From the NCBI RefSeq assembly GCF_014359565.1, contig NZ_JACIZD010000002.1, positions 248,001-312,000 on the forward strand: DNA of 64,000 nt, given 5' to 3'. Positions 1-64,000 of the stretch are shown here, piece after piece (positions within the stretch are counted from its first letter, which is position 1; the number at the start of each line of letters is the position of its first letter). A model generated the notes under the pieces. The model worked only from the letters and a program-made list of their open reading frames with translations. It was not told where the DNA came from and did not search any database. The position numbers and the translations under genes were made by a program. This DNA is from Immundisolibacter sp. GTDB lineage: Bacteria; Pseudomonadota; Gammaproteobacteria; Immundisolibacterales; Immundisolibacteraceae.

Positions 1-1
1 G

Positions 2-1300
2 CGCGAGCAGCGCCTGGGCGGCGTGTGCCTGAACGTCGGCTGCATCCCGTCGAAGGCCCTGCTGCACGTGGCCAAGGTGATCGACGAGGCGGCCCACACG
101 CCCGGCGTCGCCTTCGGCAAGCCCAAGATCGACCTGGACGGCGTTCGTGGCCAGAAGGACAAGGTCGTCAAGCGCCTGACCGATGGCCTCAGCGGCCTGG
201 CGCGCCAGCGCAAGGTGCAGGTGGTGCGTGGCGCGGCGAAATTCACGGCCGCCCATACCCTGCGCGTCGAAGGCCCGGACGGGCCGGTCGACGTCCAATT
301 CGAGCACGCCATTGTCGCCACCGGCTCGACGCCGGTGCGCATCCCCGGCCTGCCGGACGACCCGCGCGTCATGGACTCCACCGGCGCGCTGGCGCTGGCG
401 GACATCCCCGGCAAGCTGCTGGTGATCGGCGGCGGTTACATCGGCCTCGAGATGGCTACCGTGTACCGGGCGCTGGGCAGTGCGGTCAGCGTGGTCGAGT
501 TCATGGACACGCTGCTGCCGGGCGCCGATGCGGACCTGGTCAAGCCGCTGGCCAAAAAGCTGGCCGGGGAGTTCGCCGACATTCGCCTCAAGACCAAGGT
601 CACTGGCATCGAGGCCAAGAAAGACGGCCTGCATGTGAGCTTCGAAGGCCCGGACGGCAAGGAGGTCAAGACCTACGACCGCGCCCTGGTGGCCGTCGGC
701 CGGCGCCCGAACGGCAAGGAGCTGGGCCTGGAGGCGCTGGGCGTGGCGGTGACCGAGCGCGGCTTCATCGAGGTCGATGCCCAGCGCCGCACCGGCGTGG
801 CGCACATTTTTGCCATTGGTGACGTGGCCGGCGAGCCAATGCTGGCGCACAAGGCCGCCCACGAGGGCAAGGTGGCGGCGGAAGTCATCGCCGGCCACAA
901 GGCGGCGTTTGCGCCGCTGGCGATCCCGGCGGTGGTGTTCACCGATCCGGAGATCGCCTGGGCCGGCCTGACCGAACAGCAGGCCAAGAAGGACGGTATC
1001 GCCTATGAGAAGGCGGTGTTTCCGTGGGCCGCCAACGGCCGCAGCCTGACACTCGGCCGCGACGAAGGATTGACCAAGATCCTGTTCGACCCGACCAGCC
1101 GCCGGGTGCTGGGCGTCGGCATCGTCGGCCCCGGCGCCGGTGACCTGATCGCCGAAGGCGTGCTGGCCATCGAAATGGGCGCCGATGCCCAGGACCTTGC
1201 CCTGACCATCCACGCCCATCCGACGCTGTCGGAAACCGTCGGCATGGCGGCCGAGGTCTTCGACGGCAGCGTCACGGACATCATCGCGCCCAAGCGCTGA
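2..1300 (+). CDS. lpdA: Dihydrolipoyl dehydrogenase (E3), 5' end outside window
   Basis: FAD-dependent E3 subunit that reoxidises the dihydrolipoyl groups of pyruvate/2-oxoglutarate dehydrogenase complexes using NAD+. The reading frame is open from base 2 and gives 432 residues; roughly the first 40, including the N-terminal FAD GxGxxG, lie before the window. Visible: the redox disulfide GGVCLNVGCIPSK at the edge, the NAD-binding GGGYIGLEMA (bases ~427-456), the second FAD motif AIGDVAGEPMLAHKA, and the C-terminal dimer-interface HAHPTLSE with the catalytic His-Glu. It is intact to its TGA. A GTG at 23 is inside the gene, not its start. Expected neighbours aceE/aceF would be upstream, unseen. 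Confidence 0.95.
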   Translation, partial: REQRLGGVCLNVGCIPSKALLHVAKVIDEAAHTPGVAFGKPKIDLDGVRGQKDKVVKRLTDGLSGLARQRKVQVVRGAAKFTAAHTLRVEGPDGPVDVQFEHAIVATGSTPVRIPGLPDDPRVMDSTGALALADIPGKLLVIGGGYIGLEMATVYRALGSAVSVVEFMDTLLPGADADLVKPLAKKLAGEFADIRLKTKVTGIEAKKDGLHVSFEGPDGKEVKTYDRALVAVGRRPNGKELGLEALGVAVTERGFIEVDAQRRTGVAHIFAIGDVAGEPMLAHKAAHEGKVAAEVIAGHKAAFAPLAIPAVVFTDPEIAWAGLTEQQAKKDGIAYEKAVFPWAANGRSLTLGRDEGLTKILFDPTSRRVLGVGIVGPGAGDLIAEGVLAIEMGADAQDLALTIHAHPTLSETVGMAAEVFDGSVTDIIAPKR

Positions 1301-1323
1301 GGTGCGCCTTTGCGGCGCACCTC
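1299..1323 (+). terminator. Hairpin at the end of lpdA
   Basis: A perfect 10-bp inverted repeat GAGGTGCGCC / GGCGCACCTC with a 5-base loop begins in the lpdA stop codon. No T-run follows, so it may be a weak terminator or an mRNA 3'-end stabiliser. It sits between convergent lpdA and the Hsp20 gene. Confidence 0.45.
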
Positions 1324-1356
1324 GGGCGAAACCACAACGCGATCAAGCCGCCCCGC

Positions 1357-1863
1357 TCACTGCACGTCGATGGTCACGCTGCGCGCCGGCCCGGGCTCGA
1401 CCTTGGGCAGTTCCACCCGCAGCACGCCATTGCGGTAGCTGGCCTTGGCCTGATCGGCCCTGACCGGCGCCGGTAGCGGCACGACCCGGCGAAACGCACC
1501 GTAGGCGCACTGAATGGTGCGCCAGCGACCGTCGCTGCTGTCGCGCTCGAAGCGCTTCTCGCCGCTGACGACCAGCGCGTCGTCCACCACCTCGATCTTG
1601 AAGTCGTCCTTGTCGAGGCCGGGAATTTCCAGGCGCGCCACCAGGCGCCTGTCGTCTTCCAGCAGGTCGACACCGAGCATGGACCAGGACAGGCCCGGCA
1701 CCCACAGCTCGTCATCGATGCTGGACGATTCCGGCAGATTGGTCGTGTCGCCGGGTTTGAAGCGGGTCAACGCCCCGGACGCCGAACGGCGCAATTGCCG
1801 CCAGCCTTCGGAAACGTTGGACCACCACGACTCGACGTTTTCCTTCAGGTTGTTGATGTCCAT
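1357..1863 (-). CDS. Hsp20/alpha-crystallin small heat-shock protein (third of three)
   Basis: ATP-independent holdase chaperone that binds unfolding proteins in the cytoplasm. 168 residues: a polar N-terminal arm with a Trp-rich start (ESWWSNVSEGW) and an alpha-crystallin domain from about residue 55 to the end, closing with the family signature GVLRVELPK near residue 145. It is the longest of the three and lies last in the minus-strand series, 148 bases after the second one, so it may have its own promoter. The N-terminal arms differ strongly between the three, which suggests distinct substrates or hetero-oligomers (inference). No C-terminal IxI motif is obvious. Confidence 0.9.
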   Translation of the reverse strand: MDINNLKENVESWWSNVSEGWRQLRRSASGALTRFKPGDTTNLPESSSIDDELWVPGLSWSMLGVDLLEDDRRLVARLEIPGLDKDDFKIEVVDDALVVSGEKRFERDSSDGRWRTIQCAYGAFRRVVPLPAPVRADQAKASYRNGVLRVELPKVEPGPARSVTIDVQ

Positions 1864-2011
1864 CGTTGGGTCTCCTGATCACGCCAGCGGCGAGCGGCCG
1901 ACCTCGTGCCGGCCGCTCGCCAGAACCCGACCGCCGGCCTGCGGCGCCGGGTGATGTTTGCCCGAACCGTCGAAAAGCGCTCTCAACGGCCCGAGCCGGC
2001 TCGACATCCCG

Positions 2012-2386
2012 TCACGCGGCCTGCACGCTGATGCGCCGCGGCTGTGCGTGTTCGGCCTTGGGGATACGCAGCGTCAGCACGCCGTCACGCAGCTCGGCGG
2101 TGATTTTCTCGCTGTCGAGTTCGCGCGACAGGTTGAACACGCGCCGATAGCGTGGCAGCGTGATCTCGGCGTGCGTACCCTCGAGTCCCTCCTTCATCGG
2201 CAGCTGCATTTCGCCTTCGATGCACAGCTGGTCGCCCTCGACGCGAATGTCGAGCCGGTCGCGCGGCACGCCCGGCAGGTCGGCATACAAGGTGATGCCG
2301 CTGGCGTCCTCGATCACGTCCGCCGGCGGCGGCAAGGCCGGTTCCGGCTGTTTGGCAGCTTCGTTTTGCACGATGTCCTGGCTCAT
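2012..2386 (-). CDS. Hsp20/alpha-crystallin small heat-shock protein (second of three)
   Basis: Small heat-shock chaperone of 124 residues. A short Ala/Pro-rich N-terminus leads into an alpha-crystallin domain (about residues 22-120) with the signature GVLTLRIPK and a C-terminal RRISV segment that could serve as the IxI-like oligomerisation tail. The ATG at 2386 is 19 bases after the stop of the upstream Hsp20 gene and has the SD-like GGAGGAC a few bases upstream, so the two are probably co-transcribed. The compact size matches class A bacterial sHsps. Confidence 0.92.
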   Translation of the reverse strand: MSQDIVQNEAAKQPEPALPPPADVIEDASGITLYADLPGVPRDRLDIRVEGDQLCIEGEMQLPMKEGLEGTHAEITLPRYRRVFNLSRELDSEKITAELRDGVLTLRIPKAEHAQPRRISVQAA

Positions 2387-2405
2387 GATGGTGTCCTCCG
2401 GTCGA

Positions 2406-2840
2406 TCACTGGATGTTGATGCGGCGCGGCAGTGCAGAATCCTTGCGCTGCGCGCTTATGTGCAGCACGCCGTCGCGGTAGGTGGCCGTTACGGAGGCCG
2501 GGTCGATGCTGTCCGGCAGGCTCACCACCCGGTGGAAGCGTCCGGCAAAGCGCTCGCCCAGGTGCACGGTGGCCTTCTCCGGCACCTGCGGGGCCTTGCG
2601 TTCGCCGCTGATGGTGAGCACGCCTTTCTCGATCTGCACATCGAGGGCGGCCGGATCCACGCCGGGCGCGAAGGCAAAAATTTCCACCGAGTTGGGCGTG
2701 GAGCCGATGTTGAGTGTCGGAAAGCCTGCGCCCAGGCCGCGGATGCTCGGAGACAGCTCGAAAGCCTGGTCGAGCTCGCGGCGCAAACGGTCGAATTCCG
2801 CGAACAGATTGCGCGAGAACGGGGGTCTGTAAATTGCCAT
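2406..2840 (-). CDS. Hsp20/alpha-crystallin small heat-shock protein (first of three)
   Basis: Small heat-shock chaperone, 144 residues, starting MAIYRPPFSRNLF. The ATG at 2840 is chosen because AGGAGG lies about 6 bases upstream; the frame stays open much further upstream but that extension has no homologous look and runs into the promoter region. The alpha-crystallin domain covers about residues 45-140 and has GVLHISAQRK in place of the usual GVLTLxxPK, followed by LPRRINIQ, an IxI-type tail. It is the promoter-proximal gene of the triple Hsp20 arm and diverges from cbpA; a sigma-32-like promoter faces it at 2903-2930. Confidence 0.92.
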   Translation of the reverse strand: MAIYRPPFSRNLFAEFDRLRRELDQAFELSPSIRGLGAGFPTLNIGSTPNSVEIFAFAPGVDPAALDVQIEKGVLTISGERKAPQVPEKATVHLGERFAGRFHRVVSLPDSIDPASVTATYRDGVLHISAQRKDSALPRRINIQ

Positions 2841-2902
2841 GGTGGTCCTCCTGGTGTACGGGTCGGTCCGACGACCGCCCTGCAAGTTGAACGCAAGCAA
2901 AA

Positions 2903-2930
2903 GATCGGTGCCACCGTGACTGCTTTCAAG
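2903..2930 (-). promoter_or_regulatory. Sigma-32-like promoter for the Hsp20 genes
   Basis: Reading the minus strand, CTTGAAA (2930-2924) is an exact match to the E. coli sigma-32 -35 consensus. After 13 bases comes CACCGATC (2910-2903), a partial match to CCCCATnT. It lies about 60 bases upstream of the first Hsp20 ATG. Confidence 0.5.
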
Positions 2931-2965
2931 AGCTCGCACAGGGTTGTGGGTAGGCTGTCGCTGCC

Positions 2966-2994
2966 CTTGAGTCCGGCGCCGCGCAGCCCTATTT
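2966..2994 (+). promoter_or_regulatory. Sigma-32-like promoter for cbpA-cbpM
   Basis: CTTGAGT at 2966-2972, 14 bases, then CCCTATTT at 2987-2994. This resembles the heat-shock consensus CTTGAAA / CCCCATnT and ends about 40 bases before the cbpA ATG. With the minus-strand site at 2903-2930 it makes a divergent heat-shock control region. Confidence 0.5.
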
Positions 2995-3035
2995 TCCAAA
3001 CCCCGGTCAACGGCTAGCACTGCCAAGGAGTGCCC

Positions 3036-3968
3036 ATGGAGTTTCGGGACTACTACCAGATTCTCGGCGTGCCGCGTGACGCGACTGCCGACGCCATCAA
3101 GCGCGCCTTTCGCAAGCTGGCGCGCAAGTACCACCCGGACGTGTCCAAGGAACCGGACGCCGAGCAGCACATGAAGGAGGTCAACGAGGCCTACGCGGTA
3201 CTGTCGGACCCCGAAAAACGCGCCGCCTATGACCAGCTCGGACCCGGCCATCGGCCCGGCGAGGAATTTCGCCCGCCGCCGGGATGGGATGCCGGGTTCG
3301 AGTTCTCGGGCGGCGGCTTCTCGCCGCATGAGGCGGCCGATTTCTCCGATTTCTTTACCGAGCTGTTCGGGCACATGGGCGCACGCCCGCGTCGCGCCGC
3401 GCATGGGCGTGGCCAGGACCATTACGCCAAGATCTACCTTGACCTCCAGGACGCCTTCACCGGCGCCACACGCGACATCACGCTACGCGTGCCGACGGTC
3501 GATAAACAAACCGGCCGCCTGAGCATGGTGCAGCGCACGCTGCGCGTGACCATTCCCAGGGGCGTGCGCGAAGGTCAGCTGATTCGCCTGGCCGGACAGG
3601 GATATCCGGGCGCCGGCAGCGGTGCGGCCGGCGATCTGCTGCTCGAAGTACACCTCAAGCCCGACGAGCGCTATCGCGTCGAGGGCCGCGATCTGAGCAT
3701 GACCTTGCCGGTGGCGCCGTGGGAGGCCGCACTGGGCGCGGTGATCGCGGTGCCGCTGCCGGTGGGCGAGGTCAAGGTACGCATTCCGGCGGGCGCACAA
3801 AGCGGTACCGAGCTGCGCGTGCGCGGCAGGGGCCTGCCGGGCGATCCGCCAGGCGATCTGCTGCTGCACGTGCGGGTGGTGTTGCCGCCGGCGGACACGC
3901 CACGGGCACGGGAACTCTATGCAACGATGGCACGGGAATTGGCTTTCGATCCACGTCGCAGGAACTGA
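3036..3968 (+). CDS. cbpA: DnaJ-class co-chaperone CbpA (curved DNA-binding protein)
   Basis: Hsp40 co-chaperone that stimulates DnaK ATPase; CbpA family members also bind curved DNA. 310 residues. The J domain spans residues 1-70 with the HPD tripeptide at 33-35 (KYHPDVS). A Gly/Phe-rich linker (about 75-125) lacks the DnaJ zinc-finger region, and two C-terminal beta-barrel substrate-binding domains follow (about 130-305). The start is the ATG at 3036, 5 bases after AAGGAG; an in-frame GTG at 3030 overlaps that SD and is rejected. It is followed 6 bases later by its modulator cbpM, the usual pair. Confidence 0.93.
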
Positions 3969-3974
3969 ACGGCG

Positions 3975-4283
3975 ATGAACCAGAAAGAAGCACTGATCGG
4001 CACCCTGCTCGACGAATCGTGGCTGACGCTGGAGCAGCTGGCGGCCGCCTGCGCGGCCGACGTCGAGTGGCTGCAGCAACACCTGGAGGCTGGCCTGCTG
4101 CCGCAGGCGCGGTCGCTCGGCGGGGTCTGGCGGTTCTCGTCGGCCACCCTGCGCCGGGCGCGCCGGCTGCGGCAGATCGAGCGGGATTTCGATGCGGCGC
4201 CGGAACTGGCCGGCCTGGTCGGTGACCTCATCGAGGAGATCGAGCGCCTGCGCGCGCGCCTGGCCCTGTACGGCCTGGGCTGA
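3975..4283 (+). CDS. cbpM: Chaperone modulator CbpM
   Basis: Small partner (102 residues) that binds the CbpA J domain and blocks its action on DnaK and DNA. The sequence is a MerR-like helix-turn-helix fold: a first segment DESWLTLEQLAAACAADVEW, a central basic strip RRARRLRQIERDFD, and a C-terminal helix ending IERLRARLALYGLG. Starting 6 bases after cbpA, it is surely co-transcribed. The identification rests on family size, fold-like pattern and its position. Confidence 0.85.
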   Translation: MNQKEALIGTLLDESWLTLEQLAAACAADVEWLQQHLEAGLLPQARSLGGVWRFSSATLRRARRLRQIERDFDAAPELAGLVGDLIEEIERLRARLALYGLG

Positions 4284-4363
4284 ACCGCCAGCGGCCCGTG
4301 GATGATCAGCGCGCCATCGGGCGGGCCCGCGCAGCGGAGCTGACACGCCGCTGCGGGCGCGCT

Positions 4364-5449
4364 ATGCGGCTGTCAGTCCTGCTCGGCTGCCTGCTGCTGG
4401 GCACCTGGCACTCGCCCGGCGTGGCTGCCTGGCAGGGCGAGCAGCGCACGATCACGCCACGCGGCGCGCTCGGTGCGGACGAGCGTGCCGTCATCGAGCT
4501 GTTCGAGCGCACCCGCGACTCGGTGGTCTACATCAGCACCGCCGAGCTGGTGCAGGATTTCTGGACGCGCAACGTGTTTGCCGTGCCGCGCGGCACCGGC
4601 TCGGGCTTCGTGTGGGACGAGGCGGGGCACGTGGTGACCAATTTTCACGTCATCCAGGGCGCTGCGCGCGCCACGGTGCGCCTGGCCGATGGGCGCGACT
4701 ATCCGGCGCGCCTGGTGGGGGCAAGCCCAGCGCACGACATCGCCGTGCTCAGGATCGGCGTCGATTTCAAGTCGCCGCCGCCGGTGCCGATCGGCACCAG
4801 CCACGACCTGAAGGTGGGGCAGAAGGTGTTTGCCATCGGCAACCCCTTCGGACTCGACTGGACCTTGACCACAGGCATCGTCTCGGCGCTCGACCGCAGC
4901 CTGCCGGCCCAGGAGGGCGGCAGCATCGTCGAACATCTGATCCAGACCGATGCCGCCATCAACCCCGGCAATTCGGGCGGACCGCTGCTGGATTCGGCCG
5001 GTCGGCTGATCGGCATCAACACCGCCATTTACAGCCCCTCGGGCGCCTCGGCCGGCATTGGCTTCGCCGTTCCGGTCGACACCGTCATGCGCGTGGTGCC
5101 GCAGCTGATCCGGCACGGCAGGTACACGCGCCCGGCGCTGGGTGTCGAAGTCGACGAAGGCGTCAATGCGCGCCTGAGCCGGCTGCTCGGCATCGAGGGC
5201 GTGTTCGTGCTGGATGTCGCGCCGGGCTCGCCGGCGGCGGCGGCCGGCCTCACGCCGCTGCGCTTGACGCCCGACGGGCGCATGGCGGCGGGCGACATCA
5301 TCATCGCCGTGGCCGGCAAGCCGGTGGATTCGGTGGCGCGCCTGCTGGCCCGGCTCGACGATTTCTCCGTCGGCGACGTGGTGCAGATCGGTCTGCTACG
5401 CGGCGGGCAACAACGTACCGTGACCGTCACCCTGCAGGCGGAAAACTGA
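4364..5449 (+). CDS. HtrA/Do-like periplasmic serine protease with one PDZ domain
   Basis: Trypsin-type envelope quality-control protease. From the ATG at 4364 it has 361 residues: a signal peptide (MRLSVLLGCLLLGTW..VAA), then the protease domain with the complete triad His95 (TNFHVIQ), Asp125 (HDIAVLRI) and Ser204 (NPGNSGGPL), then one PDZ domain (about residues 260-358). An in-frame GTG at 4298 would add 22 basic residues before the signal peptide; neither start has a clear SD, so I chose the one that begins at the signal peptide. One PDZ domain makes it DegS-like in architecture, although DegS is membrane anchored. It follows cbpM by 80 bases and continues the proteostasis theme. Confidence 0.88.
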   Translation: MRLSVLLGCLLLGTWHSPGVAAWQGEQRTITPRGALGADERAVIELFERTRDSVVYISTAELVQDFWTRNVFAVPRGTGSGFVWDEAGHVVTNFHVIQGAARATVRLADGRDYPARLVGASPAHDIAVLRIGVDFKSPPPVPIGTSHDLKVGQKVFAIGNPFGLDWTLTTGIVSALDRSLPAQEGGSIVEHLIQTDAAINPGNSGGPLLDSAGRLIGINTAIYSPSGASAGIGFAVPVDTVMRVVPQLIRHGRYTRPALGVEVDEGVNARLSRLLGIEGVFVLDVAPGSPAAAAGLTPLRLTPDGRMAAGDIIIAVAGKPVDSVARLLARLDDFSVGDVVQIGLLRGGQQRTVTVTLQAEN

Positions 5450-5459
5450 TCCGAACCGG

Positions 5460-6014
5460 CTAGGGTCGCTGGCGGGCGCGCGCCAGCTCGATGATGCGCC
5501 GGTTCTGTTCGCGCACGGCAGCGTTGTTGCCGGCCAGGGAGTCGGAGCGGGACGCCAGCGTGGCGGCCTGATCGAAGTCGCCGTTTTGCAGGCGCAGCCA
5601 GGCCAGCTTCTGCCATAGCACCGGATCCTGCGGTCGGATACGCAGCGCCCGCTCCAGCTGCGCCGCCGCGGACGCATAGTCGCCGGCGGCGGCCTGCCGG
5701 TCGGCCAGCGCCACCAGCGACCCGGTGGCCGTCGGCTGCGCCGGTGGCGCAGGGGTGGCGCTGGCCGGTGGCGCCGACGGCGGTGGGCCGGGCCGGATGA
5801 TGGCCGATGCCGGCGGCTGCGGCCTGGGCAAGGGCTGCGCCGGCGGCAGGGGCGCCTGTGGCGCCTGACTGGTAGGTGGCGGCGGCGCAGGCTCGGGCTC
5901 GGGCCGCGGCGGCGGTGCACTGACGCAACCGGCCAGCAGCAGCGGGCCGGCCAGCAACAGCCGCCACCGCGGCTTCGAGCGGCGGTTCAGAACAGCTTGC
6001 GCAACCAGCGCCAT
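5460..6014 (-). CDS. TPR-containing, Pro-rich lipoprotein (LpoP-like PBP1B activator candidate)
   Basis: 184-residue predicted outer-membrane lipoprotein: a basic start, then LLLAGPLLLAGC with a lipobox Cys near residue 29. A long Pro/Ala-rich, probably extended linker (about 33-100) follows, then tetratricopeptide-like helices (about 100-165: LADRQAAAGDYASAAAQLER and QDPVLWQKLAWLRLQNGDFD). It overlaps the end of mrcB by 28 bases on the same strand. In Pseudomonas and relatives a TPR lipoprotein named LpoP, encoded beside the PBP1B gene, activates that synthase from the outer membrane. Architecture and position fit, so a role as PBP1B activator is inferred, not shown. Confidence 0.75.
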   Translation of the reverse strand: MALVAQAVLNRRSKPRWRLLLAGPLLLAGCVSAPPPRPEPEPAPPPPTSQAPQAPLPPAQPLPRPQPPASAIIRPGPPPSAPPASATPAPPAQPTATGSLVALADRQAAAGDYASAAAQLERALRIRPQDPVLWQKLAWLRLQNGDFDQAATLASRSDSLAGNNAAVREQNRRIIELARARQRP

Positions 6015-8287
6015 GAGTCGTCGTCCTTGTGTTGCGGAGGTGAAATGGCGGCGCCGTCGCAGGGCGCGGCGCCAGGCGGCGCGCCGCCGTCCAGCACCGG
6101 CATGCCAAAGCCGCCCGGACACTGCGCCGCCGGCAGCCAGGGACCATCGGGCGCCTGCACCCAGCGAATGCCGGGCGGCTCGGCCAGGGTCAGCGGCACC
6201 GCCGGCAGGCGACCGATCAGATCGGTCCAGATGCGCATGGCGCCGCTGGCGCCGTACAGGCCGGTCTCGCCGTTGTCGTCCAGACCCACCCACACCGCCG
6301 CCACCGTGTTGCCGGTGAAGCCGGCAAACCAGGAGTCGCGGCTGTCGTTGGTGGTGCCGGTCTTGCCGGCCACGTTCAGGCCCGGCAGCACGCGCCCGAG
6401 CGCCCGCGCGGTGCCGTTGCGGGCCACTTCCTGCAGCGCCGTGTTGACCAGAAACACCGCCGCCGGATCGAGCTTTTGTTCCACCGACATCGGGTAGCTG
6501 GCCAGCGGCTTGCCGTCCTTGTCGGTCACGGCGTGGATGCCGCGCAGATGCAGCCGAAAGCCGCCGGCGGCCAGCGTCAGGTATATGCGCGTGACTTCGA
6601 ACGGGGTCAGCTCGACCGCGCCCAGCAGCACCGACGGCACCTCGGGCAGGTCGCGCGTCACGCCCAGCGCGCGCAGGGTCTTGAGCACGCTCGGCACGCC
6701 GACCTGCAGGCCCAGCGCCACCGTGGCGCTGTTGCGCGACTCGGCGAGTCCCCGCAGCAAGGACACGTCGCCCGCATAGTCGTCACCGGAGTTGCGTGGT
6801 TGCCAGCTCTGGCCGCTCGGCAGGCGCACCGACATGCGCCGGTCGTCCAGGCGCGTGGCCAGGTTGAAGCGCTCCGGCTGCGCCAGCGCCGTCAGGTACA
6901 CCGCCGGCTTGGCCAGCGAGCCGATCTGGCGCTGGGCGTCCAGCGCCCGGTTGTAGCCGTCGAACCGCGGATCGCGGTCGCCGACCAGCGCCAGCACCTC
7001 GCCAGTGGCGATGTCCGCCGCCACGGCGGCCATCTGCAGATCGGGCAGCTTGCGCTGCTTGGCGAGTGCACCACCCTGTTCGGTGACTGCCGCCTCGGCC
7101 GCCACCTGCACCGCCGGGTCCATGGTGGCGAAGATGCGCAGGCCCTCGTTGCGCAGCACCTGTTCCGGGTAGTCGCGTTGCAACTGGCGCCGCACCAGGT
7201 CCAGGAAGGCCGGATAGCGGGCCATCGTCAGCGAGCTGCGCTTGACCACCCGCAGCGGCTTGGCCTGCTCGGCGGCAACCTGCTCGGGCGTCAGCTGGCC
7301 CTGCTCGCCCAGCAGGCGCAGGGCAAGGTTGCGCCGCGCCGTGGCGCGCTCGGGATGGCGCCGCGGGTCGTAGTAGGACGGCGCCTGCACCATGCCGGCC
7401 AGCAGCGCCAGCTGGCCGGTATCCAGTTCGCCCAGCGGGCGGCCGAAGTACAGCATCGCGCCCTGCGCCACGCCGTGCACGCCGCGCCCGCCGACCTGGC
7501 CCAGGAACACCTCGTTCAGGTACGACTCGAGGATGTCGTCCTTGCTGTAATGGGTTTCCAGCAGCACCGCCATGATGGCCTCGGTGAGCTTGCGCCACAC
7601 CGTGCGGTCGGCGGTCAGGAAGTAGTTCTTGACCAGTTGCTGGGTCAGCGTGCTGCCGCCCTGCACCACCGCGCCAGCCCGCACGTCCGCCCACAGGGCG
7701 CGCCCGATGGCACGCGCCGACACGCCGCGGTGGCGGTAGAAGTCCCGATCCTCCAGCGTCAGCAGGGCCTGCACCAGCACCGGCGGCACCTCCGGCAGGC
7801 GCACCAGCAACCGGTCCTCGTTGCTGGCCGGATAGAAACCGCCGATGAATTCCGGCTCCAGGCGCAGCAGCGGCAGCTCACCCTCATCGCCATACAGGCC
7901 GGCGATCTGCCGGCCATCGAAGCGGATTTCCACCTTGCGCGGCGGCTCCGGGCCGTCCCAGAACTGAAAGCCGCGCGTGTAGACGAGCAGTCGATTGCCG
8001 CGCACGGCATAGCTGCCGACACCGGTCGGTTCACCGCGCTGATAGCCCAGGCGATCGAGCGCCTCGACCACCCGCGGCGGGTCGAGCGGCACGCCGGCGT
8101 AAAGCTCCAGCGGCCGGGCGAACACGCGCGCCGGCAGTGCCCAGCGCTGGCCCTCGAATTTCTCGCGAATGACCCGGTCCAGGTGCACCGCGTACAGGGC
8201 GAGTCCGGCAAGACCCGCCAGCGCGAGCGGCAGCAGCCATCCCAGCCAGCGGCGGCGGATGGCAGGACGTGGGCGCGGTTTGGGCAT
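5987..8287 (-). CDS. mrcB: Bifunctional peptidoglycan synthase PBP1B
   Basis: Class A penicillin-binding protein (766 residues) that polymerises lipid II and cross-links the stem peptides. An N-terminal basic tail and one membrane helix (WLGWLLPLALAGLAGLAL) come first, then a UB2H-like region with the LDRLGYQRG segment. The GT51 transglycosylase carries EDRDFYRHRGVS with the catalytic Glu. The transpeptidase domain has SLAKP (SxxK serine), SRN (SxN) and KTGTT (KTG). The C-terminus is a short Pro/Gly-rich tail. All catalytic motifs are present. The downstream overlapping lipoprotein gene is a likely dedicated activator. Confidence 0.95.
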   Translation of the reverse strand: MPKPRPRPAIRRRWLGWLLPLALAGLAGLALYAVHLDRVIREKFEGQRWALPARVFARPLELYAGVPLDPPRVVEALDRLGYQRGEPTGVGSYAVRGNRLLVYTRGFQFWDGPEPPRKVEIRFDGRQIAGLYGDEGELPLLRLEPEFIGGFYPASNEDRLLVRLPEVPPVLVQALLTLEDRDFYRHRGVSARAIGRALWADVRAGAVVQGGSTLTQQLVKNYFLTADRTVWRKLTEAIMAVLLETHYSKDDILESYLNEVFLGQVGGRGVHGVAQGAMLYFGRPLGELDTGQLALLAGMVQAPSYYDPRRHPERATARRNLALRLLGEQGQLTPEQVAAEQAKPLRVVKRSSLTMARYPAFLDLVRRQLQRDYPEQVLRNEGLRIFATMDPAVQVAAEAAVTEQGGALAKQRKLPDLQMAAVAADIATGEVLALVGDRDPRFDGYNRALDAQRQIGSLAKPAVYLTALAQPERFNLATRLDDRRMSVRLPSGQSWQPRNSGDDYAGDVSLLRGLAESRNSATVALGLQVGVPSVLKTLRALGVTRDLPEVPSVLLGAVELTPFEVTRIYLTLAAGGFRLHLRGIHAVTDKDGKPLASYPMSVEQKLDPAAVFLVNTALQEVARNGTARALGRVLPGLNVAGKTGTTNDSRDSWFAGFTGNTVAAVWVGLDDNGETGLYGASGAMRIWTDLIGRLPAVPLTLAEPPGIRWVQAPDGPWLPAAQCPGGFGMPVLDGGAPPGAAPCDGAAISPPQHKDDDSWRWLRKLF

Positions 8288-8389
8288 GGGCAGTGCAGTA
8301 TCGGCGGCAGGTTTAACCTACTAGTCTAGCGTGCCGACCCGACCCCACCGTGCCCCAATGCGTGCGGCTTGCAAAGCGAGGAGGAAGCC

Positions 8390-8926
8390 ATGTTCGAACC
8401 GGACCGTTTCGTCGCCGACTGCCGGACTGCCCTGCTCAGTGCCGATCCGGCCGCCGCCATCGCCGCCCTGCTGGCGGACGCCCTGCGCGACCCGCAGGCG
8501 CTGGTGGACGCCTTTGCACCCGGCGCAGACCAGCCCGGCGTGGTGCCGCTGTTTCGCTCCGACAGCCTGACCGTGGCGCACGTCATCAGCGCGCCGGGCA
8601 GCCGCAGCCCGGTCCACAACCACCGCATGTGGGGCGTGATCGGCATCTACGCCGGGCAGGAGGACAACCACCTGTATCGGCGCGGCGCGCACGGCCTGAT
8701 CGATGGCGGCCTGCGCAGCCTGCGCCCCGGCGACGTGTTCGTGATGGACCCCGAACTGATCCACGCCGTGGCAAATCCGCTGACCACCCTCAACGGCGGC
8801 CTGCATGTGTACGGCGGCGACCTGATGGCCCGCCCCGGCCGCAGCCTGTGGGACCCGGACAGCGGCGCCGAGGAAGCCTATGCCTTCGAGCGGGTGCTCG
8901 AGTACACGGCGCGCCTGAGCGGCTGA
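8390..8926 (+). CDS. Cupin protein related to cysteine dioxygenase type I
   Basis: 178-residue single-domain double-stranded beta-helix protein. Metal-ligand candidates are His76 and His78 in SPVHNHRMWG and a third His in DPELIHAV, spaced as in the CDO-like cupins that bind Fe(II) through three histidines. The ATG at 8390 has an excellent SD (GAGGAGGAAG); an in-frame upstream start at 8369 lies before that SD. It stands alone, divergent from mrcB. The substrate cannot be read from the sequence: thiol dioxygenase is the family-based guess, and many proteins in this group are uncharacterised. Confidence 0.75.
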   Translation: MFEPDRFVADCRTALLSADPAAAIAALLADALRDPQALVDAFAPGADQPGVVPLFRSDSLTVAHVISAPGSRSPVHNHRMWGVIGIYAGQEDNHLYRRGAHGLIDGGLRSLRPGDVFVMDPELIHAVANPLTTLNGGLHVYGGDLMARPGRSLWDPDSGAEEAYAFERVLEYTARLSG

Positions 8927-8930
8927 GGAA

Positions 8931-8961
8931 GCTGAATACATCCATCCAGGATTTTCCAGCG
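8931..8961 (+). repeat. Palindromic element, inverted near-copy of one before rplI
   Basis: The 31 bases just after the cupin gene read GCTGAATACATCCATCC then AGGATTTTCCAGCG. The reverse complement of 40190-40220 reads GCTGAATAAATCCATCC then TGGATTTCTCAGCG, so the two differ at only a few places. A dispersed repeat is the best reading. Confidence 0.6.
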
Positions 8962-8970
8962 ACCGCGACC

Positions 8971-9044
8971 TGGAAAGACCGGGTAGGAGCCCAGCTTCGC
9001 TGCGCGATGATCGCCCGGCACAGCCGGGCTCTACAGGTTTCCGA
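8971..9044 (+). repeat. REP-like dispersed repeat, copy A
   Basis: A ~75-base element running from TGGAAAGACCGGGTA through CTTCGCTGCGCGATGATCG to CAGGTTTCCGA. It contains the hairpin GCCCGGC-ACA-GCCGGGC. Copies lie at 45694-45762 and 54786-54862. With the 31-base element before it, it fills the cupin-mutL gap. Confidence 0.65.
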
Positions 9045-9137
9045 TGGCTCACACAATCAGCGGCTTGCAGCCACCGGTGCCGGCCGACCCGCGGCGGGCC
9101 GCATCAACGCTTGCACGCCGCGCCGCTCGGGGCCGGC

Positions 9138-10973
9138 TCAGCGCCCGCGCAGGAACAGCCGGTCCAGTTCCGCCAGCGGCAATTCCACCCAGGTCGGGCG
9201 GCCGTGGCTGCACTGGCCGCTGCGCTCGGTGCGCTCCATGTCGCGCAGCAGCGCGTCCATTTCGGTCAGCGACAATTGGCGCCCGGCGCGGACCGAGCCG
9301 TGGCAGGCCATGCCCGACAGCAGGGCGTCGATGTGCTCCTGCACGCGCGTGCTGCGGCCGTGCTCGCGCAGCTCGGCCAGCACGTCGCGCACCAGCGCGG
9401 CCACATCGCCGCCGGCCAGCAGTGCCGGCACCTCGCGCACGGCCAGTGTGTCCGGCCCCAGCACCGCCAGCTCCAGGCCAAGCTGCGGCCACAGCATGGC
9501 GTGTTGCTCCACCGCCGCCGCCTCGGCCGCGCCGACGTGCAGCGTCAGCGGCACCAGCAGCGGTTGACTGACGATGCGCCCGCTGGCGTGGGCGGCGCGC
9601 AGGCGCTCGTAGGTGATGCGCTCGTGCGCGGCGTGCATGTCCACCAGCACCAGGCCGCGCGCGTTCTGGGCCAGGATGTAGATGCCCATCAGCTGCGCCA
9701 GCGGCCGGCCGAGCGGCTGCTCGTCGGTCTGGTCGTCGGCCTGGTCGCTGGCGGCCGGCAGCCGCTCCCCGGCCAGGGCCGCGCCGCGCGCAAGCTGCGT
9801 GTACGCCTCGAGCTGCTCGGCTAGCTGGCCGGTGGACAGGCGCGGCGCGTTGGCCTCCCAAAGCCGGGACGAGCTGACGCTGCTTGCGCCTGGCGCGGCC
9901 GGCGCCAACCCTGCAAGCGGCGTGGCATCCGTCGCCTGTACCCCGGGCGCCTGCGCCCCGGCCCGACTGCCGCTGGCGATCACCTCGCGCAGGCAGCGGC
10001 GCACCAGGTCGTGCACCGTGCGGCTGTCGCGAAAGCGCACCTCGGCCTTGGCCGGATGCACGTTCACGTCCACCAGTTCGGCCGGCAGGTCCAGGTACAG
10101 CACGTAAGCGGGCTGGCGGCCGTGGTAGAGCACGTCCTGATAGGCCTGGCGCGCGGCATGGGTGAGCAGCTTGTCGCGCACCAGGCGGCCGTTGACGTAC
10201 CAGTGCTGCAGGTCCGCCGCGGCGCGCGAGAAGGTCGGCAGCGCCGCCCAGCCGGACAGGCGCAGCTCGCCGGCCGGAAAGTCCAGCCGCAGCGCGGCCT
10301 CCACGAACCCCGGCCCGCACAGGCGCGCCAGGCGCTGCTCGCGCGCCGGCAGCTCCAGCGCCGGGGCCAGCTGCTGCACCGGCCGGCCGTTGTGCGACCA
10401 GGCCAGGCCGACCTCGAACCGCGCCAGGGCCAGGCGCCGCAGCAGCTCGTCGACGTGCTGGAACTCGGTCTTTTCGGCGCGCAGGAACTTGCGCCGCGCC
10501 GGCAGGTTGTAGAACAGGTCGCGCACGGTCACGGTGGTGCCGGGCGGGTGCGCCGCCGGCGTCGGCTCGGACTGGCCGTGCAACAGCTGCGCGGCCGGCG
10601 CGCCGGCCGGCGCCGAGACGATGTCCAGCCGCGCCACCGAGGCGATGCTGGGCAGCGCCTCGCCGCGAAAACCCAGCGTCCGGATGCGCATCAGCTCGCC
10701 GCTGCTGGCCAGCTTGCTGGTGGCGTGGCGGCGCAGCGCCAGCGGCAGCTCGTCGGCCGGGATGCCGCTGCCGTCGTCGCGCACGCGAATCAGGGCGATG
10801 CCGCCCTGCTCCAGCGTGACCTCGATGCGCCGGGCGCCGGCGTCGAGCGCGTTCTCGAGCAGTTCCTTGACGATCGAGGCCGGCCGCTCGACCACCTCGC
10901 CGGCGGCGATCTGGTTGGCGAGCTGTGCCGGCAGTTCGCGGATCGGCCGGCGCGGCGCCTCAGCCGCCGTCAT
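9138..10973 (-). CDS. mutL: DNA mismatch repair protein MutL
   Basis: GHKL-ATPase that links MutS recognition to MutH-type or intrinsic nicking in mismatch repair. 611 residues from the ATG at 10973. The ATPase motifs are QIAAGEVVERP, LLENALDAGA, RDDGSGIP and TLGFRGEAL; a C-terminal dimerisation domain follows a variable linker (about 330-420). I see no DQHAxxE(x)4E endonuclease motif (the matching place reads DMHAAHERITYE), as in E. coli-like MutL that relies on MutH. The start overlaps amiC by 14 bases; a further upstream ATG would extend a low-complexity basic leader. Last gene of the nnr-tsaE-amiC-mutL operon. Confidence 0.94.
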   Translation of the reverse strand: MTAAEAPRRPIRELPAQLANQIAAGEVVERPASIVKELLENALDAGARRIEVTLEQGGIALIRVRDDGSGIPADELPLALRRHATSKLASSGELMRIRTLGFRGEALPSIASVARLDIVSAPAGAPAAQLLHGQSEPTPAAHPPGTTVTVRDLFYNLPARRKFLRAEKTEFQHVDELLRRLALARFEVGLAWSHNGRPVQQLAPALELPAREQRLARLCGPGFVEAALRLDFPAGELRLSGWAALPTFSRAAADLQHWYVNGRLVRDKLLTHAARQAYQDVLYHGRQPAYVLYLDLPAELVDVNVHPAKAEVRFRDSRTVHDLVRRCLREVIASGSRAGAQAPGVQATDATPLAGLAPAAPGASSVSSSRLWEANAPRLSTGQLAEQLEAYTQLARGAALAGERLPAASDQADDQTDEQPLGRPLAQLMGIYILAQNARGLVLVDMHAAHERITYERLRAAHASGRIVSQPLLVPLTLHVGAAEAAAVEQHAMLWPQLGLELAVLGPDTLAVREVPALLAGGDVAALVRDVLAELREHGRSTRVQEHIDALLSGMACHGSVRAGRQLSLTEMDALLRDMERTERSGQCSHGRPTWVELPLAELDRLFLRGR

Positions 10974-12315
10974 CCGCGCGGCGCAGGGCCGGCGTGCGGC
11001 CGGTTTCCGCATCGGCCAGCGCCTGGCGCAGGCGTGGCTCGGTTTGCAGGTAATCGCGGATACCAGCCGCCAGTGCCCCGGCCAAGCGGCGGCGGAACTG
11101 CGAATCGGCCAGCTTGCGCGCCTCGTCGGGCGTGGAAATGAATGCGGTTTCGACCAGCACCGAGGGCACCTGCGGCGATTTGAGGACCATGAAGCCGGCC
11201 TGTTGCACGTCCGAGCGGTGCAGCTTGTTCACATCCGCCAGGCGATCCAGCAGGCGGTCGGCCAGGCGAAGGCTACTCTCGGTGGTCGCGTTCTGCGACA
11301 GGTCCAGCAGCACCGAGCGCAGCACCCGGTCCTGCCCCACGCTGGCCAGGCCGGGGTCCAGACCGGCCGCGTTCTCGCGCGCCGCCAGCAGGCGCGCCGC
11401 CTCGCTGGTGGCGCCATGCTCGGACAGCGCGTAGACGCTCGACCCGCGCGCCGTGCCCTTGGCCACGGCGTCGGCGTGTATCGACACGAACAGGTCGGCC
11501 TTGTGCTTGTGCGCCACTGCGGTGCGCTGGCGCAGCTCCAGGAAGCGGTCGTCGCTGCGCGTGAGCACGGCGCGCATGCCCGGCTTGGCGTTGATCTGCG
11601 CCGCCAGTTCGCGGGCAATGGCCAGCGTGACGGTCTTCTCGTACAGGCGCCCGGGGCCGACCGCCCCCACGTCGTGGCCGCCGTGGCCGGCATCGATCAC
11701 CACCGTCACGGCGCCGGCCGACTTGGCGCGCAGCACCGGCGCAGCGGCGGCGCTGGGTACAGCCGCCGCCGTGGCAACCGCTGGCTCGGGCCGTGGAGCA
11801 ATCGGCGCAGCGGGCTGTTTGCTGACCTGCGGGATGGGCTTGGCAAGCGCGACCGCATTGGCTGGCTTGGCAACAACCGGTGCCGAGGCCGGCCGGGACG
11901 TCTGTGCCGGCGCGCGTGCCACCACCGGCGCCGGCGCCGCCTTGCCGCCCAGCACGTCGATCTGCACCCGCGGCCCCTGGCCGCCGCCGGCCGGCAGCGT
12001 GGCGTGGCGCCACTGCACCGGCGCCGCCAGGTCGAACACCACCCGCAAGCCGCCGCCGGCCTGCGGGCCGCTGCGCACGGCGCGCAGCGTACCGCCGGGC
12101 GGCGCGGCCAGTGCGCCGCGCAGCGTGGTGGCCGGCAGGTCGACCACCAGCCGCTCCGGCGCCTTCAGGCTGAACACGCGCACCGCGGTGGGCGCGCTCA
12201 GATTCAGCGTCAGCCGCGTGCCGCCGGCCACCGGCGCGTACTGCACGCCGCGCAGCTCGCCCGCGAAACCGGCCAGCGGCGACAGCGCCAGCAGACAGAT
12301 CAGGAGTTTTTTCAT
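10960..12315 (-). CDS. amiC: N-acetylmuramoyl-L-alanine amidase (AmiB/AmiC type)
   Basis: Periplasmic zinc amidase that splits septal peptidoglycan during cell separation. 451 residues: signal peptide MKKLLICLLALSPLAGFA, an AMIN domain (about 20-125) that targets septal peptidoglycan, a long Ala/Pro-rich linker (about 130-210), and an Amidase_3 domain with zinc-site motifs IDAGHGGHDVGA, the SIHADA His, and VLVETAFIS with the catalytic Glu. The ATG at 12315 overlaps the tsaE stop (ATGA). No LysM repeat is seen at the C-terminus, unlike AmiB of E. coli, so the amiC/amiB naming is loose. Confidence 0.9.
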   Translation of the reverse strand: MKKLLICLLALSPLAGFAGELRGVQYAPVAGGTRLTLNLSAPTAVRVFSLKAPERLVVDLPATTLRGALAAPPGGTLRAVRSGPQAGGGLRVVFDLAAPVQWRHATLPAGGGQGPRVQIDVLGGKAAPAPVVARAPAQTSRPASAPVVAKPANAVALAKPIPQVSKQPAAPIAPRPEPAVATAAAVPSAAAAPVLRAKSAGAVTVVIDAGHGGHDVGAVGPGRLYEKTVTLAIARELAAQINAKPGMRAVLTRSDDRFLELRQRTAVAHKHKADLFVSIHADAVAKGTARGSSVYALSEHGATSEAARLLAARENAAGLDPGLASVGQDRVLRSVLLDLSQNATTESSLRLADRLLDRLADVNKLHRSDVQQAGFMVLKSPQVPSVLVETAFISTPDEARKLADSQFRRRLAGALAAGIRDYLQTEPRLRQALADAETGRTPALRRADDGG

Positions 12316-12767
12316 GCCAGGGATTCCAGGGTTCGCTCGCCGGCGGGGCTGTGCGCGCGGGCCTGCACCCGGCGGCCACTGCCGGCCATGTCGATGTCCA
12401 GTTCCAGGTCGGCCTGCGGCAGCCAGCCGGCGCCGCGCTCGGGCCATTCCACGAAGCAGACATGCCGCCCGTCGAACAGCTCGCGGGCGCCGATGTCTTC
12501 CAGTTCCTCGGCACTGCCGAGGCGGTACAAGTCGAGATGGCAGACCTCGCCGCGCGCCACGGCGTAGGTTTCCAAAATCGTGTAGGTCGGGCTGCGCACC
12601 GGGCCGGCGTGGCCGAGCGCCCGCAGCACGCCGCGCACCAGCGTGGTCTTGCCGGCACCCAACGGGCCGCGCAGGTAGACGCACAGGGATCCGGGCAGCG
12701 CCCGCGCCAGGCGCGCGCCCAAATCCAGCTGCGCCGCCTCGTCCTCAAGCACCCAGGTGCGCTCCAT
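12312..12767 (-). CDS. tsaE: tRNA threonylcarbamoyladenosine synthesis ATPase TsaE
   Basis: ATPase required with TsaB and TsaD for the t6A modification of ANN-decoding tRNAs. 151 residues from the ATG at 12767: Walker A GPLGAGKTTLVRG, the switch-like SPTYTILETY, and Walker B-like CHLDLYRLG, followed by the conserved VEWPERG segment. Another ATG four codons upstream (12779) is possible. It overlaps the end of nnr by about 23 bases and abuts amiC through ATGA, so the operon is translationally coupled. Confidence 0.92.
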   Translation of the reverse strand: MERTWVLEDEAAQLDLGARLARALPGSLCVYLRGPLGAGKTTLVRGVLRALGHAGPVRSPTYTILETYAVARGEVCHLDLYRLGSAEELEDIGARELFDGRHVCFVEWPERGAGWLPQADLELDIDMAGSGRRVQARAHSPAGERTLESLA

Positions 12768-14307
12768 CGTCCATTCCATTGAGCAAGGGCGGCAAAGCGG
12801 CCGACACGTCACAGGCCAGCAGGCCGCGCTCGCCGCGGCGCGCCGCCAGCGCATCGGCGGCCGCCGCGTGCAGGCAGGCGCCCAGCGCCGCCGCCGCCAG
12901 TGCCGGCAGGCCCTGCGCCCACAGCCCGGCGATCAGGCCGGTCAGCACATCACCCATGCCGCCGCTGGCCATGCCCGGATTGCCATACGGCACCACGCCG
13001 ACCGGTGCCTGGCCGTCGCACACCAGCGTGCCGGCGCCCTTGAGCAGCACCACGCCGCCGAAGCGGGCCTGCAGCGCGCGCACGGCGCCGTAGCGATCGG
13101 CCTCCACCTGCGCGGTGGTGATGCCCAGCAGGCGCGCCGCCTCGCCGGGATGCGGCGTCAGAATCCAGTCCGCGCGCCGCTCGGGCGCCGCGGCCAGCAG
13201 GTTCAGTGCGTCGGCATCCACCACCAGCGGCAGGCCGCGGCCGAGCGCCGCCCCAAACAGCGCGCGGCCGAAATCGCCCTGCCCCAGGCCCGGACCGAGC
13301 GCCAGCACGCTGGCGCGGGCCAGCAGCGGCGCCAGATCGGCGGCGCCATCCACACCGCGCGCCATCAACTCCGGCCGCCCGGCAAGCAGCGCCGGCACAT
13401 GCGCCGGGCGCGTAGCGACGCTGGTCAGGCCGGCCCCGGCGCGGGCCGCCGCCTCGCCGGCCAGGCGCACCGCACCGCCGTAGCCGTGATCGCCGCCGAT
13501 CACCAGCACGTGACCGAAATCGCCCTTGTGCGCGCCGCGGCGGCGCGGCGGCAACCAGGCCGCGCGCAGGCGCGGCAGGTCCAGCAACACCGCCGGCGCC
13601 GCGCCGGCCTGCGCCAGCGCCTGCTGCGGCACGCCCAGATCATCGAAAACCAGCTGCCCGCAACAGTCGCGCGCCTGGCCGGTGTACAGACCCTGCTTGC
13701 GGGCCACGAAGCTGACCGTGGCATCGGCCCGCACCAGCGCGCCCGGCGCCTGGCCGGTATCGGCGTTCAGCCCGCTTGGCACATCCAGGGCCAGCACCGG
13801 CCGGCCGCTGGCATCGATGGCGGCAATGGCGTCGGCCACCGGTCCGGCGGGCGGTCGGTCCAGACCCGTGCCCAGCAGTGCATCGACCACCACATCGGCC
13901 TGCGCCAGCGTGGCAACTGAAATACTTTCTTCGGCGCCGCCGCAGGCGATGAACCACTGCCGGGCCGTGTCCGCCTCGCTGCCGGGACGCGGCGGGCCGG
14001 CCACCGCGGCCAGGCGCACCGGCCACCCGGCCAGATGCGCCAGACGCGCCAGCACGTAGCCGTCACCGCCGTTGTTGCCGGCTCCGCACAGCACGGCCAG
14101 GCGCTGCGCCTGCGGCCAGCGGCCACGCAGAAACGCGAACGCAGCCGCACCGGCGCGCTCCATCAGCACGCTGCCACTGCACGCGGCTAGCTGCGCCGCG
14201 GCTCGATCGATCTGCCGCGACTGCGCAACCGAATAGAGTTTTTCCAGCGAAGACAACACGTTAAGAACGTCGTTTGATGCCCGGCCTGAAGAAGTCGACG
14301 CAAGCAT
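12745..14307 (-). CDS. nnr: Bifunctional NAD(P)HX epimerase / ADP-dependent dehydratase
   Basis: Repairs hydrated NADH and NADPH: the N-terminal YjeF-type half epimerises R/S NAD(P)HX (GNNGGDGYVLARL near residue 75), and the C-terminal carbohydrate-kinase-like half dehydrates it with ADP (GGDHGYGGAVRLAGEAA and GGMGDVLTGLIAGL). 520 residues from the ATG at 14307. The first 16 residues are not obviously conserved, and a GTG at 14259 is an alternative. It heads the nnr-tsaE-amiC-mutL operon. In E. coli its divergent neighbour is queG; here an island of about 6.5 kb lies between. Confidence 0.92.
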   Translation of the reverse strand: MLASTSSGRASNDVLNVLSSLEKLYSVAQSRQIDRAAAQLAACSGSVLMERAGAAAFAFLRGRWPQAQRLAVLCGAGNNGGDGYVLARLAHLAGWPVRLAAVAGPPRPGSEADTARQWFIACGGAEESISVATLAQADVVVDALLGTGLDRPPAGPVADAIAAIDASGRPVLALDVPSGLNADTGQAPGALVRADATVSFVARKQGLYTGQARDCCGQLVFDDLGVPQQALAQAGAAPAVLLDLPRLRAAWLPPRRRGAHKGDFGHVLVIGGDHGYGGAVRLAGEAAARAGAGLTSVATRPAHVPALLAGRPELMARGVDGAADLAPLLARASVLALGPGLGQGDFGRALFGAALGRGLPLVVDADALNLLAAAPERRADWILTPHPGEAARLLGITTAQVEADRYGAVRALQARFGGVVLLKGAGTLVCDGQAPVGVVPYGNPGMASGGMGDVLTGLIAGLWAQGLPALAAAALGACLHAAAADALAARRGERGLLACDVSAALPPLLNGMDDGAHLGA

Positions 14308-14554
14308 ACGCTTTTTTCGCCGTCGTCAACCTGCAAAACCACGCGGGGCTTGGCTTTTGGCCACTTCCGGTGGCGACGGACGCCGGCCACGCCACCGCGG
14401 GCGGAGCGCTGCTTCATAATCGCCAGCCGATTCGTCTGGCCCCGGGCCCGACCGGCGAGCCGCGGACCGGCCGACACCGCCCACGCGCGGGCGGTGGCCA
14501 CCCAGCAGCCCCGGCCGGCAGCGTCCCGGCCCGCGCCCACCGCCGGAAACCCGC

Positions 14555-16180
14555 ATGCCCACGCTGAACTGGATCGGCAAGGAAGCCGTCGTCAAACACC
14601 ACAAGGACGTGCCGCTGCGCCTGCTGGAGCCGGTGCCGGGGCTGTCCTGCGGTGCGGCGGATGCCGGCACCGAAGGCGGGACGCCGAACAACCTGATCGT
14701 GCAGGGCGACAACCTGCACGCGCTGAAAGCCTTGCTGCCCCGCTACGCCGGGCAGGTGAAGTGCATCTACATCGACCCGCCCTACAACACCGGCAACGAG
14801 GGCTGGGCCTACAACGACAATGTCAACAGCCCGCAGATACGCAAGTGGCTGGGCGAGGTGGTCGGCCGGGAAGGCGAAACGCTGGACCGCCATGACCGCT
14901 GGCTGTGCATGATGTACCCGCGCCTGGTGCTGCTGCGGCAGTTTCTGCGGGACGACGGCGCCATCTTCGTTTCCATCGACGACAACGAAGTGGCGGCGCT
15001 GCGCTTGCTGATGGATGAGATTTTCGGGGCGAGGAACTTCGTGGCGACCGTGCTGTGGCAGAAAGTCTATTCGCCCAAGAACTCGGCACGTCATCTCTCT
15101 GAAGATCACGACTACATCGTCATCTATGCTGCAAACTCCGAGACGTGGAAGCCAAATTTGCTCGGCCGCAATGAATCGCAAGATGCTGCGTACAAAAACC
15201 CCGACAATGACCCACGCGGGCCTTGGAAGACAAGCGATCTATCCGCGCGAAATTTCTATTCTGATGGCACTTACTCGCTCACGACGCCATCAGGGCGCGT
15301 GATTGAAGCACCTCCAAAGGGTCGTTATTGGACGATCTCAAAGGAACGCTTCGAAGAACTCGATCGGGACAATCGCATTTGGTGGGGAAAGAAGAAAGAT
15401 TCAATCCCCCAGTTCAAACGATTTCTCACCGACGTGAAAGACGGTGTTGTTCCGCAGACGATGTGGTTTTACAAGGATGTTGGCCATACGCAAGAAGCAA
15501 AGAAGGAGCTACTCGAACTGGTCGATTTCGATACCTCCGACGACGTTTTCATTACGCCGAAGCCAACCCGTCTGATCCAGCGCATCCTGCAGATCGCCAC
15601 GGACAAGGACTCCATCGTCCTCGACAGCTTCGCCGGCTCCGGCACCACCGGCCATGCGGTGCTCAAGCAAAACGCCGCGGACGGCGGCAGCCGTCGCTTC
15701 ATCCTGGTCGAGATGGACGACAACATCGCTCGCACCGTCACTGCCGAGCGCGTCAGGCGCGTCGCCAACGGCTACACCAACGCCAAGGGCCAGGCCGTCG
15801 CGGGCCTCGGCGGTGGCTTCCAGTTCTGCCGCCTGTCCGCCGAGCCGCTGTTCGATGCCGACGGCCAGATCCGCGGCGACGTGCGCTTTGCCCAGCTGGC
15901 CGAGTTCGTCTGGTTCGCCGAGACCGGTACCGGCTACACGGGCCAGGCCGATTCGCCGCTGATCGGCGTGCACGAGGGGCGCGCCATTTACCTGCTCTAC
16001 AACGGCATCCTCAAGGATCGCTCGGTGGCCGGCGGCAACGTGCTCACCGGCCCGGTGTTCGACCTGTTGCCCCGCTTCGCCGGCCCGAAAGTGATCTACG
16101 CCGCCGCCAACCGCATGGGCGGACGCGCCGCGCGCGAGGGCATCACCTTCAAGCAGACCCCGTACGCGCTGGAGGTGTAA
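14555..16180 (+). CDS. mod: Type III-like DNA methyltransferase (Mod)
   Basis: Beta-class N6-adenine (or N4-cytosine) DNA methyltransferase, 541 residues, that gives sequence specificity to the restriction pair. The catalytic DPPYNTG (residues 74-80) precedes the AdoMet-binding FAGSGTTGHAVL (from residue 359), the beta order used by Type III Mod. The middle part (about 167-335), where target recognition sits, is visibly AT-richer: 30-33 G+C per 60 bases on several lines against about 41 in the first part of the gene. This fits exchange of the recognition domain by recombination. The stop is 3 bases before the zeta-like gene, and res is the fourth gene of the series. Confidence 0.88.
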   Translation: MPTLNWIGKEAVVKHHKDVPLRLLEPVPGLSCGAADAGTEGGTPNNLIVQGDNLHALKALLPRYAGQVKCIYIDPPYNTGNEGWAYNDNVNSPQIRKWLGEVVGREGETLDRHDRWLCMMYPRLVLLRQFLRDDGAIFVSIDDNEVAALRLLMDEIFGARNFVATVLWQKVYSPKNSARHLSEDHDYIVIYAANSETWKPNLLGRNESQDAAYKNPDNDPRGPWKTSDLSARNFYSDGTYSLTTPSGRVIEAPPKGRYWTISKERFEELDRDNRIWWGKKKDSIPQFKRFLTDVKDGVVPQTMWFYKDVGHTQEAKKELLELVDFDTSDDVFITPKPTRLIQRILQIATDKDSIVLDSFAGSGTTGHAVLKQNAADGGSRRFILVEMDDNIARTVTAERVRRVANGYTNAKGQAVAGLGGGFQFCRLSAEPLFDADGQIRGDVRFAQLAEFVWFAETGTGYTGQADSPLIGVHEGRAIYLLYNGILKDRSVAGGNVLTGPVFDLLPRFAGPKVIYAAANRMGGRAAREGITFKQTPYALEV

Positions 16181-16183
16181 GCG

Positions 16184-16708
16184 ATGAGCGATGAACTCAA
16201 AGTCATCATCATCGCCGGCCCGAACGGGGCGGGGAAAACCACCTTTGCCCGCGAGTTCCTGCCCAACGAGGCGGGCTGCCCGGTGTTCGTCAATGCCGAT
16301 CTGATCGCCGCCGGCTTGGCGCCCTTTGCGCCGCAGACGGCAGCCGTGCAGGCCGCGCGGGTCATGCTGCTGGAATTGGCGCGCCACTTTGCCGCGCGCC
16401 AGAGCTTTGCCTTTGAAACCATGCTGTCCGGCAGGACCTACCTGCGCCACATTCGCGCGTGGCAGACGGCGGGGTACCGGGTGGAGTTGTTTTTTCTGCG
16501 CCTGAATAGCGCCGACGAGGCGGTAGCGCGCGTGGCACAGCGGGTGAAACAGGGCGGCCACCACATTCCCGAGCCGGTGATTCGTCGGCGCTTCGCCGCC
16601 GGGCTCGACAACTTCACGCAGCGCAACGCGCCAGCCGTCGATGCCTGGGCGCTGTACGACAACTCAGCGGAAGTGCCACGACTGCTGGACTGGAGTGAAA
16701 ACAGATGA
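16184..16708 (+). CDS. Zeta-toxin-like P-loop kinase
   Basis: 174-residue P-loop protein of the zeta toxin / COG4185 predicted-ATPase group. Walker A is GPNGAGKT (residues 12-19); NADLIAAGL carries Asp39 in the place of the catalytic Asp of zeta toxins; FAFETMLSGRTYL (from residue 75) is the characteristic second signature. True zeta toxins phosphorylate UDP-N-acetylglucosamine and poison cell-wall synthesis; for this shorter group the substrate is unknown. It starts 3 bases after mod and overlaps the next small gene (ATGA). Its place inside a restriction operon suggests a toxin or an accessory kinase (inference). Confidence 0.82.
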   Translation: MSDELKVIIIAGPNGAGKTTFAREFLPNEAGCPVFVNADLIAAGLAPFAPQTAAVQAARVMLLELARHFAARQSFAFETMLSGRTYLRHIRAWQTAGYRVELFFLRLNSADEAVARVAQRVKQGGHHIPEPVIRRRFAAGLDNFTQRNAPAVDAWALYDNSAEVPRLLDWSENR

Positions 16709-16914
16709 AGCAACCCAAACCCATCGAGCAGGCGGCCAACCCGAATCTGCGCGGCTCCTGGCCCGCCTTGCTGCGCGCCGCCCGACGTGCGCGCGAGCTG
16801 GCCGCGCAAACCGGCACGGCCATTGTGGTCAGCCATGATGGCGTGATCGAGTACATCCGGCCCCAACCGGAAACACCAAGCCCTCACGTGGCGGAGCCGC
16901 ACGCCGAAGGGTGA
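16705..16914 (+). CDS. 69-residue protein, possible partner/antitoxin of the zeta-like kinase
   Basis: Small protein translationally coupled (ATGA) to the kinase and ending 6 bases before res. It has a basic helical segment (LRAARRARELAAQTGT) followed by TAIVVSHDGVIEYIRP, a beta-type end, and a Pro-rich tail. No DNA-binding domain or membrane segment is visible. Size, coupling and order next to a zeta-like gene suggest a type II antitoxin, although epsilon antitoxins usually come before zeta and look different. Function is unassigned from sequence. Confidence 0.7.
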   Translation: MKQPKPIEQAANPNLRGSWPALLRAARRARELAAQTGTAIVVSHDGVIEYIRPQPETPSPHVAEPHAEG

Positions 16915-16920
16915 CAAACC

Positions 16921-19629
16921 ATGACCACCTTCGCTCCCAAGACCTACCAGCAGCAGGTGCTGGACAGCGTGGAGGCCTATTTCAAGGCCTGCCACGAGCT
17001 GCCGTCGCCGTCGATTGCCTTCACCGCCACCACCGAGCGTCTGTGGGGTCGTGGCAACCCGTACAACCCGCTGGCGGGCTTTCCGCCCGACATGCCGTAC
17101 TTCTGCCTGCGCGTGCCGACCGGCGGCGGCAAGACCTGGCTGGCCGCCAGGAGCGTTCAGCTTGCCAACACGCACCTGCTGCGCTGCGAGCACAGCGTGA
17201 TCCTGTGGCTGGTGCCCAGCAAGCCGATCCGCGAGCAGACCCTGCGCGCCCTGCGCAACCGCCTGCACCCCTACCACACGGCGCTGCGCGAGGCCGGGCC
17301 GGTCACGGTGCTGGATCTGGACGAGGCCAAGAGCATCACCCGCGCCACGCTGGATACCTCCACCACGGTGATCGTCGCCACCCGGCAGGCCTTTCAGGTG
17401 GAGGACGAGGAATCGCGCAAGGTGTACCAGAACAGCGGCGCGCTGATGCACCACTTCGACAACCTGTCGCCAACGCAGCGCGGCCTACTGCTGACCGAAG
17501 GCGAAGGCGCCGAGCACACCACGCCCTGCTCGCTGGCCAACGTGCTGCGCCTGCGCCGGCCCTTCGTGGTGGTGGACGAGGCGCACAACAGCCGCACGGA
17601 ACTGGCCTTCGACATGCTGGCGCGCTTTCGCCCCAGCGGCGTGCTGGAACTGACCGCCACTCCGGACCTGGAACGCACGCCGAGCAACGTGCTGCACAGC
17701 GTCTCGGCCGCCGAATTGAAGGCGGAGGAGATGATCAAGCTGCCGGTGATGCTGGAAACCGAGCCGAACTGGCAGCAGTGTCTGGCCGACGCCATCGGCC
17801 GCCGCGATGCGCTGCACAGGCTGGCGGATGAGGAACGCCGCGCCGGCGCGGATTACCTGCGGCCGATCGTGCTGATTCAATCCGAGCCCCGCCGCGCCGG
17901 CGTGGACACGCTGGACTTCGAGCGCGTGCGCCAGGAGCTGATCACCAACCACGGCATTCCCGCCAATGAGATCGTCGTCGCCACCGGCGAGGAAAAGGGC
18001 CTGGAGCAGATCGAGGCCGACTACAAACTGGGCATTGCCGACCCGGCCTGCCCGGTGAAGTTCGTCATCACGCAGAAGGCGCTGGCCGAGGGCTGGGACT
18101 GCCCGTTTGCCTACATCCTGGTCAGCATGGCCTCGCTGTCGTCGGCCACGGCGGTGGAGCAGCTGCTCGGGCGGGTGTTGCGGCAACCGGGCGCCAGCCA
18201 CCGCCAGGCCAGGGCGCTGAATCAGTCCTATGCCTTCGTGGTGTCGCGCAATTTCGCCGAGACGGCCAGCGCGCTGCGTGACCGTCTGGTAACGGGGGCT
18301 GGCTTCGAGCGGCGCGAGGTGGCCGAGTTCGTCACCGCCGCCAAGGCCGAGCAGGCGCGGCTGGATTGGGAGGGCCACGCCGAACGTGACATGGTGCAGC
18401 CGGTGTCGATCACGCTGACCGAGAAACCCGACCTCGCGAGCGTGCCCAAGCCGGTGCGCGACAAGGTGAGCTGGGACGGCGAGCGGAGCACGCTGACCAT
18501 CACCACGTCGCTGACCGAGGACGAAACCGAAGTCCTCAAGGCTTCGGTCAGGTCGGAAACCGCAGCGGCGGCGATCGTGGAAGCCGCCCAGATCAGCCGC
18601 ACCTTGCCCCACACGCCGGCCGAACTGGGGGAGCGCTTTCGCGTGCCGCAGTTGGCCTTGCGCGTGCCGGGCCCCAGCGGTTCAGAACAGTTGCAACTGT
18701 TCGACGACCCGGAAGTGCTGGAGTACCCGTGGGACCTGTCGCCCTTCGACGCCACGCCGACCAACGAGGATCTGCTGGCCCTGGACGGCAGCCTGAAAGT
18801 GTCCGAAGGCGGCGAGATCGATGTCGACGACGCGAGCGGCAAGGTCGTTTCGCGCTTCCTGCCCGATCTGCAACGCGATCTGGGGCTGGTCTATCAACCC
18901 GAGCACTGGGACGAGCTGCGTCTGGCCACCTGGCTGTGCCGCAACCTGCCGGAGCAATCACTCACCCACGCCAGCAAGCAGGCCTTCGTCGCCGCGTGGC
19001 TGACCGAACTGCTGCGCCGGGAAGGATTCACGCTCGCCCGCGCCAATCTGCAGAAGTTCCTGATCCGCAATCGGCTGGAAGCGCGCATCCGTGATCTGCG
19101 TCGCCAGGCGGTCGGCAAGGCCTTCCAGCAGACGCTGTTTGGCGAGGATGCGGCCTCGCGTGTCGCGGTGACCGATCGATACGCCTTCGAGTTCAACCCG
19201 CACGCCTACGCGCCCAGCCGCGACTACGACGGCCGTTTCGGGCACTTCGATTTCCGCCGGCACTTCTACGGCCGCATCGGCGATTTCGACAGCAAGGAGG
19301 AATTCGAATGCGCCTGCTGGCTGGACACGCAGGCGCAGCAGGGCCGCATTCGGTTCTGGGTACGCAATCTGGTGCGGCGGGAAGGCAGTTCGTTCTTCCT
19401 GCAGAAGGCTGACGGGCGTTTTTATCCGGATTTTGTCTGCCAGCTTGCCGATGCCGATGGCAAACCCGGTGCCATCCTGGTTGTGGAATACAAAGGCGCG
19501 GACCGCTGGACCGATGCCCAGGACGACCGCCTGATCGGCGGCCTGTGGGCGAACCTGTCCGAGGGGCGCTGCCGCTTCGTGATGGTCAAGGACAAGCGCT
19601 GGGAGTGGCTAGAGGAGCACGTACGGTGA
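16921..19629 (+). CDS. res: Type III-like restriction enzyme subunit Res (DEAD/DEAH helicase-nuclease)
   Basis: 902-residue superfamily 2 translocase with nuclease, the restriction partner of the upstream Mod. Motif I PTGGGKTW is at residues 66-73, DEAH (VVVDEAHN) at 219-222, motif III TATPD from 245, and the helicase C-terminal motif VEQLLGRVLRQPGA around 415. A PD-(D/E)XK nuclease core is at the end: FYPDFV with Asp837, then VVEYKG with Glu856 and Lys858. All catalytic motifs are intact, so the enzyme is predicted active. Its stop overlaps the next start (GTGA). Confidence 0.9.
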   Translation: MTTFAPKTYQQQVLDSVEAYFKACHELPSPSIAFTATTERLWGRGNPYNPLAGFPPDMPYFCLRVPTGGGKTWLAARSVQLANTHLLRCEHSVILWLVPSKPIREQTLRALRNRLHPYHTALREAGPVTVLDLDEAKSITRATLDTSTTVIVATRQAFQVEDEESRKVYQNSGALMHHFDNLSPTQRGLLLTEGEGAEHTTPCSLANVLRLRRPFVVVDEAHNSRTELAFDMLARFRPSGVLELTATPDLERTPSNVLHSVSAAELKAEEMIKLPVMLETEPNWQQCLADAIGRRDALHRLADEERRAGADYLRPIVLIQSEPRRAGVDTLDFERVRQELITNHGIPANEIVVATGEEKGLEQIEADYKLGIADPACPVKFVITQKALAEGWDCPFAYILVSMASLSSATAVEQLLGRVLRQPGASHRQARALNQSYAFVVSRNFAETASALRDRLVTGAGFERREVAEFVTAAKAEQARLDWEGHAERDMVQPVSITLTEKPDLASVPKPVRDKVSWDGERSTLTITTSLTEDETEVLKASVRSETAAAAIVEAAQISRTLPHTPAELGERFRVPQLALRVPGPSGSEQLQLFDDPEVLEYPWDLSPFDATPTNEDLLALDGSLKVSEGGEIDVDDASGKVVSRFLPDLQRDLGLVYQPEHWDELRLATWLCRNLPEQSLTHASKQAFVAAWLTELLRREGFTLARANLQKFLIRNRLEARIRDLRRQAVGKAFQQTLFGEDAASRVAVTDRYAFEFNPHAYAPSRDYDGRFGHFDFRRHFYGRIGDFDSKEEFECACWLDTQAQQGRIRFWVRNLVRREGSSFFLQKADGRFYPDFVCQLADADGKPGAILVVEYKGADRWTDAQDDRLIGGLWANLSEGRCRFVMVKDKRWEWLEEHVR

Positions 19630-20303
19630 CGGCATCGCTCCCGTCCGGGGACGACGTATACAGCATCCTGGCACCCGCCAACGCGTCCGCATTCGACGAC
19701 TTGTTCGAGCTTTACCGGTCATCCATGCCGGCTGCGGAGCGAAAGTCCCGGGCGACCTTGCAGGCGTTGCTCGGTCGCAACGATTATCGAGTGGTGCTGC
19801 TGCACCGCGCTGAGCGGCTGATCGGCTACAGCATCACCTTCGTGCCCGAAAACGACAATTTTTGCCTTTTGGAATATATGGCGGTGCGCGAGGGTTTTCG
19901 CAGCGGCGGCATCGGCGCGGAGCTTTTCCGTCACAGCGTCGATACGGCCCGGGCAGGCCGCCGCGATGTCGCCGTGCTGCTCGAGGTGGATTCGTGGCGG
20001 GAGGCGTCGCCGGACCGTGCAATGCGCGTTCGCAGGCAGGCTTTTTATCAGCGCCTGGGCTGCCTGCGGATCGAGGGGCTGGATTACTTGCTGCCTCTTG
20101 AAACCGGACGCACCCCGCCGGTGATGGATTTGATGATCCTGCCACCCGCCGACGGCAGAGTGATTCGCCGCGCCGAGCTGGAACGCTGGCTGCGCACGGT
20201 GTATGTCGCCGTCTACGACCAGTCACCATCCGACCCGCGAATTGCGCGTATGGTCAGTACCGTGGACGATCCCTTGCAACTGAGCGGAGTGATACCGCGA
20301 TGA
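19626..20303 (+). CDS. GNAT-family N-acetyltransferase
   Basis: 225 residues; the GTG at 19626 overlaps the res stop codon, and no better start is seen. The GNAT core lies at about 20-170: the acetyl-CoA pyrophosphate loop is RSGGIGAELF after LEYMAVREGF, and the C-terminal FYQRLGCLRIEG is the usual alpha4-beta7 end. About 55 extra residues follow the domain. The substrate is unknown. It is coupled to res in front and to the membrane-protein gene behind (ATGA), so it may modify or regulate one of those proteins. The segment near 19860 is AT-richer than the surrounding core genome. Confidence 0.8.
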   Translation: MTASLPSGDDVYSILAPANASAFDDLFELYRSSMPAAERKSRATLQALLGRNDYRVVLLHRAERLIGYSITFVPENDNFCLLEYMAVREGFRSGGIGAELFRHSVDTARAGRRDVAVLLEVDSWREASPDRAMRVRRQAFYQRLGCLRIEGLDYLLPLETGRTPPVMDLMILPPADGRVIRRAELERWLRTVYVAVYDQSPSDPRIARMVSTVDDPLQLSGVIPR

Positions 20304-20884
20304 CGGAGGCCATGTCGCATGCAATGGCCTGGCTCACGGGAACTGTGGTGTCCGTTTGCCGTCTGATCTCGTCCTATCCGAGAACCACGCTCGCCGTGGT
20401 GGGAGCCACGGCCGTGGTTCTGATCTGGCTCAATCCGACAGCGGCCAGTGCCGTTGCCGCGGCTTTGGCCGCCGTTGCCGCGTTTCTGCTCCTGCTGCAT
20501 GAGGCGCGCAGTTTCCGCAAGTCGGTGAATGACCTTCACTACACCGAACTGGACAACATGTACCTGGATCTGCTCAAGATGGCGATCGACAAGCCGTACC
20601 TGCGCCAGCCGGAAGCGATATACAGAAATCCGCTGGCAAAGACCAACCAGGAACGGGAATACGACATTTACGCCAGAATGATCTGGAATTTTCTGGAAGC
20701 CGTCGCGGATCGCTGCCACAACGATCCAGAATTGAAAGATACATGGTATCCGGTGATCCAGGATGAGGGGATCGTGCACACGCAATGGATTCGACAGAAA
20801 CCCAAAGGATTCAGCGAAAATTTTTACCGAAGGTTCGGCCCGAATGGGCCGTTCGGCGACAAGTTCCTGAATAGCAAAATCTGA
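20300..20884 (+). CDS. Membrane protein of unknown function (end of defence-like operon)
   Basis: 194 residues. Two hydrophobic segments at about 30-46 (TTLAVVGATAVVLIWL) and 50-68 (SAVAAALAAVAAFLLLL) probably form a membrane hairpin. The cytoplasmic part (about 70-194) starts with HEARSFRKSVNDLHYTELDN and holds several aromatic and acidic helices (YIYAR-type, IWNFLEAVAD) and a KDTWYPVI segment. I do not recognise a named enzyme domain. Translational coupling to the acetyltransferase (ATGA) points to joint action. A membrane-bound effector is possible, but nothing in the sequence proves it. Confidence 0.75.
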   Translation: MTEAMSHAMAWLTGTVVSVCRLISSYPRTTLAVVGATAVVLIWLNPTAASAVAAALAAVAAFLLLLHEARSFRKSVNDLHYTELDNMYLDLLKMAIDKPYLRQPEAIYRNPLAKTNQEREYDIYARMIWNFLEAVADRCHNDPELKDTWYPVIQDEGIVHTQWIRQKPKGFSENFYRRFGPNGPFGDKFLNSKI

Positions 20885-21033
20885 ACAAATCCGGGCGTGA
20901 GCAGGTCACTTTTCATTTCCCGATATCCGCAAGCGCGCCGCCTTGCCGGGTGGGATTTCGCCTCGACTCGAAAATCTCCGCACGGCGGCTGTTCGGGTTG
21001 TCAGGCGGGCGCTGGACCGACCAGGCCGCGGCA

Positions 21034-22095
21034 ATGATTGCCGCCGATTCAGCCGCCCTCGCCGCAACCATCCGCACGCTGTCTACCGAACTGGGCTTCA
21101 CCGGCCTTGGCATCGGCGGCGTGGACCTGGCCGTGGCCGAACAGCGCCTGGCCGACTGGCTGGCGCGCGGCTATCACGGCGACATGGCGTGGATGGCCCG
21201 GCACGGCACGAAGCGCTCGCGCCCGGCCGAGCTGGTGCCGGGCACGCTGCGGGTGATCTCGGTGCGCATGGATTACTGGCCGGACGGCGCCGCCGCGCCC
21301 TGGCCGGTGCTCGAATCGCCGACGCTGGGCTACGTGTCGCGCTATGCGCTGGGTCGGGATTATCACAAGCGGGTGCGCCAGCGCCTGCAAACACTGGCGG
21401 ACGGCATCGCCGCCCTGATCGGCCCGTTCGGCTACCGCGTCTTCTGCGACAGCGCGCCGGTGCTGGAAAAACCGCTTGCCGAGCAGGCCGGCCTGGGCTG
21501 GATCGGCAAGCACACCTGCCTGATCGACCGGCGCGGCGGGTCGTGGTTTTTTCTGGGCGAGATGTACACCGACCTGCCGCTGCCACTGGACATGCCCGCC
21601 GGCGGCCATTGCGGGAGCTGCCGCGCCTGCATCGACGTGTGCCCGACCGGCGCCATCGTGGCGCCCTACGTGCTGGATGCCCGGCGCTGCATCTCGTACC
21701 TGACCATCGAGCATCCGGGGCCGATTCCGGAGCCGCTGCGCCCGCTGCTGGGCAACCGCATCTACGGCTGCGACGACTGCCAGCTGGTGTGCCCGTGGAA
21801 CAAGTTCGCGCGCCCGAGCGGCGAGGCGGATTTCGCGCCCCGGCATGGTTTGGACGCGCCGCGGCTGATCGATCTCATGGACTGGACCGCGGACCAGTTC
21901 GACACCCGCCTGGCCGGCTCCGCCATCCGCCGCATCGGTCACCAGCGCTGGCAGCGCAACATCGCCGTGGCGCTGGGCAACGCGCCGGCCGGCGATGCCG
22001 ACACCGTGGCCTGCCTGCGGCGGCATCGCGACAGCGCCTCGCCGCTGGTGGCCGAGCATGTCGCCTGGGCGCTGCAACGGCATGGCGCCGGCTGA
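21034..22095 (+). CDS. queG: Epoxyqueuosine reductase QueG
   Basis: Cobalamin- and Fe-S-dependent enzyme for the last step of queuosine biosynthesis in tRNA (GUN anticodons). 353 residues from the ATG at 21034; the open frame begins 28 codons earlier but that leader is not family-like. Two 4Fe-4S cysteine sets are present: CGSCRACIDVCPTGAI and CDDCQLVCPW, with another Cys in ARRCISYL. A C-terminal HEAT-like stretch ends the protein. In E. coli it is divergent from nnr; here the restriction island intervenes. Confidence 0.93.
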   Translation: MIAADSAALAATIRTLSTELGFTGLGIGGVDLAVAEQRLADWLARGYHGDMAWMARHGTKRSRPAELVPGTLRVISVRMDYWPDGAAAPWPVLESPTLGYVSRYALGRDYHKRVRQRLQTLADGIAALIGPFGYRVFCDSAPVLEKPLAEQAGLGWIGKHTCLIDRRGGSWFFLGEMYTDLPLPLDMPAGGHCGSCRACIDVCPTGAIVAPYVLDARRCISYLTIEHPGPIPEPLRPLLGNRIYGCDDCQLVCPWNKFARPSGEADFAPRHGLDAPRLIDLMDWTADQFDTRLAGSAIRRIGHQRWQRNIAVALGNAPAGDADTVACLRRHRDSASPLVAEHVAWALQRHGAG

Positions 22096-22190
22096 CACGG
22101 AACCGGCCAAGCTGTCATTGAAGCGGCCCTGACCTTGGCCACGTGCGGTGCGTGGCCGGTGGCGCCGATGAATGTCCCGCCCCGCACGCC

Positions 22191-22225
22191 AAAAACCCCG
22201 GCGCCATCAGGCCGCCGGGGTTTTC
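22191..22225. terminator. Bidirectional intrinsic terminator between queG and the SDR gene
   Basis: AAAAACCCCGGCG, an 8-base loop, then CGCCGGGGTTTT: an 8-bp GC stem with an A-run on one side and a T-run on the other, so it can end transcription from both convergent genes. Confidence 0.8.
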
Positions 22226-22259
22226 GTTCACCACAAACCGCAGTTCGCCAGGGTGCGTC

Positions 22260-23060
22260 TCACATACCCGTGTGGCTCTGCCCACCGTCCACGTTGAGCA
22301 GCTGACCGGTCACGAAATCCGACAGTTCGGACATCAGGTAAACCGCCGTACCGACCAGGTCCTCGGGCACCTGCGGGCGGCCCAGGCATGCCTGCGCGGC
22401 GTACTGCGCCGTCATCGCATCGCCCGCGCCGCCGATGCTCCCCATCAGGTCCTTGACCGCCTGGGACTGGGTGAAACCCGGCGTGAGGGCGTTGACGCGA
22501 ATCCCGTACGGACCGAGCTCGCGCGCCAGACACCGCGCCATGGTGGCCACCGCGCCCTTGGAGGTGACGTAGTCCAGGATCATCGGCGTGCCCATGCCGA
22601 TGGTCTGCGACGAGATGTTCACGATCTTGCCGTAGCGCTTTTCCATCATGTGCGGCACCACGGCCTTGCAGCAGTTCCACGGGCCTTTCACGTTGATGGC
22701 CATGGTCAGGTCCCAGTCTTCTTCCGGGATCTGCGTGAACGGGCGCATCTGCACGCCCTTTTGCTTGGCGCTGACGCCAAACAGGGCGGCGTTGTTGATC
22801 AGGCCGGTAACCGAGCCGAAGGCGTCGAGCGTCTTTTGCACCATCGCTTCGCAGGATGCGTAGTTCGCCACGTCCACCGCGATGCCGATGGCCGACTCGG
22901 GGTGGCTGGCATTGATCTTGTTCACCGTATCGGCCGGGTCCAGCAGGTCGGCAACCGCCACCTTGGCGCCGTGCTCGGCAAGCGCCAGCGCGTAAGCCTG
23001 GCCAATGCCGCGTGCGGCGCCGGTGACGATGACGACACGGCCGTCGAGTAGTCCCTTCAT
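22260..23060 (-). CDS. SDR-family NAD(P)-dependent oxidoreductase
   Basis: Short-chain dehydrogenase/reductase of 266 residues from the ATG at 23060, which has an AAGGAGGAGC ribosome-binding site. The cofactor motif is TGAARGIG (about 12-19), NNAA is at about 92, the catalytic Ser lies in VNISSQT, and the Tyr-Lys pair is in DYVTSKG. An insertion of roughly ten residues after NNAALFGV (SAKQKGVQMRPF) distinguishes it from FabG-type enzymes and resembles SDRs acting on bulky hydrophobic or cyclic alcohols. The substrate cannot be fixed. It is monocistronic. Confidence 0.88.
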   Translation of the reverse strand: MKGLLDGRVVIVTGAARGIGQAYALALAEHGAKVAVADLLDPADTVNKINASHPESAIGIAVDVANYASCEAMVQKTLDAFGSVTGLINNAALFGVSAKQKGVQMRPFTQIPEEDWDLTMAINVKGPWNCCKAVVPHMMEKRYGKIVNISSQTIGMGTPMILDYVTSKGAVATMARCLARELGPYGIRVNALTPGFTQSQAVKDLMGSIGGAGDAMTAQYAAQACLGRPQVPEDLVGTAVYLMSELSDFVTGQLLNVDGGQSHTGM

Positions 23061-23207
23061 CGAAAGCTCCTCCTTGTAGTGCAACGGGAGCTCATTTAAT
23101 ACGCTCGAGACGCGCCCGCGGATAGTCCCCACACTGCCGGAGCCCAAAACCAGCGCCTCGCACCCGGCGCAGCGCGCGGGGGCGCCGGGGCCACTGGCCG
23201 GCCGGCT

Positions 23208-24539
23208 TCAATTCAAGCCCAGCTTGAGCATCCGGTAGCGCAACTGACGCAGGGTCAGGCCCAACCGCGCGGCGGCGGCGGTGCGGTTGTAGCGGGTGGC
23301 TTCCAGCGCGGCCACGATGCGGTCGCGCTCGACGCCGTCCAGTTCGGCGTCCAGGTCATCGCCGCCGGCGCCGCCCTCCGGCGGGTACTCGCAGGCGGCC
23401 GGCAGGTGCAGGTCGGCGCGGTCGATCTGCGGCCCCTCGCACAGCGCGGCGGCGCGCTCGAGGATGTTTTCCAGCTCGCGCACGTTGCCCGGGAAGGCAT
23501 AGCCCTGCAGCGCCGTCAGGGCCGCGGGCGTCAGCGCCAGCCGCTCGCCGCCGGCCATGCGCGCCAGCAGATCGGCCGCCAGCGCCGGGATGTCCTGCGC
23601 CCGGTCGCGCAGCGGCGGCACGGTGACTTCGATGACGTTGATGCGGTAGTAGAAATCCTGGCGTATGCGCCCGTCGCGCACCAGGGCGGCCAGATCCTCG
23701 TGCGTGGCGCTCAGCACGCGCGTGTCGACCGGTATTTCCTGACGCGCACCGACCGGGCGCACGGCCCGCTCCTGCAGCGCCCGCAGCAGCTTGACCTGCA
23801 TGGCCGGCGGCACGGCACCGATTTCGTCCAGGAACAGCGTGCCGCCGGCGGCGGTCTGGAACAGGCCCTCGCGGTCGGCGCTGGCGCCGGTGAAGCTGCC
23901 CTTGACGTGCCCGAACAGCTCGCTTTCGAGCAGATGCTCAGGAATGGCGCCGCAGTTGACCGGCACGAACGGTCCGCCGGCGCGCGCGCCCTGGGCGTGG
24001 ATCAGGCGCGCCACGCGCTCCTTGCCGACACCGGACTCGCCACGGATGAACACCGGCGCCTGGCTGCGTGCGAGCTTGGCGACCATGACCCGCAGCGCCT
24101 GCATGGCCGGCGAATCGCCGATCAGGGTTGGCACGCTGCCGGGCTCGGCGCGTACCCGCGACAGCCGCAGCGCCTGATCGATCAGGCCCCGCAGGCCCTG
24201 CACGTTGACCGGCTTGTTGACGAAATCGAAGGCGCCGGCCTTCATCGCCGCCACCGCCGCGCCGACGTCGCCGTGGGCGGTGATCATGGCCACCGGCAGT
24301 TGCGGCTGCGTGCGCTGGATGTGCTCGATCAACTCGAGGCCACTGCCGTCGGGCAGGCGCAGGTCGCACAGGCACAGGCGGTAGCTGGCGTCGCTCAGGG
24401 CCTGCCTGGCGGCGGCCAGGGTGCCGGCGCTGTGGCTTTGCAGGCCCATGCCGCGCAGGGTGATGGCCAGCAGCTCGCACAGGTCCGGCTCGTCATCGAC
24501 GATCAGCACCCGCGGCGCGTCTTCGGGAAGGGTGTTCAT
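23208..24539 (-). CDS. pilR: Sigma-54-dependent response regulator PilR
   Basis: NtrC-family regulator, 443 residues, controlling type IV pilin transcription in its best-known relatives. A receiver domain (about 8-125) has acidic DDE and phospho-acceptor Asp59 (CDLRLPDG). The AAA+ domain has Walker A GESGVGKE, the sigma-54 contact loop reading GSFTGA rather than the commoner GAFTGA, and FLDEIGAV. A Fis-type HTH (NRTAAAARLGLTLRQLRYRM) ends the protein. The ATG overlaps the pilS stop (ATGA). No pilA is in the window, so the target is elsewhere. Confidence 0.9.
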   Translation of the reverse strand: MNTLPEDAPRVLIVDDEPDLCELLAITLRGMGLQSHSAGTLAAARQALSDASYRLCLCDLRLPDGSGLELIEHIQRTQPQLPVAMITAHGDVGAAVAAMKAGAFDFVNKPVNVQGLRGLIDQALRLSRVRAEPGSVPTLIGDSPAMQALRVMVAKLARSQAPVFIRGESGVGKERVARLIHAQGARAGGPFVPVNCGAIPEHLLESELFGHVKGSFTGASADREGLFQTAAGGTLFLDEIGAVPPAMQVKLLRALQERAVRPVGARQEIPVDTRVLSATHEDLAALVRDGRIRQDFYYRINVIEVTVPPLRDRAQDIPALAADLLARMAGGERLALTPAALTALQGYAFPGNVRELENILERAAALCEGPQIDRADLHLPAACEYPPEGGAGGDDLDAELDGVERDRIVAALEATRYNRTAAAARLGLTLRQLRYRMLKLGLN

Positions 24540-26263
24540 ATCAGCTGCCGGCGCCGGCGGTCCGCCAGCACGATGCGAAAGCCTGCCCCGCCGGCCGCCG
24601 GCGTGTAGTACTCGATGCGCGCCTGGTTGGCGGTGCACAGCTCGCGCGCCATGAACAGACCAAGCCCGGTGCCATCGGCGCGGCTGGTGTGGAACGGCTC
24701 GAACAATCGGTCACGCTCGGCCAGCGGCACGCCCGGGCCGCGGTCCTCGACCTCGATCAGCGGCCGGTCGCGCGATGCCGACTGGCGGGCGCGCACGCTT
24801 ACCCGCGGATGGGCGGCGCGTGCCGCATGGCGAAGGCCGTTGTCCAGCAGGTTCTCGATCACCTGTTGCAGCTGCCCCGGCGCGCCGCGCGTCACCATGT
24901 CCGACTCGACACTCAGTGCAATGGCGCTGCGCGGCACCTCGTGGCTGGCGCAGTAGGCATCGATGACCTGCCCCAGCCAGGGCCCGAGCTCCAGCAACTC
25001 GGTCTCCACCCGCTGCGGCCGGCCGAGCGCCAGCACCTCCTCGATGATGCGGTTCACACGCTCGCTCTGGCGCAACAGGATGGACACCAGCGGCTGCTGA
25101 TCGGCGCCCAGGCGGGCGTCCTCGCCCAGCAGCTGGGCCGCGTGGCTGATGGCGCCCAGCGGGTTTCGCACCTGATGGGCGATGCTGGCCACCAGGCGAC
25201 CGAGCGCGGCCAGCTTCAGCAGCTGCGCCTGCTGGTTCAGGGTCGCCGTATCGTCCAGGAAGATCAGCACATCGGCGGACTGACCGCTGCCAAGCGATGC
25301 GAAGCGCGGCACCCAGGCATCGGCGGGGCTGCCGGGCGGGGGCTCCTGGCCACCCCGCCACAGGGTCAGTGCCCGATCCAGCTGCGGCGCCACTTCCGGC
25401 AGCCGGCTGGCGGGGCCGATGCGGCGTCCGAGCAGGCGCGCCGCCGAGCCGTTGGCGAGACGGATGCGCTGCGCCGCGTCGATGACCAGGACCCCGGTCT
25501 GCATGCGCTGGATGATCTCGTCGTTCAGGCGCACCAGCGCCAGCGCCTCGGCCCGCCGATCGCTGGCCAGCAGGGTGCTGCGCCGCACCCGACGCGCCAT
25601 CTCGAAAGCCAGCACGGCGGCCGCGAAACAGGTGGCGCCCAGCAGGCCGGCCTGGGTGTAGGTCGGCGCCAGGTCGAGCACATTGACCCGGTACAGGCTC
25701 TCGCCGAGCACCGCCAGGGCGGCCAGGGCGGCATACAGAAAGGCCAGCCGGCCGGACACCAGCAGGCCGCCACCGGCCACCACCACCACCAGCAGGATGC
25801 CAAGCCCGCTGGCAAGCCCGCCGCTGGCGTGGGTGAGCACGGTGATGGCCGCAACATCGGCCGCGACCAGCAGAGTGACTTGCAGATTGAAGCGCGGCCA
25901 GCGCAGCGCGAGCGCCACCAGGCCCAGCACGGCGCCGGTCAGGTAGGCCACAGCGGCCAGGCGATACAGGTGCGGCTCGGCGCTGCCCAGCGGCTTCAAC
26001 GGCGGCTGCAGCAGACTCAGGCCCAGCAGCATCCCGGCGCTGCCAAGCCGCAGCAGGTTGAACCAGAACAGCGGACGCCAGGTGAGCCGATCCTGCGGAT
26101 CCTCCCCCGCCAGTCCGACCAGCGCACTGCTGGGACCCTCGCCCGAAAAATCCACGAAGGGGCGTTCGGCAGCCGCTTCGGAGTCGCCGCCGGCCCGCGC
26201 CCGACGGTGCCGGGATCCGCGTGCCGGCGCCGGCCCGGGGCGCTGGCGCGTGCCCTCAGCCAC
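24536..26263 (-). CDS. pilS: Sensor histidine kinase PilS
   Basis: Membrane histidine kinase partner of PilR, 575 residues. After a ~60-residue basic/acidic cytoplasmic lead come six predicted membrane helices (about 65-230), a PAS-like domain (about 250-350), then HisKA and HATPase_c. The phospho-acceptor His is in SIAHQVRNPLGAISH; most PilS proteins have HE where this has HQ. ATP-site motifs NLLDNGLRHA, DRGPGVP and GTGLGLFMARE are intact. The gene overlaps the end of cinA by 8 bases and pilR by ATGA. It is longer than typical PilS because of the N-terminal lead; a later start is possible. Confidence 0.88.
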   Translation of the reverse strand: MAEGTRQRPGPAPARGSRHRRARAGGDSEAAAERPFVDFSGEGPSSALVGLAGEDPQDRLTWRPLFWFNLLRLGSAGMLLGLSLLQPPLKPLGSAEPHLYRLAAVAYLTGAVLGLVALALRWPRFNLQVTLLVAADVAAITVLTHASGGLASGLGILLVVVVAGGGLLVSGRLAFLYAALAALAVLGESLYRVNVLDLAPTYTQAGLLGATCFAAAVLAFEMARRVRRSTLLASDRRAEALALVRLNDEIIQRMQTGVLVIDAAQRIRLANGSAARLLGRRIGPASRLPEVAPQLDRALTLWRGGQEPPPGSPADAWVPRFASLGSGQSADVLIFLDDTATLNQQAQLLKLAALGRLVASIAHQVRNPLGAISHAAQLLGEDARLGADQQPLVSILLRQSERVNRIIEEVLALGRPQRVETELLELGPWLGQVIDAYCASHEVPRSAIALSVESDMVTRGAPGQLQQVIENLLDNGLRHAARAAHPRVSVRARQSASRDRPLIEVEDRGPGVPLAERDRLFEPFHTSRADGTGLGLFMARELCTANQARIEYYTPAAGGAGFRIVLADRRRRQLI

Positions 26264-27512
26264 CGCCGACGGCAGCCCGCCAGCGCGCCTGCAGCCAGTC
26301 GCGCATCAGCCAGCGCAGGCCGTCGTGAGCGGCAAAGGTGCGCACCCATTCGCGCCCGCGCACGAACTGCCGGTGACGGGCGCAGCAGCCGTGGGCATCC
26401 GCCCGGCCCAGCCAGACGGTGCCGACCGGCTTCTGGTCCGTGCCGCCGTCCGGGCCGGCAATGCCGGTGATCGACAGGCCGATGTCGGCGCCGAAGCGCT
26501 CGCGCACGCCACGCGCCATCTGCTGCGCCACCGGCTCGCTGACCGCGCCGTGCTCGGCCAGCGTGGCCGCATCCACACCCAGCAGGTCGTGCTTGGCGCT
26601 GTTGGCGTAACTGACCACGCCGCCCAGGAAATAGGCCGATGCGCCCGGCAGATCGGTGATGATCTTGCCGACCAGGCCGCCGGTGCAGGACTCGGCCACG
26701 GCGAAGGTCTGGCCGGTTTCGGTCAGATAGCGCGCGAACAGCTCGGGCGTGCTCAAGGCGCTGAAATCGAGCAGGTAGTCGGCGAAATTCTCCAGCGCGA
26801 AGGCGCGCAGGCTGCGGATCTGCGCCTCGCTGGCGTCGTACAGCTTCAGTTCCAGTTCCGGGAAGATGGCCCGGTAGCCGAGCTCGATGTTCTGGTCGGC
26901 CCACGGCCGCATGGCCGCGGCCAGACTGGACTCGCCGATACCCAGAAAACGCATGAAGCTGTGCGATGCCTTGCGCGCCTGCGGCAGGCTGGCCAGGAAG
27001 GTGCGCAGCATGGGCTGCATCTCGCGCGGCGGCCCGGGCAGAGCGACGATGCGCCGTTCGCCGTCGGCCAGCGAGAGGCTCGCCACGAAGCCCGGCGCGG
27101 TGCCGTTGGGATTGGCCAGAATCTGCGCCCCGGCCGGGAACATCGCCTGCTTGCGGTTGTTCTCGGTCAGCGGGATGCCGAACTCGGCGAAGCGGCGCTC
27201 CACGTGCTGCCAGCTTGGCAGATCGAACTGCAGCGGCACCTGCGCCAGCTGCGCCACCACCTCGGCGGTCAGGTCGTCCTCGGTCGGCCCCAGGCCGCCG
27301 GTCATGAACACCCAGCCGGCGCGGTCCAGTGCCGTGCGCAGGACAAAATCCAGATCCGCGCGCCGGTCTCCGGCCGTGAGCATGAGCTGAATCTCAAAGC
27401 CAGCCTCCCCCAGCTGGCGCGCCAGCTCGGCACTGTTGCTGTCGATCAGTTCACCCCGCAGCACCTCCTCGCCGGTACTGACGATGCAGGCGGTCAGTCT
27501 GGGAATACTCAC
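26256..27512 (-). CDS. cinA: CinA-family nicotinamide-nucleotide amidohydrolase
   Basis: 418 residues, two domains. The N-terminal MoCF/COG1058 domain (about 1-175) has STGEEVLRGELIDSNS and MTGGLGPTEDD. The C-terminal CinA domain (about 255-410) has AESCTGGLVGKIITDLPGAS with the catalytic Ser/Lys region and TGIAGPDGGT. The C-terminal activity deamidates NMN in pyridine-nucleotide recycling; the N-terminal domain in other bacteria is an ADP-ribose pyrophosphatase. It is divergent from miaA and heads an overlapping cinA-pilS-pilR series, an order with no known functional meaning. Confidence 0.93.
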   Translation of the reverse strand: MSIPRLTACIVSTGEEVLRGELIDSNSAELARQLGEAGFEIQLMLTAGDRRADLDFVLRTALDRAGWVFMTGGLGPTEDDLTAEVVAQLAQVPLQFDLPSWQHVERRFAEFGIPLTENNRKQAMFPAGAQILANPNGTAPGFVASLSLADGERRIVALPGPPREMQPMLRTFLASLPQARKASHSFMRFLGIGESSLAAAMRPWADQNIELGYRAIFPELELKLYDASEAQIRSLRAFALENFADYLLDFSALSTPELFARYLTETGQTFAVAESCTGGLVGKIITDLPGASAYFLGGVVSYANSAKHDLLGVDAATLAEHGAVSEPVAQQMARGVRERFGADIGLSITGIAGPDGGTDQKPVGTVWLGRADAHGCCARHRQFVRGREWVRTFAAHDGLRWLMRDWLQARWRAAVGGG

Positions 27513-27610
27513 GCTGGACGCTCGCGGGTGAAGGGCCGGACAACGCCGGGCAGTATGCCGTGCGCCTTCGCGCGCCGTAAACTTCGCGCCCCGCCGCCCG
27601 CCCCCACGCC

Positions 27611-28528
27611 ATGCCCGCCGTTTTTCTGCTCGGTCCGACCGCCTCCGGCAAGTCGGCGCTGGCGCTGGCCATCGCCGGCCGCCTGCCGTGCGAGATCGTC
27701 AGCGTGGACTCCGGCCAGGTGTATCGGGGCATGGACATCGGCACCGCCAAGCCCGACGCCGCCACGCGCGCCGCCGTGCCGCACCACCTGATCGACATCC
27801 GCGATCCGGACCAGCCCTACTCGGCGGGCGAATTTCGCGACGACGCGCTGCGCCTGATCGCGCAGATCGAGGCCCGCGGCCACGTGCCGCTGCTGGTCGG
27901 CGGCACCTTCCTGTACTTTCGCGCACTGGAACGGGGCCTGGCGACGCTGCCGGCCGCCGATCCGCAGCTCAGGCTGGCGCTCGAGGACGAAGCCGCCGCG
28001 CGCGGCTGGCCGGCGTTGCACGCGGAGCTGGCCGGCGTCGATCCGACAGCGGCGGCGCGCATCGCCCCGGCCGATCGCCAGCGCATCAGTCGCGGCCTGG
28101 AGGTGTACCGTCTCACCGGCCGGCCGCTCAGTGCCTGGCAGGCGCAGGCCGCGACGATCGCAAGCCCGCCTGCACTGCGCCTGATCCTGGCGCCGCCGGC
28201 CCGGGCCACGCTGTACGCGGCCGTCGATGCGCGCCTCGAGGCCATGCTCGCCGCCGGCCTGCAGGACGAGGTCGCGCGCTTGCGGGCGGCCGGCTACAGC
28301 CGCGATCTGCCGGCCCTGCGGGCGGTCGGCTACCGCCAGATGTGGAGCCATCTGGCCGGTGAAATCGATTACCCGACCCTGGTCGAAGCCGCCAAGACCG
28401 CCAGCCGCCAGTACGCCAAGCGCCAGCTGACCTGGCTGCGCGGCGACCCGCACGGGCACTGGCTGAACCCGGCGGGCCGCGGCGTGCTCGACCGGGTCTG
28501 TGCCCTGATCGGCAAGGGCGCCGCCTGA
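27611..28528 (+). CDS. miaA: tRNA dimethylallyltransferase MiaA
   Basis: Adds a dimethylallyl group to N6 of A37 in tRNAs reading UNN codons. 305 residues. The P-loop is GPTASGKSALALAIA, the substrate region DSGQVYRGMDIGTAKP, then DIRDPDQPYSAGEF and the later TASRQYAKRQLTWLRGD tRNA-binding motif. The ATG at 27611 lies 99 bases from the divergent cinA. In E. coli miaA follows mutL directly; here mutL and miaA are about 17 kb apart on opposite strands, while miaA-hfq-hflX order is kept. Confidence 0.95.
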   Translation: MPAVFLLGPTASGKSALALAIAGRLPCEIVSVDSGQVYRGMDIGTAKPDAATRAAVPHHLIDIRDPDQPYSAGEFRDDALRLIAQIEARGHVPLLVGGTFLYFRALERGLATLPAADPQLRLALEDEAAARGWPALHAELAGVDPTAAARIAPADRQRISRGLEVYRLTGRPLSAWQAQAATIASPPALRLILAPPARATLYAAVDARLEAMLAAGLQDEVARLRAAGYSRDLPALRAVGYRQMWSHLAGEIDYPTLVEAAKTASRQYAKRQLTWLRGDPHGHWLNPAGRGVLDRVCALIGKGAA

Positions 28529-28579
28529 GCGGCGAACGCGCGCATCGCGGCGCGGTCGAATCGACGGTCGCCGGCCACC

Positions 28580-28608
28580 TTGAACCGGCGGCGGCGGGCA
28601 CCCATATT
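28580..28608 (+). promoter_or_regulatory. Candidate sigma-70 promoter for hfq
   Basis: TTGAAC at 28580-28585, 17 bases, then CATATT at 28603-28608. An overlapping extended -10 candidate TGCTACACT ends at 28616. Either would start transcription about 40-60 bases before the hfq ATG. Confidence 0.4.
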
Positions 28609-28666
28609 GCTACACTGACGATGCGGGCCAGCCGCCATGGCCTGTTCACACGCGAGGACTACACAA

Positions 28667-28930
28667 ATGAAAAAATCCCAGGGCCTGCAGGATCCGTTCC
28701 TGAACCAGCTGCGCAAGGAGCACATTCCGGTCTCCATCTTCCTGGTCAACGGCATCAAGCTGCAGGGCCATGTCGAGGCCTTCGACCAGTACGTCGTGGT
28801 GCTCAAGAACGCCGTATCGCAGATGATCTACAAGCACGCCATCTCGACCGTGGTGCCAGGGCGGCCGGTGCGCGTTCCGACCGTGGTCGAGGGTGAGGAA
28901 GCGGTCACCCAGGAGGCAAGCGATTCTTAA
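28667..28930 (+). CDS. hfq: RNA chaperone Hfq
   Basis: Hexameric Sm-like protein that pairs small RNAs with mRNAs. 87 residues. Sm1 includes [20 protein letters not shown] with the usual Q8-like face residues and GIKLQG; Sm2 is [16 protein letters not shown]. The C-terminal tail is short and acidic. The ATG at 28667 is preceded by GAGGA at 28654-28658; an in-frame ATG at 28637 would add ten unconserved residues. It overlaps or abuts hflX, as in most gammaproteobacteria. Confidence 0.97.
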
Positions 28931-30287
28931 GCTGACCACCGACCCCGCCGCGCCCGCCCTGCCCACCCCGGCAGGTGCGAACGGGGCAACGGCGGCGCCC
29001 GCGCAGCGGGTCATCGTGGTGGCGGTCGAACTGCCCGGCGCCGACATCCCGCTCGAGGACGACCTGGCCGAGGCGCTGGAACTGACACGCGCCGCCGGCG
29101 GCCAGGTGGTGGGCACCCTCACCTGCCGGCGCGCGCAGGTCGACCCGGCGCTGTTCATCGGCAGCGGCAAGGCGGCCGAACTGGCGCTGCTGGTGGCCGA
29201 CACCTGCGCCGAACTGGTCATCTTCAATCACCCACTCAGCCCGTCGCAGGAGCGCAACCTGGAGCGCCTGCTCAAGTGCCAGGTGGTGGACCGCATCGGC
29301 CTGATCCTGGACATCTTCGCCCGCCGCGCGCGCTCGCACGAGGGCAAGCTGCAGGTCGAACTGGCGCAGCTGCGCCATTTGTCCACCCGCCTGGTGCGCG
29401 GCTGGACCCACCTCGAGCGCCAGAAAGGCGGCATCGGCCTGCGCGGTCCCGGCGAGAGCCAGCTGGAAACCGACCGTCGCCTGCTGCGCGCGCGCCTGCG
29501 CCAGCTCGAAACGCGCCTGGAACGCTTGGTCGGCCAGCGCATCAACAGCCGCCGTCAGCGCACGCGCAGCGAAACACCCACGGTGGCGCTGGTCGGTTAC
29601 ACCAACAGCGGCAAGTCGACGCTGTTCAACGCGCTGACGGCGGCCGACGTGTTCGCCGCCGACCTGCTGTTCGCCACGCTCGACTCCACCCTGCGCCGCC
29701 TGGAACTGCCGGACTGCGAGCCGCTGGTGCTGGTCGACACGGTCGGCTTCGTGCGCCGCCTGCCGCACGACCTGGTGGCGGCGTTTCGGTCCACGCTGGA
29801 AGAGGTCCGCAGCGCCAGCCTGCTGCTGCACGTGGTGGACGCCTCCCGCGACGACCAGCGCCAGCTGATGCTGCAGCAGGTCAACGGCGTGTTGCAGGAC
29901 ATCGGCGCCGGTGACATCCCGCAGATCGAGGTCATGAACAAGATCGATCTGACCGCCCGCGGGCCGCTGCGCAGCGGCGGCGAGCTGGGCGGCCCCGAGC
30001 GGGTGTGGCTGTCGGCACGCAGCGGCGCGGGTCTGGATCTGCTGCGGGACGCCATCGGCGAGCGCTTTGCGGACGGCATCTCGCACCAGAGCCTGCACCT
30101 GCCCCGTTGCGACGGGCGCCTGCGCGCGCAGGTGTTTCGCCTGGCGCAGGTGCGGCACGAGCAGTTCGACGCCGACGGCGGCTGGCAGGTGGAGTTCGAC
30201 ATCCGCCGCCGCGAACTGGGGCAGCTGACGCCACTGCTGGTCGCCGCCGAGGCCCTGCCGGCCAGCGCGCGACCTGTGGAACAATAA
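28893..30287 (+). CDS. hflX: GTPase HflX
   Basis: Ribosome-associated GTPase that splits stalled 70S ribosomes, notably after heat stress. Up to 464 residues: an N-terminal HflX domain with the GxGK-like [10 protein letters not shown], a Lys/Arg-rich coiled linker ending [17 protein letters not shown], and the G domain with [22 protein letters not shown] and MNKID. The start is uncertain: the GTG at 28893 lies inside hfq and lacks an SD, while a perfect AGGAGG at 28911-28916 points to 28923, where the codon is ATT. The true N-terminus may therefore be about ten residues shorter. Confidence 0.92.
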
Positions 30288-30327
30288 GCGCCCCCAACGC
30301 CGGCCCCCCGGCACTCAGGAGAAATTG

Positions 30328-31509
30328 ATGGCCTGGAACGAACCGGGCGGGTCCGGCAATCGCGACCCGTGGGGTCGGCGTGCCGACGCTGGACCGCCGG
30401 ACCTGGACGAGGTATTTCGCCGTCTTCGCAAGCGCTTCGGCGGCAGTTCCGACTCCGGAAACAACGCCGCCGGTGGACCGCCGCCGGCCCTGTGGGGCGG
30501 ACTGCTGGGCCTGTTGGTGGCCCTGTGGCTGGCCTCCGGCTTCTACATGGTCCGCGAGGGCGAGCGCGGCGTGGTGCTGCGCTTCGGCAAATTCGCCAGT
30601 ACCTCCACACCCGGTTTGCGCTGGCACCTGCCGTATCCGGTCGAGCGCGTGCTGCGTGTGAACATCGGCGAGATCCGCACCGCCGAGGTCGGCTACCGCA
30701 GCCAGGCGCGCAGCCGCGCCGAAGCCGACGTGACGCAGGATTCGCAGATGCTGACCGCCGACGAGAACATCGTCGACGTGAAGCTGGCCGTGCAATACCG
30801 CGTCAAGGACGCCGCCGACTACGTGTTCAAGGTGCGCGACCCGGACCTGACCGTGCAGCAGGTCGCCGAGTCGGCGATCCGCGAGGTGGTCGGCAAGAGC
30901 CGCATGGAGTTCATCCTGACCGAAGGCCGCGACGCGGTCACCCAGCAGGCCGCCCTGCTGCTGCAGGACACCCTCGACCGCTACCAGACGGGCATTGAAG
31001 TGACCTCGGTCAACATGCAGGACGCGCAGCCGCCGGAGCCGGTGCAGGCGGCCTTCTTCGATGCCGTCAAGGCACGCGAGGACGAGCAGCGCCTGATCAA
31101 CGAGGCCCAGGCCTATCGCAATGAAGTCGTCCCGCGGGCGCGCGGCGAGGTGGCGCGCATCATCGCCGACGCCGAGGCCTACCAGGGCCAGATCATCGCC
31201 CGCGCCGAGGGCGACACGGCGCGCTTCGGCCAGATCGCCGAGCAGTACCGGGCGGCGCCGGTGGTGACCCGCCAGCGCCTGTATCTGGAGACCATGGAAC
31301 AGGTGCTCTCGCGCACGCCCAAGGTGCTGATGAGCGGCGACGGCAGCAAGCTCACCGTGCTGCCGCTGGATCGACTGCTGTCGTCCGGCACCACCGAGCC
31401 GGCCGCGACCGCCCAGCAGGCGGCACCGACGCCGCCATCCATCAGCCTGCCGATACGACCGGCGCGCGAACGCACCGATTACGTCCGCGGCCGGGAGCCC
31501 CGCCCATGA
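30328..31509 (+). CDS. hflK: Protease modulator HflK
   Basis: SPFH/band-7 inner-membrane protein that with HflC forms a cage around the FtsH protease and restrains it. 393 residues. A Gly/Asp-rich cytoplasmic N-terminus (about 1-50) precedes one membrane helix (LWGGLLGLLVALWLASGFYM), then the SPFH domain (about 75-260) with QYRVKDAADYVF, a long helical region with REDEQRLINEAQAY, and a Pro/Thr-rich tail. The ATG at 30328 has AGGAG upstream and is preceded by an in-frame TTG. It overlaps hflC by ATGA. Confidence 0.95.
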   Translation: MAWNEPGGSGNRDPWGRRADAGPPDLDEVFRRLRKRFGGSSDSGNNAAGGPPPALWGGLLGLLVALWLASGFYMVREGERGVVLRFGKFASTSTPGLRWHLPYPVERVLRVNIGEIRTAEVGYRSQARSRAEADVTQDSQMLTADENIVDVKLAVQYRVKDAADYVFKVRDPDLTVQQVAESAIREVVGKSRMEFILTEGRDAVTQQAALLLQDTLDRYQTGIEVTSVNMQDAQPPEPVQAAFFDAVKAREDEQRLINEAQAYRNEVVPRARGEVARIIADAEAYQGQIIARAEGDTARFGQIAEQYRAAPVVTRQRLYLETMEQVLSRTPKVLMSGDGSKLTVLPLDRLLSSGTTEPAATAQQAAPTPPSISLPIRPARERTDYVRGREPRP

Positions 31510-32375
31510 GCAATCGTCTGCCGATCATCGGCGCCCTGATCCTGCTGGCGCTGGTGCTGATCAACGCCACCTTCTACACGGTCGACCAGCGCGAGCGGGT
31601 ACTGCTGTTCCGCCTCGGCGAAGTCATCGCCGCCGACCTGCCGCCGGGCCTGAAGATGAAGACGCCCTTCATCAACAGCGTGGTCAAGTACGACGGTCGC
31701 ATCCAGACACTCGACCGCGGCCCGGTGCGCTATCAGACCAGCGAACTCAAAAACGTGGTGGTCGATTCCTTCGTCAAGTGGCGCATCGCCGACACCAAGC
31801 GCTTTTTCGTGTCGGTCGGTGCCGGCGACGTCAACACGCGCCTGGCGCAGATCGTCAACGACCTGTCGCGCAACGAATTCGGCAAGCGCACGGTGCAGGA
31901 GGCGGTCAGCGGCGACCGGGGCGAGATCATGGGCATCCTGCGTCAGCAGGCCAGCAACCGGGCCGCCGAATTCGGCGTCGAGGTGGTCGACGTGCGCATC
32001 AAGCGCGTGGACCTGCCGGTCGAAGTCAGCAGCTCGGTGTTCACGCGCATGGAGGCCGAGCGCAAGCGCGTGGCCGCCGAGCTGCGCGCCAAAGGCGCCG
32101 AAGAAGGCGAGCGTATCCGCGCCCAGACCGACAAGGAGCGCACGCTGCTGCTGGCACAGGCCGAGCGGGATGGCCAGCGCATTCGCGGCGAGGGCGACGC
32201 TACCGCGGCCGCCCGCTACGCAGCCGTCATCGGCACCGACACGGATTTCTACGACTTCTACCGCAGCCTCGAAGCCTACCGGAACAGCATCGGCACCAAC
32301 CGTGACCTGCTGGTGCTGGACCCGGACAGCACGTTTTTCCGGCATTTCGACAACGCCCGCGCGGGCGCGCGCTGA
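31506..32375 (+). CDS. hflC: Protease modulator HflC
   Basis: Partner of HflK in the FtsH-HflKC complex. 289 residues: an N-terminal membrane helix (LPIIGALILLALVLINATFY), the SPFH domain (DQRERVLLFRLGEV, SFVKWRIADTKRFF), and a coiled-coil-rich C-terminus (RMEAERKRVAAELRAKGAEE). The start is coupled to hflK (ATGA). Intact and of normal length. Confidence 0.95.
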   Translation: MSNRLPIIGALILLALVLINATFYTVDQRERVLLFRLGEVIAADLPPGLKMKTPFINSVVKYDGRIQTLDRGPVRYQTSELKNVVVDSFVKWRIADTKRFFVSVGAGDVNTRLAQIVNDLSRNEFGKRTVQEAVSGDRGEIMGILRQQASNRAAEFGVEVVDVRIKRVDLPVEVSSSVFTRMEAERKRVAAELRAKGAEEGERIRAQTDKERTLLLAQAERDGQRIRGEGDATAAARYAAVIGTDTDFYDFYRSLEAYRNSIGTNRDLLVLDPDSTFFRHFDNARAGAR

Positions 32376-32383
32376 GGCCGAGC

Positions 32384-32566
32384 GTGCACGATCTGGCGGC
32401 AGCCTTCTGCCTGGTGCTGGTGCTCGAGGGCGTGGTGCCCTTCCTGAGTCCGGCCATGCTGCGCCGCACGGCGGCCCTGACCAGCCAGATGCCGGACCGG
32501 GCGCTGCGCCTGGCCGGTCTGGGCAGCATGCTGGTCGGCCTGCTGCTGCTGCAGCTGGTGCGCTGA
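32384..32566 (+). CDS. DUF2065 (YjeT-like) small membrane protein
   Basis: 60-residue inner-membrane protein with two hydrophobic segments (LAAAFCLVLVLEGVVPFLSP and LAGLGSMLVGLLLLQLV) joined by a short basic loop with MLRRTAALTSQMPDRALR. Size, pattern and place directly after hflC identify it as the DUF2065/YjeT family, of unknown role. It starts with GTG at 32384, 8 bases after hflC. Confidence 0.85.
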   Translation: MHDLAAAFCLVLVLEGVVPFLSPAMLRRTAALTSQMPDRALRLAGLGSMLVGLLLLQLVR

Positions 32567-32576
32567 AGGGTCGCCG

Positions 32577-35013
<2,437 letters not shown>

Positions 35014-35038
35014 GCGCCGCGCCGGCGCCAGAAACACA

Positions 35039-35060
35039 AAACCCGCCGAACGGCGGGTTT
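35039..35060 (+). terminator. Intrinsic terminator after purA
   Basis: AAACCCGCCG-AA-CGGCGGGTTT, 10-bp arms with a 2-base centre (in practice a 4-base loop), 25 bases after the purA stop. The T-run is only three bases. It probably closes the hfq-purA series. Confidence 0.7.
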
Positions 35061-35117
35061 GTGGTGCGGGCTCAAGGCGCCCGCGGTGCGCACGGTTATG
35101 TTATGTCCGGCCGGCAT

Positions 35118-35136
35118 GCACCATCCAGGATGGTGC
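35118..35136. repeat. Palindrome overlapping the tRNA-Leu 3' end
   Basis: GCACCATCC-A-GGATGGTGC: perfect 9-bp arms around one base. The right arm contains the complement of the tRNA CCA end and discriminator. Its ATCCAGGAT core recurs in the palindromes at 8931-8961 and 40191-40220. Confidence 0.6.
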
Positions 35137-35217
35137 CGAGAAGAGGACTTGAACCTCCACGGGGTTTCCCCCACTAGCACCTGAAGCTAGCGCGTCTACC
35201 AATTTCGCCATCTCGGC
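35131..35217 (-). tRNA. tRNA-Leu (anticodon CAG)
   Basis: 87 bases on the minus strand. The acceptor stem GCCGAGA / TCTCGGC is perfect, with the discriminator A and encoded CCA (35133-35131). The anticodon stem CTAGC / GCTAG encloses TTCAGGT, giving anticodon CAG (reads CUG). A long variable arm GGGGGAAACCCC marks a class II tRNA, and the T-loop GGTTCAAGTCC is standard. CUG is the main Leu codon in this GC-rich DNA. Confidence 0.95.
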
Positions 35218-35256
35218 CGAGCTGCCCCGACCCCTGCGGGCCGAAGCGAGCGCGGC

Positions 35257-35284
35257 ATTCTACCGGCCAGCGGCCGGCTGTCAA
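35257..35284 (-). promoter_or_regulatory. Sigma-70 promoter for tRNA-Leu
   Basis: On the minus strand: TTGACA (35284-35279), 16 bases, TAGAAT (35262-35257), about 40 bases before the tRNA 5' end, followed by a GC-rich stretch GCCGCGC typical of stringently controlled stable-RNA promoters. Confidence 0.75.
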
Positions 35285-35297
35285 CGAATCATTACCC

Positions 35298-37568
35298 ATG
35301 ACAAAACGAAGTTCACCCAAAGACCCCCACGGCAAACGCGAAGCGGCCCGCTACGAGCGCCCGATCGCCAGCCGCGAACTGATCCTGGACGTGCTGACCG
35401 CGGCCGGCAAACCGCTGCCGGCCGAGGCCATTGCACAGCAACTCACCATCACCGAGGACTGGGCCCTAGAGGCGCTGGCCAAGCGCCTGGGCGCCATGGT
35501 GCGCGACGGCCAGCTGCTGCTGGACCGCCGCGGCCGCTACGGCCCGGTACAGCGGATGGACCTGCTGCGCGGCCGGGTCAGCGCGCACAAGGACGGCTAT
35601 GGCTTTTTCATCGCCGACGGCGAGCACGCGGACCTGTACCTGTCGCCGCGCGAGATGCGCGCCGTCATGGACGGCGACCGGGTGGTCGCCAGCGTCAGCG
35701 GCGTCGACGCCCGCGGTCGCTACGAGGGCAGCATCGTCGAGGTGCTGGAGCGGCGCCACCGGCGCGTGGTCGGTCGTTACCGGCGCGACGGCAAACTGGC
35801 CTGGCTGGTGCCGGACGACCGCCGCCTGGGCGGCGAGATCCTGGTCACGGACAGCGCCATCGGCAAGAAAGTGGGTGACGGTCAGATCGCGGTGGTCGAG
35901 ATCAGCCACTACGCCGACCGCCAGCAACCGGCCCGCGGGCTGCTGGTCGAGCTGCTGGGCGAGCACCTGGCGCCGGGCATGGAAATCGACATCGCGCTGC
36001 GCAAGCACGACCTGCCCTGGCAATGGCCGGCGCCGGTCGAAGCCCAGGCGGCCGGTTTCAACGCCCGCGTGACGGCTGCCGACCGCCGCGGCCGCGAGGA
36101 TTTCACGCACCTGCCGCTGATCACCATCGACGGCGAGGACGCGCGCGACTTCGACGACGCCGTGTACGCCGAACGCGACGGCCGCGGCTGGCGGCTGCTG
36201 GTGGCGATCGCCGACGTGAGCCACTACGTGCGCCCAGGTAGCGCCATCGACGTCGAAGCACACCTGCGCAGCACCTCCGTGTACTTCCCGCAGCGCGTCA
36301 TCCCGATGCTGCCGGAGGTGTTGTCGAACGAGCTGTGCTCGCTCAAGCCCGAGGTCGAGCGCCTGGCGATGGTGTGCGACATGCGCATCAATGCCCGTGG
36401 CGAGGTAAAGGAATACCGCTTCGCCCGCGGCGTCATCCGCTCGCATGCCCGCACCACGTACACCGAGATCGCCGCTGTCATTGCCGGTGACGACACCCAG
36501 CGGGCGCGCTACCAGGCACTGGAGCCGCAGATCCAGACCCTGCACCGTCTGTACCGGGCCCTGGATGGCGAGCGCCAGCGGCGCGGCGCGGTGGAGTTCG
36601 AATCGTCCGAGGCGCGCATCGTCTACGGCCCGGACCGCAAGATCGACCGCATCGAGCCGGTCACGCGCAACGTCGCCCACTGCATGATCGAGGAGTGCAT
36701 GATCGCCGCCAACCGCTGCGCGGCGAAATTCCTCAGCGAACGCGGACTGCCGGCCCTGTACCGCGTACACGACCGCCCGAACGCGGAAAAAGTCACGGCG
36801 CTGCGAAGTTTTCTGGCCGAGTTCGGCCTGCAACTGGGCGGCGGCGACGAGCCGGCGCCGGCCGACTACCGCGCCCTGACCGAACTGATCGCGCAGCGCC
36901 CGGACCGCTACCTGCTGCAAATTCCGGTCCTGCGCAGCTTCAAGCAGGCCATCTACGACGCCGAATGCCGCGGCCACTTCGGCCTGTCGCTGGAGGCTTA
37001 TGCGCACTTCACCTCGCCCATCCGCCGCTACCCGGACCTGCTGGTGCATCGCGCCATCGTGCATGCGCTGCGCGGGCGCAAGGCCAGCTCCTACTACTAC
37101 ACGGCCGAGCAGATGGCGGCACTGGGCGAGCACTGCTCGATCACCGAGCGGCGCGCCGACGACGCCACGCGCGAGGTCATCGCCTGGCTCAAGTGCGAGT
37201 TCCTGCAGGATCGCGTCGGCGAGGTGATGAGCGGCCTGGTCAGCGGCGTGGCGGCCTTTGGCCTGTTCGTGACCCTGGACGGCGCCTACACGGAAGGCCT
37301 GGTGCACATCACCGCCCTACCGGAGGACTACTACCACTTCGATCCGCTGCACCACCACCTGACCGGCGAACGGCGGCGGCGCGTGTTCCGGCTCGGCGAC
37401 CGTCTGCAGGTGCGGGTCATGCGGGTCGATCTGGACGAGCGCAAGATCGATCTGGACTATGTGGGGCGCGAGGGCGAGCACCTGAGCATGGCCGATAAAG
37501 AGGCGGAGCAAACGCCTGGCCAGCCGGCCGCCGCGCGCAGCGGCCGCCGGCGCCGGAAAAAATCATGA
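35298..37568 (+). CDS. rnr: Ribonuclease R
   Basis: 3'-5' exoribonuclease of the RNB family that degrades structured RNA and takes part in tmRNA-linked decay. 756 residues. An N-terminal winged helix (about 20-80) is followed by two cold-shock domains (about 85-230, with HKDGYGFFIAD), the RNB catalytic domain with ITIDGEDARDFDDAVYAE carrying the metal-binding aspartates, and an S1 domain (about 640-720, with GLFVTLDGAYTEGLVHI). The tail is Arg/Lys-rich. Overlaps rlmB by ATGA. Confidence 0.95.
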   Translation: MTKRSSPKDPHGKREAARYERPIASRELILDVLTAAGKPLPAEAIAQQLTITEDWALEALAKRLGAMVRDGQLLLDRRGRYGPVQRMDLLRGRVSAHKDGYGFFIADGEHADLYLSPREMRAVMDGDRVVASVSGVDARGRYEGSIVEVLERRHRRVVGRYRRDGKLAWLVPDDRRLGGEILVTDSAIGKKVGDGQIAVVEISHYADRQQPARGLLVELLGEHLAPGMEIDIALRKHDLPWQWPAPVEAQAAGFNARVTAADRRGREDFTHLPLITIDGEDARDFDDAVYAERDGRGWRLLVAIADVSHYVRPGSAIDVEAHLRSTSVYFPQRVIPMLPEVLSNELCSLKPEVERLAMVCDMRINARGEVKEYRFARGVIRSHARTTYTEIAAVIAGDDTQRARYQALEPQIQTLHRLYRALDGERQRRGAVEFESSEARIVYGPDRKIDRIEPVTRNVAHCMIEECMIAANRCAAKFLSERGLPALYRVHDRPNAEKVTALRSFLAEFGLQLGGGDEPAPADYRALTELIAQRPDRYLLQIPVLRSFKQAIYDAECRGHFGLSLEAYAHFTSPIRRYPDLLVHRAIVHALRGRKASSYYYTAEQMAALGEHCSITERRADDATREVIAWLKCEFLQDRVGEVMSGLVSGVAAFGLFVTLDGAYTEGLVHITALPEDYYHFDPLHHHLTGERRRRVFRLGDRLQVRVMRVDLDERKIDLDYVGREGEHLSMADKEAEQTPGQPAAARSGRRRRKKS

Positions 37569-38323
37569 GCCCGCGTCACCTCGCCTACGGCCTGCACGCG
37601 GTGCGGGCCCTGTTGCAGCACGAGCCGGCGGCCATCGCGCGCCTGCTGGTCGCCGGCGGCGAGCGCGGCGGGCCGGGCGAGCTGGCGGCGCTCGCCGCCG
37701 CGCACGGCATCCCGGTCGAGCCACGCCCCACGGCCACGCTCGACCGCCTGACCGGGCACGCCACCCACCAGGGCGTGCTGGCGCTTTTGGCCAGCCCGCC
37801 GCAGCCGCTGGATGAGAACGCGCTCGAAGGCATCCTCGCGCAGGCCGAGCGGCCGCTGCTGCTGGTGCTGGACGAAGTGCAGGACCCGCGCAACCTGGGC
37901 GCCTGCCTGCGCAGCGCCGATGCCGCCGGCGCGGCGGCCGTGATCGCGCCGCGCCGCAACGCGGCCGGGCTTACCGCGGCGGCCATCAAAACCGCCGCCG
38001 GCGCCGCCAGCACGGTGCCGTTCGTGCAGGTCGGCAACCTGGCCCGCACGCTGCGCTTTCTGAAAGGCGCGGGCCTGCGCCTGTACGGCGCCGACGCCCG
38101 CGCCCACACCAGCCTCTACGACACCGACCTTGCCCCGCCCTGCGCGCTGCTGCTGGGCGGCGAAGGCCAGGGCCTGCGCCGGCTCACGCGCGAGCTGTGC
38201 GACGGCCTGCTCAGCATCCCGATGACCGGCGCGGTCGGCAGCCTCAACGTGTCGGTGGCGGCGGCGGTGTGCCTGTTCGAGGCCGTGCGTCAGCGGCGGT
38301 CTTGTCCTGGCGGACCCGCCTGA
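37565..38323 (+). CDS. rlmB: 23S rRNA (guanosine-2'-O-)-methyltransferase RlmB
   Basis: SPOUT methyltransferase that 2'-O-methylates G2251 of 23S rRNA. 252 residues: an L30e-like substrate-binding domain (about 1-75, with [11 protein letters not shown]), then the knotted SpoU domain with [33 protein letters not shown] and [17 protein letters not shown]. All three SPOUT motifs are intact. Coupled to rnr, an order common in gammaproteobacteria. Confidence 0.95.
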
Positions 38324-38330
38324 GTAGAAT
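38302..38330 (+). promoter_or_regulatory. Sigma-70 promoter for the rpsF-rpsR-rplI operon
   Basis: TTGTCC at 38302-38307, exactly 17 bases, then TAGAAT at 38325-38330. The -35 lies in the last codons of rlmB. The predicted leader is about 85 bases. Confidence 0.65.
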
Positions 38331-38377
38331 TGCCGCCCTTTTGCCGGCCGCGATAAAAACCACAGAGCGGCATCCTT

Positions 38378-38400
38378 GCCCGGATTCGTGCGATCCGGGC
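38378..38400 (+). promoter_or_regulatory. Hairpin in the rpsF leader, possible S6:S18 autoregulatory site
   Basis: GCCCGGAT-TCGTGCG-ATCCGGGC: an 8-bp stem with a 7-base loop, 12 bases before the rpsF AAGGAG. rpsF leaders in many bacteria carry an S6:S18-binding structure. I cannot confirm the bulged CCG consensus here, so this is a position-based guess. Confidence 0.35.
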
Positions 38401-38421
38401 TGTCAGCCACAAGGAGTGTTC

Positions 38422-38856
38422 ATGCGTCATTACGAAATCGTGCTCCTGGTCCACCCGGACCAGAGCGAGCAGGTGCCCGCCATGCTGGAGCGCTACCGCA
38501 GCGTGGTCGAGACCCGCGGCGGGGCGATTCACCGCCAGGAAGACTGGGGCCGCCGCCAGCTGGCCTACCCGATCGCCAAGGTGCACAAGGCGCACTACCT
38601 GCTGCTGAACATCGAGGCCAACGACGAGGCGATGCGCGAGCTGGCCAGCGCGTTCCGCTTCTCCGATGCGGTGCTGCGCAATCTGGTCATCAAGCGCGAC
38701 GAGGCGGTCACCGAGCCTTCCGCCATCGCCATCGCTCGCGAGAGCGAGGAGCGTCGCGACCGACGCCCGCGTCGCGATGAGCGCGACGGGGAAGCCGTCG
38801 CCGCCGAGGGTGATGCCGAAGGCGAAGAAGCCGTCGCCGACGACACCGACGCCTGA
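38422..38856 (+). CDS. rpsF: 30S ribosomal protein S6
   Basis: Binds S18 on the platform of the small subunit. 144 residues from the ATG at 38422, which has AAGGAG upstream. The ferredoxin-like core (about 1-95) starts [17 protein letters not shown] and includes [16 protein letters not shown]. The C-terminal tail (about 100-144) is long and charged, first Arg/Glu then Glu/Ala rich, as expected for a substrate of RimK-type glutamylation only if it ends in Glu; this one ends DDTDA. Confidence 0.96.
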
Positions 38857-38881
38857 CCCCAGCCTGCACCAGGAACCGAAC

Positions 38882-39106
38882 ATGGCCCGTTATCTGCGCC
38901 GCAAGAAATTCTGCCGCTTCACTGCCGATCAGGTGAAAGAGATCGACTACAAGGATCTGGAAACCCTGAAGCAATACATTTCCGAGACCGGCAAGATCAT
39001 CCCGACCCGCATCACCGGCACCAGCGCGCGCTACCAGCGCCAGCTGACGCGCGCCATCAAGCGCGCCCGTTTCCTGTCGCTGCTGCCATACAGCGACGCG
39101 CACTAG
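38882..39106 (+). CDS. rpsR: 30S ribosomal protein S18
   Basis: 74-residue S18 starting [13 protein letters not shown], with the family motif [19 protein letters not shown] and [18 protein letters not shown]. The single Cys of the N-terminal CRF motif is kept; there is no CxxC zinc pair, so it is the zinc-independent form. Frames open upstream within rpsF are ignored because the family start is the ATG at 38882. Confidence 0.97.
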
Positions 39107-39110
39107 ACCG

Positions 39111-40061
39111 GTGACCGGGGCGCCCGCCGCCGGCGATCGCCTGGCGACGCTGGCGGCCTGGCTGGCGACTGGTGGATGGTCGGCGGCGGCTCTGTTGGCG
39201 GCGCTGGCAGTCGGTCTGCTGGCCGCGCTGCTGCTGCCGGGCGCGGTGTTACTGCTGCCGCTGGCGCTGGCCTGCAACGTGGCCGGCATCAGCCTGCTGG
39301 CGCTCGAAGCCGGTCCGCAGGCCGCGCTGCGCAGCCTGCTGCTGATGATCCTGTTGCTGGCACCGCTGGTCCTTCTGGGCGGCGCCGGTCTGCTCGGGCC
39401 GGCCCTGCTGTTTGCCTGGTTGCCGGGCCTGGCCGCCGGCTTTGCGCTGCGATCCGCGCGCAGCCTGCCCTTGGCGCTGGTCGTGCTGACGGCGCTGGCG
39501 GTGACGGTGGTGCTGGTTGTGAACCAGACCGGCCTGCCGACCGGCGAGCCCGAAGGCCGCCAGGCGTTGGTCGATGCGCTGGTCAAGCTGAACCCGAGGC
39601 TACCGGCGGGCGAACTCGATGCAGCACTGGATCTGATGCTGCAACTGGCCGGCGGCCTGCTGGCGCTGGTGCTGCTGGGCGCGTGGACCGGCGGCCTGGC
39701 CCTGGGCCGCAGCCTGCAGGCGCGGCTGCGGCGGCCGGGCGCGTTCGCGCAGGAGTTTCGCGCGCTGCGCTTCGGGCGCGCGTACAGCCTGCTGGAGCTG
39801 ACTGCGGTGGCGGCGGCCTTGGGGCTGCGCCTGGCCGCTGGCGGCCTGGCGGTGGAACTGGCGCTGGTGCTGGCGCTGCCGCTGTTGCTGCAGGGGCTGG
39901 CCCTGGTGCACGCGGAAACGGCGCGGCGCGGCTGGTGGCGCCGCCTGCCGTGGGCGGTGTACCTGATGCTGGTGCTGGCCACGCCGCAGATCGGGTCGCT
40001 GCTGGTGATACTGGGGCTGGTGGATAATTGGCTCGATTTCAGAAACCGCCCGCTGCGCTGA
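39111..40061 (+). CDS. DUF2232 integral membrane protein
   Basis: 316 residues, almost entirely hydrophobic with about eight predicted helices and a repeated Leu/Ala/Gly pattern. A conserved-looking cytoplasmic stretch AQEFRALRFGRAYSLLEL lies near residue 222. DUF2232 members sit between rpsR and rplI in many proteobacteria; the function is unknown. The GTG start is 4 bases after rpsR. Confidence 0.8.
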   Translation: MTGAPAAGDRLATLAAWLATGGWSAAALLAALAVGLLAALLLPGAVLLLPLALACNVAGISLLALEAGPQAALRSLLLMILLLAPLVLLGGAGLLGPALLFAWLPGLAAGFALRSARSLPLALVVLTALAVTVVLVVNQTGLPTGEPEGRQALVDALVKLNPRLPAGELDAALDLMLQLAGGLLALVLLGAWTGGLALGRSLQARLRRPGAFAQEFRALRFGRAYSLLELTAVAAALGLRLAAGGLAVELALVLALPLLLQGLALVHAETARRGWWRRLPWAVYLMLVLATPQIGSLLVILGLVDNWLDFRNRPLR

Positions 40062-40102
40062 GCGCGGGCACCCGGGCAACGCCAAACGACGCGGCGCTGC
40101 CC

Positions 40103-40220
40103 GCGGGCCACGGATGGCCCGCCGCGAATCGGTCACGCAGGTGACCGATTCGGCGAAGGCGCGGCCGGTCCAGGACCGGCCGCGGCGTACGCTGAGAAAT
40201 CCAGGATGGATTTATTCAGC
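40103..40220. repeat. Array of four consecutive hairpins before rplI
   Basis: Hairpin 1: GCGGGCCA-cgga-TGGCCCGC (40103-40122). Hairpin 2: CGAATCGGTCAC-gcag-GTGACCGATTCG (40125-40152), a perfect 12-bp stem. Hairpin 3: CGCGGCCGGTCC-A-GGACCGGCCGCG (40160-40184), perfect 12-bp arms. Hairpin 4: GCTGAGAAATCC-aggat-GGATTTATTCAGC (40191-40220), with an imperfect lower stem. They fill almost all of the 192-base gap between the DUF2232 gene and rplI, and each central part holds a variant of C(C/A)-AGG or CACGGATGG. Confidence 0.8.
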
Positions 40221-40253
40221 GATTAACCTAGCAACAGCCTGGAGGCTGCGGTC

Positions 40254-40700
40254 ATGCAAGTGATTCTGATGGAAAAAATTCGGCACCTGGGCAACGTCGG
40301 TGACCGGGTCGAGGTCAAGGGCGGCTATGGTCGCAACTACCTGCTGCCGACCGGCAAGGCCGTGTTCGCATCGCGTGACAACATCGCGCGCTTCGAGGAA
40401 CAGCGGGCCGCCATCGAGAAAGCCGCCGCCGAAACCCTGGCCAAGGCGCAGGCCCGCGCCGCCGCCCTGCAGGATGTGACCGTGACCATCGCCCACAAGG
40501 CCGGTGACGGCGGCCGCCTGTTCGGGTCGGTCACCACGCGCGAGATCGCCACCGCGCTGACCGCCGCCGGGCATGCGGTGGACAAGCAGGAGCTGAACCT
40601 GCCCGAGGGCGCCATCCGCACCCTGGGCAGCTTCCCGCTGGACGTGAACCTGCACGCGGACCTGGTGGCGCGCGTCACCGTCGAGGTGGTGGCGGAGTAA
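40254..40700 (+). CDS. rplI: 50S ribosomal protein L9
   Basis: Two-domain L9, 148 residues: the N-terminal rRNA-binding domain MQVILMEKIRHLGNVGDRVEVKGG-type with GYGRNYLLPTGKA, a long connecting helix (about 40-75), and the C-terminal domain ending VTVEVVAE. The SD-like GGAGG is at 40240-40244. It is separated from rpsR-DUF2232 by the hairpin array, which could uncouple its expression. Confidence 0.97.
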   Translation: MQVILMEKIRHLGNVGDRVEVKGGYGRNYLLPTGKAVFASRDNIARFEEQRAAIEKAAAETLAKAQARAAALQDVTVTIAHKAGDGGRLFGSVTTREIATALTAAGHAVDKQELNLPEGAIRTLGSFPLDVNLHADLVARVTVEVVAE

Positions 40701-40720
40701 TCCCCTACCCGGCTCGCCCC

Positions 40721-42076
40721 ATGGCCGACCCGGCCGCACTCAAGGTTCCGCCGCATTCCATCGAGGCCGAACAGTCGGTACTCGGTGGCCTGCTGCTGGA
40801 AGGCGCCGCCTGGGACCTGGTCTCGGACCGGCTGGTCGACGAGGACTTCTACCGCCAGGACCATCGCCTGATCTACCAGGCCATCCGGCGCGTCTACGAC
40901 CAGGGCCGGCCGTGCGACCTGATCACGGTCGCCGAGTGCCTGGAACAGTCCGAAGAGCTCGAGCGCGCCGGCGGCATGGCCTATCTGGGCCTGCTGGCCG
41001 GCGGCGTAGCCAGCGCCGTCAACATCGCCGCCTATGCGGACATCGTGCGCGAGCGGGCCATCGCTCGGCACCTGATCAGCGTCGGCAGCAACATCGCCGA
41101 CAGCGGCTTTCACCCGCAGGGCCGCCCGGTCGCCGAACTGCTCGACGCGGCCGAAAGCCAGGTATTCGAGATCGCCGAACGCGGCGCGCGCGCCCGCTCG
41201 GGCTTCTCCGCCATCAAGGATCTGCTGCCGACGGTAGTGGAGCGCCTGGACGCCCTGTACCGCTCCGGCGTTGCCATGACCGGCGTGTCCACCGGCTTCA
41301 CGGACCTGGACCGCATGACCTCGGGCATGCACCCGGCCGAGATGATCATCGTCGCCGGCCGGCCGTCCATGGGCAAGACGTCCTTCGCCATGAACATCGT
41401 CGAGAGCGTGGCCATCCGGGCCCGCCAGCCGGTGGCCGTGTTCAGCATGGAAATGCCGGCCGAACAACTGGCACTGCGCATGATCTCCTCGCTGGGCCGG
41501 GTCGACGCCCACCGCGTGCGCACCGGCCAGCTGCACGACGACGACTGGCCGCGCGTGACCTCGGCCGTGACGCTGCTGGGCGAGTCCAACATTTTCATCG
41601 ACGACACACCCTCGCTGTCGCCGATGGACCTGCGCGCCCGTGCCCGGCGCCTGAAACGCCAGCACGGCCTGGGCCTGATCGTGGTCGATTACCTGCAGCT
41701 GATGCAGGTGCCGGGCGCCAAGGACAACCGGGTGCTCGAAATCTCCGAGATTTCGCGCTCCCTCAAGGCCCTGGCCAAGGAATTGTCGGTGCCGGTGATC
41801 GCGCTGTCGCAGCTGAACCGCTCGCTCGAAACGCGGCCCAACAAGCGCCCGGTGATGTCGGACCTGCGCGAATCGGGCGCCATCGAGCAGGATGCCGACG
41901 TGATCCTGTTCATCTACCGCGACGAGGTGTACAACGAAGACAGCGCCGACAAGGGCAAGGCCGAGATCATCATCGCCAAGCAGCGCAACGGGCCGATCGG
42001 TCACCTGTTCCTGGCGTTCCTGGGCGCCTACACGCGCTTCGAGGATCTGGCGCAGGACTACGGCGGCTATGACTGA
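40721..42076 (+). CDS. dnaB: Replicative DNA helicase DnaB
   Basis: Hexameric 5'-3' helicase of the replication fork, 451 residues. The N-terminal domain (about 10-110) starts PPHSIEAEQSVLGGLL. The RecA-like ATPase domain has Walker A GRPSMGKTSFAMN, Walker B-type LGLIVVDYLQLM, ALSQLNRSLETR and the arginine-finger region DLRESGAIEQDADVI. No intein is present. It follows rplI by 20 bases, the usual neighbour. Confidence 0.96.
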   Translation: MADPAALKVPPHSIEAEQSVLGGLLLEGAAWDLVSDRLVDEDFYRQDHRLIYQAIRRVYDQGRPCDLITVAECLEQSEELERAGGMAYLGLLAGGVASAVNIAAYADIVRERAIARHLISVGSNIADSGFHPQGRPVAELLDAAESQVFEIAERGARARSGFSAIKDLLPTVVERLDALYRSGVAMTGVSTGFTDLDRMTSGMHPAEMIIVAGRPSMGKTSFAMNIVESVAIRARQPVAVFSMEMPAEQLALRMISSLGRVDAHRVRTGQLHDDDWPRVTSAVTLLGESNIFIDDTPSLSPMDLRARARRLKRQHGLGLIVVDYLQLMQVPGAKDNRVLEISEISRSLKALAKELSVPVIALSQLNRSLETRPNKRPVMSDLRESGAIEQDADVILFIYRDEVYNEDSADKGKAEIIIAKQRNGPIGHLFLAFLGAYTRFEDLAQDYGGYD

Positions 42077-42097
42077 CCCGGTCGAGCGCTGACCCCC

Positions 42098-43468
42098 ATG
42101 GCGCGCGACCGCAGCCAGTACCGCTGCGCCGAGTGTGGCGCGAGCTTCGCCCAGTGGGCCGGGCAGTGCTCCACCTGCGGCGCCTGGAACAGCCTGGTCG
42201 AGCAGACCGCCGCGCCGGCCGTGCGCGGCGGCGTCAGACAGCCGGCCACCGGCTGGAGCGGCGAGCGCAGCGTGGTGCGCCTGCGCGAGGCGCGCGCCGG
42301 CGCACCGGCGCGCCTGGCCACCGGCTCATCGGAACTCGACCGCGTGCTCGGCGGCGGCCTGGTGCCCGGATCGGTGGTGCTGCTCGGCGGCGATCCTGGC
42401 ATCGGCAAGTCCACACTGCTGCTGCAAACGCTGGCGCGCTTGGCCGATGCCGTCCCCGTGCTGTACGCCAGCGGCGAGGAATCCGCAGCCCAGATCGCCG
42501 CCCGCGCGCAGCGCCTGCAACTGGGCGACGCCGACCTGCCGCTGCTGATCGACGCGCGGCTGGAAGCGATCCTGGACGCCGCCGCCGACTGTCAGGTGCT
42601 GGTGGTGGACTCCATCCAGACGCTGATCTCGGAAACCGTGGCCTCGGCCGCCGGCTCCGTGTCGCAGGTACGCGAGTGCGCCGCCCGCCTGACGCGCATG
42701 GCCAAGACGCACGGCACCAGCGTGCTGATCGCCGGCCACGTCACCAAGGACGGCGCGCTGGCCGGCCCGCGCGTGCTCGAGCACATCGTCGACACGGTGC
42801 TCTATTTCGAGGGCGACAGCACCAGCCCCTACCGCATCGTGCGCGCCTTCAAGAACCGCTTCGGCTCGGTCAACGAGCTGGGCGTGTTCGCCATGACCGA
42901 AACCGGCCTGCGGGAAGTCAGCAACCCGTCCGCCATCTTCCTGACCCGGCACCCGCGCCCGGTGGCCGGCAGCGTGGTGATGGCGACGCTTGAAGGCACC
43001 CGCCCGCTGCTGCTGGAAGTGCAGGCGCTGGTCGAATCGAGCCCGCTGGGCACCCCGCGCCGGCTCACGCTGGGCATGGACGGCAGCCGCCTGGCCATGC
43101 TGCTGGCGGTGCTGCACCGGCACGCCGGCGTGGCGCTGTTCGACCAGGACGTGTACGTGAACCTGGTCGGCGGCATCAAGGTGACCGAAACGGCCACCGA
43201 CCTGCCGGTGCTGCTGGCGGCCCTATCGAGCCTGCGCAACCGGCCGCTGCCCGCCGACCTGCTCAGCTTCGGCGAAGTGGGCCTGGCCGGCGAGGTGCGC
43301 CCCGTGCGCGGCGGCCAGGAGCGCCTCGGCGAAGCCGCCAAGCTCGGCTTCAAGCGCGCCGTGGTCGGCAAGCTGAACGCCCCGCGCAAGGCCATCCCCG
43401 GCCTCGAAGTGCTGGCGCTGGAGCACCTGGGCGAGATCGGGGACGTGTTCGCGCGGCTGGTGGATTAG
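42098..43468 (+). CDS. radA: DNA repair protein RadA (Sms)
   Basis: RecA-related branch-migration helicase of homologous recombination. 456 residues. The N-terminal zinc finger is CAECGASFAQW then CSTCGAW (4 Cys), Walker A is GGDPGIGKSTLLLQ, and the RadA-specific KNRFGSVNELG motif lies near residue 250; the C-terminal Lon-like domain runs from about 280. Intact. Confidence 0.96.
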   Translation: MARDRSQYRCAECGASFAQWAGQCSTCGAWNSLVEQTAAPAVRGGVRQPATGWSGERSVVRLREARAGAPARLATGSSELDRVLGGGLVPGSVVLLGGDPGIGKSTLLLQTLARLADAVPVLYASGEESAAQIAARAQRLQLGDADLPLLIDARLEAILDAAADCQVLVVDSIQTLISETVASAAGSVSQVRECAARLTRMAKTHGTSVLIAGHVTKDGALAGPRVLEHIVDTVLYFEGDSTSPYRIVRAFKNRFGSVNELGVFAMTETGLREVSNPSAIFLTRHPRPVAGSVVMATLEGTRPLLLEVQALVESSPLGTPRRLTLGMDGSRLAMLLAVLHRHAGVALFDQDVYVNLVGGIKVTETATDLPVLLAALSSLRNRPLPADLLSFGEVGLAGEVRPVRGGQERLGEAAKLGFKRAVVGKLNAPRKAIPGLEVLALEHLGEIGDVFARLVD

Positions 43469-43491
43469 GAAAACACCGAAATATCAGCGCA

Positions 43492-43566
43492 TCGCTGGCG
43501 GGTCGGTTGGACCAGCAAGGCGCGCCGCCGTCGTCCGCGGCGTGGCCAGTCATGGATGACCGGGGC
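43492..43566. repeat. Hairpin cluster after radA, related to the rplI array
   Basis: Three inverted repeats in 75 bases: GCTGGCGGGTC / GGACCAGC (near 43494-43515), CGCCGC / GCGGCG (near 43523-43542), and GTCATGGATGAC (43549-43560) inside GGCC ends. The CATGGATG core and the back-to-back layout resemble the element at 40103-40220. Confidence 0.5.
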
Positions 43567-43576
43567 CTGCGTTATC

Positions 43577-43684
43577 TCAACGGTCCTGCTTGGCCTTTTT
43601 GACGGCCTTGGCCTCTTTCTTTTCCTTGACGGTCTTGGCCGGCTTTTTCTTCACTTCCTTTTTCTTGTCCATGCCTTTGCTCAT
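43577..43684 (-). CDS. 35-residue lysine-rich small protein
   Basis: A short ORF starting MSKGMDKKKEVKKKPAKTVK and ending AKAVKKAKQDR. About 40% of the residues are Lys. GGAGGAC stands 6-9 bases before the ATG at 43684, one of the better ribosome-binding sites in the window. The composition suggests a nucleic-acid- or ribosome-binding disordered peptide. I recall similar MSK-MDxKKExKKKPxKT small proteins annotated as hypothetical in other proteobacteria, from memory only. It stands alone between radA and the DedA gene. Confidence 0.7.
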   Translation of the reverse strand: MSKGMDKKKEVKKKPAKTVKEKKEAKAVKKAKQDR

Positions 43685-43830
43685 GACGAAGTCCTCCGGT
43701 AGATGACGCCGCGCTGCGACAGCGCGGCAGCGGCAATCTAACAGGGCGGCGCCGCAAAGACACCGGCCGCTGCCTTGTTCCGGCAGTGACGGCCCGTGAT
43801 ACTGGCCCGCCGCATTCTTGGAAGCCCGAC

Positions 43831-44475
43831 ATGGAATTGCTGCACACCCTGCTCGACCTGTTCCTGCACCTGGACACGCATCTGGCCGAATTCACCGCCA
43901 ACTACGGTGTGTGGGTGTATGCCTTGCTGGCACTGGTGGTGTTTTGCGAAACCGGGCTGGTGGTGACGCCGTTCCTGCCGGGGGACTCGCTGCTGTTCGT
44001 GGTCGGCACGCTGGCGGCCGGCGGCATGCTGGATTTCGGCACCGCGGCGGCAGTGCTGTTCGTCGCCGCGGTGGTCGGCGACAGCGTCAATTACGCCATC
44101 GGCCACGCCGTCGGCCCGCGGGTCTATGCGCGCCCGGATTCGCGCTGGCTGCGTCAGGAGCACCTGGCGCGCACGCGGGCGTTTTTCGAGCGCCACGGCG
44201 GCAAGACCATCGTGCTGGCGCGCTTCGTGCCCATCGTGCGCACCTTCGCACCGTTCGTGGCCGGCGTCGGCAGCATGCATTACCGGCGTTTTCTGGCCTA
44301 CAACGTGTTCGGCGCGGCGGTATGGGTGCTGCTGTTCATGACCGCCGGGGTGGTATTCGGTCAGCTGCCGCTGGTCAAGAACAACCTGACGCTGATCGCG
44401 CTGGGCATCGTCGCCGTGTCGCTGCTGCCGGTGGCCGTGCATTGGCTGCAGGCACGCCGCACCGGAGTGGCTTGA
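43831..44475 (+). CDS. DedA-family membrane protein (VTT domain)
   Basis: 214-residue inner-membrane protein. DedA/SNARE-associated proteins are linked to undecaprenyl-phosphate or phospholipid flipping. Signatures: ETGLVVTPFLPGDSLLF (re-entrant Pro/Gly loop with acidic Glu), GDSVNYAIGHAVG, and FFERHGGKTIVLARFVPIVRTFAPFVAG with the conserved Arg residues. About five helices. The ATG at 43831 gives the usual family length; an upstream in-frame start at 43786 would add unlikely residues. Confidence 0.9.
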   Translation: MELLHTLLDLFLHLDTHLAEFTANYGVWVYALLALVVFCETGLVVTPFLPGDSLLFVVGTLAAGGMLDFGTAAAVLFVAAVVGDSVNYAIGHAVGPRVYARPDSRWLRQEHLARTRAFFERHGGKTIVLARFVPIVRTFAPFVAGVGSMHYRRFLAYNVFGAAVWVLLFMTAGVVFGQLPLVKNNLTLIALGIVAVSLLPVAVHWLQARRTGVA

Positions 44476-44612
44476 CAGGCATCATTCGGCCGGCGGTGGC
44501 GGCGTTTATAGTGGCGCACCTCATGCAAGTGCGGGCTGGACGCGCGGGCATGGCCCGGCGTGTGGGCTGGGCCGCGCCGCCGATTGATCATCCGTACGAG
44601 GAGTAACCGTTC

Positions 44613-45692
44613 GTGGCAAAGAGCAAGCTGAAATTCGGCGTCTATACCGAAATGAATTGCATGCCGGGTGTCGACACCGGCGACGCGGTATGGGACGTGA
44701 TCGGCCACATCGAGCAGTGCGACCGGCTCGGCTACGACGTTTACATGGCCATCGAACACCATTTCTTCCCGACCTTCGGTCAGTCGTCGAACCCGCTGGC
44801 CTTGTTCTCGGCCGCTGCCCAGCGCACCCAGAACATCCGTTTCCGCACCCTGTGCCACACCCTGCCGCTGCACACGCCGACCGTGCTGGCGGGCGAGATC
44901 GCCACCGCCGACGTGCTGACCGGCGGGCGGCTGGACCTGGGCTTCGGGCGTGGCCACGCCTGGCTGTACAAGATGGCCGGCATTCCCTACGAGGAAAGCC
45001 AGCCGCGCTACGAGGAAGCGCAGGACATCATCATGAAGGCGCTGACCGAGGAGCGGTTCTCGCACCACGGCGCGCTGTACACGGTCGATAACGTCACGGT
45101 CTATCCGCGGCCGGTGCAAAAGCCGATGCCGGTGTACCTGACCGGCACCAGCGGACGCTCGTTCCGCTTTGCCGCCGAGCGCGGCTGGGGCATTTCCGTG
45201 GGCGGCCCGGCGCCGTATCCGCTGTTCGCCAAGCCGATAGCCGAATACCGCGATGCCTGCATCAAGGCCGGCACCAAACCCATCGTCAGCTGGATTCAGC
45301 CGGTGCACATCGCGCCGACCGAGAATGAAGCGCACGAGCAGGCGCGCCTGGCGGCGCCGTACTTCTACCACCAGATCGCCAAGCCGATCCTGTCGCTGGA
45401 CCAGAAGGGCGACCGCGACCGCCTGCTGGCTTCCGGCTATGGCTTCTACGCCAGCGATGCCATGAACCAGATGATGACCCTGAGCTACGACGACATCCTG
45501 GCGCAGGAGATGGTGTGGGTCGGCACGCCGGCGCAGATCGCCAACCGGGTGGCGGATTTCCTGGGCAAGGAGGAACTGGACGAGTTCGCCATCCAGGTGC
45601 TGCCGCGCGGCCCACACGGTGGCCTGACGCTGGAACAGCATCGGCGCACGCAGGAACTGTTCGCCACGCAGGTGATGCCGGCCTTCAGGTAG
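44613..45692 (+). CDS. LLM-class (luciferase-like) flavin-dependent oxidoreductase
   Basis: 359-residue TIM-barrel flavoprotein of the bacterial luciferase-like monooxygenase superfamily, using FMNH2 or F420. Visible: MAIEHHFFPTFGQSSNPLAL, the family's early EHH motif, TLCHTLPLHTPTVLAGEIAT, LTGGRLDLGFGRGH, and MPVYLTGTSGRSFRFAAERG. The GTG start at 44613 is preceded by GAGGAG at a distance of about 9. It stands alone, so the substrate is unknown; members degrade alkanes, sulfonates, nitriles and others. Confidence 0.88.
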   Translation: MAKSKLKFGVYTEMNCMPGVDTGDAVWDVIGHIEQCDRLGYDVYMAIEHHFFPTFGQSSNPLALFSAAAQRTQNIRFRTLCHTLPLHTPTVLAGEIATADVLTGGRLDLGFGRGHAWLYKMAGIPYEESQPRYEEAQDIIMKALTEERFSHHGALYTVDNVTVYPRPVQKPMPVYLTGTSGRSFRFAAERGWGISVGGPAPYPLFAKPIAEYRDACIKAGTKPIVSWIQPVHIAPTENEAHEQARLAAPYFYHQIAKPILSLDQKGDRDRLLASGYGFYASDAMNQMMTLSYDDILAQEMVWVGTPAQIANRVADFLGKEELDEFAIQVLPRGPHGGLTLEQHRRTQELFATQVMPAFR

Positions 45693-45693
45693 C

Positions 45694-45762
45694 AGCGCGG
45701 CTTTGCCGGGCGATCGTCATTGACCGCAATCGCCCGGCTGAGCCGGGCTCCTACCGGAAAAT
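45694..45762 (+). repeat. REP-like dispersed repeat, copy B
   Basis: Contains GCCGGGCGAT / ATCGCCCGGC (10-bp arms, 14-base loop) overlapping CCCGGC-TGA-GCCGGG, and the shared end GCCGGGCTCCTACCGGAAAA. It is more diverged from copies A and C, and lies between the convergent LLM gene and proS. Confidence 0.55.
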
Positions 45763-45786
45763 GGCCCGCCGGACACGCAGCGTCGG

Positions 45787-47493
45787 TCAGGCGCCGGCCA
45801 GCGCCTTGCGGATGAAGCCGGTGGCCTCGGCCAGCGGGATGTTCTGCGCCGCCTCGTCGCGGCGCGCCTTGTACTCGACCTGGCCGTCCTTCAGACCCCG
45901 CTCGCCGATCACCAGCCGGTGCGGGATGCCGATCAGGTCCATGTCGGCGAACATGACGCCGGGCCGCTCCGGGCGGTCATCGAGCAGCACGTCCACGCCG
46001 GCGGCGCTCAGCTGCGCGTAGAGCTTTTCGGTCGCTTCGGCGACGGCCGGCGACTTGTGCAGGTTGATCGGCACCAGCGCCACCTCGAATGGCGCCAGGG
46101 CCTGCGGCCAGACGATGCCGCGCGCGTCGTGGTTCTGTTCCACGGCGGCAGCCACCACGCGCGAGACGCCGATGCCGTAGCAGCCCATGGTCATGACGGC
46201 GTCGCGGCCGTTTTCGTCCAGCACCGTGCAGGCGAGCTTCTCGCTGTAGACGGTGCCCAGCTTGAACACGTGGCCGACCTCGATGCCGCGGGCGATGGCC
46301 AGCGGCCCGCTGCCGTCCGGCGCCGGCTCGCCGGCCAGCACGTTGCGGATGTCGGCGGTTTCCGGCTCCGGCAGGTCGCGGCCGAAGTTGACGCCGGTGA
46401 GGTGATAGCCGTCGGCGTTGGCGCCGCACACGAAATCGGCCAGCGCGGCGGCGGCGTGGTCGGCAATCACCGGACCTGGAAAGTCCACCGGTCCGACCGA
46501 CCCGAAATCGCAGCCCAGCGCGGTCCGTACATCGGCCGGGGTGGCGAACTGCAGCGGCTGGGCGATCTGCGGCAGGCGCAGGGCCTTGACGGCGTTCAGC
46601 TCATGATCGCCGCGCAGCAGCAGCGCCACCAGGCCGCCGTCGGCGCCGCGCACGATCAGGGTCTTGACGATGCGCTCGGCCGGCACATTCAGGAATGCGC
46701 TGACCTCGGCGATGCTGTGCTGGCCGGGCGTGCGCACCGATTCGCGCTGCGCTGAGGGTGCCGGACGCGGCGGCGCCGGTGGCGCCGGAGCCAGTTCCAC
46801 GTTGGCGGCATAACCGCCTTGCGAGTAGGCGATGGCGTCCTCGCCGGAGTCGGCCAGCACGTGGAATTCGTGCGAACTGGCGCCGCCGATGCTGCCGGTG
46901 TCGGCCGCCACGGCGCGGAACTTCAGGCCCAGCCGGCTGAAGATGGCGCTGTAGGCGCCGTGCATGGCCTGGTAGGTGTCGTCCAGGCTGGCCTCGTCAC
47001 GGTGGAAGGAGTAGGCGTCCTTCATCAGGAACTCGCGTGCCCGCATCAGGCCGAAACGCGGCCGGATCTCGTCCCGGAACTTGGTCTGGATCTGGTAGAA
47101 GCAGGCCGGCAGTTGCCGGTAACTGCTCACCTTCTGGCGCACGATGTCGGTGATGACTTCCTCGTGCGTGGGGCCGAAGCAGAAATCGCGCTGGTGGCGG
47201 TCCCTGATGCGCAGCAGTTCGGGGCCGTATTTTTCCCAGCGGGCCGACTCCTGCCACAGCTCGGCCGGCTGCACCGCCGGCATCAGCAGCTCCTGCGCGC
47301 CCACGGCGTCCATCTCCTCCCGCACCACGCGCTCGGCGCGGCGCAGTACCCGCAGCCCCAGCGGCAGCCAGCTGTAGATGCCGGCCGCCAGGCGGCTGAT
47401 CATGCCGGCGCGCAGCATCAGGCGCTGGCTGATCACCTCCGCGTCGGACGGGTCTTCGCGCAGGGTGGCCAGCAGAAAGCGCGAGGTGCGCAT
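45787..47493 (-). CDS. proS: Prolyl-tRNA synthetase (bacterial type)
   Basis: Class II synthetase, 568 residues from the ATG at 47493 ([14 protein letters not shown]). Motif 1 is near residue 60-90, motif 2 is [21 protein letters not shown], and motif 3 is [17 protein letters not shown]. An editing (INS/YbaK-like) domain lies between motifs 2 and 3 (about 225-400), and the anticodon-binding domain is at the C-terminus. The open frame upstream of 47493 is not family-like. Confidence 0.96.
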
Positions 47494-47600
47494 GGGGAAT
47501 CCTCGATGGACGGGTGAACGTAGGCGCCGGCGAACGGGCGCCGGGCCGGGGGGGCGGTCATTATTCACCAGCCGGCGGGCGATTCTGCGGCCGGCGGCGG

Positions 47601-47675
47601 GGGCACGGCATGCCGTGCCCCTACGTGGGTGGAACCGACCCGGCCGCGGGGCGGCGGGCACGGCATGCCGTGCCC
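47601..47675. repeat. Two copies of a perfect 20-bp palindrome
   Basis: GGGCACGGCATGCCGTGCCC occurs at 47601-47620 and again at 47656-47675, each followed by CTACG. The palindrome has no loop. The pair lies in the gap between proS and cysK (both minus strand) and may be a mobile short repeat or a terminator-like structure. Confidence 0.7.
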
Positions 47676-47709
47676 CTACGGTCGGCCGGGTCTGGCCCGG
47701 CGGGCGCCC

Positions 47710-48642
<933 letters not shown>

Positions 48643-48743
48643 GGGATCTCCGCCGGCTGGGCCGGGTGCGAAAGAAAACGGGGATTCGATTCTAGGAACG
48701 GCAGGAAAGCTGGGGCAAATGCCAGTTTATGCCGCGCTTATGC

Positions 48744-48759
48744 CGTTTTGCGCAAAACG
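48744..48759. promoter_or_regulatory. 16-bp palindrome between cysK and thiE
   Basis: CGTTTTGCGCAAAACG, a perfect palindrome 24 bases before the thiE ATG and about 100 bases from the cysK start. Possible operator or stem; no known consensus recognised. Confidence 0.35.
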
Positions 48760-48783
48760 CTCCGCCACGGTGACACTTTAGTC

Positions 48784-49430
48784 ATGGAAACCGAACCTTC
48801 CCCACCGCCCGCCATCCGCGGCGTGTACGCCCTGGCCGACACCTCGCTGCTGGCCGGCGCCGAACTGATCGCGCGGGTGGAGGCGGCGCTGCGCGGCGGC
48901 GTGGCCGTGGTGCAGTACCGCGACAAGTCCGTCGACTCGGCCCGCAGGCTGGCCGAAGCGCAGGCGCTGCGTGCGCTGTGCACCCGCCACGGCGCCGCGT
49001 TCATCGTCAACGACGATGTCGACCTGGCGCTGAGCGTCGGCGCCGACGGCGTACACCTGGGCCGGGATGATGCCTCGCCGGCCCTGGCCCGCGTGCGCCT
49101 CGGACCCAGGGCGCTGATCGGCGCCACCTGCTACGACCGCCTGGCGCTTGCGCCGGCCGCACTCACCGCTGGCGCCGATCACGTCGCCTTCGGGCGGTTC
49201 TTTCCGTCCAGCACCAAACCCGGCGCGATCTACGCCAGCCTGGACCTGCTGCGCGCGGCGCGGGCCAGCCTGCGCTGCCCCATCGTGTGCATCGGCGGCA
49301 TTCGGGCCGACAATGCCGCCCCACTGCTGGCGGCTGGCGCCGACGCCCTGGCGGTGGGCGGCGCCCTGTTCGGGCCGGGCGTGGACACTGAAGCGGCCGC
49401 CCGTGCCCTGGCGGCTTTATGGAAGAACCC

Positions 49431-49434
<4 letters not shown>
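48784..49434 (+). CDS. thiE: Thiamine-phosphate synthase ThiE
   Basis: Joins the HMP-PP and HET-P moieties to thiamine phosphate. 216 residues, TIM barrel: VQYRDKS (pyrophosphate site), [21 protein letters not shown], and [17 protein letters not shown]; the last motif, [20 protein letters not shown], is the phosphate end. The ATG at 48784 lacks a strong SD, but the frame before it is not family-like. It is coupled to hemL (ATGA). No TPP riboswitch is seen upstream. Confidence 0.93.
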
Positions 49435-50723
<1,289 letters not shown>

Positions 50724-50735
50724 GCGGCACCAGCC

Positions 50736-51713
50736 TCAGCGAAACGACGCCAGGTCCGGTTCGGCCATCCACAGGGGCACGACCGGACCGAGCAGCTCGG
50801 CCAGCGCCGTGCGGTCGTCGGCATCCAGCCGCCACTGACCGGCGTTGACGTTGGCCTCGATCTGCGCCGGGCTCATGGTGCCGGCAATGACGCTGCTGAC
50901 GGCCGGCTGGGACAACAACCAGGCGAAGGCCAGTTCCAGCAGGCTGTGGCCACGGGCGGCGGCGAATTCGGTCAGGGCGCCCAGCAGGCGTTCGTTTTCC
51001 GGCGTGCGCAAGCGGCTGATGGTGGGGCTGCCGGCGGCGCCGCGGGTGCCGGCCGGCGCGGCCTCGCCGGGGCGGTATTTACCGCTGAGCAGCCCGGCGG
51101 CGAGCGGGAAGTACGGCAGAAAGCCGATGCCTTTTTCCTCGCAGAATGGCAGCAGTTCCAGCTGCGCGCCGCGCACCAGCAGGCTGCACTGGTGCTGGGC
51201 AGTGGCAAACGCCGGCAGGCCCAGCCGCGCCGCCTCGCCGAGTGCCTCGGCATGGCGCCAGGCGGCGTAGTTGCACTGACCGATGTGGCGCACCTTGCCC
51301 TCGCGCACCAGCGGCGCGAAGGCTTGCAGGATTTCCTCGGCCGCTACCTGCGGGAAGGGAAAGTGCAGCTGCAGCAGGTCCAGGTAATCGGTGTCCAGGC
51401 GCCGCAGGCTGGTCTCGCAGTGGCTGCGGATGCGCGCGGCGACCGACTCGCCGGCGGCCATGTTCAACAGATTGCACTTGCTGGCCAGGATCACCTCGCC
51501 GCGCCGGCCGGCCAGGGCCTTGCCCAGAAACTCCTCGCTGCGGCCGTCGTTGTAGATGTAGGCGGTATCGATGAAGTTGACGCCCAGTGCCAACGCGCGG
51601 TGCACGGTAGCGATGCTGGAAGGCAGGTCCTGGCGCGGCGGGCCGAACACGTTGCCGCCCAGGCCGACGGCCGAGACCTTCAGGCCGGTGTTGCCCAGTT
51701 GTCGGTATTCCAT
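50736..51713 (-). CDS. Aldo/keto reductase
   Basis: NADPH-dependent (beta/alpha)8 oxidoreductase, 325 residues from the ATG at 51713, which has GAGGAG upstream. The catalytic set is Asp and Tyr of DTAYIYNDGRSE, Lys of VILASKCN, and His of LLQLHFPF. The end holds SVIAGTMSPAQIEANV, the cofactor-binding loop. It resembles the L-glyceraldehyde-3-phosphate reductase / YghZ-type or D-threo-aldose dehydrogenase group, but the substrate cannot be decided. The frame open beyond 51713 is not used. Confidence 0.88.
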   Translation of the reverse strand: MEYRQLGNTGLKVSAVGLGGNVFGPPRQDLPSSIATVHRALALGVNFIDTAYIYNDGRSEEFLGKALAGRRGEVILASKCNLLNMAAGESVAARIRSHCETSLRRLDTDYLDLLQLHFPFPQVAAEEILQAFAPLVREGKVRHIGQCNYAAWRHAEALGEAARLGLPAFATAQHQCSLLVRGAQLELLPFCEEKGIGFLPYFPLAAGLLSGKYRPGEAAPAGTRGAAGSPTISRLRTPENERLLGALTEFAAARGHSLLELAFAWLLSQPAVSSVIAGTMSPAQIEANVNAGQWRLDADDRTALAELLGPVVPLWMAEPDLASFR

Positions 51714-51768
51714 GCTGCTTGTCTCCTCTCGAAAATGCCGGAAATTCGATTCTGCGCCGGCTCGCCGA

Positions 51769-53211
51769 TCAGTTCTCGTCCACGCCGCGCGGGATGAAGA
51801 ACGGCTGCCCATGCTGCAGCAGGCCGGCAAACGCCGGATAGCGAAACACGCTGCTGGTCGAGCGCGGCTCCAGCAGCAAGGGCACCAGACGGCGGTGGCT
51901 GCCCGATAGTGGCACACGCAGGGCACCGGCCGGGATGAGGCGGCGGTGGTTGACTTCGTCGATCCGCTGGCAGGCCGCCTCGGGCACGTCGCCGCCGGCG
52001 AACACCTCGCTCACCACGGGAACCTCGATGGCCTCGGCAAGCCTTTCGAAGGCCACGCCGTGGCGCGCCAGCAGCTCGGCGAACATATCCGTGTGTTCGG
52101 TGACGAAGTACTGCGGTGGAATGCGCAGCGGGTCTTGCGCGATCACCGTACGGTGGTCGGCAAACGTGGACTGGACCCGCGTGCCGCTGGCGCGTTCGCG
52201 CAGCGGCAGCGCGAGGGTGGCGTCCGGTGGGTGGCGCAAGTAGCTGCCGTTCAGGGCGCAGGTTGGCTCGTCCAGTTCCAGCACGGCGCGCGCCTGCGCT
52301 GCCCGGATGGCCGGCGCACTGGCGCGGATGCAGTCCAGAAACACCCGCATGCACAGCAGTTGTTTGCGCACGCGCGGGCCGATGTCGCGATAGGTCGCGT
52401 ACTGCCCGGCCTTCGGTTCCATCGGCGTTTCGAGCAACACCGTCAGCGGCCCGCGCAGGCCGGCCTTGTTGCGGAACATGCGCAGCGTCAGGCCGCCGTG
52501 CGTGATCGGCTGGCTCCGCGAGCGGATCTCGCCGATGTAGCGCTGCGCGTGCAGGCCGCGCGCCTGTACGCCGGCGATCAGTTGCGGCAGCAGGGTGCCG
52601 GTCGCGAAATCGCGCAGCGCAGCCGGGATGGCGGGCGTGCTGGCGACATCGAACTGCGCCTCGAAGGCCGTCAGGTAGCCTTCCTGGCCGAGCGTCCTGC
52701 GCTTCAGGACCGCCGATTCGTGGGCATCCAGCACTACCGCCGGGGCGTAGTGCCGCACGGCGGCATCCAGCGCCCGACTTTCGGGCTGTTCCAGCAGAAC
52801 GAAATCGCGGTTGATGTTGACCCCGTTGCCGTTGCGAAACGAGTCCGCGTCCCGCCCGTCGGGGTTGGCGTTGGGGATCAGCACCAGCTCGAACACATCC
52901 AGCAGCTCGCGCAGCTCGCCCAGCAGCAGCTCGCGCGCCAGGCACAGCAGGGCCTCGCAGCCGGCGGCTTCGGAGGCGCCGTGCAGGGAGCCGACCAGCA
53001 TGACCCGCAGCTTGCCGCTGGCGACGCGCGCCGGATCCGTCACGCCGCACAGCAGAACCGGAATTTCGCGCCCCAGCGCGGACCGTCCGGCGCAGCCGAA
53101 CACCGCCATCCCGCCGCTGGCAGCGGCCAGCATACGCAGGTAAGCGGCGATCTGGGCGCTGTCCGAATAGCGCCCGAAGGCGTGTGCTTCCAGTGGCGTC
53201 GGCAGCGCCAT
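51769..53211 (-). CDS. M14-family zinc carboxypeptidase-like protein (second of a tandem pair)
   Basis: 480 residues, no clear signal peptide. The zinc motif is GSLHGASEAAGCEAL (His and Glu of HxxE), then LIPNANPDGRDADSFRNGN and NINRDFVLLEQPESRA, and VVLDAHESAV carries the third zinc ligand. The C-terminal half ends RSTSSVFRYPAFAGLL, shared with the neighbouring paralogue. The start is the ATG at 53211, overlapping the upstream stop as TGATG. Unlike its partner it lacks a signal peptide, so one may be cytoplasmic and the other exported, or the start may be mis-set. Confidence 0.82.
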   Translation of the reverse strand: MALPTPLEAHAFGRYSDSAQIAAYLRMLAAASGGMAVFGCAGRSALGREIPVLLCGVTDPARVASGKLRVMLVGSLHGASEAAGCEALLCLARELLLGELRELLDVFELVLIPNANPDGRDADSFRNGNGVNINRDFVLLEQPESRALDAAVRHYAPAVVLDAHESAVLKRRTLGQEGYLTAFEAQFDVASTPAIPAALRDFATGTLLPQLIAGVQARGLHAQRYIGEIRSRSQPITHGGLTLRMFRNKAGLRGPLTVLLETPMEPKAGQYATYRDIGPRVRKQLLCMRVFLDCIRASAPAIRAAQARAVLELDEPTCALNGSYLRHPPDATLALPLRERASGTRVQSTFADHRTVIAQDPLRIPPQYFVTEHTDMFAELLARHGVAFERLAEAIEVPVVSEVFAGGDVPEAACQRIDEVNHRRLIPAGALRVPLSGSHRRLVPLLLEPRSTSSVFRYPAFAGLLQHGQPFFIPRGVDEN

Positions 53212-54731
53212 CACGGCGGCGCCTCAGCCGCGTGATAGACGAAAAAATCGGCCGCCGGCCTCACCAGCGCGGCGTAGTCCGGGTAGCGGAACACGCTGCT
53301 GGTCGAGCGCGGGTCCAGCAGCAGCAATGCCTTGCGGCCGGCGGGCTGCGCAAGATCGATGACCAGGCTGCCGGGTTTGACGGTCAGCGGCGTGCGCCCA
53401 CTCGTCTGGGCGGACACCCGATCGGCCGGCCCCGGGCGCGCCGCAAAGCGCGTGGCAGCTACCGCCAGGCGCGTCGCCTGCGTCAGCGTCGTGAAGCGAA
53501 TGCCGTGGTGATCGAGTAGCTCGCGCAGCCGGTCGGTGTGCTCGGTCACCACCAGCGCCGGCGGGTACGGGATCGTGTCTGCGGTGACTACCCGGCGATG
53601 ATCGGCAAAGCGGATCGCCTCCAGCGCGCGCGTGTCCAGCCGGCGCAGCGGCAGGGTGACGGTCGGGTGATCCGGGTCCGCCGCGTAGCCGGCAAACAGC
53701 GTCAGCGTGGGCGGTTTCAGCGCAGCCCGAGCGGCGGCGGTGTGCGCCAGGATGGCCGCCCGTCGCGCCTGCACCTCGGCCAGAAAACTGCGGATGCACA
53801 GCTGTTGCCGCTGCACGCGCACGGCGATGTTGCGATAGCTCGCAAAGTGGTCGTGGTGCGGGTCGAGCCGGGTTTCCACCAGCACCGACAGGGCGCCACC
53901 CAGGCCGGCGGTGTTGCGAAAGTTGCGCAGCGTCAGGCCGCCGTTGGTGATCGGCTGGCGGGTGCTGACGATCTCGCCGATGTAGTGATTCGCCGGCAGG
54001 CCGGCGGCCGACACGCGCGCGAGCAGCGCCGGCAGAACCTGGTCTTGCGCGAAGGCCCGCAGGCCGGCCGGCAGCGCCGGGTTGTTGGCGATCTCGAACT
54101 GGGCGTCGAAATCGGTCAGGTAGCCCTCGCGCGCCAGCGTGGTGCGCTTGAGCACTGCCGACTCGTGGGTGTCGAGCACGGCGTGCGGCGCGTAGCGGGC
54201 CAGGGCCTGCGTGAGGGCGCGGCTCTCCGGCTGCGAGAGCAGCACGAAATCGGTGTTGATGTTGACCCGGTTGGCGTTCGCGCGGCGCCGCAAATCGCGC
54301 CCGTCGGGGTTGGCGTTCGGGATCAGCACGACGTCCAGATCGTCCAGGAGCGAACGCAGGTCGCCCTCGGTCAGGTCGCGTGCGATGGCCAGCAGCGCCT
54401 CGCCACCGGCTGGCTCGGCGCCGCCGTGCTGGGAGCCGACCAGCAGCACCTTCAGTCGCGGCGCGCCCGCCTGCGCCGTCGGCGCCGCAAGCAGCAGCGC
54501 TTCGATCGGCCGGCCCTGCACACTGCGCCCGAGCACCTCCGTGCGCGCCACCTCCGGAGTGCGCGCGACCAGCGCATCCAGGTAGGCCGAGATTTCCTCG
54601 GACGTGCTGTGGCGGCTGTAGCCGACGGCTTCCAGCGGCGTCGGCGGCGTTTCGGCGCAGGCCGCGGTGCCGATCAAAACCGTCAGCAGCAGCGCCTTGG
54701 AGGCATTCAGAATCCTGTACATGCAGTTCAT
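53211..54731 (-). CDS. M14-family zinc carboxypeptidase-like protein, exported (first of a tandem pair)
   Basis: 506 residues from the ATG at 54731 (an ATG at 54722 is an alternative). The signal peptide LLLTVLIGTAACA ends with an AAC segment resembling a weak lipobox. The M14 core shows GSQHGGAEPAGGEALLAIA, LIPNANPDGRDLRRRANANR, NINTDFVLLSQPESRA and AVLDTHESAV. It aligns almost end to end with the downstream gene, including the end DPRSTSSVFRYPDYAALV, showing tandem duplication. The two overlap (TGATG). Members usually trim peptides or cell-wall fragments; the substrate is unknown. Confidence 0.84.
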   Translation of the reverse strand: MNCMYRILNASKALLLTVLIGTAACAETPPTPLEAVGYSRHSTSEEISAYLDALVARTPEVARTEVLGRSVQGRPIEALLLAAPTAQAGAPRLKVLLVGSQHGGAEPAGGEALLAIARDLTEGDLRSLLDDLDVVLIPNANPDGRDLRRRANANRVNINTDFVLLSQPESRALTQALARYAPHAVLDTHESAVLKRTTLAREGYLTDFDAQFEIANNPALPAGLRAFAQDQVLPALLARVSAAGLPANHYIGEIVSTRQPITNGGLTLRNFRNTAGLGGALSVLVETRLDPHHDHFASYRNIAVRVQRQQLCIRSFLAEVQARRAAILAHTAAARAALKPPTLTLFAGYAADPDHPTVTLPLRRLDTRALEAIRFADHRRVVTADTIPYPPALVVTEHTDRLRELLDHHGIRFTTLTQATRLAVAATRFAARPGPADRVSAQTSGRTPLTVKPGSLVIDLAQPAGRKALLLLDPRSTSSVFRYPDYAALVRPAADFFVYHAAEAPP

Positions 54732-54785
54732 GACCCCGCATGGCGGAGCGATCAGGCGCCCCGCCCGCCAAGCTGGCGCCCGCCA

Positions 54786-54862
54786 TGGAAAACCCCGGGT
54801 ACAAACGCAGCCTCGCTGCGCGATGATCGGCCGCCACAGCCGCGCTCCCACAGTTTTCCGAC
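54786..54862 (+). repeat. REP-like dispersed repeat, copy C
   Basis: Runs from TGGAAAACCCCGGGTA through CCTCGCTGCGCGATGATCGG to CAGTTTTCCGA. It matches copy A at 8971-9044 along its length, with compensating changes in the hairpin arms. It sits in the gap between the M14 gene and the GGDEF/EAL gene. Confidence 0.65.
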
Positions 54863-54885
54863 GCTGCCCCGGAGCGGCGCGCCGT

Positions 54886-57189
54886 CTACGGCGTCGACTG
54901 CGCCGAATCGTGCGGTGCCGGGCGCCCGAAATAGAAACCCTGGGCCTTGTCGCAGGCCACGGCGCGCAGGAACTGCGCCTGGTCCTCCGTTTCCACACCC
55001 TCGGCCACCACGGTGAAGGCCAGGTCCTTGCCCATGGCGATGGTCGCCTCGGTCAGTTTCCGGTCCTCCGGGCTGTGCGCGTAATCACGTATGACGCTGC
55101 CGTCGATGTTGACGGTGTCGAAGCGGAACCGGCGCAGCGTCGACAGGGACGAGTAGCTGGCACCGAAATTGTCGATGGCCACCCGCACGCCCAGCGCCCT
55201 GATGTCGCCGAGTATCGCCACCGCCCGGTAGATGTCGGTCAGCAGCACGCTTTCGGTGACGCCGAGCTCCAGCAGGCCCGGCTCGATGCCGGTCCTTTGG
55301 AGGATCGCTTCCAGGTCGCGGGTGATGTTGTCGTCGGCAAACTGCCGGGCCGAGAGGTTGACCGACACGGTCAGTCGCCGCCCGCTTGCCTGTTGCATGG
55401 CCATGCAATCCCGGCAGGCGGTTTCGATCACCCATTTGCCGATCGGCACGATGAGCCCGCTTTCCTCGGCCAGCGGCAGGAACTGCAGCGGCAGGACGAG
55501 TCCGAGCTGCGGATGCCTCCAGCGCAGCAGTGCCTCCATGCCAGTGACTTCGCCGGTGTTCAGGTCCAGCTGGTTCTGATAGTGGACGGCGAACTCCTGC
55601 CGCTCCAGCGCCAGTTGCAGCGCCGATTCCAGGCTCAGGTGCTCAAGGGTCGTCGTGTTCTCGGCCCCGGAGTAGAAGTGAAAAGTGTTGCGGCCCTTTT
55701 CCTTGGCGCGGTACATCGCGATGTCGGCCGTCTTGAGCAGGGACTGTTCGTCCTGGGCGTCATGCGGATAGCGGCTGACGCCGATGCTGACCGTGATCCG
55801 AAACTCGTGTCCGAGCAAATCGTACGGCTTGCCGACCGAATCGAGCACCCGCCGCGCGACGGTCAACAGGCTGGCTTCGTCGCATTGCTCCGGCAGCAGG
55901 ACGATGAACTCGTCGCCGCCCAGCCTTGCCACCACGTCGCTTTCACGTACGGCGGCCGTCAAGCGGCGGGCTACCTCCTGCAACAGCGCGTCCCCGGCGT
56001 CGTGGCCCAGGGTGTCGTTGATCAGCTTGAAGCGGTCAAGGTCCAGAAACAGCACCGCCAGTTCGCGGTTGTAGCGTTTGGCCAGCGCCAGCACCTGGTT
56101 CAGCATGTGGCTGAAAAAGCCGCGGTTGGGCAGGTCGGTCAGGCTGTCGTGATGCGCGATGTATTGGATGCGCTCGGCGTGCTCGATCTGCTCCTGCGCG
56201 GCCCGTTGCCGGCTTTGCTGAAGCTGCCAGCTCAGGCGGCCGAGCACGGCCATGAGGGCGAGCAGCGCCAGGCTGGCGGCACCGCTGCGCAGCAGATAGC
56301 CACGCACCCGGGCGGCGGCCGGCAGTAACCGCTCGTCCTCCGACAGGCCGACGACCACGGCCAGCGGGAACTCGTAGAGGGCACGCGCCGCCGTGTAACG
56401 CCGCACCCCGTCCCAGCGGTTGTCCGACAGCGATACCCGGGTCAGGTCGATGTCGGCTTCGGCTTCCGGAACGACTTTCTTGTAGTCGACCACCTCGCCG
56501 ACGGCCACGGTTTGGCCGCTGCGACCGACCCGGAAGACGCCATCCGTACCCAGCAGGCCAAGGAAGCCGTGCTGGCCCAGCTTAGCCTGTTCGTATCCGC
56601 TGACGAAATAGGCCGCGTCCACGGCAATGACGACTGCCCCGGCAAAGCTGCCGTCGGGCTTGTCCAGACGCCGGCTGAAGTACAGGGTCCAGTCGCGCGA
56701 GTGCGGGTTCGGCTGCGGGGCGCTGACCGCAAACACGGTCTGCGTGCGCTGCGCCTCGAAGTAATCCGTACCGGCGATGTTCGCGCGCCCGTCGACCCGG
56801 GTGCTGGCGCGGACGTTGCCGTCGGCGTCGGCGATGCTGACCGTGAACAGAAAGTCCGGTAGCAACAAGCCTTTGTCGCCGAGTTCGGCCAGGATGGACT
56901 CGTGGTTGTCCGATGCGTGGGTATAGGCGACCCACTTCAGGGTGCGGTCGATCTCACGCAGGGCGCGCACGATCTGGGCCTCGTAGGTTTCGGCCAGCTC
57001 GCGGGTGGTGAGCACGGCGGTGGCCCGCGCATTGGCGTATTCCTGGCGTGCCAGGCTGGCCGTTGCAATCCACAACACGCCCAGCAACAGGATCGCCAGG
57101 CCGGGGAACAGCAGCACGGGTTCCGTGCCGCGGCTCAGCCCGTGGCGCAAGGCCGCCAGCAGGCGCCTCGACACTTCCTTCAATCGCAT
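54886..57189 (-). CDS. Membrane sensor protein with GGDEF and degenerate EAL domains
   Basis: 767 residues from the ATG at 57189; a GTG at 57204 is the alternative. An N-terminal membrane helix (LLFPGLAILLLGVLWIA), a periplasmic dCache/PDC-like sensor (about 45-290) and a second helix (SGAASLALLALMAVLG) precede the GGDEF domain, with the intact LGGDEF at 424-428 and a cyclase-type HDSLTDLPNR. The EAL domain keeps EAL at 552-554 but reads IDNFGASYSSL at 672-682 where active enzymes have DDFG, and VNIDGSV with Asn694 where the catalytic Lys of K-ID is expected. The protein is therefore likely a cyclase or c-di-GMP sensor rather than a phosphodiesterase. Gene order suggests coupling with the next two genes. 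Confidence 0.88.
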   Translation of the reverse strand: MRLKEVSRRLLAALRHGLSRGTEPVLLFPGLAILLLGVLWIATASLARQEYANARATAVLTTRELAETYEAQIVRALREIDRTLKWVAYTHASDNHESILAELGDKGLLLPDFLFTVSIADADGNVRASTRVDGRANIAGTDYFEAQRTQTVFAVSAPQPNPHSRDWTLYFSRRLDKPDGSFAGAVVIAVDAAYFVSGYEQAKLGQHGFLGLLGTDGVFRVGRSGQTVAVGEVVDYKKVVPEAEADIDLTRVSLSDNRWDGVRRYTAARALYEFPLAVVVGLSEDERLLPAAARVRGYLLRSGAASLALLALMAVLGRLSWQLQQSRQRAAQEQIEHAERIQYIAHHDSLTDLPNRGFFSHMLNQVLALAKRYNRELAVLFLDLDRFKLINDTLGHDAGDALLQEVARRLTAAVRESDVVARLGGDEFIVLLPEQCDEASLLTVARRVLDSVGKPYDLLGHEFRITVSIGVSRYPHDAQDEQSLLKTADIAMYRAKEKGRNTFHFYSGAENTTTLEHLSLESALQLALERQEFAVHYQNQLDLNTGEVTGMEALLRWRHPQLGLVLPLQFLPLAEESGLIVPIGKWVIETACRDCMAMQQASGRRLTVSVNLSARQFADDNITRDLEAILQRTGIEPGLLELGVTESVLLTDIYRAVAILGDIRALGVRVAIDNFGASYSSLSTLRRFRFDTVNIDGSVIRDYAHSPEDRKLTEATIAMGKDLAFTVVAEGVETEDQAQFLRAVACDKAQGFYFGRPAPHDSAQSTP

Positions 57190-57220
57190 GCTGTCAGGTT
57201 CCACGTGATGGCGCTGCGGC

Positions 57221-57652
57221 CTACTGGACGGCCAGTACCTTGACGCTGTCGTCCACTGCGGCGCGGTCGATGTAGCCGATACCGTCGGGTCGGCCGGCCA
57301 GGGTTTTCTTCACCTGCTCGTCGCCATCGACCACCATGGGTGGCTGGCCCCGTCCGGTGAAAATCATCCTTGACCAGTACGCCTTGATGTCGGCCGGTTG
57401 TTGGTTGCTGACGTCGCGGTAAAACTCTTTTCGCGGCCGCGAATCTTCGGGCTGGTCGATCGGTACCGCAGGCTGGCCGTTGGGGAAGCGATTGACCTTG
57501 CCAAGAAAGATGTTCGACACCTCGCGCGTGCTGAGCGTGGTGGTGGGGTTCTGTGGCGAAACGACAATGACGACCTCGGCCGCCGCGATGTTGCCGGCAA
57601 GGGCGAGCAGCATGGCAAGCCTGGATAGGCCGGGGACTTTAAGAAACGGCAT
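57221..57652 (-). CDS. Small PstS-like periplasmic substrate-binding protein
   Basis: 143 residues with an export signal (LAMLLALAGNIAAA). The body carries PstS-like features: VIVVSPQNPTTTLSTREVSNIFLG at the start and RPDGIGYIDRAAVDDSVKVL at the end. It is about half the length of a full PstS, matching the short PBP-like group often found beside c-di-GMP or sensor proteins and porins. The gene ends 32 bases before the GGDEF/EAL start. The ligand is unknown; phosphate is only the family-level guess. Confidence 0.82.
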   Translation of the reverse strand: MPFLKVPGLSRLAMLLALAGNIAAAEVVIVVSPQNPTTTLSTREVSNIFLGKVNRFPNGQPAVPIDQPEDSRPRKEFYRDVSNQQPADIKAYWSRMIFTGRGQPPMVVDGDEQVKKTLAGRPDGIGYIDRAAVDDSVKVLAVQ

Positions 57653-57667
57653 TTGCGTCCCCGGCGC

Positions 57668-58987
57668 TCAGAACACGAAATCCAGGGCGATGGAGAACAC
57701 ATCCGCGTTCCCCCCCGGCCGGAACCCGGGCTGCAGGTTGCCGAAGCGCCCGGCGGACCGATCGTCGAGGCGGATGTGCTGGTATTCGAACTTCAGGGCG
57801 GCGGCGTCCAGCAGATCCCACCGAAGCCCCAGGGTCAGGCTCTTCTGGGATGGGGCCGCGGCGCTGAGTACTGCATCAAGGCCGCTGTTCAGCGCGCCCG
57901 CCGCACCCCGCAGGGAACCCGGTGGCAGGCCGGCGAGCGGTATTCCGGATTCCGAGGGCGTCCTGGCGTTGACTTCGGCGACCGTGACGTAGGGCGTGGT
58001 CTTGCCAAAGTGGTAGCCGCCCGTCACGTACCAGCCGTCCGTCTCTGGCAGCACCCCGGCATCGGTCATCCGCGCCCATTCACCCATCAGCAGCCAGTCT
58101 CCGGGATTGAAGCGGGCGCCGACGCTGAAGATTTCAAGCGGCGTTTCATCGAGGTCGTAGCGCCTGGCCAGCGCACGCGCGCGGCCACCTTCCAGGGGAA
58201 AGCCGGCCGTGACGAGGTTATCGCCGGCCCCCGACAGGCCGTTGAGGAGGCTGTCCAGATCGGCGGAATCGAAGCTGAGGTCCACGGCCAGATAACTGAC
58301 ACGCAGCGTCAGGTTTTCGTACTCGACCGTGTCGCTGACGATCCAGACGCTTTTCCCGGTTATTTCAAGGCCGTCGACGGCCTTGAATTGGTTGTATCCG
58401 AAATTGGCCTGAAACGAATTCATGACAGGACCGACACCGACATTCCAGGCCATATCCACACCGTCCAGGTGGGTGATGGGGACCATGCCGTAGATTTCCT
58501 GGGGACCGCGCAGCCACGGGTTTGCATAACCCACGTTCGTCGTGTCGGAGCGCATGAACATCGGCGCCACGGTGCGGCCCAGGCGGGCACTGAACGCGGG
58601 AGTGAATTGATATTTCACGTTCGCCCACTCGACCTCGGGCGTCCAGGAATTGTCGTAGCGGTGTTTGGACATCACTTGCAGGACGGCGGAAAGCTCGGGG
58701 CTGAAGCGGGCATCCAGTTGGCCGCCGATCTTGCTGTCCACGCCCAGGTGCCAGCGGTGGGTGGCGCCGGCACCGTTGGGTTGCAGATAGATACCGGAGA
58801 CCACGTCCGAGTAGTCCTGGTCGGAGCGGACTGCGCCCAGTGTTCCGAAGCCGTTCCATGAGATGGCAGGGGAGCCAACCGTATCGGCGCAGCCTGCCAG
58901 CAGGGTCACCGCGAGGAGCGCACGGCCCGCCGGATGACGGCTGCCCGTGCCCGAGGTATGGCCGGAGCGCGCGCTTGCATGCGCCAT
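57668..58987 (-). CDS. Outer-membrane porin-like protein
   Basis: 439 residues from the ATG at 58987 (GGTGGAG upstream); an ATG at 59008 is possible but has no SD. An unusually long N-region precedes AGRALLAVTLLAGCADT, a hydrophobic core ending in LAGC. The rest is beta-rich with alternating aromatic/Gly strands, and the last residue is Phe in ALDFVF, the mark of BAM-inserted barrels. The lipobox-like LAGC in a porin is odd; signal peptidase I cleavage is more likely. It lies 15 bases upstream of the PstS-like gene, which precedes the GGDEF/EAL gene. Confidence 0.8.
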   Translation of the reverse strand: MAHASARSGHTSGTGSRHPAGRALLAVTLLAGCADTVGSPAISWNGFGTLGAVRSDQDYSDVVSGIYLQPNGAGATHRWHLGVDSKIGGQLDARFSPELSAVLQVMSKHRYDNSWTPEVEWANVKYQFTPAFSARLGRTVAPMFMRSDTTNVGYANPWLRGPQEIYGMVPITHLDGVDMAWNVGVGPVMNSFQANFGYNQFKAVDGLEITGKSVWIVSDTVEYENLTLRVSYLAVDLSFDSADLDSLLNGLSGAGDNLVTAGFPLEGGRARALARRYDLDETPLEIFSVGARFNPGDWLLMGEWARMTDAGVLPETDGWYVTGGYHFGKTTPYVTVAEVNARTPSESGIPLAGLPPGSLRGAAGALNSGLDAVLSAAAPSQKSLTLGLRWDLLDAAALKFEYQHIRLDDRSAGRFGNLQPGFRPGGNADVFSIALDFVF

Positions 58988-59179
58988 GCGTTCTCCACCG
59001 AACTTCATTGTTTTGTTGCCCGAAAGCCGATGCGGGAGCGTGCGGTCCGTTTACCTGAATCGGCGTGATCGGCGCGCAGCGCCGTCGTCCGGAGTCGGAC
59101 TGTCAGCGCATGGCACTCGACTTGAGGGTCAATGTCAATACGACGCGCGTGGACCGGGGTGCCTTTGCGTAGCCGCCGC

Positions 59180-59551
59180 TCAGCCGGCGACCCTGGCACC
59201 CGCCCACACCGCCAGCAGGCACAGCGCCAAATGCAGGCCGATGTTGAGCAGTGCCACGGCCGGGCGCTGCTGGGCCAGCAGCAGCGTCTCGCCGGCAAAG
59301 GCGGAAAAGGTGGTGAAGCCGCCCAGCACCCCCACCATCAGGCCGGCGCGCCAGGGTTCGCCCAGCAGGCCGCGCTGCACCAGCAGCGCCAGCGCCAGGC
59401 CCATCAGGAAGGAGCCGACGACGTTGACCGCCAGCGTGCCATACGGAAAGGCCCGGCCCAGCCACCCGGCCAGGCCATTGACGGCCAGATAGCGCACCAC
59501 GGAGCCCAGCGCGCCGCCCAGTGCGACGGCCGCCAGTACGGCGCCGTTCAC
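59180..59551 (-). CDS. crcB: Fluoride channel CrcB/Fluc
   Basis: 123-residue dual-topology fluoride exporter with four membrane helices. Family motifs are GGALGSVVRYL, YGTLAVNVVGSFLMG (the fluoride-pore Asn), and GVLGGFTTFSAFAGE with the two conserved Phe of the pore. The ATG overlaps the rarA stop (ATGA). No fluoride riboswitch is upstream, since it lies inside an operon. Confidence 0.95.
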   Translation of the reverse strand: MNGAVLAAVALGGALGSVVRYLAVNGLAGWLGRAFPYGTLAVNVVGSFLMGLALALLVQRGLLGEPWRAGLMVGVLGGFTTFSAFAGETLLLAQQRPAVALLNIGLHLALCLLAVWAGARVAG

Positions 59552-60888
59552 TGCTCGCCGGCCTCGCGGTCGCGGGCGCGCAGTTGCGCAAGGTGTTCGG
59601 CCAGGCGCCGCTCGAGGCCGCGGTCGCTGGGCTGGTAGTAGCGGCGGTCGGGCATCTCATCCGGGAAATAGCGCTCGCCGGCGGCGTAGGCACCGGCTTC
59701 GTCGTGCGCGTAGCGGTAGCCCTTGCCGTAGCCGAGCTGCTTCATGAGCCTGGTCGGGGCGTTGCGGATACGCAGCGGCGGCGGCAGGGAGCCGAACTGG
59801 CGGGCGTCGGCCATGGCGGCATCGAAGGCCGTATACAGCGCATTGCTCTTGGGCGCGCAGGCCAGATAAGTGACCGCCTGCGCGATCGCCAGTTCGCCTT
59901 CCGGCGAGCCCAGGCGCTCGTAGGTCTGCAAGGCTTCGAGCGCCAGGGTCAGGGCCCGCGGGTCGGCCAGACCGATGTCTTCACTGGCCATGCGCAGCAC
60001 GCGCCGGGCGATGTACAGCGGCTCGCAGCCGCCGTCCAGCATGCGCGCCAGCCAGTACAGCGCGGCGTCCGGCGCCGAACCGCGCACCGCCTTGTGCAGG
60101 GCCGATATCTGGTCGTAGAAGGCCTCGCCGCCCTTGTCGAAGCGGCGCCAGCTCTCGCCGGCCAGCTCCTTGAGCACGGCCTCGTCGATAATCCGGCCGT
60201 CGGCGGTCTCGGGCGCGATGTCGGCAGCCAGTTCCAGCAGGCCCAGCAGGCGGCGGGCGTCGCCGTCGGCCATGGCCGCCAGCGTGGGGCGCAGCTCCGG
60301 GGCAAAGCGGATATCGAGCGCGCCCAGGCCACGCTCGGTGTCGCTCAGCGCGCGCTCGATCAGGCGTTCGAGATCCGCCACGGTGAGCGGGCGCAGCAGG
60401 TACACGCGCGCCCGCGACAGCAGCGCGTTGTTCAGCTCGAAGGACGGATTCTCGGTGGTGGCGCCGATCAGGGTGACGGTACCGTTCTCGACGTGCGGCA
60501 GCAGGGCGTCCTGCTGGGCGCGGTTCCAGCGGTGTACCTCGTCCACGAACAGCACGGCGCGCCGGCCAGCGGCTGCCACCTGGCGGGCGCGCTCCACCGC
60601 TTCGCGGATTTCCTTGATGCCGGCCAGCACCGCCGACAGGGTGATGAACTCGGCCCGCGTGTGCGCCGCCAGCACCCTCGCCAGCGTGGTCTTGCCGGTG
60701 CCGGGCGGGCCCCAGAAGATCATCGAGCGCGGCAGGTCGGCCTCGATGGCAACCCGCAGCGGCTTGCCGGGTGCCAGCAGATGATCCTGGCCCAGCACCT
60801 CGTCCAGCGTGCGCGGGCGCAGGCGATCGGCCAGGGGCCGACCCGGATCGGCGGCGGCGTCGAACAGGTCGGGCGGGCCGCCTGCCAC
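59548..60888 (-). CDS. rarA: Replication-associated recombination protein RarA (MgsA)
   Basis: Clamp-loader-like AAA+ ATPase acting at stalled forks, 446 residues. PLADRLRPRTLDEVLGQDHLL is the family N-terminus, Walker A is GPPGTGKTTLARVLA, Walker B is AVLFVDEVHRWN, and sensor 1 is GATTENPSFELN. The C-terminal tetramerisation domain is intact. It starts with GTG 8 bases after lolA and is coupled to crcB. The order ftsK-lolA-rarA-crcB is widespread in gammaproteobacteria. Confidence 0.95.
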   Translation of the reverse strand: MAGGPPDLFDAAADPGRPLADRLRPRTLDEVLGQDHLLAPGKPLRVAIEADLPRSMIFWGPPGTGKTTLARVLAAHTRAEFITLSAVLAGIKEIREAVERARQVAAAGRRAVLFVDEVHRWNRAQQDALLPHVENGTVTLIGATTENPSFELNNALLSRARVYLLRPLTVADLERLIERALSDTERGLGALDIRFAPELRPTLAAMADGDARRLLGLLELAADIAPETADGRIIDEAVLKELAGESWRRFDKGGEAFYDQISALHKAVRGSAPDAALYWLARMLDGGCEPLYIARRVLRMASEDIGLADPRALTLALEALQTYERLGSPEGELAIAQAVTYLACAPKSNALYTAFDAAMADARQFGSLPPPLRIRNAPTRLMKQLGYGKGYRYAHDEAGAYAAGERYFPDEMPDRRYYQPSDRGLERRLAEHLAQLRARDREAGEQ

Positions 60889-60895
60889 GGGCCGG

Positions 60896-61525
60896 CTACG
60901 GTTTGCCGCCCGTCGGCGGCTGCGGCAGGGCGCGGATCACGTCCACGCCAGGCGGCGGTTCGAAGCGGAAACGCGCCGCCGGCAGGGAACCGTTGCGCTG
61001 CTGGTCGAGCAATTCGATGCGCGTGGTCTGGCCCAGGCCGTCGTCGAGTTGCAGGGCCTGCACGCTGTCGCCGGCCAGTTTCAGGCGCACGGCGCCAAGG
61101 CCGCTGTCCTTCTGTTTGGGGGTCAGGCGCAGCCAGCCGTCCTTTTCGCTGGTGATGTCGAACAGCTTGCTCGGAAACGCCGCCCCGGACAGCAGCAGCC
61201 CCGGCGCGTCGGCAGTGTCTGCGTCGATCGGCCGCACCGTCACCTGATCCAGGTCCGGCTCGTACACCCACAGCTCGCGCCCGTCGGCAACGATGGTCTG
61301 CTCGTAGGGCGCCTGATAGTCCCAGCGAAAGCGGCCCGGCCGCTGGATGGCGAACTGCCCACTGCTGGTTTCCGTCACCGTGCCGTTGGCGTCGCTGACG
61401 GTCTGCGTGAAACGCCCGGCCAGCGTGTGGGTGTTCGTGTAGAACCGTTCCAGCGTGGCGAGGCCATCGGCCAGGGCCGGGCCGGCCAGCAGGCCGAGCA
61501 GCACGACGAGGATGCGGGCTCGCAT
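60896..61525 (-). CDS. lolA: Outer-membrane lipoprotein carrier LolA
   Basis: Periplasmic chaperone carrying lipoproteins from LolCDE to LolB. 209 residues with signal peptide MRARILVVLLGLLAGPALA, then LERFYTNTHTLAGRFTQTV and FRWDYQAPYEQTIVADG and WVYEPDLDQV, the usual LolA strands. The frame open further upstream runs into ftsK and is not used. It starts 1 base after the ftsK stop. Confidence 0.95.
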   Translation of the reverse strand: MRARILVVLLGLLAGPALADGLATLERFYTNTHTLAGRFTQTVSDANGTVTETSSGQFAIQRPGRFRWDYQAPYEQTIVADGRELWVYEPDLDQVTVRPIDADTADAPGLLLSGAAFPSKLFDITSEKDGWLRLTPKQKDSGLGAVRLKLAGDSVQALQLDDGLGQTTRIELLDQQRNGSLPAARFRFEPPPGVDVIRALPQPPTGGKP

Positions 61526-61526
61526 G

Positions 61527-63848
61527 TCAGCCTCCCGGCGGGGCTTCGGCCAGCACGTCGCGGGCGCCGTTGGACTTGAGCGGGCCGACGATGCCGGCGC
61601 GTTCCATTTCTTCCACCAGCCGGGCAGCGCGGTTGTAGCCGATGCGCAGATGCCGCTGCACCGCCGACACCGAGGCCCGGCGGCTGCTGGTGACCAAAAA
61701 CACCGCCTTGTCGTACAGCTCGTCGCTGCCTTCCTCGCGCTCGCCGATGGCGAACGGGGCACTGCCGCCCTCGCTGCCGTCCTCGCCAAAGTCGCCGCGC
61801 AGGATCTCGTCGCGGTAATTCGGCCGGCCGGTGGATTTCAGGTGCGCCACCACGCGGTGGACTTCCTCGTCCGACACGAAGGCGCCATGCACGCGGGTCG
61901 GGATGGAGGTGCCCGGTGGCAGGTACAGCATGTCGCCGTGGCCGAGCAGCGCCTCGGCGCCCATCTGGTCGAGGATGGTGCGCGAGTCGATCTTGGACGA
62001 CACCTGAAAGGCGATGCGCGCGGGAATATTTGCCTTGATCAGGCCGGTGATCACGTCCACCGACGGCCGCTGCGTGGCCAGGATCAGATGCACGCCTGCG
62101 GCGCGCGCCTTTTGCGCCAGGCGGGCGATCAGCTGCTCCACCTTCTTGCCGACCACCATCATCATGTCGGCGAACTCGTCGACGATGACGACGAGGTATG
62201 GCAGCGGCTCGCAGTAGGCGATTTCGCCCTCGCCATCCTCGAAGTCCGCCGGCTTGGCGGGCGTGGGGTCTGGGATCGGCGTGCCGGCCTCGGCCGCCTC
62301 GCGCACCTTGCGGTTGTAGCCGGCGATGTTGCGCACGCCCAGCGCCGCCATGCGCTTGTAGCGGCGCTCCATCTCGGCCACCGACCAGCGCAGCGCGTTG
62401 TGCGCGTCGTTCATGTCGGTGACCACCGGGCACAGCAGGTGCGGGATGCCCTCGTAGACCGACAGCTCCAGCATCTTGGGGTCGATCATGATCATGCGCA
62501 CGTCGTCCGGCGTGGCCTTGAACAGCAGGCTCAGCACCATGGCGTTGACGGCCACCGACTTGCCCGAGCCGGTGGTGCCGGACACCAGCAGATGCGGCAT
62601 CTTGCCCAGGTCCGCAACGGTCGGGATGCCCTGGATGTCCTTGCCCAGCGCCAGCGTCAGCGGCGAGTGGCTGTCGTCGTAGGCGCGCGAGCGCAGGGTC
62701 TGCGCGAAGCGGATCAGCTCGCGCTGTTCATTGGGGATTTCGATGCCGATGGTGGACTTGCCGGGGATGACCTCCACCACGCGCACGCTGATCACCGACA
62801 GTGAGCGCGCCAGGTCCTTGGCCAAGCCCGTAACCTGGCTGACCTTCACGCCGGCGGCCAGGTCGAGCTCGAAGCGCGTCACGACCGGGCCGGGGTGGAC
62901 CTCCACCACGTGCGCCTCGATGCCGAATTCTTCGAGCTTCAGTTCGAGGCGCTTGGAGAGTGCCTGCAGCGCCTCGGCCGACAGGCCGACGACCTTGGTC
63001 TCGGAGTCGTCGAGCAGACTCAGCGGTGGCAGCGTGGGGGCGATGTTGGGTGCCGGCTCGAACAGCTCCACCTGGCGCTCGGCCTCCACCCGGTCGACGA
63101 TCTCGACCGGCCGCAGCACCGGCTCGATGCGCGGCGGCTTGCGGTTGACGTCCTTGGCCTTGTGGCGGTCCACCGATTCGCGTCGGTCCTCGCGCGCCCG
63201 CTTGCCGGCCACGCCGTCGGCGTACACGCGCAGGCCGCGGCCGGCCACGGTGGCGCCCTTGACCACCGCGATGCCCAGCAGCTCGGTCAGCTTCAGCCAC
63301 GAGAACCCGGTCACCCAGGTAATGCCCGACAGGCCAGCGGCGGCCAGGAACAGCGTGGCGCCGGCTGTGTTGAGGCTGCCGGCGGCCAGACGGCCCAGTT
63401 CCAGGCCCAGTCCGCCTCCCGGCCCGTTGGGCAGCGCACCGTGTGGCAGGTAGATCTGCGCCAGTGCCGCGCCGCAGATCATCGCCAACAGCAGGCCCAG
63501 CAAGCGGAAGGCCACGCCGCGCGCCCGTACCGGTACGCCCTGGTCGCCGCTGCGATACACGCGCCAGCCAAACCACAACAGCAGTGCCGGAATCAGCAGC
63601 GCCGGGTAGCCGAAGAAGTAGTACAGCAGACCGGCCCAGTTGGCGCCGATGCGGCCACCGGCGTTACGAATACCGGCGTGGCCGCCGGTGCTGGCCCAGC
63701 TCGGATCCTGCGCGTCGAAGCTCAGCAGCGCCAGCAGCAGGAAGGCCGCGCTGGCCAGCAACAGCAGCACCACCGTTTCGCGCAGACCGGCCGGCAGCCG
63801 CCAGCGCTTGGGTACCGGGGGCAGTTGCTGACGGCGCGGACGCGACAT
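61527..63848 (-). CDS. ftsK: DNA translocase FtsK
   Basis: Septal DNA pump that resolves chromosome dimers with XerCD. 773 residues: four membrane helices in the first ~190 residues, a shortened linker (about 200-280), then the motor with Walker [27 protein letters not shown] and [12 protein letters not shown]. The C-terminal gamma winged helix has [20 protein letters not shown]. Compared with E. coli FtsK (over 1300 residues) the linker is short, as in many other bacteria. All motifs are intact. The 152 bases upstream to the window end hold no recognisable gene start. Confidence 0.95.
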
Positions 63849-64000
63849 GAGGCTATTAGAGGACCAGGAGGGGGCGAAGCGCGAATTTTAACAGGCGCCG
63901 GATGGTGCCCCCTGGCGATTGCCGTCGACAAACGCTTTGGCCAAGGCGCAGGCGGCCGGATAATCGCCTGCCCCAGCGCCTTTTGCCTTTACGAGCGACA

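Follow-up and report, generated by a model that had tools for sequence, protein, structure and literature searches.

What is the dense run of hairpins that lies within a ribosomal protein operon directly upstream of rplI, where did it come from, and is it of any use to its host? The run is located in a window of 64,000 nucleotides, by which we denote the whole stretch of DNA that was analysed. The genome of the window is referred to as G000, G002 is a congener, and L numbers denote individual loci that were examined. According to the initial annotation, made from the letters alone, four inverted repeats at 40103-40220, two of them with perfect 12-bp arms, split an S6-S18-DUF2232 part from L9-DnaB. 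Direct reading and an inverted-repeat check confirmed all four at these positions as well as the perfect arms at 40125-40152 and 40160-40184, but the run consists of five hairpins, the additional one being located at 40075-40101. With respect to the flanks, S6, S18, L9 and DnaB were supported by Pfam, whereas no Pfam match was obtained for the presumed DUF2232 gene. This ORF of 316 aa (39111-40061), situated between S18 and L9, stays without a match at an E-value of 0.001, though it occupies the place where DUF2232 is expected.

The spacer is strongly structured. The stretch 40062-40256 (195 bases) folds at -115.6 kcal/mol, compared to -82.7 +/- 4.1 kcal/mol in 200 dinucleotide shuffles (z = -8.1), not one of which reached so low an energy. 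Folded singly, the four hairpins of the initial list reveal z-scores of -3.8, -6.9, -5.8 and -4.7, while the additional one reaches only -2.05 by itself and belongs to the run as hairpin V of the family described below.

As judged by a covariance model match (R3, see below) and a co-linear alignment (A2), the complete element comprises 153 nt (40075-40227, plus strand) and carries its hairpins in the order V-IV-III-II-I on the strand co-directional with rplI. Hairpin V (GGCAACGCC...GGCGCTGCC, 40075-40101, plus strand), which was missing from the initial list, includes one terminal inverted repeat. Hairpin IV (40103-40122, plus strand) has arms of 8 bp and a CGGA loop, which appears in the family alignment as the hexaloop ACGGAT, an ANGGAN type, and reads AGGGAT in the G002 ortholog. 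It is followed by hairpin III (40125-40152, plus strand) with a perfect stem of 12 bp and the loop GCAG; this loop is often GNRA in the family, but not in the window copy. Hairpin II (40160-40184, plus strand), again a perfect 12-bp stem, is closed by a single A and occupies the same position as in other copies, with a stem sequence unlike theirs. Hairpin I (CGCTGAGAAATCCAGGATGGATTTATTCAGCG, 40190-40221, plus strand) combines CGCTGA/TCAGCG with AAATCC/GGATTT and has close copies elsewhere in the genome. On the rplI side, the terminal inverted repeat end (40222-40227, plus strand) reads ATTAAC and is changed from about GCTTCC in the family. The right target site (40228-40231) is CTAG and fits the motif YTAR, while the position of the left target duplication (40071-40074) holds a decayed CCCG that matches the right site in two of four bases.

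A genome-wide search for copies, as advised by the initial annotation, was productive for the last hairpin, for which blastn of the spacer returned many close copies in G000. The first three hairpins of the initial list gave no convincing blastn match in G000 except to their own palindromes. In the flanks of 19 hairpin-I copies, further hairpins lie alongside, some of them GTAG-REP-like. When 84,980 species genomes, a collection that may leave out records near the window's genome, were scanned for exact matches to the core, 11 stretches from three MAGs were obtained, most of which contain the element in full length with five hairpins and about 152 nt. Aligned with these MAG copies, the window exhibits the same five hairpins over 40075-40227, and the four originally listed correspond to IV, III, II and I.

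Three models were employed for searches: R1 represents hairpin I, R2 is the full model and includes the window copy, and R3 was built from 28 other copies with the window copy and its G002 ortholog left out, so that only R3 is independent of the window copy. R3 matches the window at 40075-40226 with 102.9 bits (E=2.1e-27), and hairpins V-II without hairpin I retain a score of 42.4 bits (E=6.1e-11, 20 kb searched). The first three hairpins of the initial list hence match the family by structure, and the GC-rich stems of the window have homologues that blastn misses because of their divergence. On this sequence evidence, 40075-40227 is a single element of a mobile family, neither a chance cluster nor a mosaic.

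Signs of mobility come from the borders of the copies. Among 81 copies for which both flanks were available, and in which L079/L084 and window/L022 are the same sites entered twice, 38 carry identical 4-bp flanks with the motif YTAR, compared to 6.8 expected when the right flanks are shuffled. The family ends in terminal inverted repeats of the GGAAnCnCTGA type, and IS5-family elements whose paired ends are similar to the ends of the local elements were found in G002, G309, G088 and G098. The two ends of these IS elements, which are of the GGAAACGCTGA or GGAnCnTCTG type, match each other in 14-16 of 16 positions in G002, G309 and G088 and in 13 of 16 in G098; the relatives in G309 and G088 show ends of the GGAnCCTCTGA type, as do the local elements. 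In G132, a single such IS end was seen. The DDE transposase of G002 is present in 12 copies identical in protein and belongs to the IS5 family (NF033581, 325.7 bits at a cut-off of 140); the ends of this IS begin with GGAAACGCTGAT, and the copy read is bordered by CTAG on both sides. At one site of the IS5-family element in G002 (L090, L237), two copies follow each other in tandem with one CTAA between them. The IS5 relative in G315 has ends unrelated to those of the element, and with one IS5 transposase as query no IS match was obtained in five of the 14 genomes tested (G219, G385, G391, G376, G469), all of them carriers.

The combination of YTAR repeats and similar IS5 ends argues for an IS5-type MITE family rather than a REP/BIME family. 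An IS5-family transposase acting in trans would be the most likely mover, to judge from the similar ends and the target site. Since the left site CCCG and one end are changed, the window copy is old and probably immobile. A search for orthologous flanks returned none, and no clean empty site was found; the rplI spacer of G001 is short, contains one other hairpin and is not alignable as such a site.

Two explanations dispense with an IS5-type origin and have to be weighed at this point. One is a mosaic of mobile palindromes (BIME-like), suggested by the initial annotation together with a search for RAYT-type genes. With REPINs and BIMEs associated with RAYTs (PMC3733652), the element has in common that it is palindromic, short, repeated and mostly extragenic. 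RAYT-type genes are indeed present in G000, with four Y1_Tnp matches (L071-L074); two Y1/RAYT matches were tested, of which one was above the cut-off of NF047646 (197 bits) and the other below (64.2 vs 80). Moreover, GTAG-REPIN-like sequence occurs within other copies, 14 of 35 in G000 and 23 of 42 in G002. The element itself, however, has no GTAG tag of its own and differs in its ends and target site, being delimited by two terminal inverted repeats and a 4-bp YTAR duplication at a length of about 152 nt. The window copy is free of a REPIN, and in the eight stretches of G000 and G002 that were checked for RAYT flanks no copy directly borders a RAYT gene, the nearest lying at distances of about 1.2 kb (L072) and 0.9 kb (L077). 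An origin by RAYT was rejected on account of the IS5-like ends, the target site and the missing RAYT flanking, and we attach hardly any credence to a RAYT-moved REP/BIME mosaic. What endures of the earlier suggestion is that the sequence is mobile and has many relatives in the genome.

The other explanation, that the hairpins arose at this site and serve the S6-S18-L9 operon in attenuation or mRNA processing, is highly unlikely as well. It would be in line with the position within the operon on the co-directional strand and with the persistence of the run in both G000 and G002, accompanied by a compensatory change. Yet the run is homologous to copies elsewhere, hairpins II-V included, and it is absent from the rplI spacer of eight relatives. 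The initial annotation had named an ordinary spacer in relatives, combined with a lack of further copies in this genome, as evidence against its reading; the eight relatives are without the element at rplI, but many other copies exist in the genome. Neither a terminator nor a promoter was found at the rplI element. A promoter or terminator reading was rejected for this reason, and the earlier guess of transcription attenuation is without support, since no terminator-like site is present. The element may have acquired a secondary role at rplI after its insertion.

The family is widely distributed. R1 gives at least 37 matches in G000 and at least 55 in G002 (E<=1e-4; 150 candidates scored per genome) and zero at the same threshold in G001 and G003-G007. 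In the scans at class and phylum level, 8 and 7 candidates per genome, respectively, were scored under strict filters, so that all counts are lower bounds. R1 was found in at least 23 of 369 gammaproteobacterial genomes (E<=1e-5), and R2 in at least 69 of these 369, about a fifth, representing at least 51 of 272 genera (E<=1e-6). In the phylum sample, at least 47 of 398 genomes match R2; 44 of them lie outside the class, including 36 in one family, which might belong to the Zetaproteobacteria. The length of the element is nearly constant across distant genomes. It was not seen in plasmids, phages and viral contigs (one query each; blastn and exact pattern).

Base pairing in the stems was studied in two alignments. 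Alignment A4, fitted to structure, contains 96 distinct rows from 102 matches over 100 loci. Here, 95.4% of 5334 stem cells pair, and 56 of the 57 pairs are changed on both sides; the number of cells with two-sided change amounts to 1122, compared to 293 +/- 17 after shuffling and at most 202 when partners are slid, in which case 37-46% are paired. As a structure-free check, a MAFFT alignment of 28 copies was used, window and G002 ortholog being left out. It reveals pairing in 93.3% of 1583 cells, two-sided change in 31 of 57 pairs, and 246 cells with two-sided change against 92 +/- 8 in shuffles and at most 65 when slid. The measure of further pair types is less clear in this alignment, the observed value being reached in 24 of 500 shuffles.

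With regard to the strand, G-U exceeds A-C on the strand read in the window, with 130 vs 75 cluster-pair events and 27 vs 6 clusters in A4 (48 clusters); in the MAFFT alignment the numbers are only 53 vs 36 cells, and 15 vs 6 rows with 7 ties. Where hairpin III has a tetraloop (33 rows), it is of the GNRA type in 27 rows on the window-read strand and in none on the opposite one. The loop of hairpin IV conforms to ANGGAN in 82 of 96 rows, both N being variable, and hairpin I exhibits GGA in 92 of 96 rows and the full ANGGA in only 25. The G-U excess, the strand specificity of GNRA and the ANGGAN/GGA loops thus mark the window-read strand as the RNA-like one, and this strand appears to be under structural selection. 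Taken together, comparison of the sequences shows homology to a family, signs of mobility and an RNA-type constraint alike.

The nature of the conserved loops leads to the Csr/Rsm system. A hexaloop ANGGAX on a stem has been proposed as high-affinity Csr/Rsm site, and omission of the N results in lower affinity (PMC4005645). With hairpins IV and I, the element has more than one stem-borne GGA loop of the A(N)GGAX type. Rfam thresholds were passed neither by the window nor by six loci with typical copies. Below these thresholds, the window matches rsmX (21.3 bits, E=0.046) and the typical copy L190 matches RsmW (27.1 bits, E=0.0036), both in full length and on the same strand, and L208, a copy from outside the class, gave no match to the Csr/Rsm clan of Rfam. 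With a best Csr/Rsm score of 27.1 against a gathering threshold of 52 bits, membership in a known Rfam family was rejected. Neither is membership in RsmW (RF02809) claimed, since a genome search detected it in two of 360 genomes, G000 and G002 not among them.

A gene for CsrA was detected in G000 and G002. The association between CsrA and the element is not significant, with CsrA in 61 of the 69 genomes that match the element and in 252 of the 300 that do not (p = 0.46), and the element-positive G100, G130 and G202, all with a completeness of 90% or more, show no CsrA match. Orientation to neighbouring genes is unbiased as well: for the 56 copies of G000 and G002 with both sides callable by a simple codon model, the GGA strand is sense in 15 cases and antisense in 13, while 23 copies lie between convergent and 5 between divergent genes. 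A rougher test (9 to 5) likewise shows no bias. This disfavours a general role in cis and, together with the non-significant CsrA association, leaves an RNA acting in trans from those copies that happen to be transcribed, a motif for something other than CsrA, or a role of the loops in the element's own life. From loop form and strand, we infer that the putative element RNA would bind CsrA/RsmA.

The copy at rplI deserves separate treatment. It is inserted in sense orientation, and its hairpin I ends 32 nt before the start of rplI. Outside the element, a small hairpin CAGCC-TGGA-GGCTG (40235-40248, plus strand), which is also present in G001 and weak if taken alone (z -1.19), contains the likely rplI Shine-Dalgarno sequence and exposes a TGGA loop at 40240-40243. 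The copy has been retained in both G000 and G002, and the two orthologs differ in seven positions. Three differences reside in loops, one of them being the variable N of ANGGAN; of those in stems, one breaks a pair in II and two jointly replace A-T by G-C in I; the last one is close to the changed end. Given a sense copy with GGA loops and a likely Shine-Dalgarno sequence in a hairpin with TGGA, an effect of CsrA on L9 is possible, though merely inferred.

Two further readings accept the mobile element and differ in what it does. An IS5-type MITE without RNA function, whose stems stay paired via template-switching repair or a need of the DNA, would suit the unbiased orientation, the non-significant association with CsrA and the weak G-U excess on the structure-free alignment; besides, MITEs usually have strong hairpins. 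Against it speak the strand-specific conservation of loops, i.e., ANGGAN with variable N and GNRA on one strand only, and the nearly constant length across distant genomes, and we consider this reading rather unlikely. Quite improbable, in our view, is a recruitment of the rplI copy as a CsrA site in cis, which would act jointly with the GGA of the Shine-Dalgarno hairpin to repress translation of L9. The sense orientation, ANGGAN in IV, GGA in I and TGGA at 40240-40243 would fit, as would the csrA genes of G000 and G002, but one end and the left target site are decayed, and the location of many other copies would not permit such an action.

In all likelihood, and as far as sequences can tell, the run is a full-length, partly decayed copy of an IS5-type mobile element of about 152 nt that is selected as folded RNA and represents a candidate binder of CsrA/RsmA. 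The element would be non-autonomous, with terminal repeats of the GGAAnCnCTGA type, a YTAR duplication, no gene and five consecutive hairpins. Its insertion between the 316-aa ORF and rplI would predate the split of G000 and G002, and its orientation would place the RNA-like strand into the presumed operon transcript. What is selected would be the folded RNA of this strand, in which paired changes in the stems would be tolerated freely, whereas the loops of IV (ANGGAN), I (GGA) and, often of GNRA type, III are kept. Our best guess for the function of such an RNA is CsrA/RsmA binding as a decoy released from read-through transcripts; at rplI, it might alternatively serve as CsrA/RsmA site in cis upstream of the ribosome-binding site. 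More far-reaching is the notion of a widespread transposable Csr/Rsm RNA family, IS5-mobilised, with five hairpins and two CsrA/RsmA-type loops, which reaches dozens of copies in some Gammaproteobacteria and extends beyond the class. CsrA sites would then be moved as mobile DNA, and one copy would have landed in sense in an essential ribosomal operon. We put this forward tentatively, as a possibility that falls somewhat short of being probable.

MITEs are normally seen as decaying DNA. The MITE-like family described above has preserved a single RNA fold although much of its sequence has been replaced. Should this RNA bind CsrA, binding sites and decoys for a global regulator would be supplied by mobile DNA, and CsrA regulons would have to be redrawn in many non-model bacteria. 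Even without CsrA, selection at the RNA level on a mobile element whose length hardly varies poses a puzzle that is directly testable. The novelty lies in the joint occurrence of mobility, conservation of the RNA type and loops resembling Csr/Rsm sites; no account of the element was found in searches of the open-access PMC literature.

Among known systems, bacterial MITEs moved by IS5 share terminal inverted repeats, a short target duplication, the lack of a gene and a high number of copies with the family, and IS5-family elements with similar paired ends accompany it in four carrier genomes. Ordinary MITEs are generally regarded as local derivatives of one IS. Unlike these, the window family maintains one five-hairpin architecture of about 152 nt over many genera, also outside the class, with stems replaced in pairs.

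QMITE1 and QMITE2 of Coxiella burnetii are mobile and hairpin-rich, and sRNAs arise from them; QMITE2 has 150-190 bp and holds a GTAG REP, as do the REPIN-loaded copies of the window family (PMC5896051). According to the same source, direct repeats are 7-11 nt in QMITE2 and 2-3 nt in QMITE1 and of variable sequence, in contrast to the 4-bp YTAR of the window family, a distinction at the level of published descriptions. The Csr/Rsm sRNAs such as RsmX and RsmW (Rfam clan CL00106) resemble the element in that they consist of consecutive hairpins with GGA in their loops; for RsmW, binding to RsmA and an apparent origin from a 3'-UTR have been described (PMC4950607). The element scores far below their gathering thresholds (56 and 52), and they are sRNA genes whereas the element is a mobile repeat. 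The gyrA RNA motif (RF01740) is matched by the II-I half of L190 (1471-1545; 27.3 bits, E=3.2e-5) and by the window (19.8 bits, E=0.017), in both cases below gathering (45), and is typed as cis-regulatory in Rfam. It might be a recruited relative of the element; its own literature was not found in open-access PMC.

Finally, several copies reveal insertions or unusual arrangements. At 8927-9119 (minus strand), the window harbours the element once more, with an insertion in the region of hairpin II; this copy scores 37.9 bits with R2 and 37.3 bits with R3. In the 14 G000 and 23 G002 copies (among L001-L020 and L121-L178) that are associated with a GTAG-type REPIN, its core is no more than 120 nt away from hairpin I, and in several copies that were read closely it is placed inside the loop of hairpin II, giving nested palindromes. 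In G120 (L184, L202), the loop of hairpin II is instead enlarged by another insert of some 13-14 nt. Possible tandem arrays were observed on contig 1 of G026 (2569128-2569522), where three overlapping full-model matches recur every 124 bp, and in L300 (347-654), with two full-model matches spaced by 158 bp.
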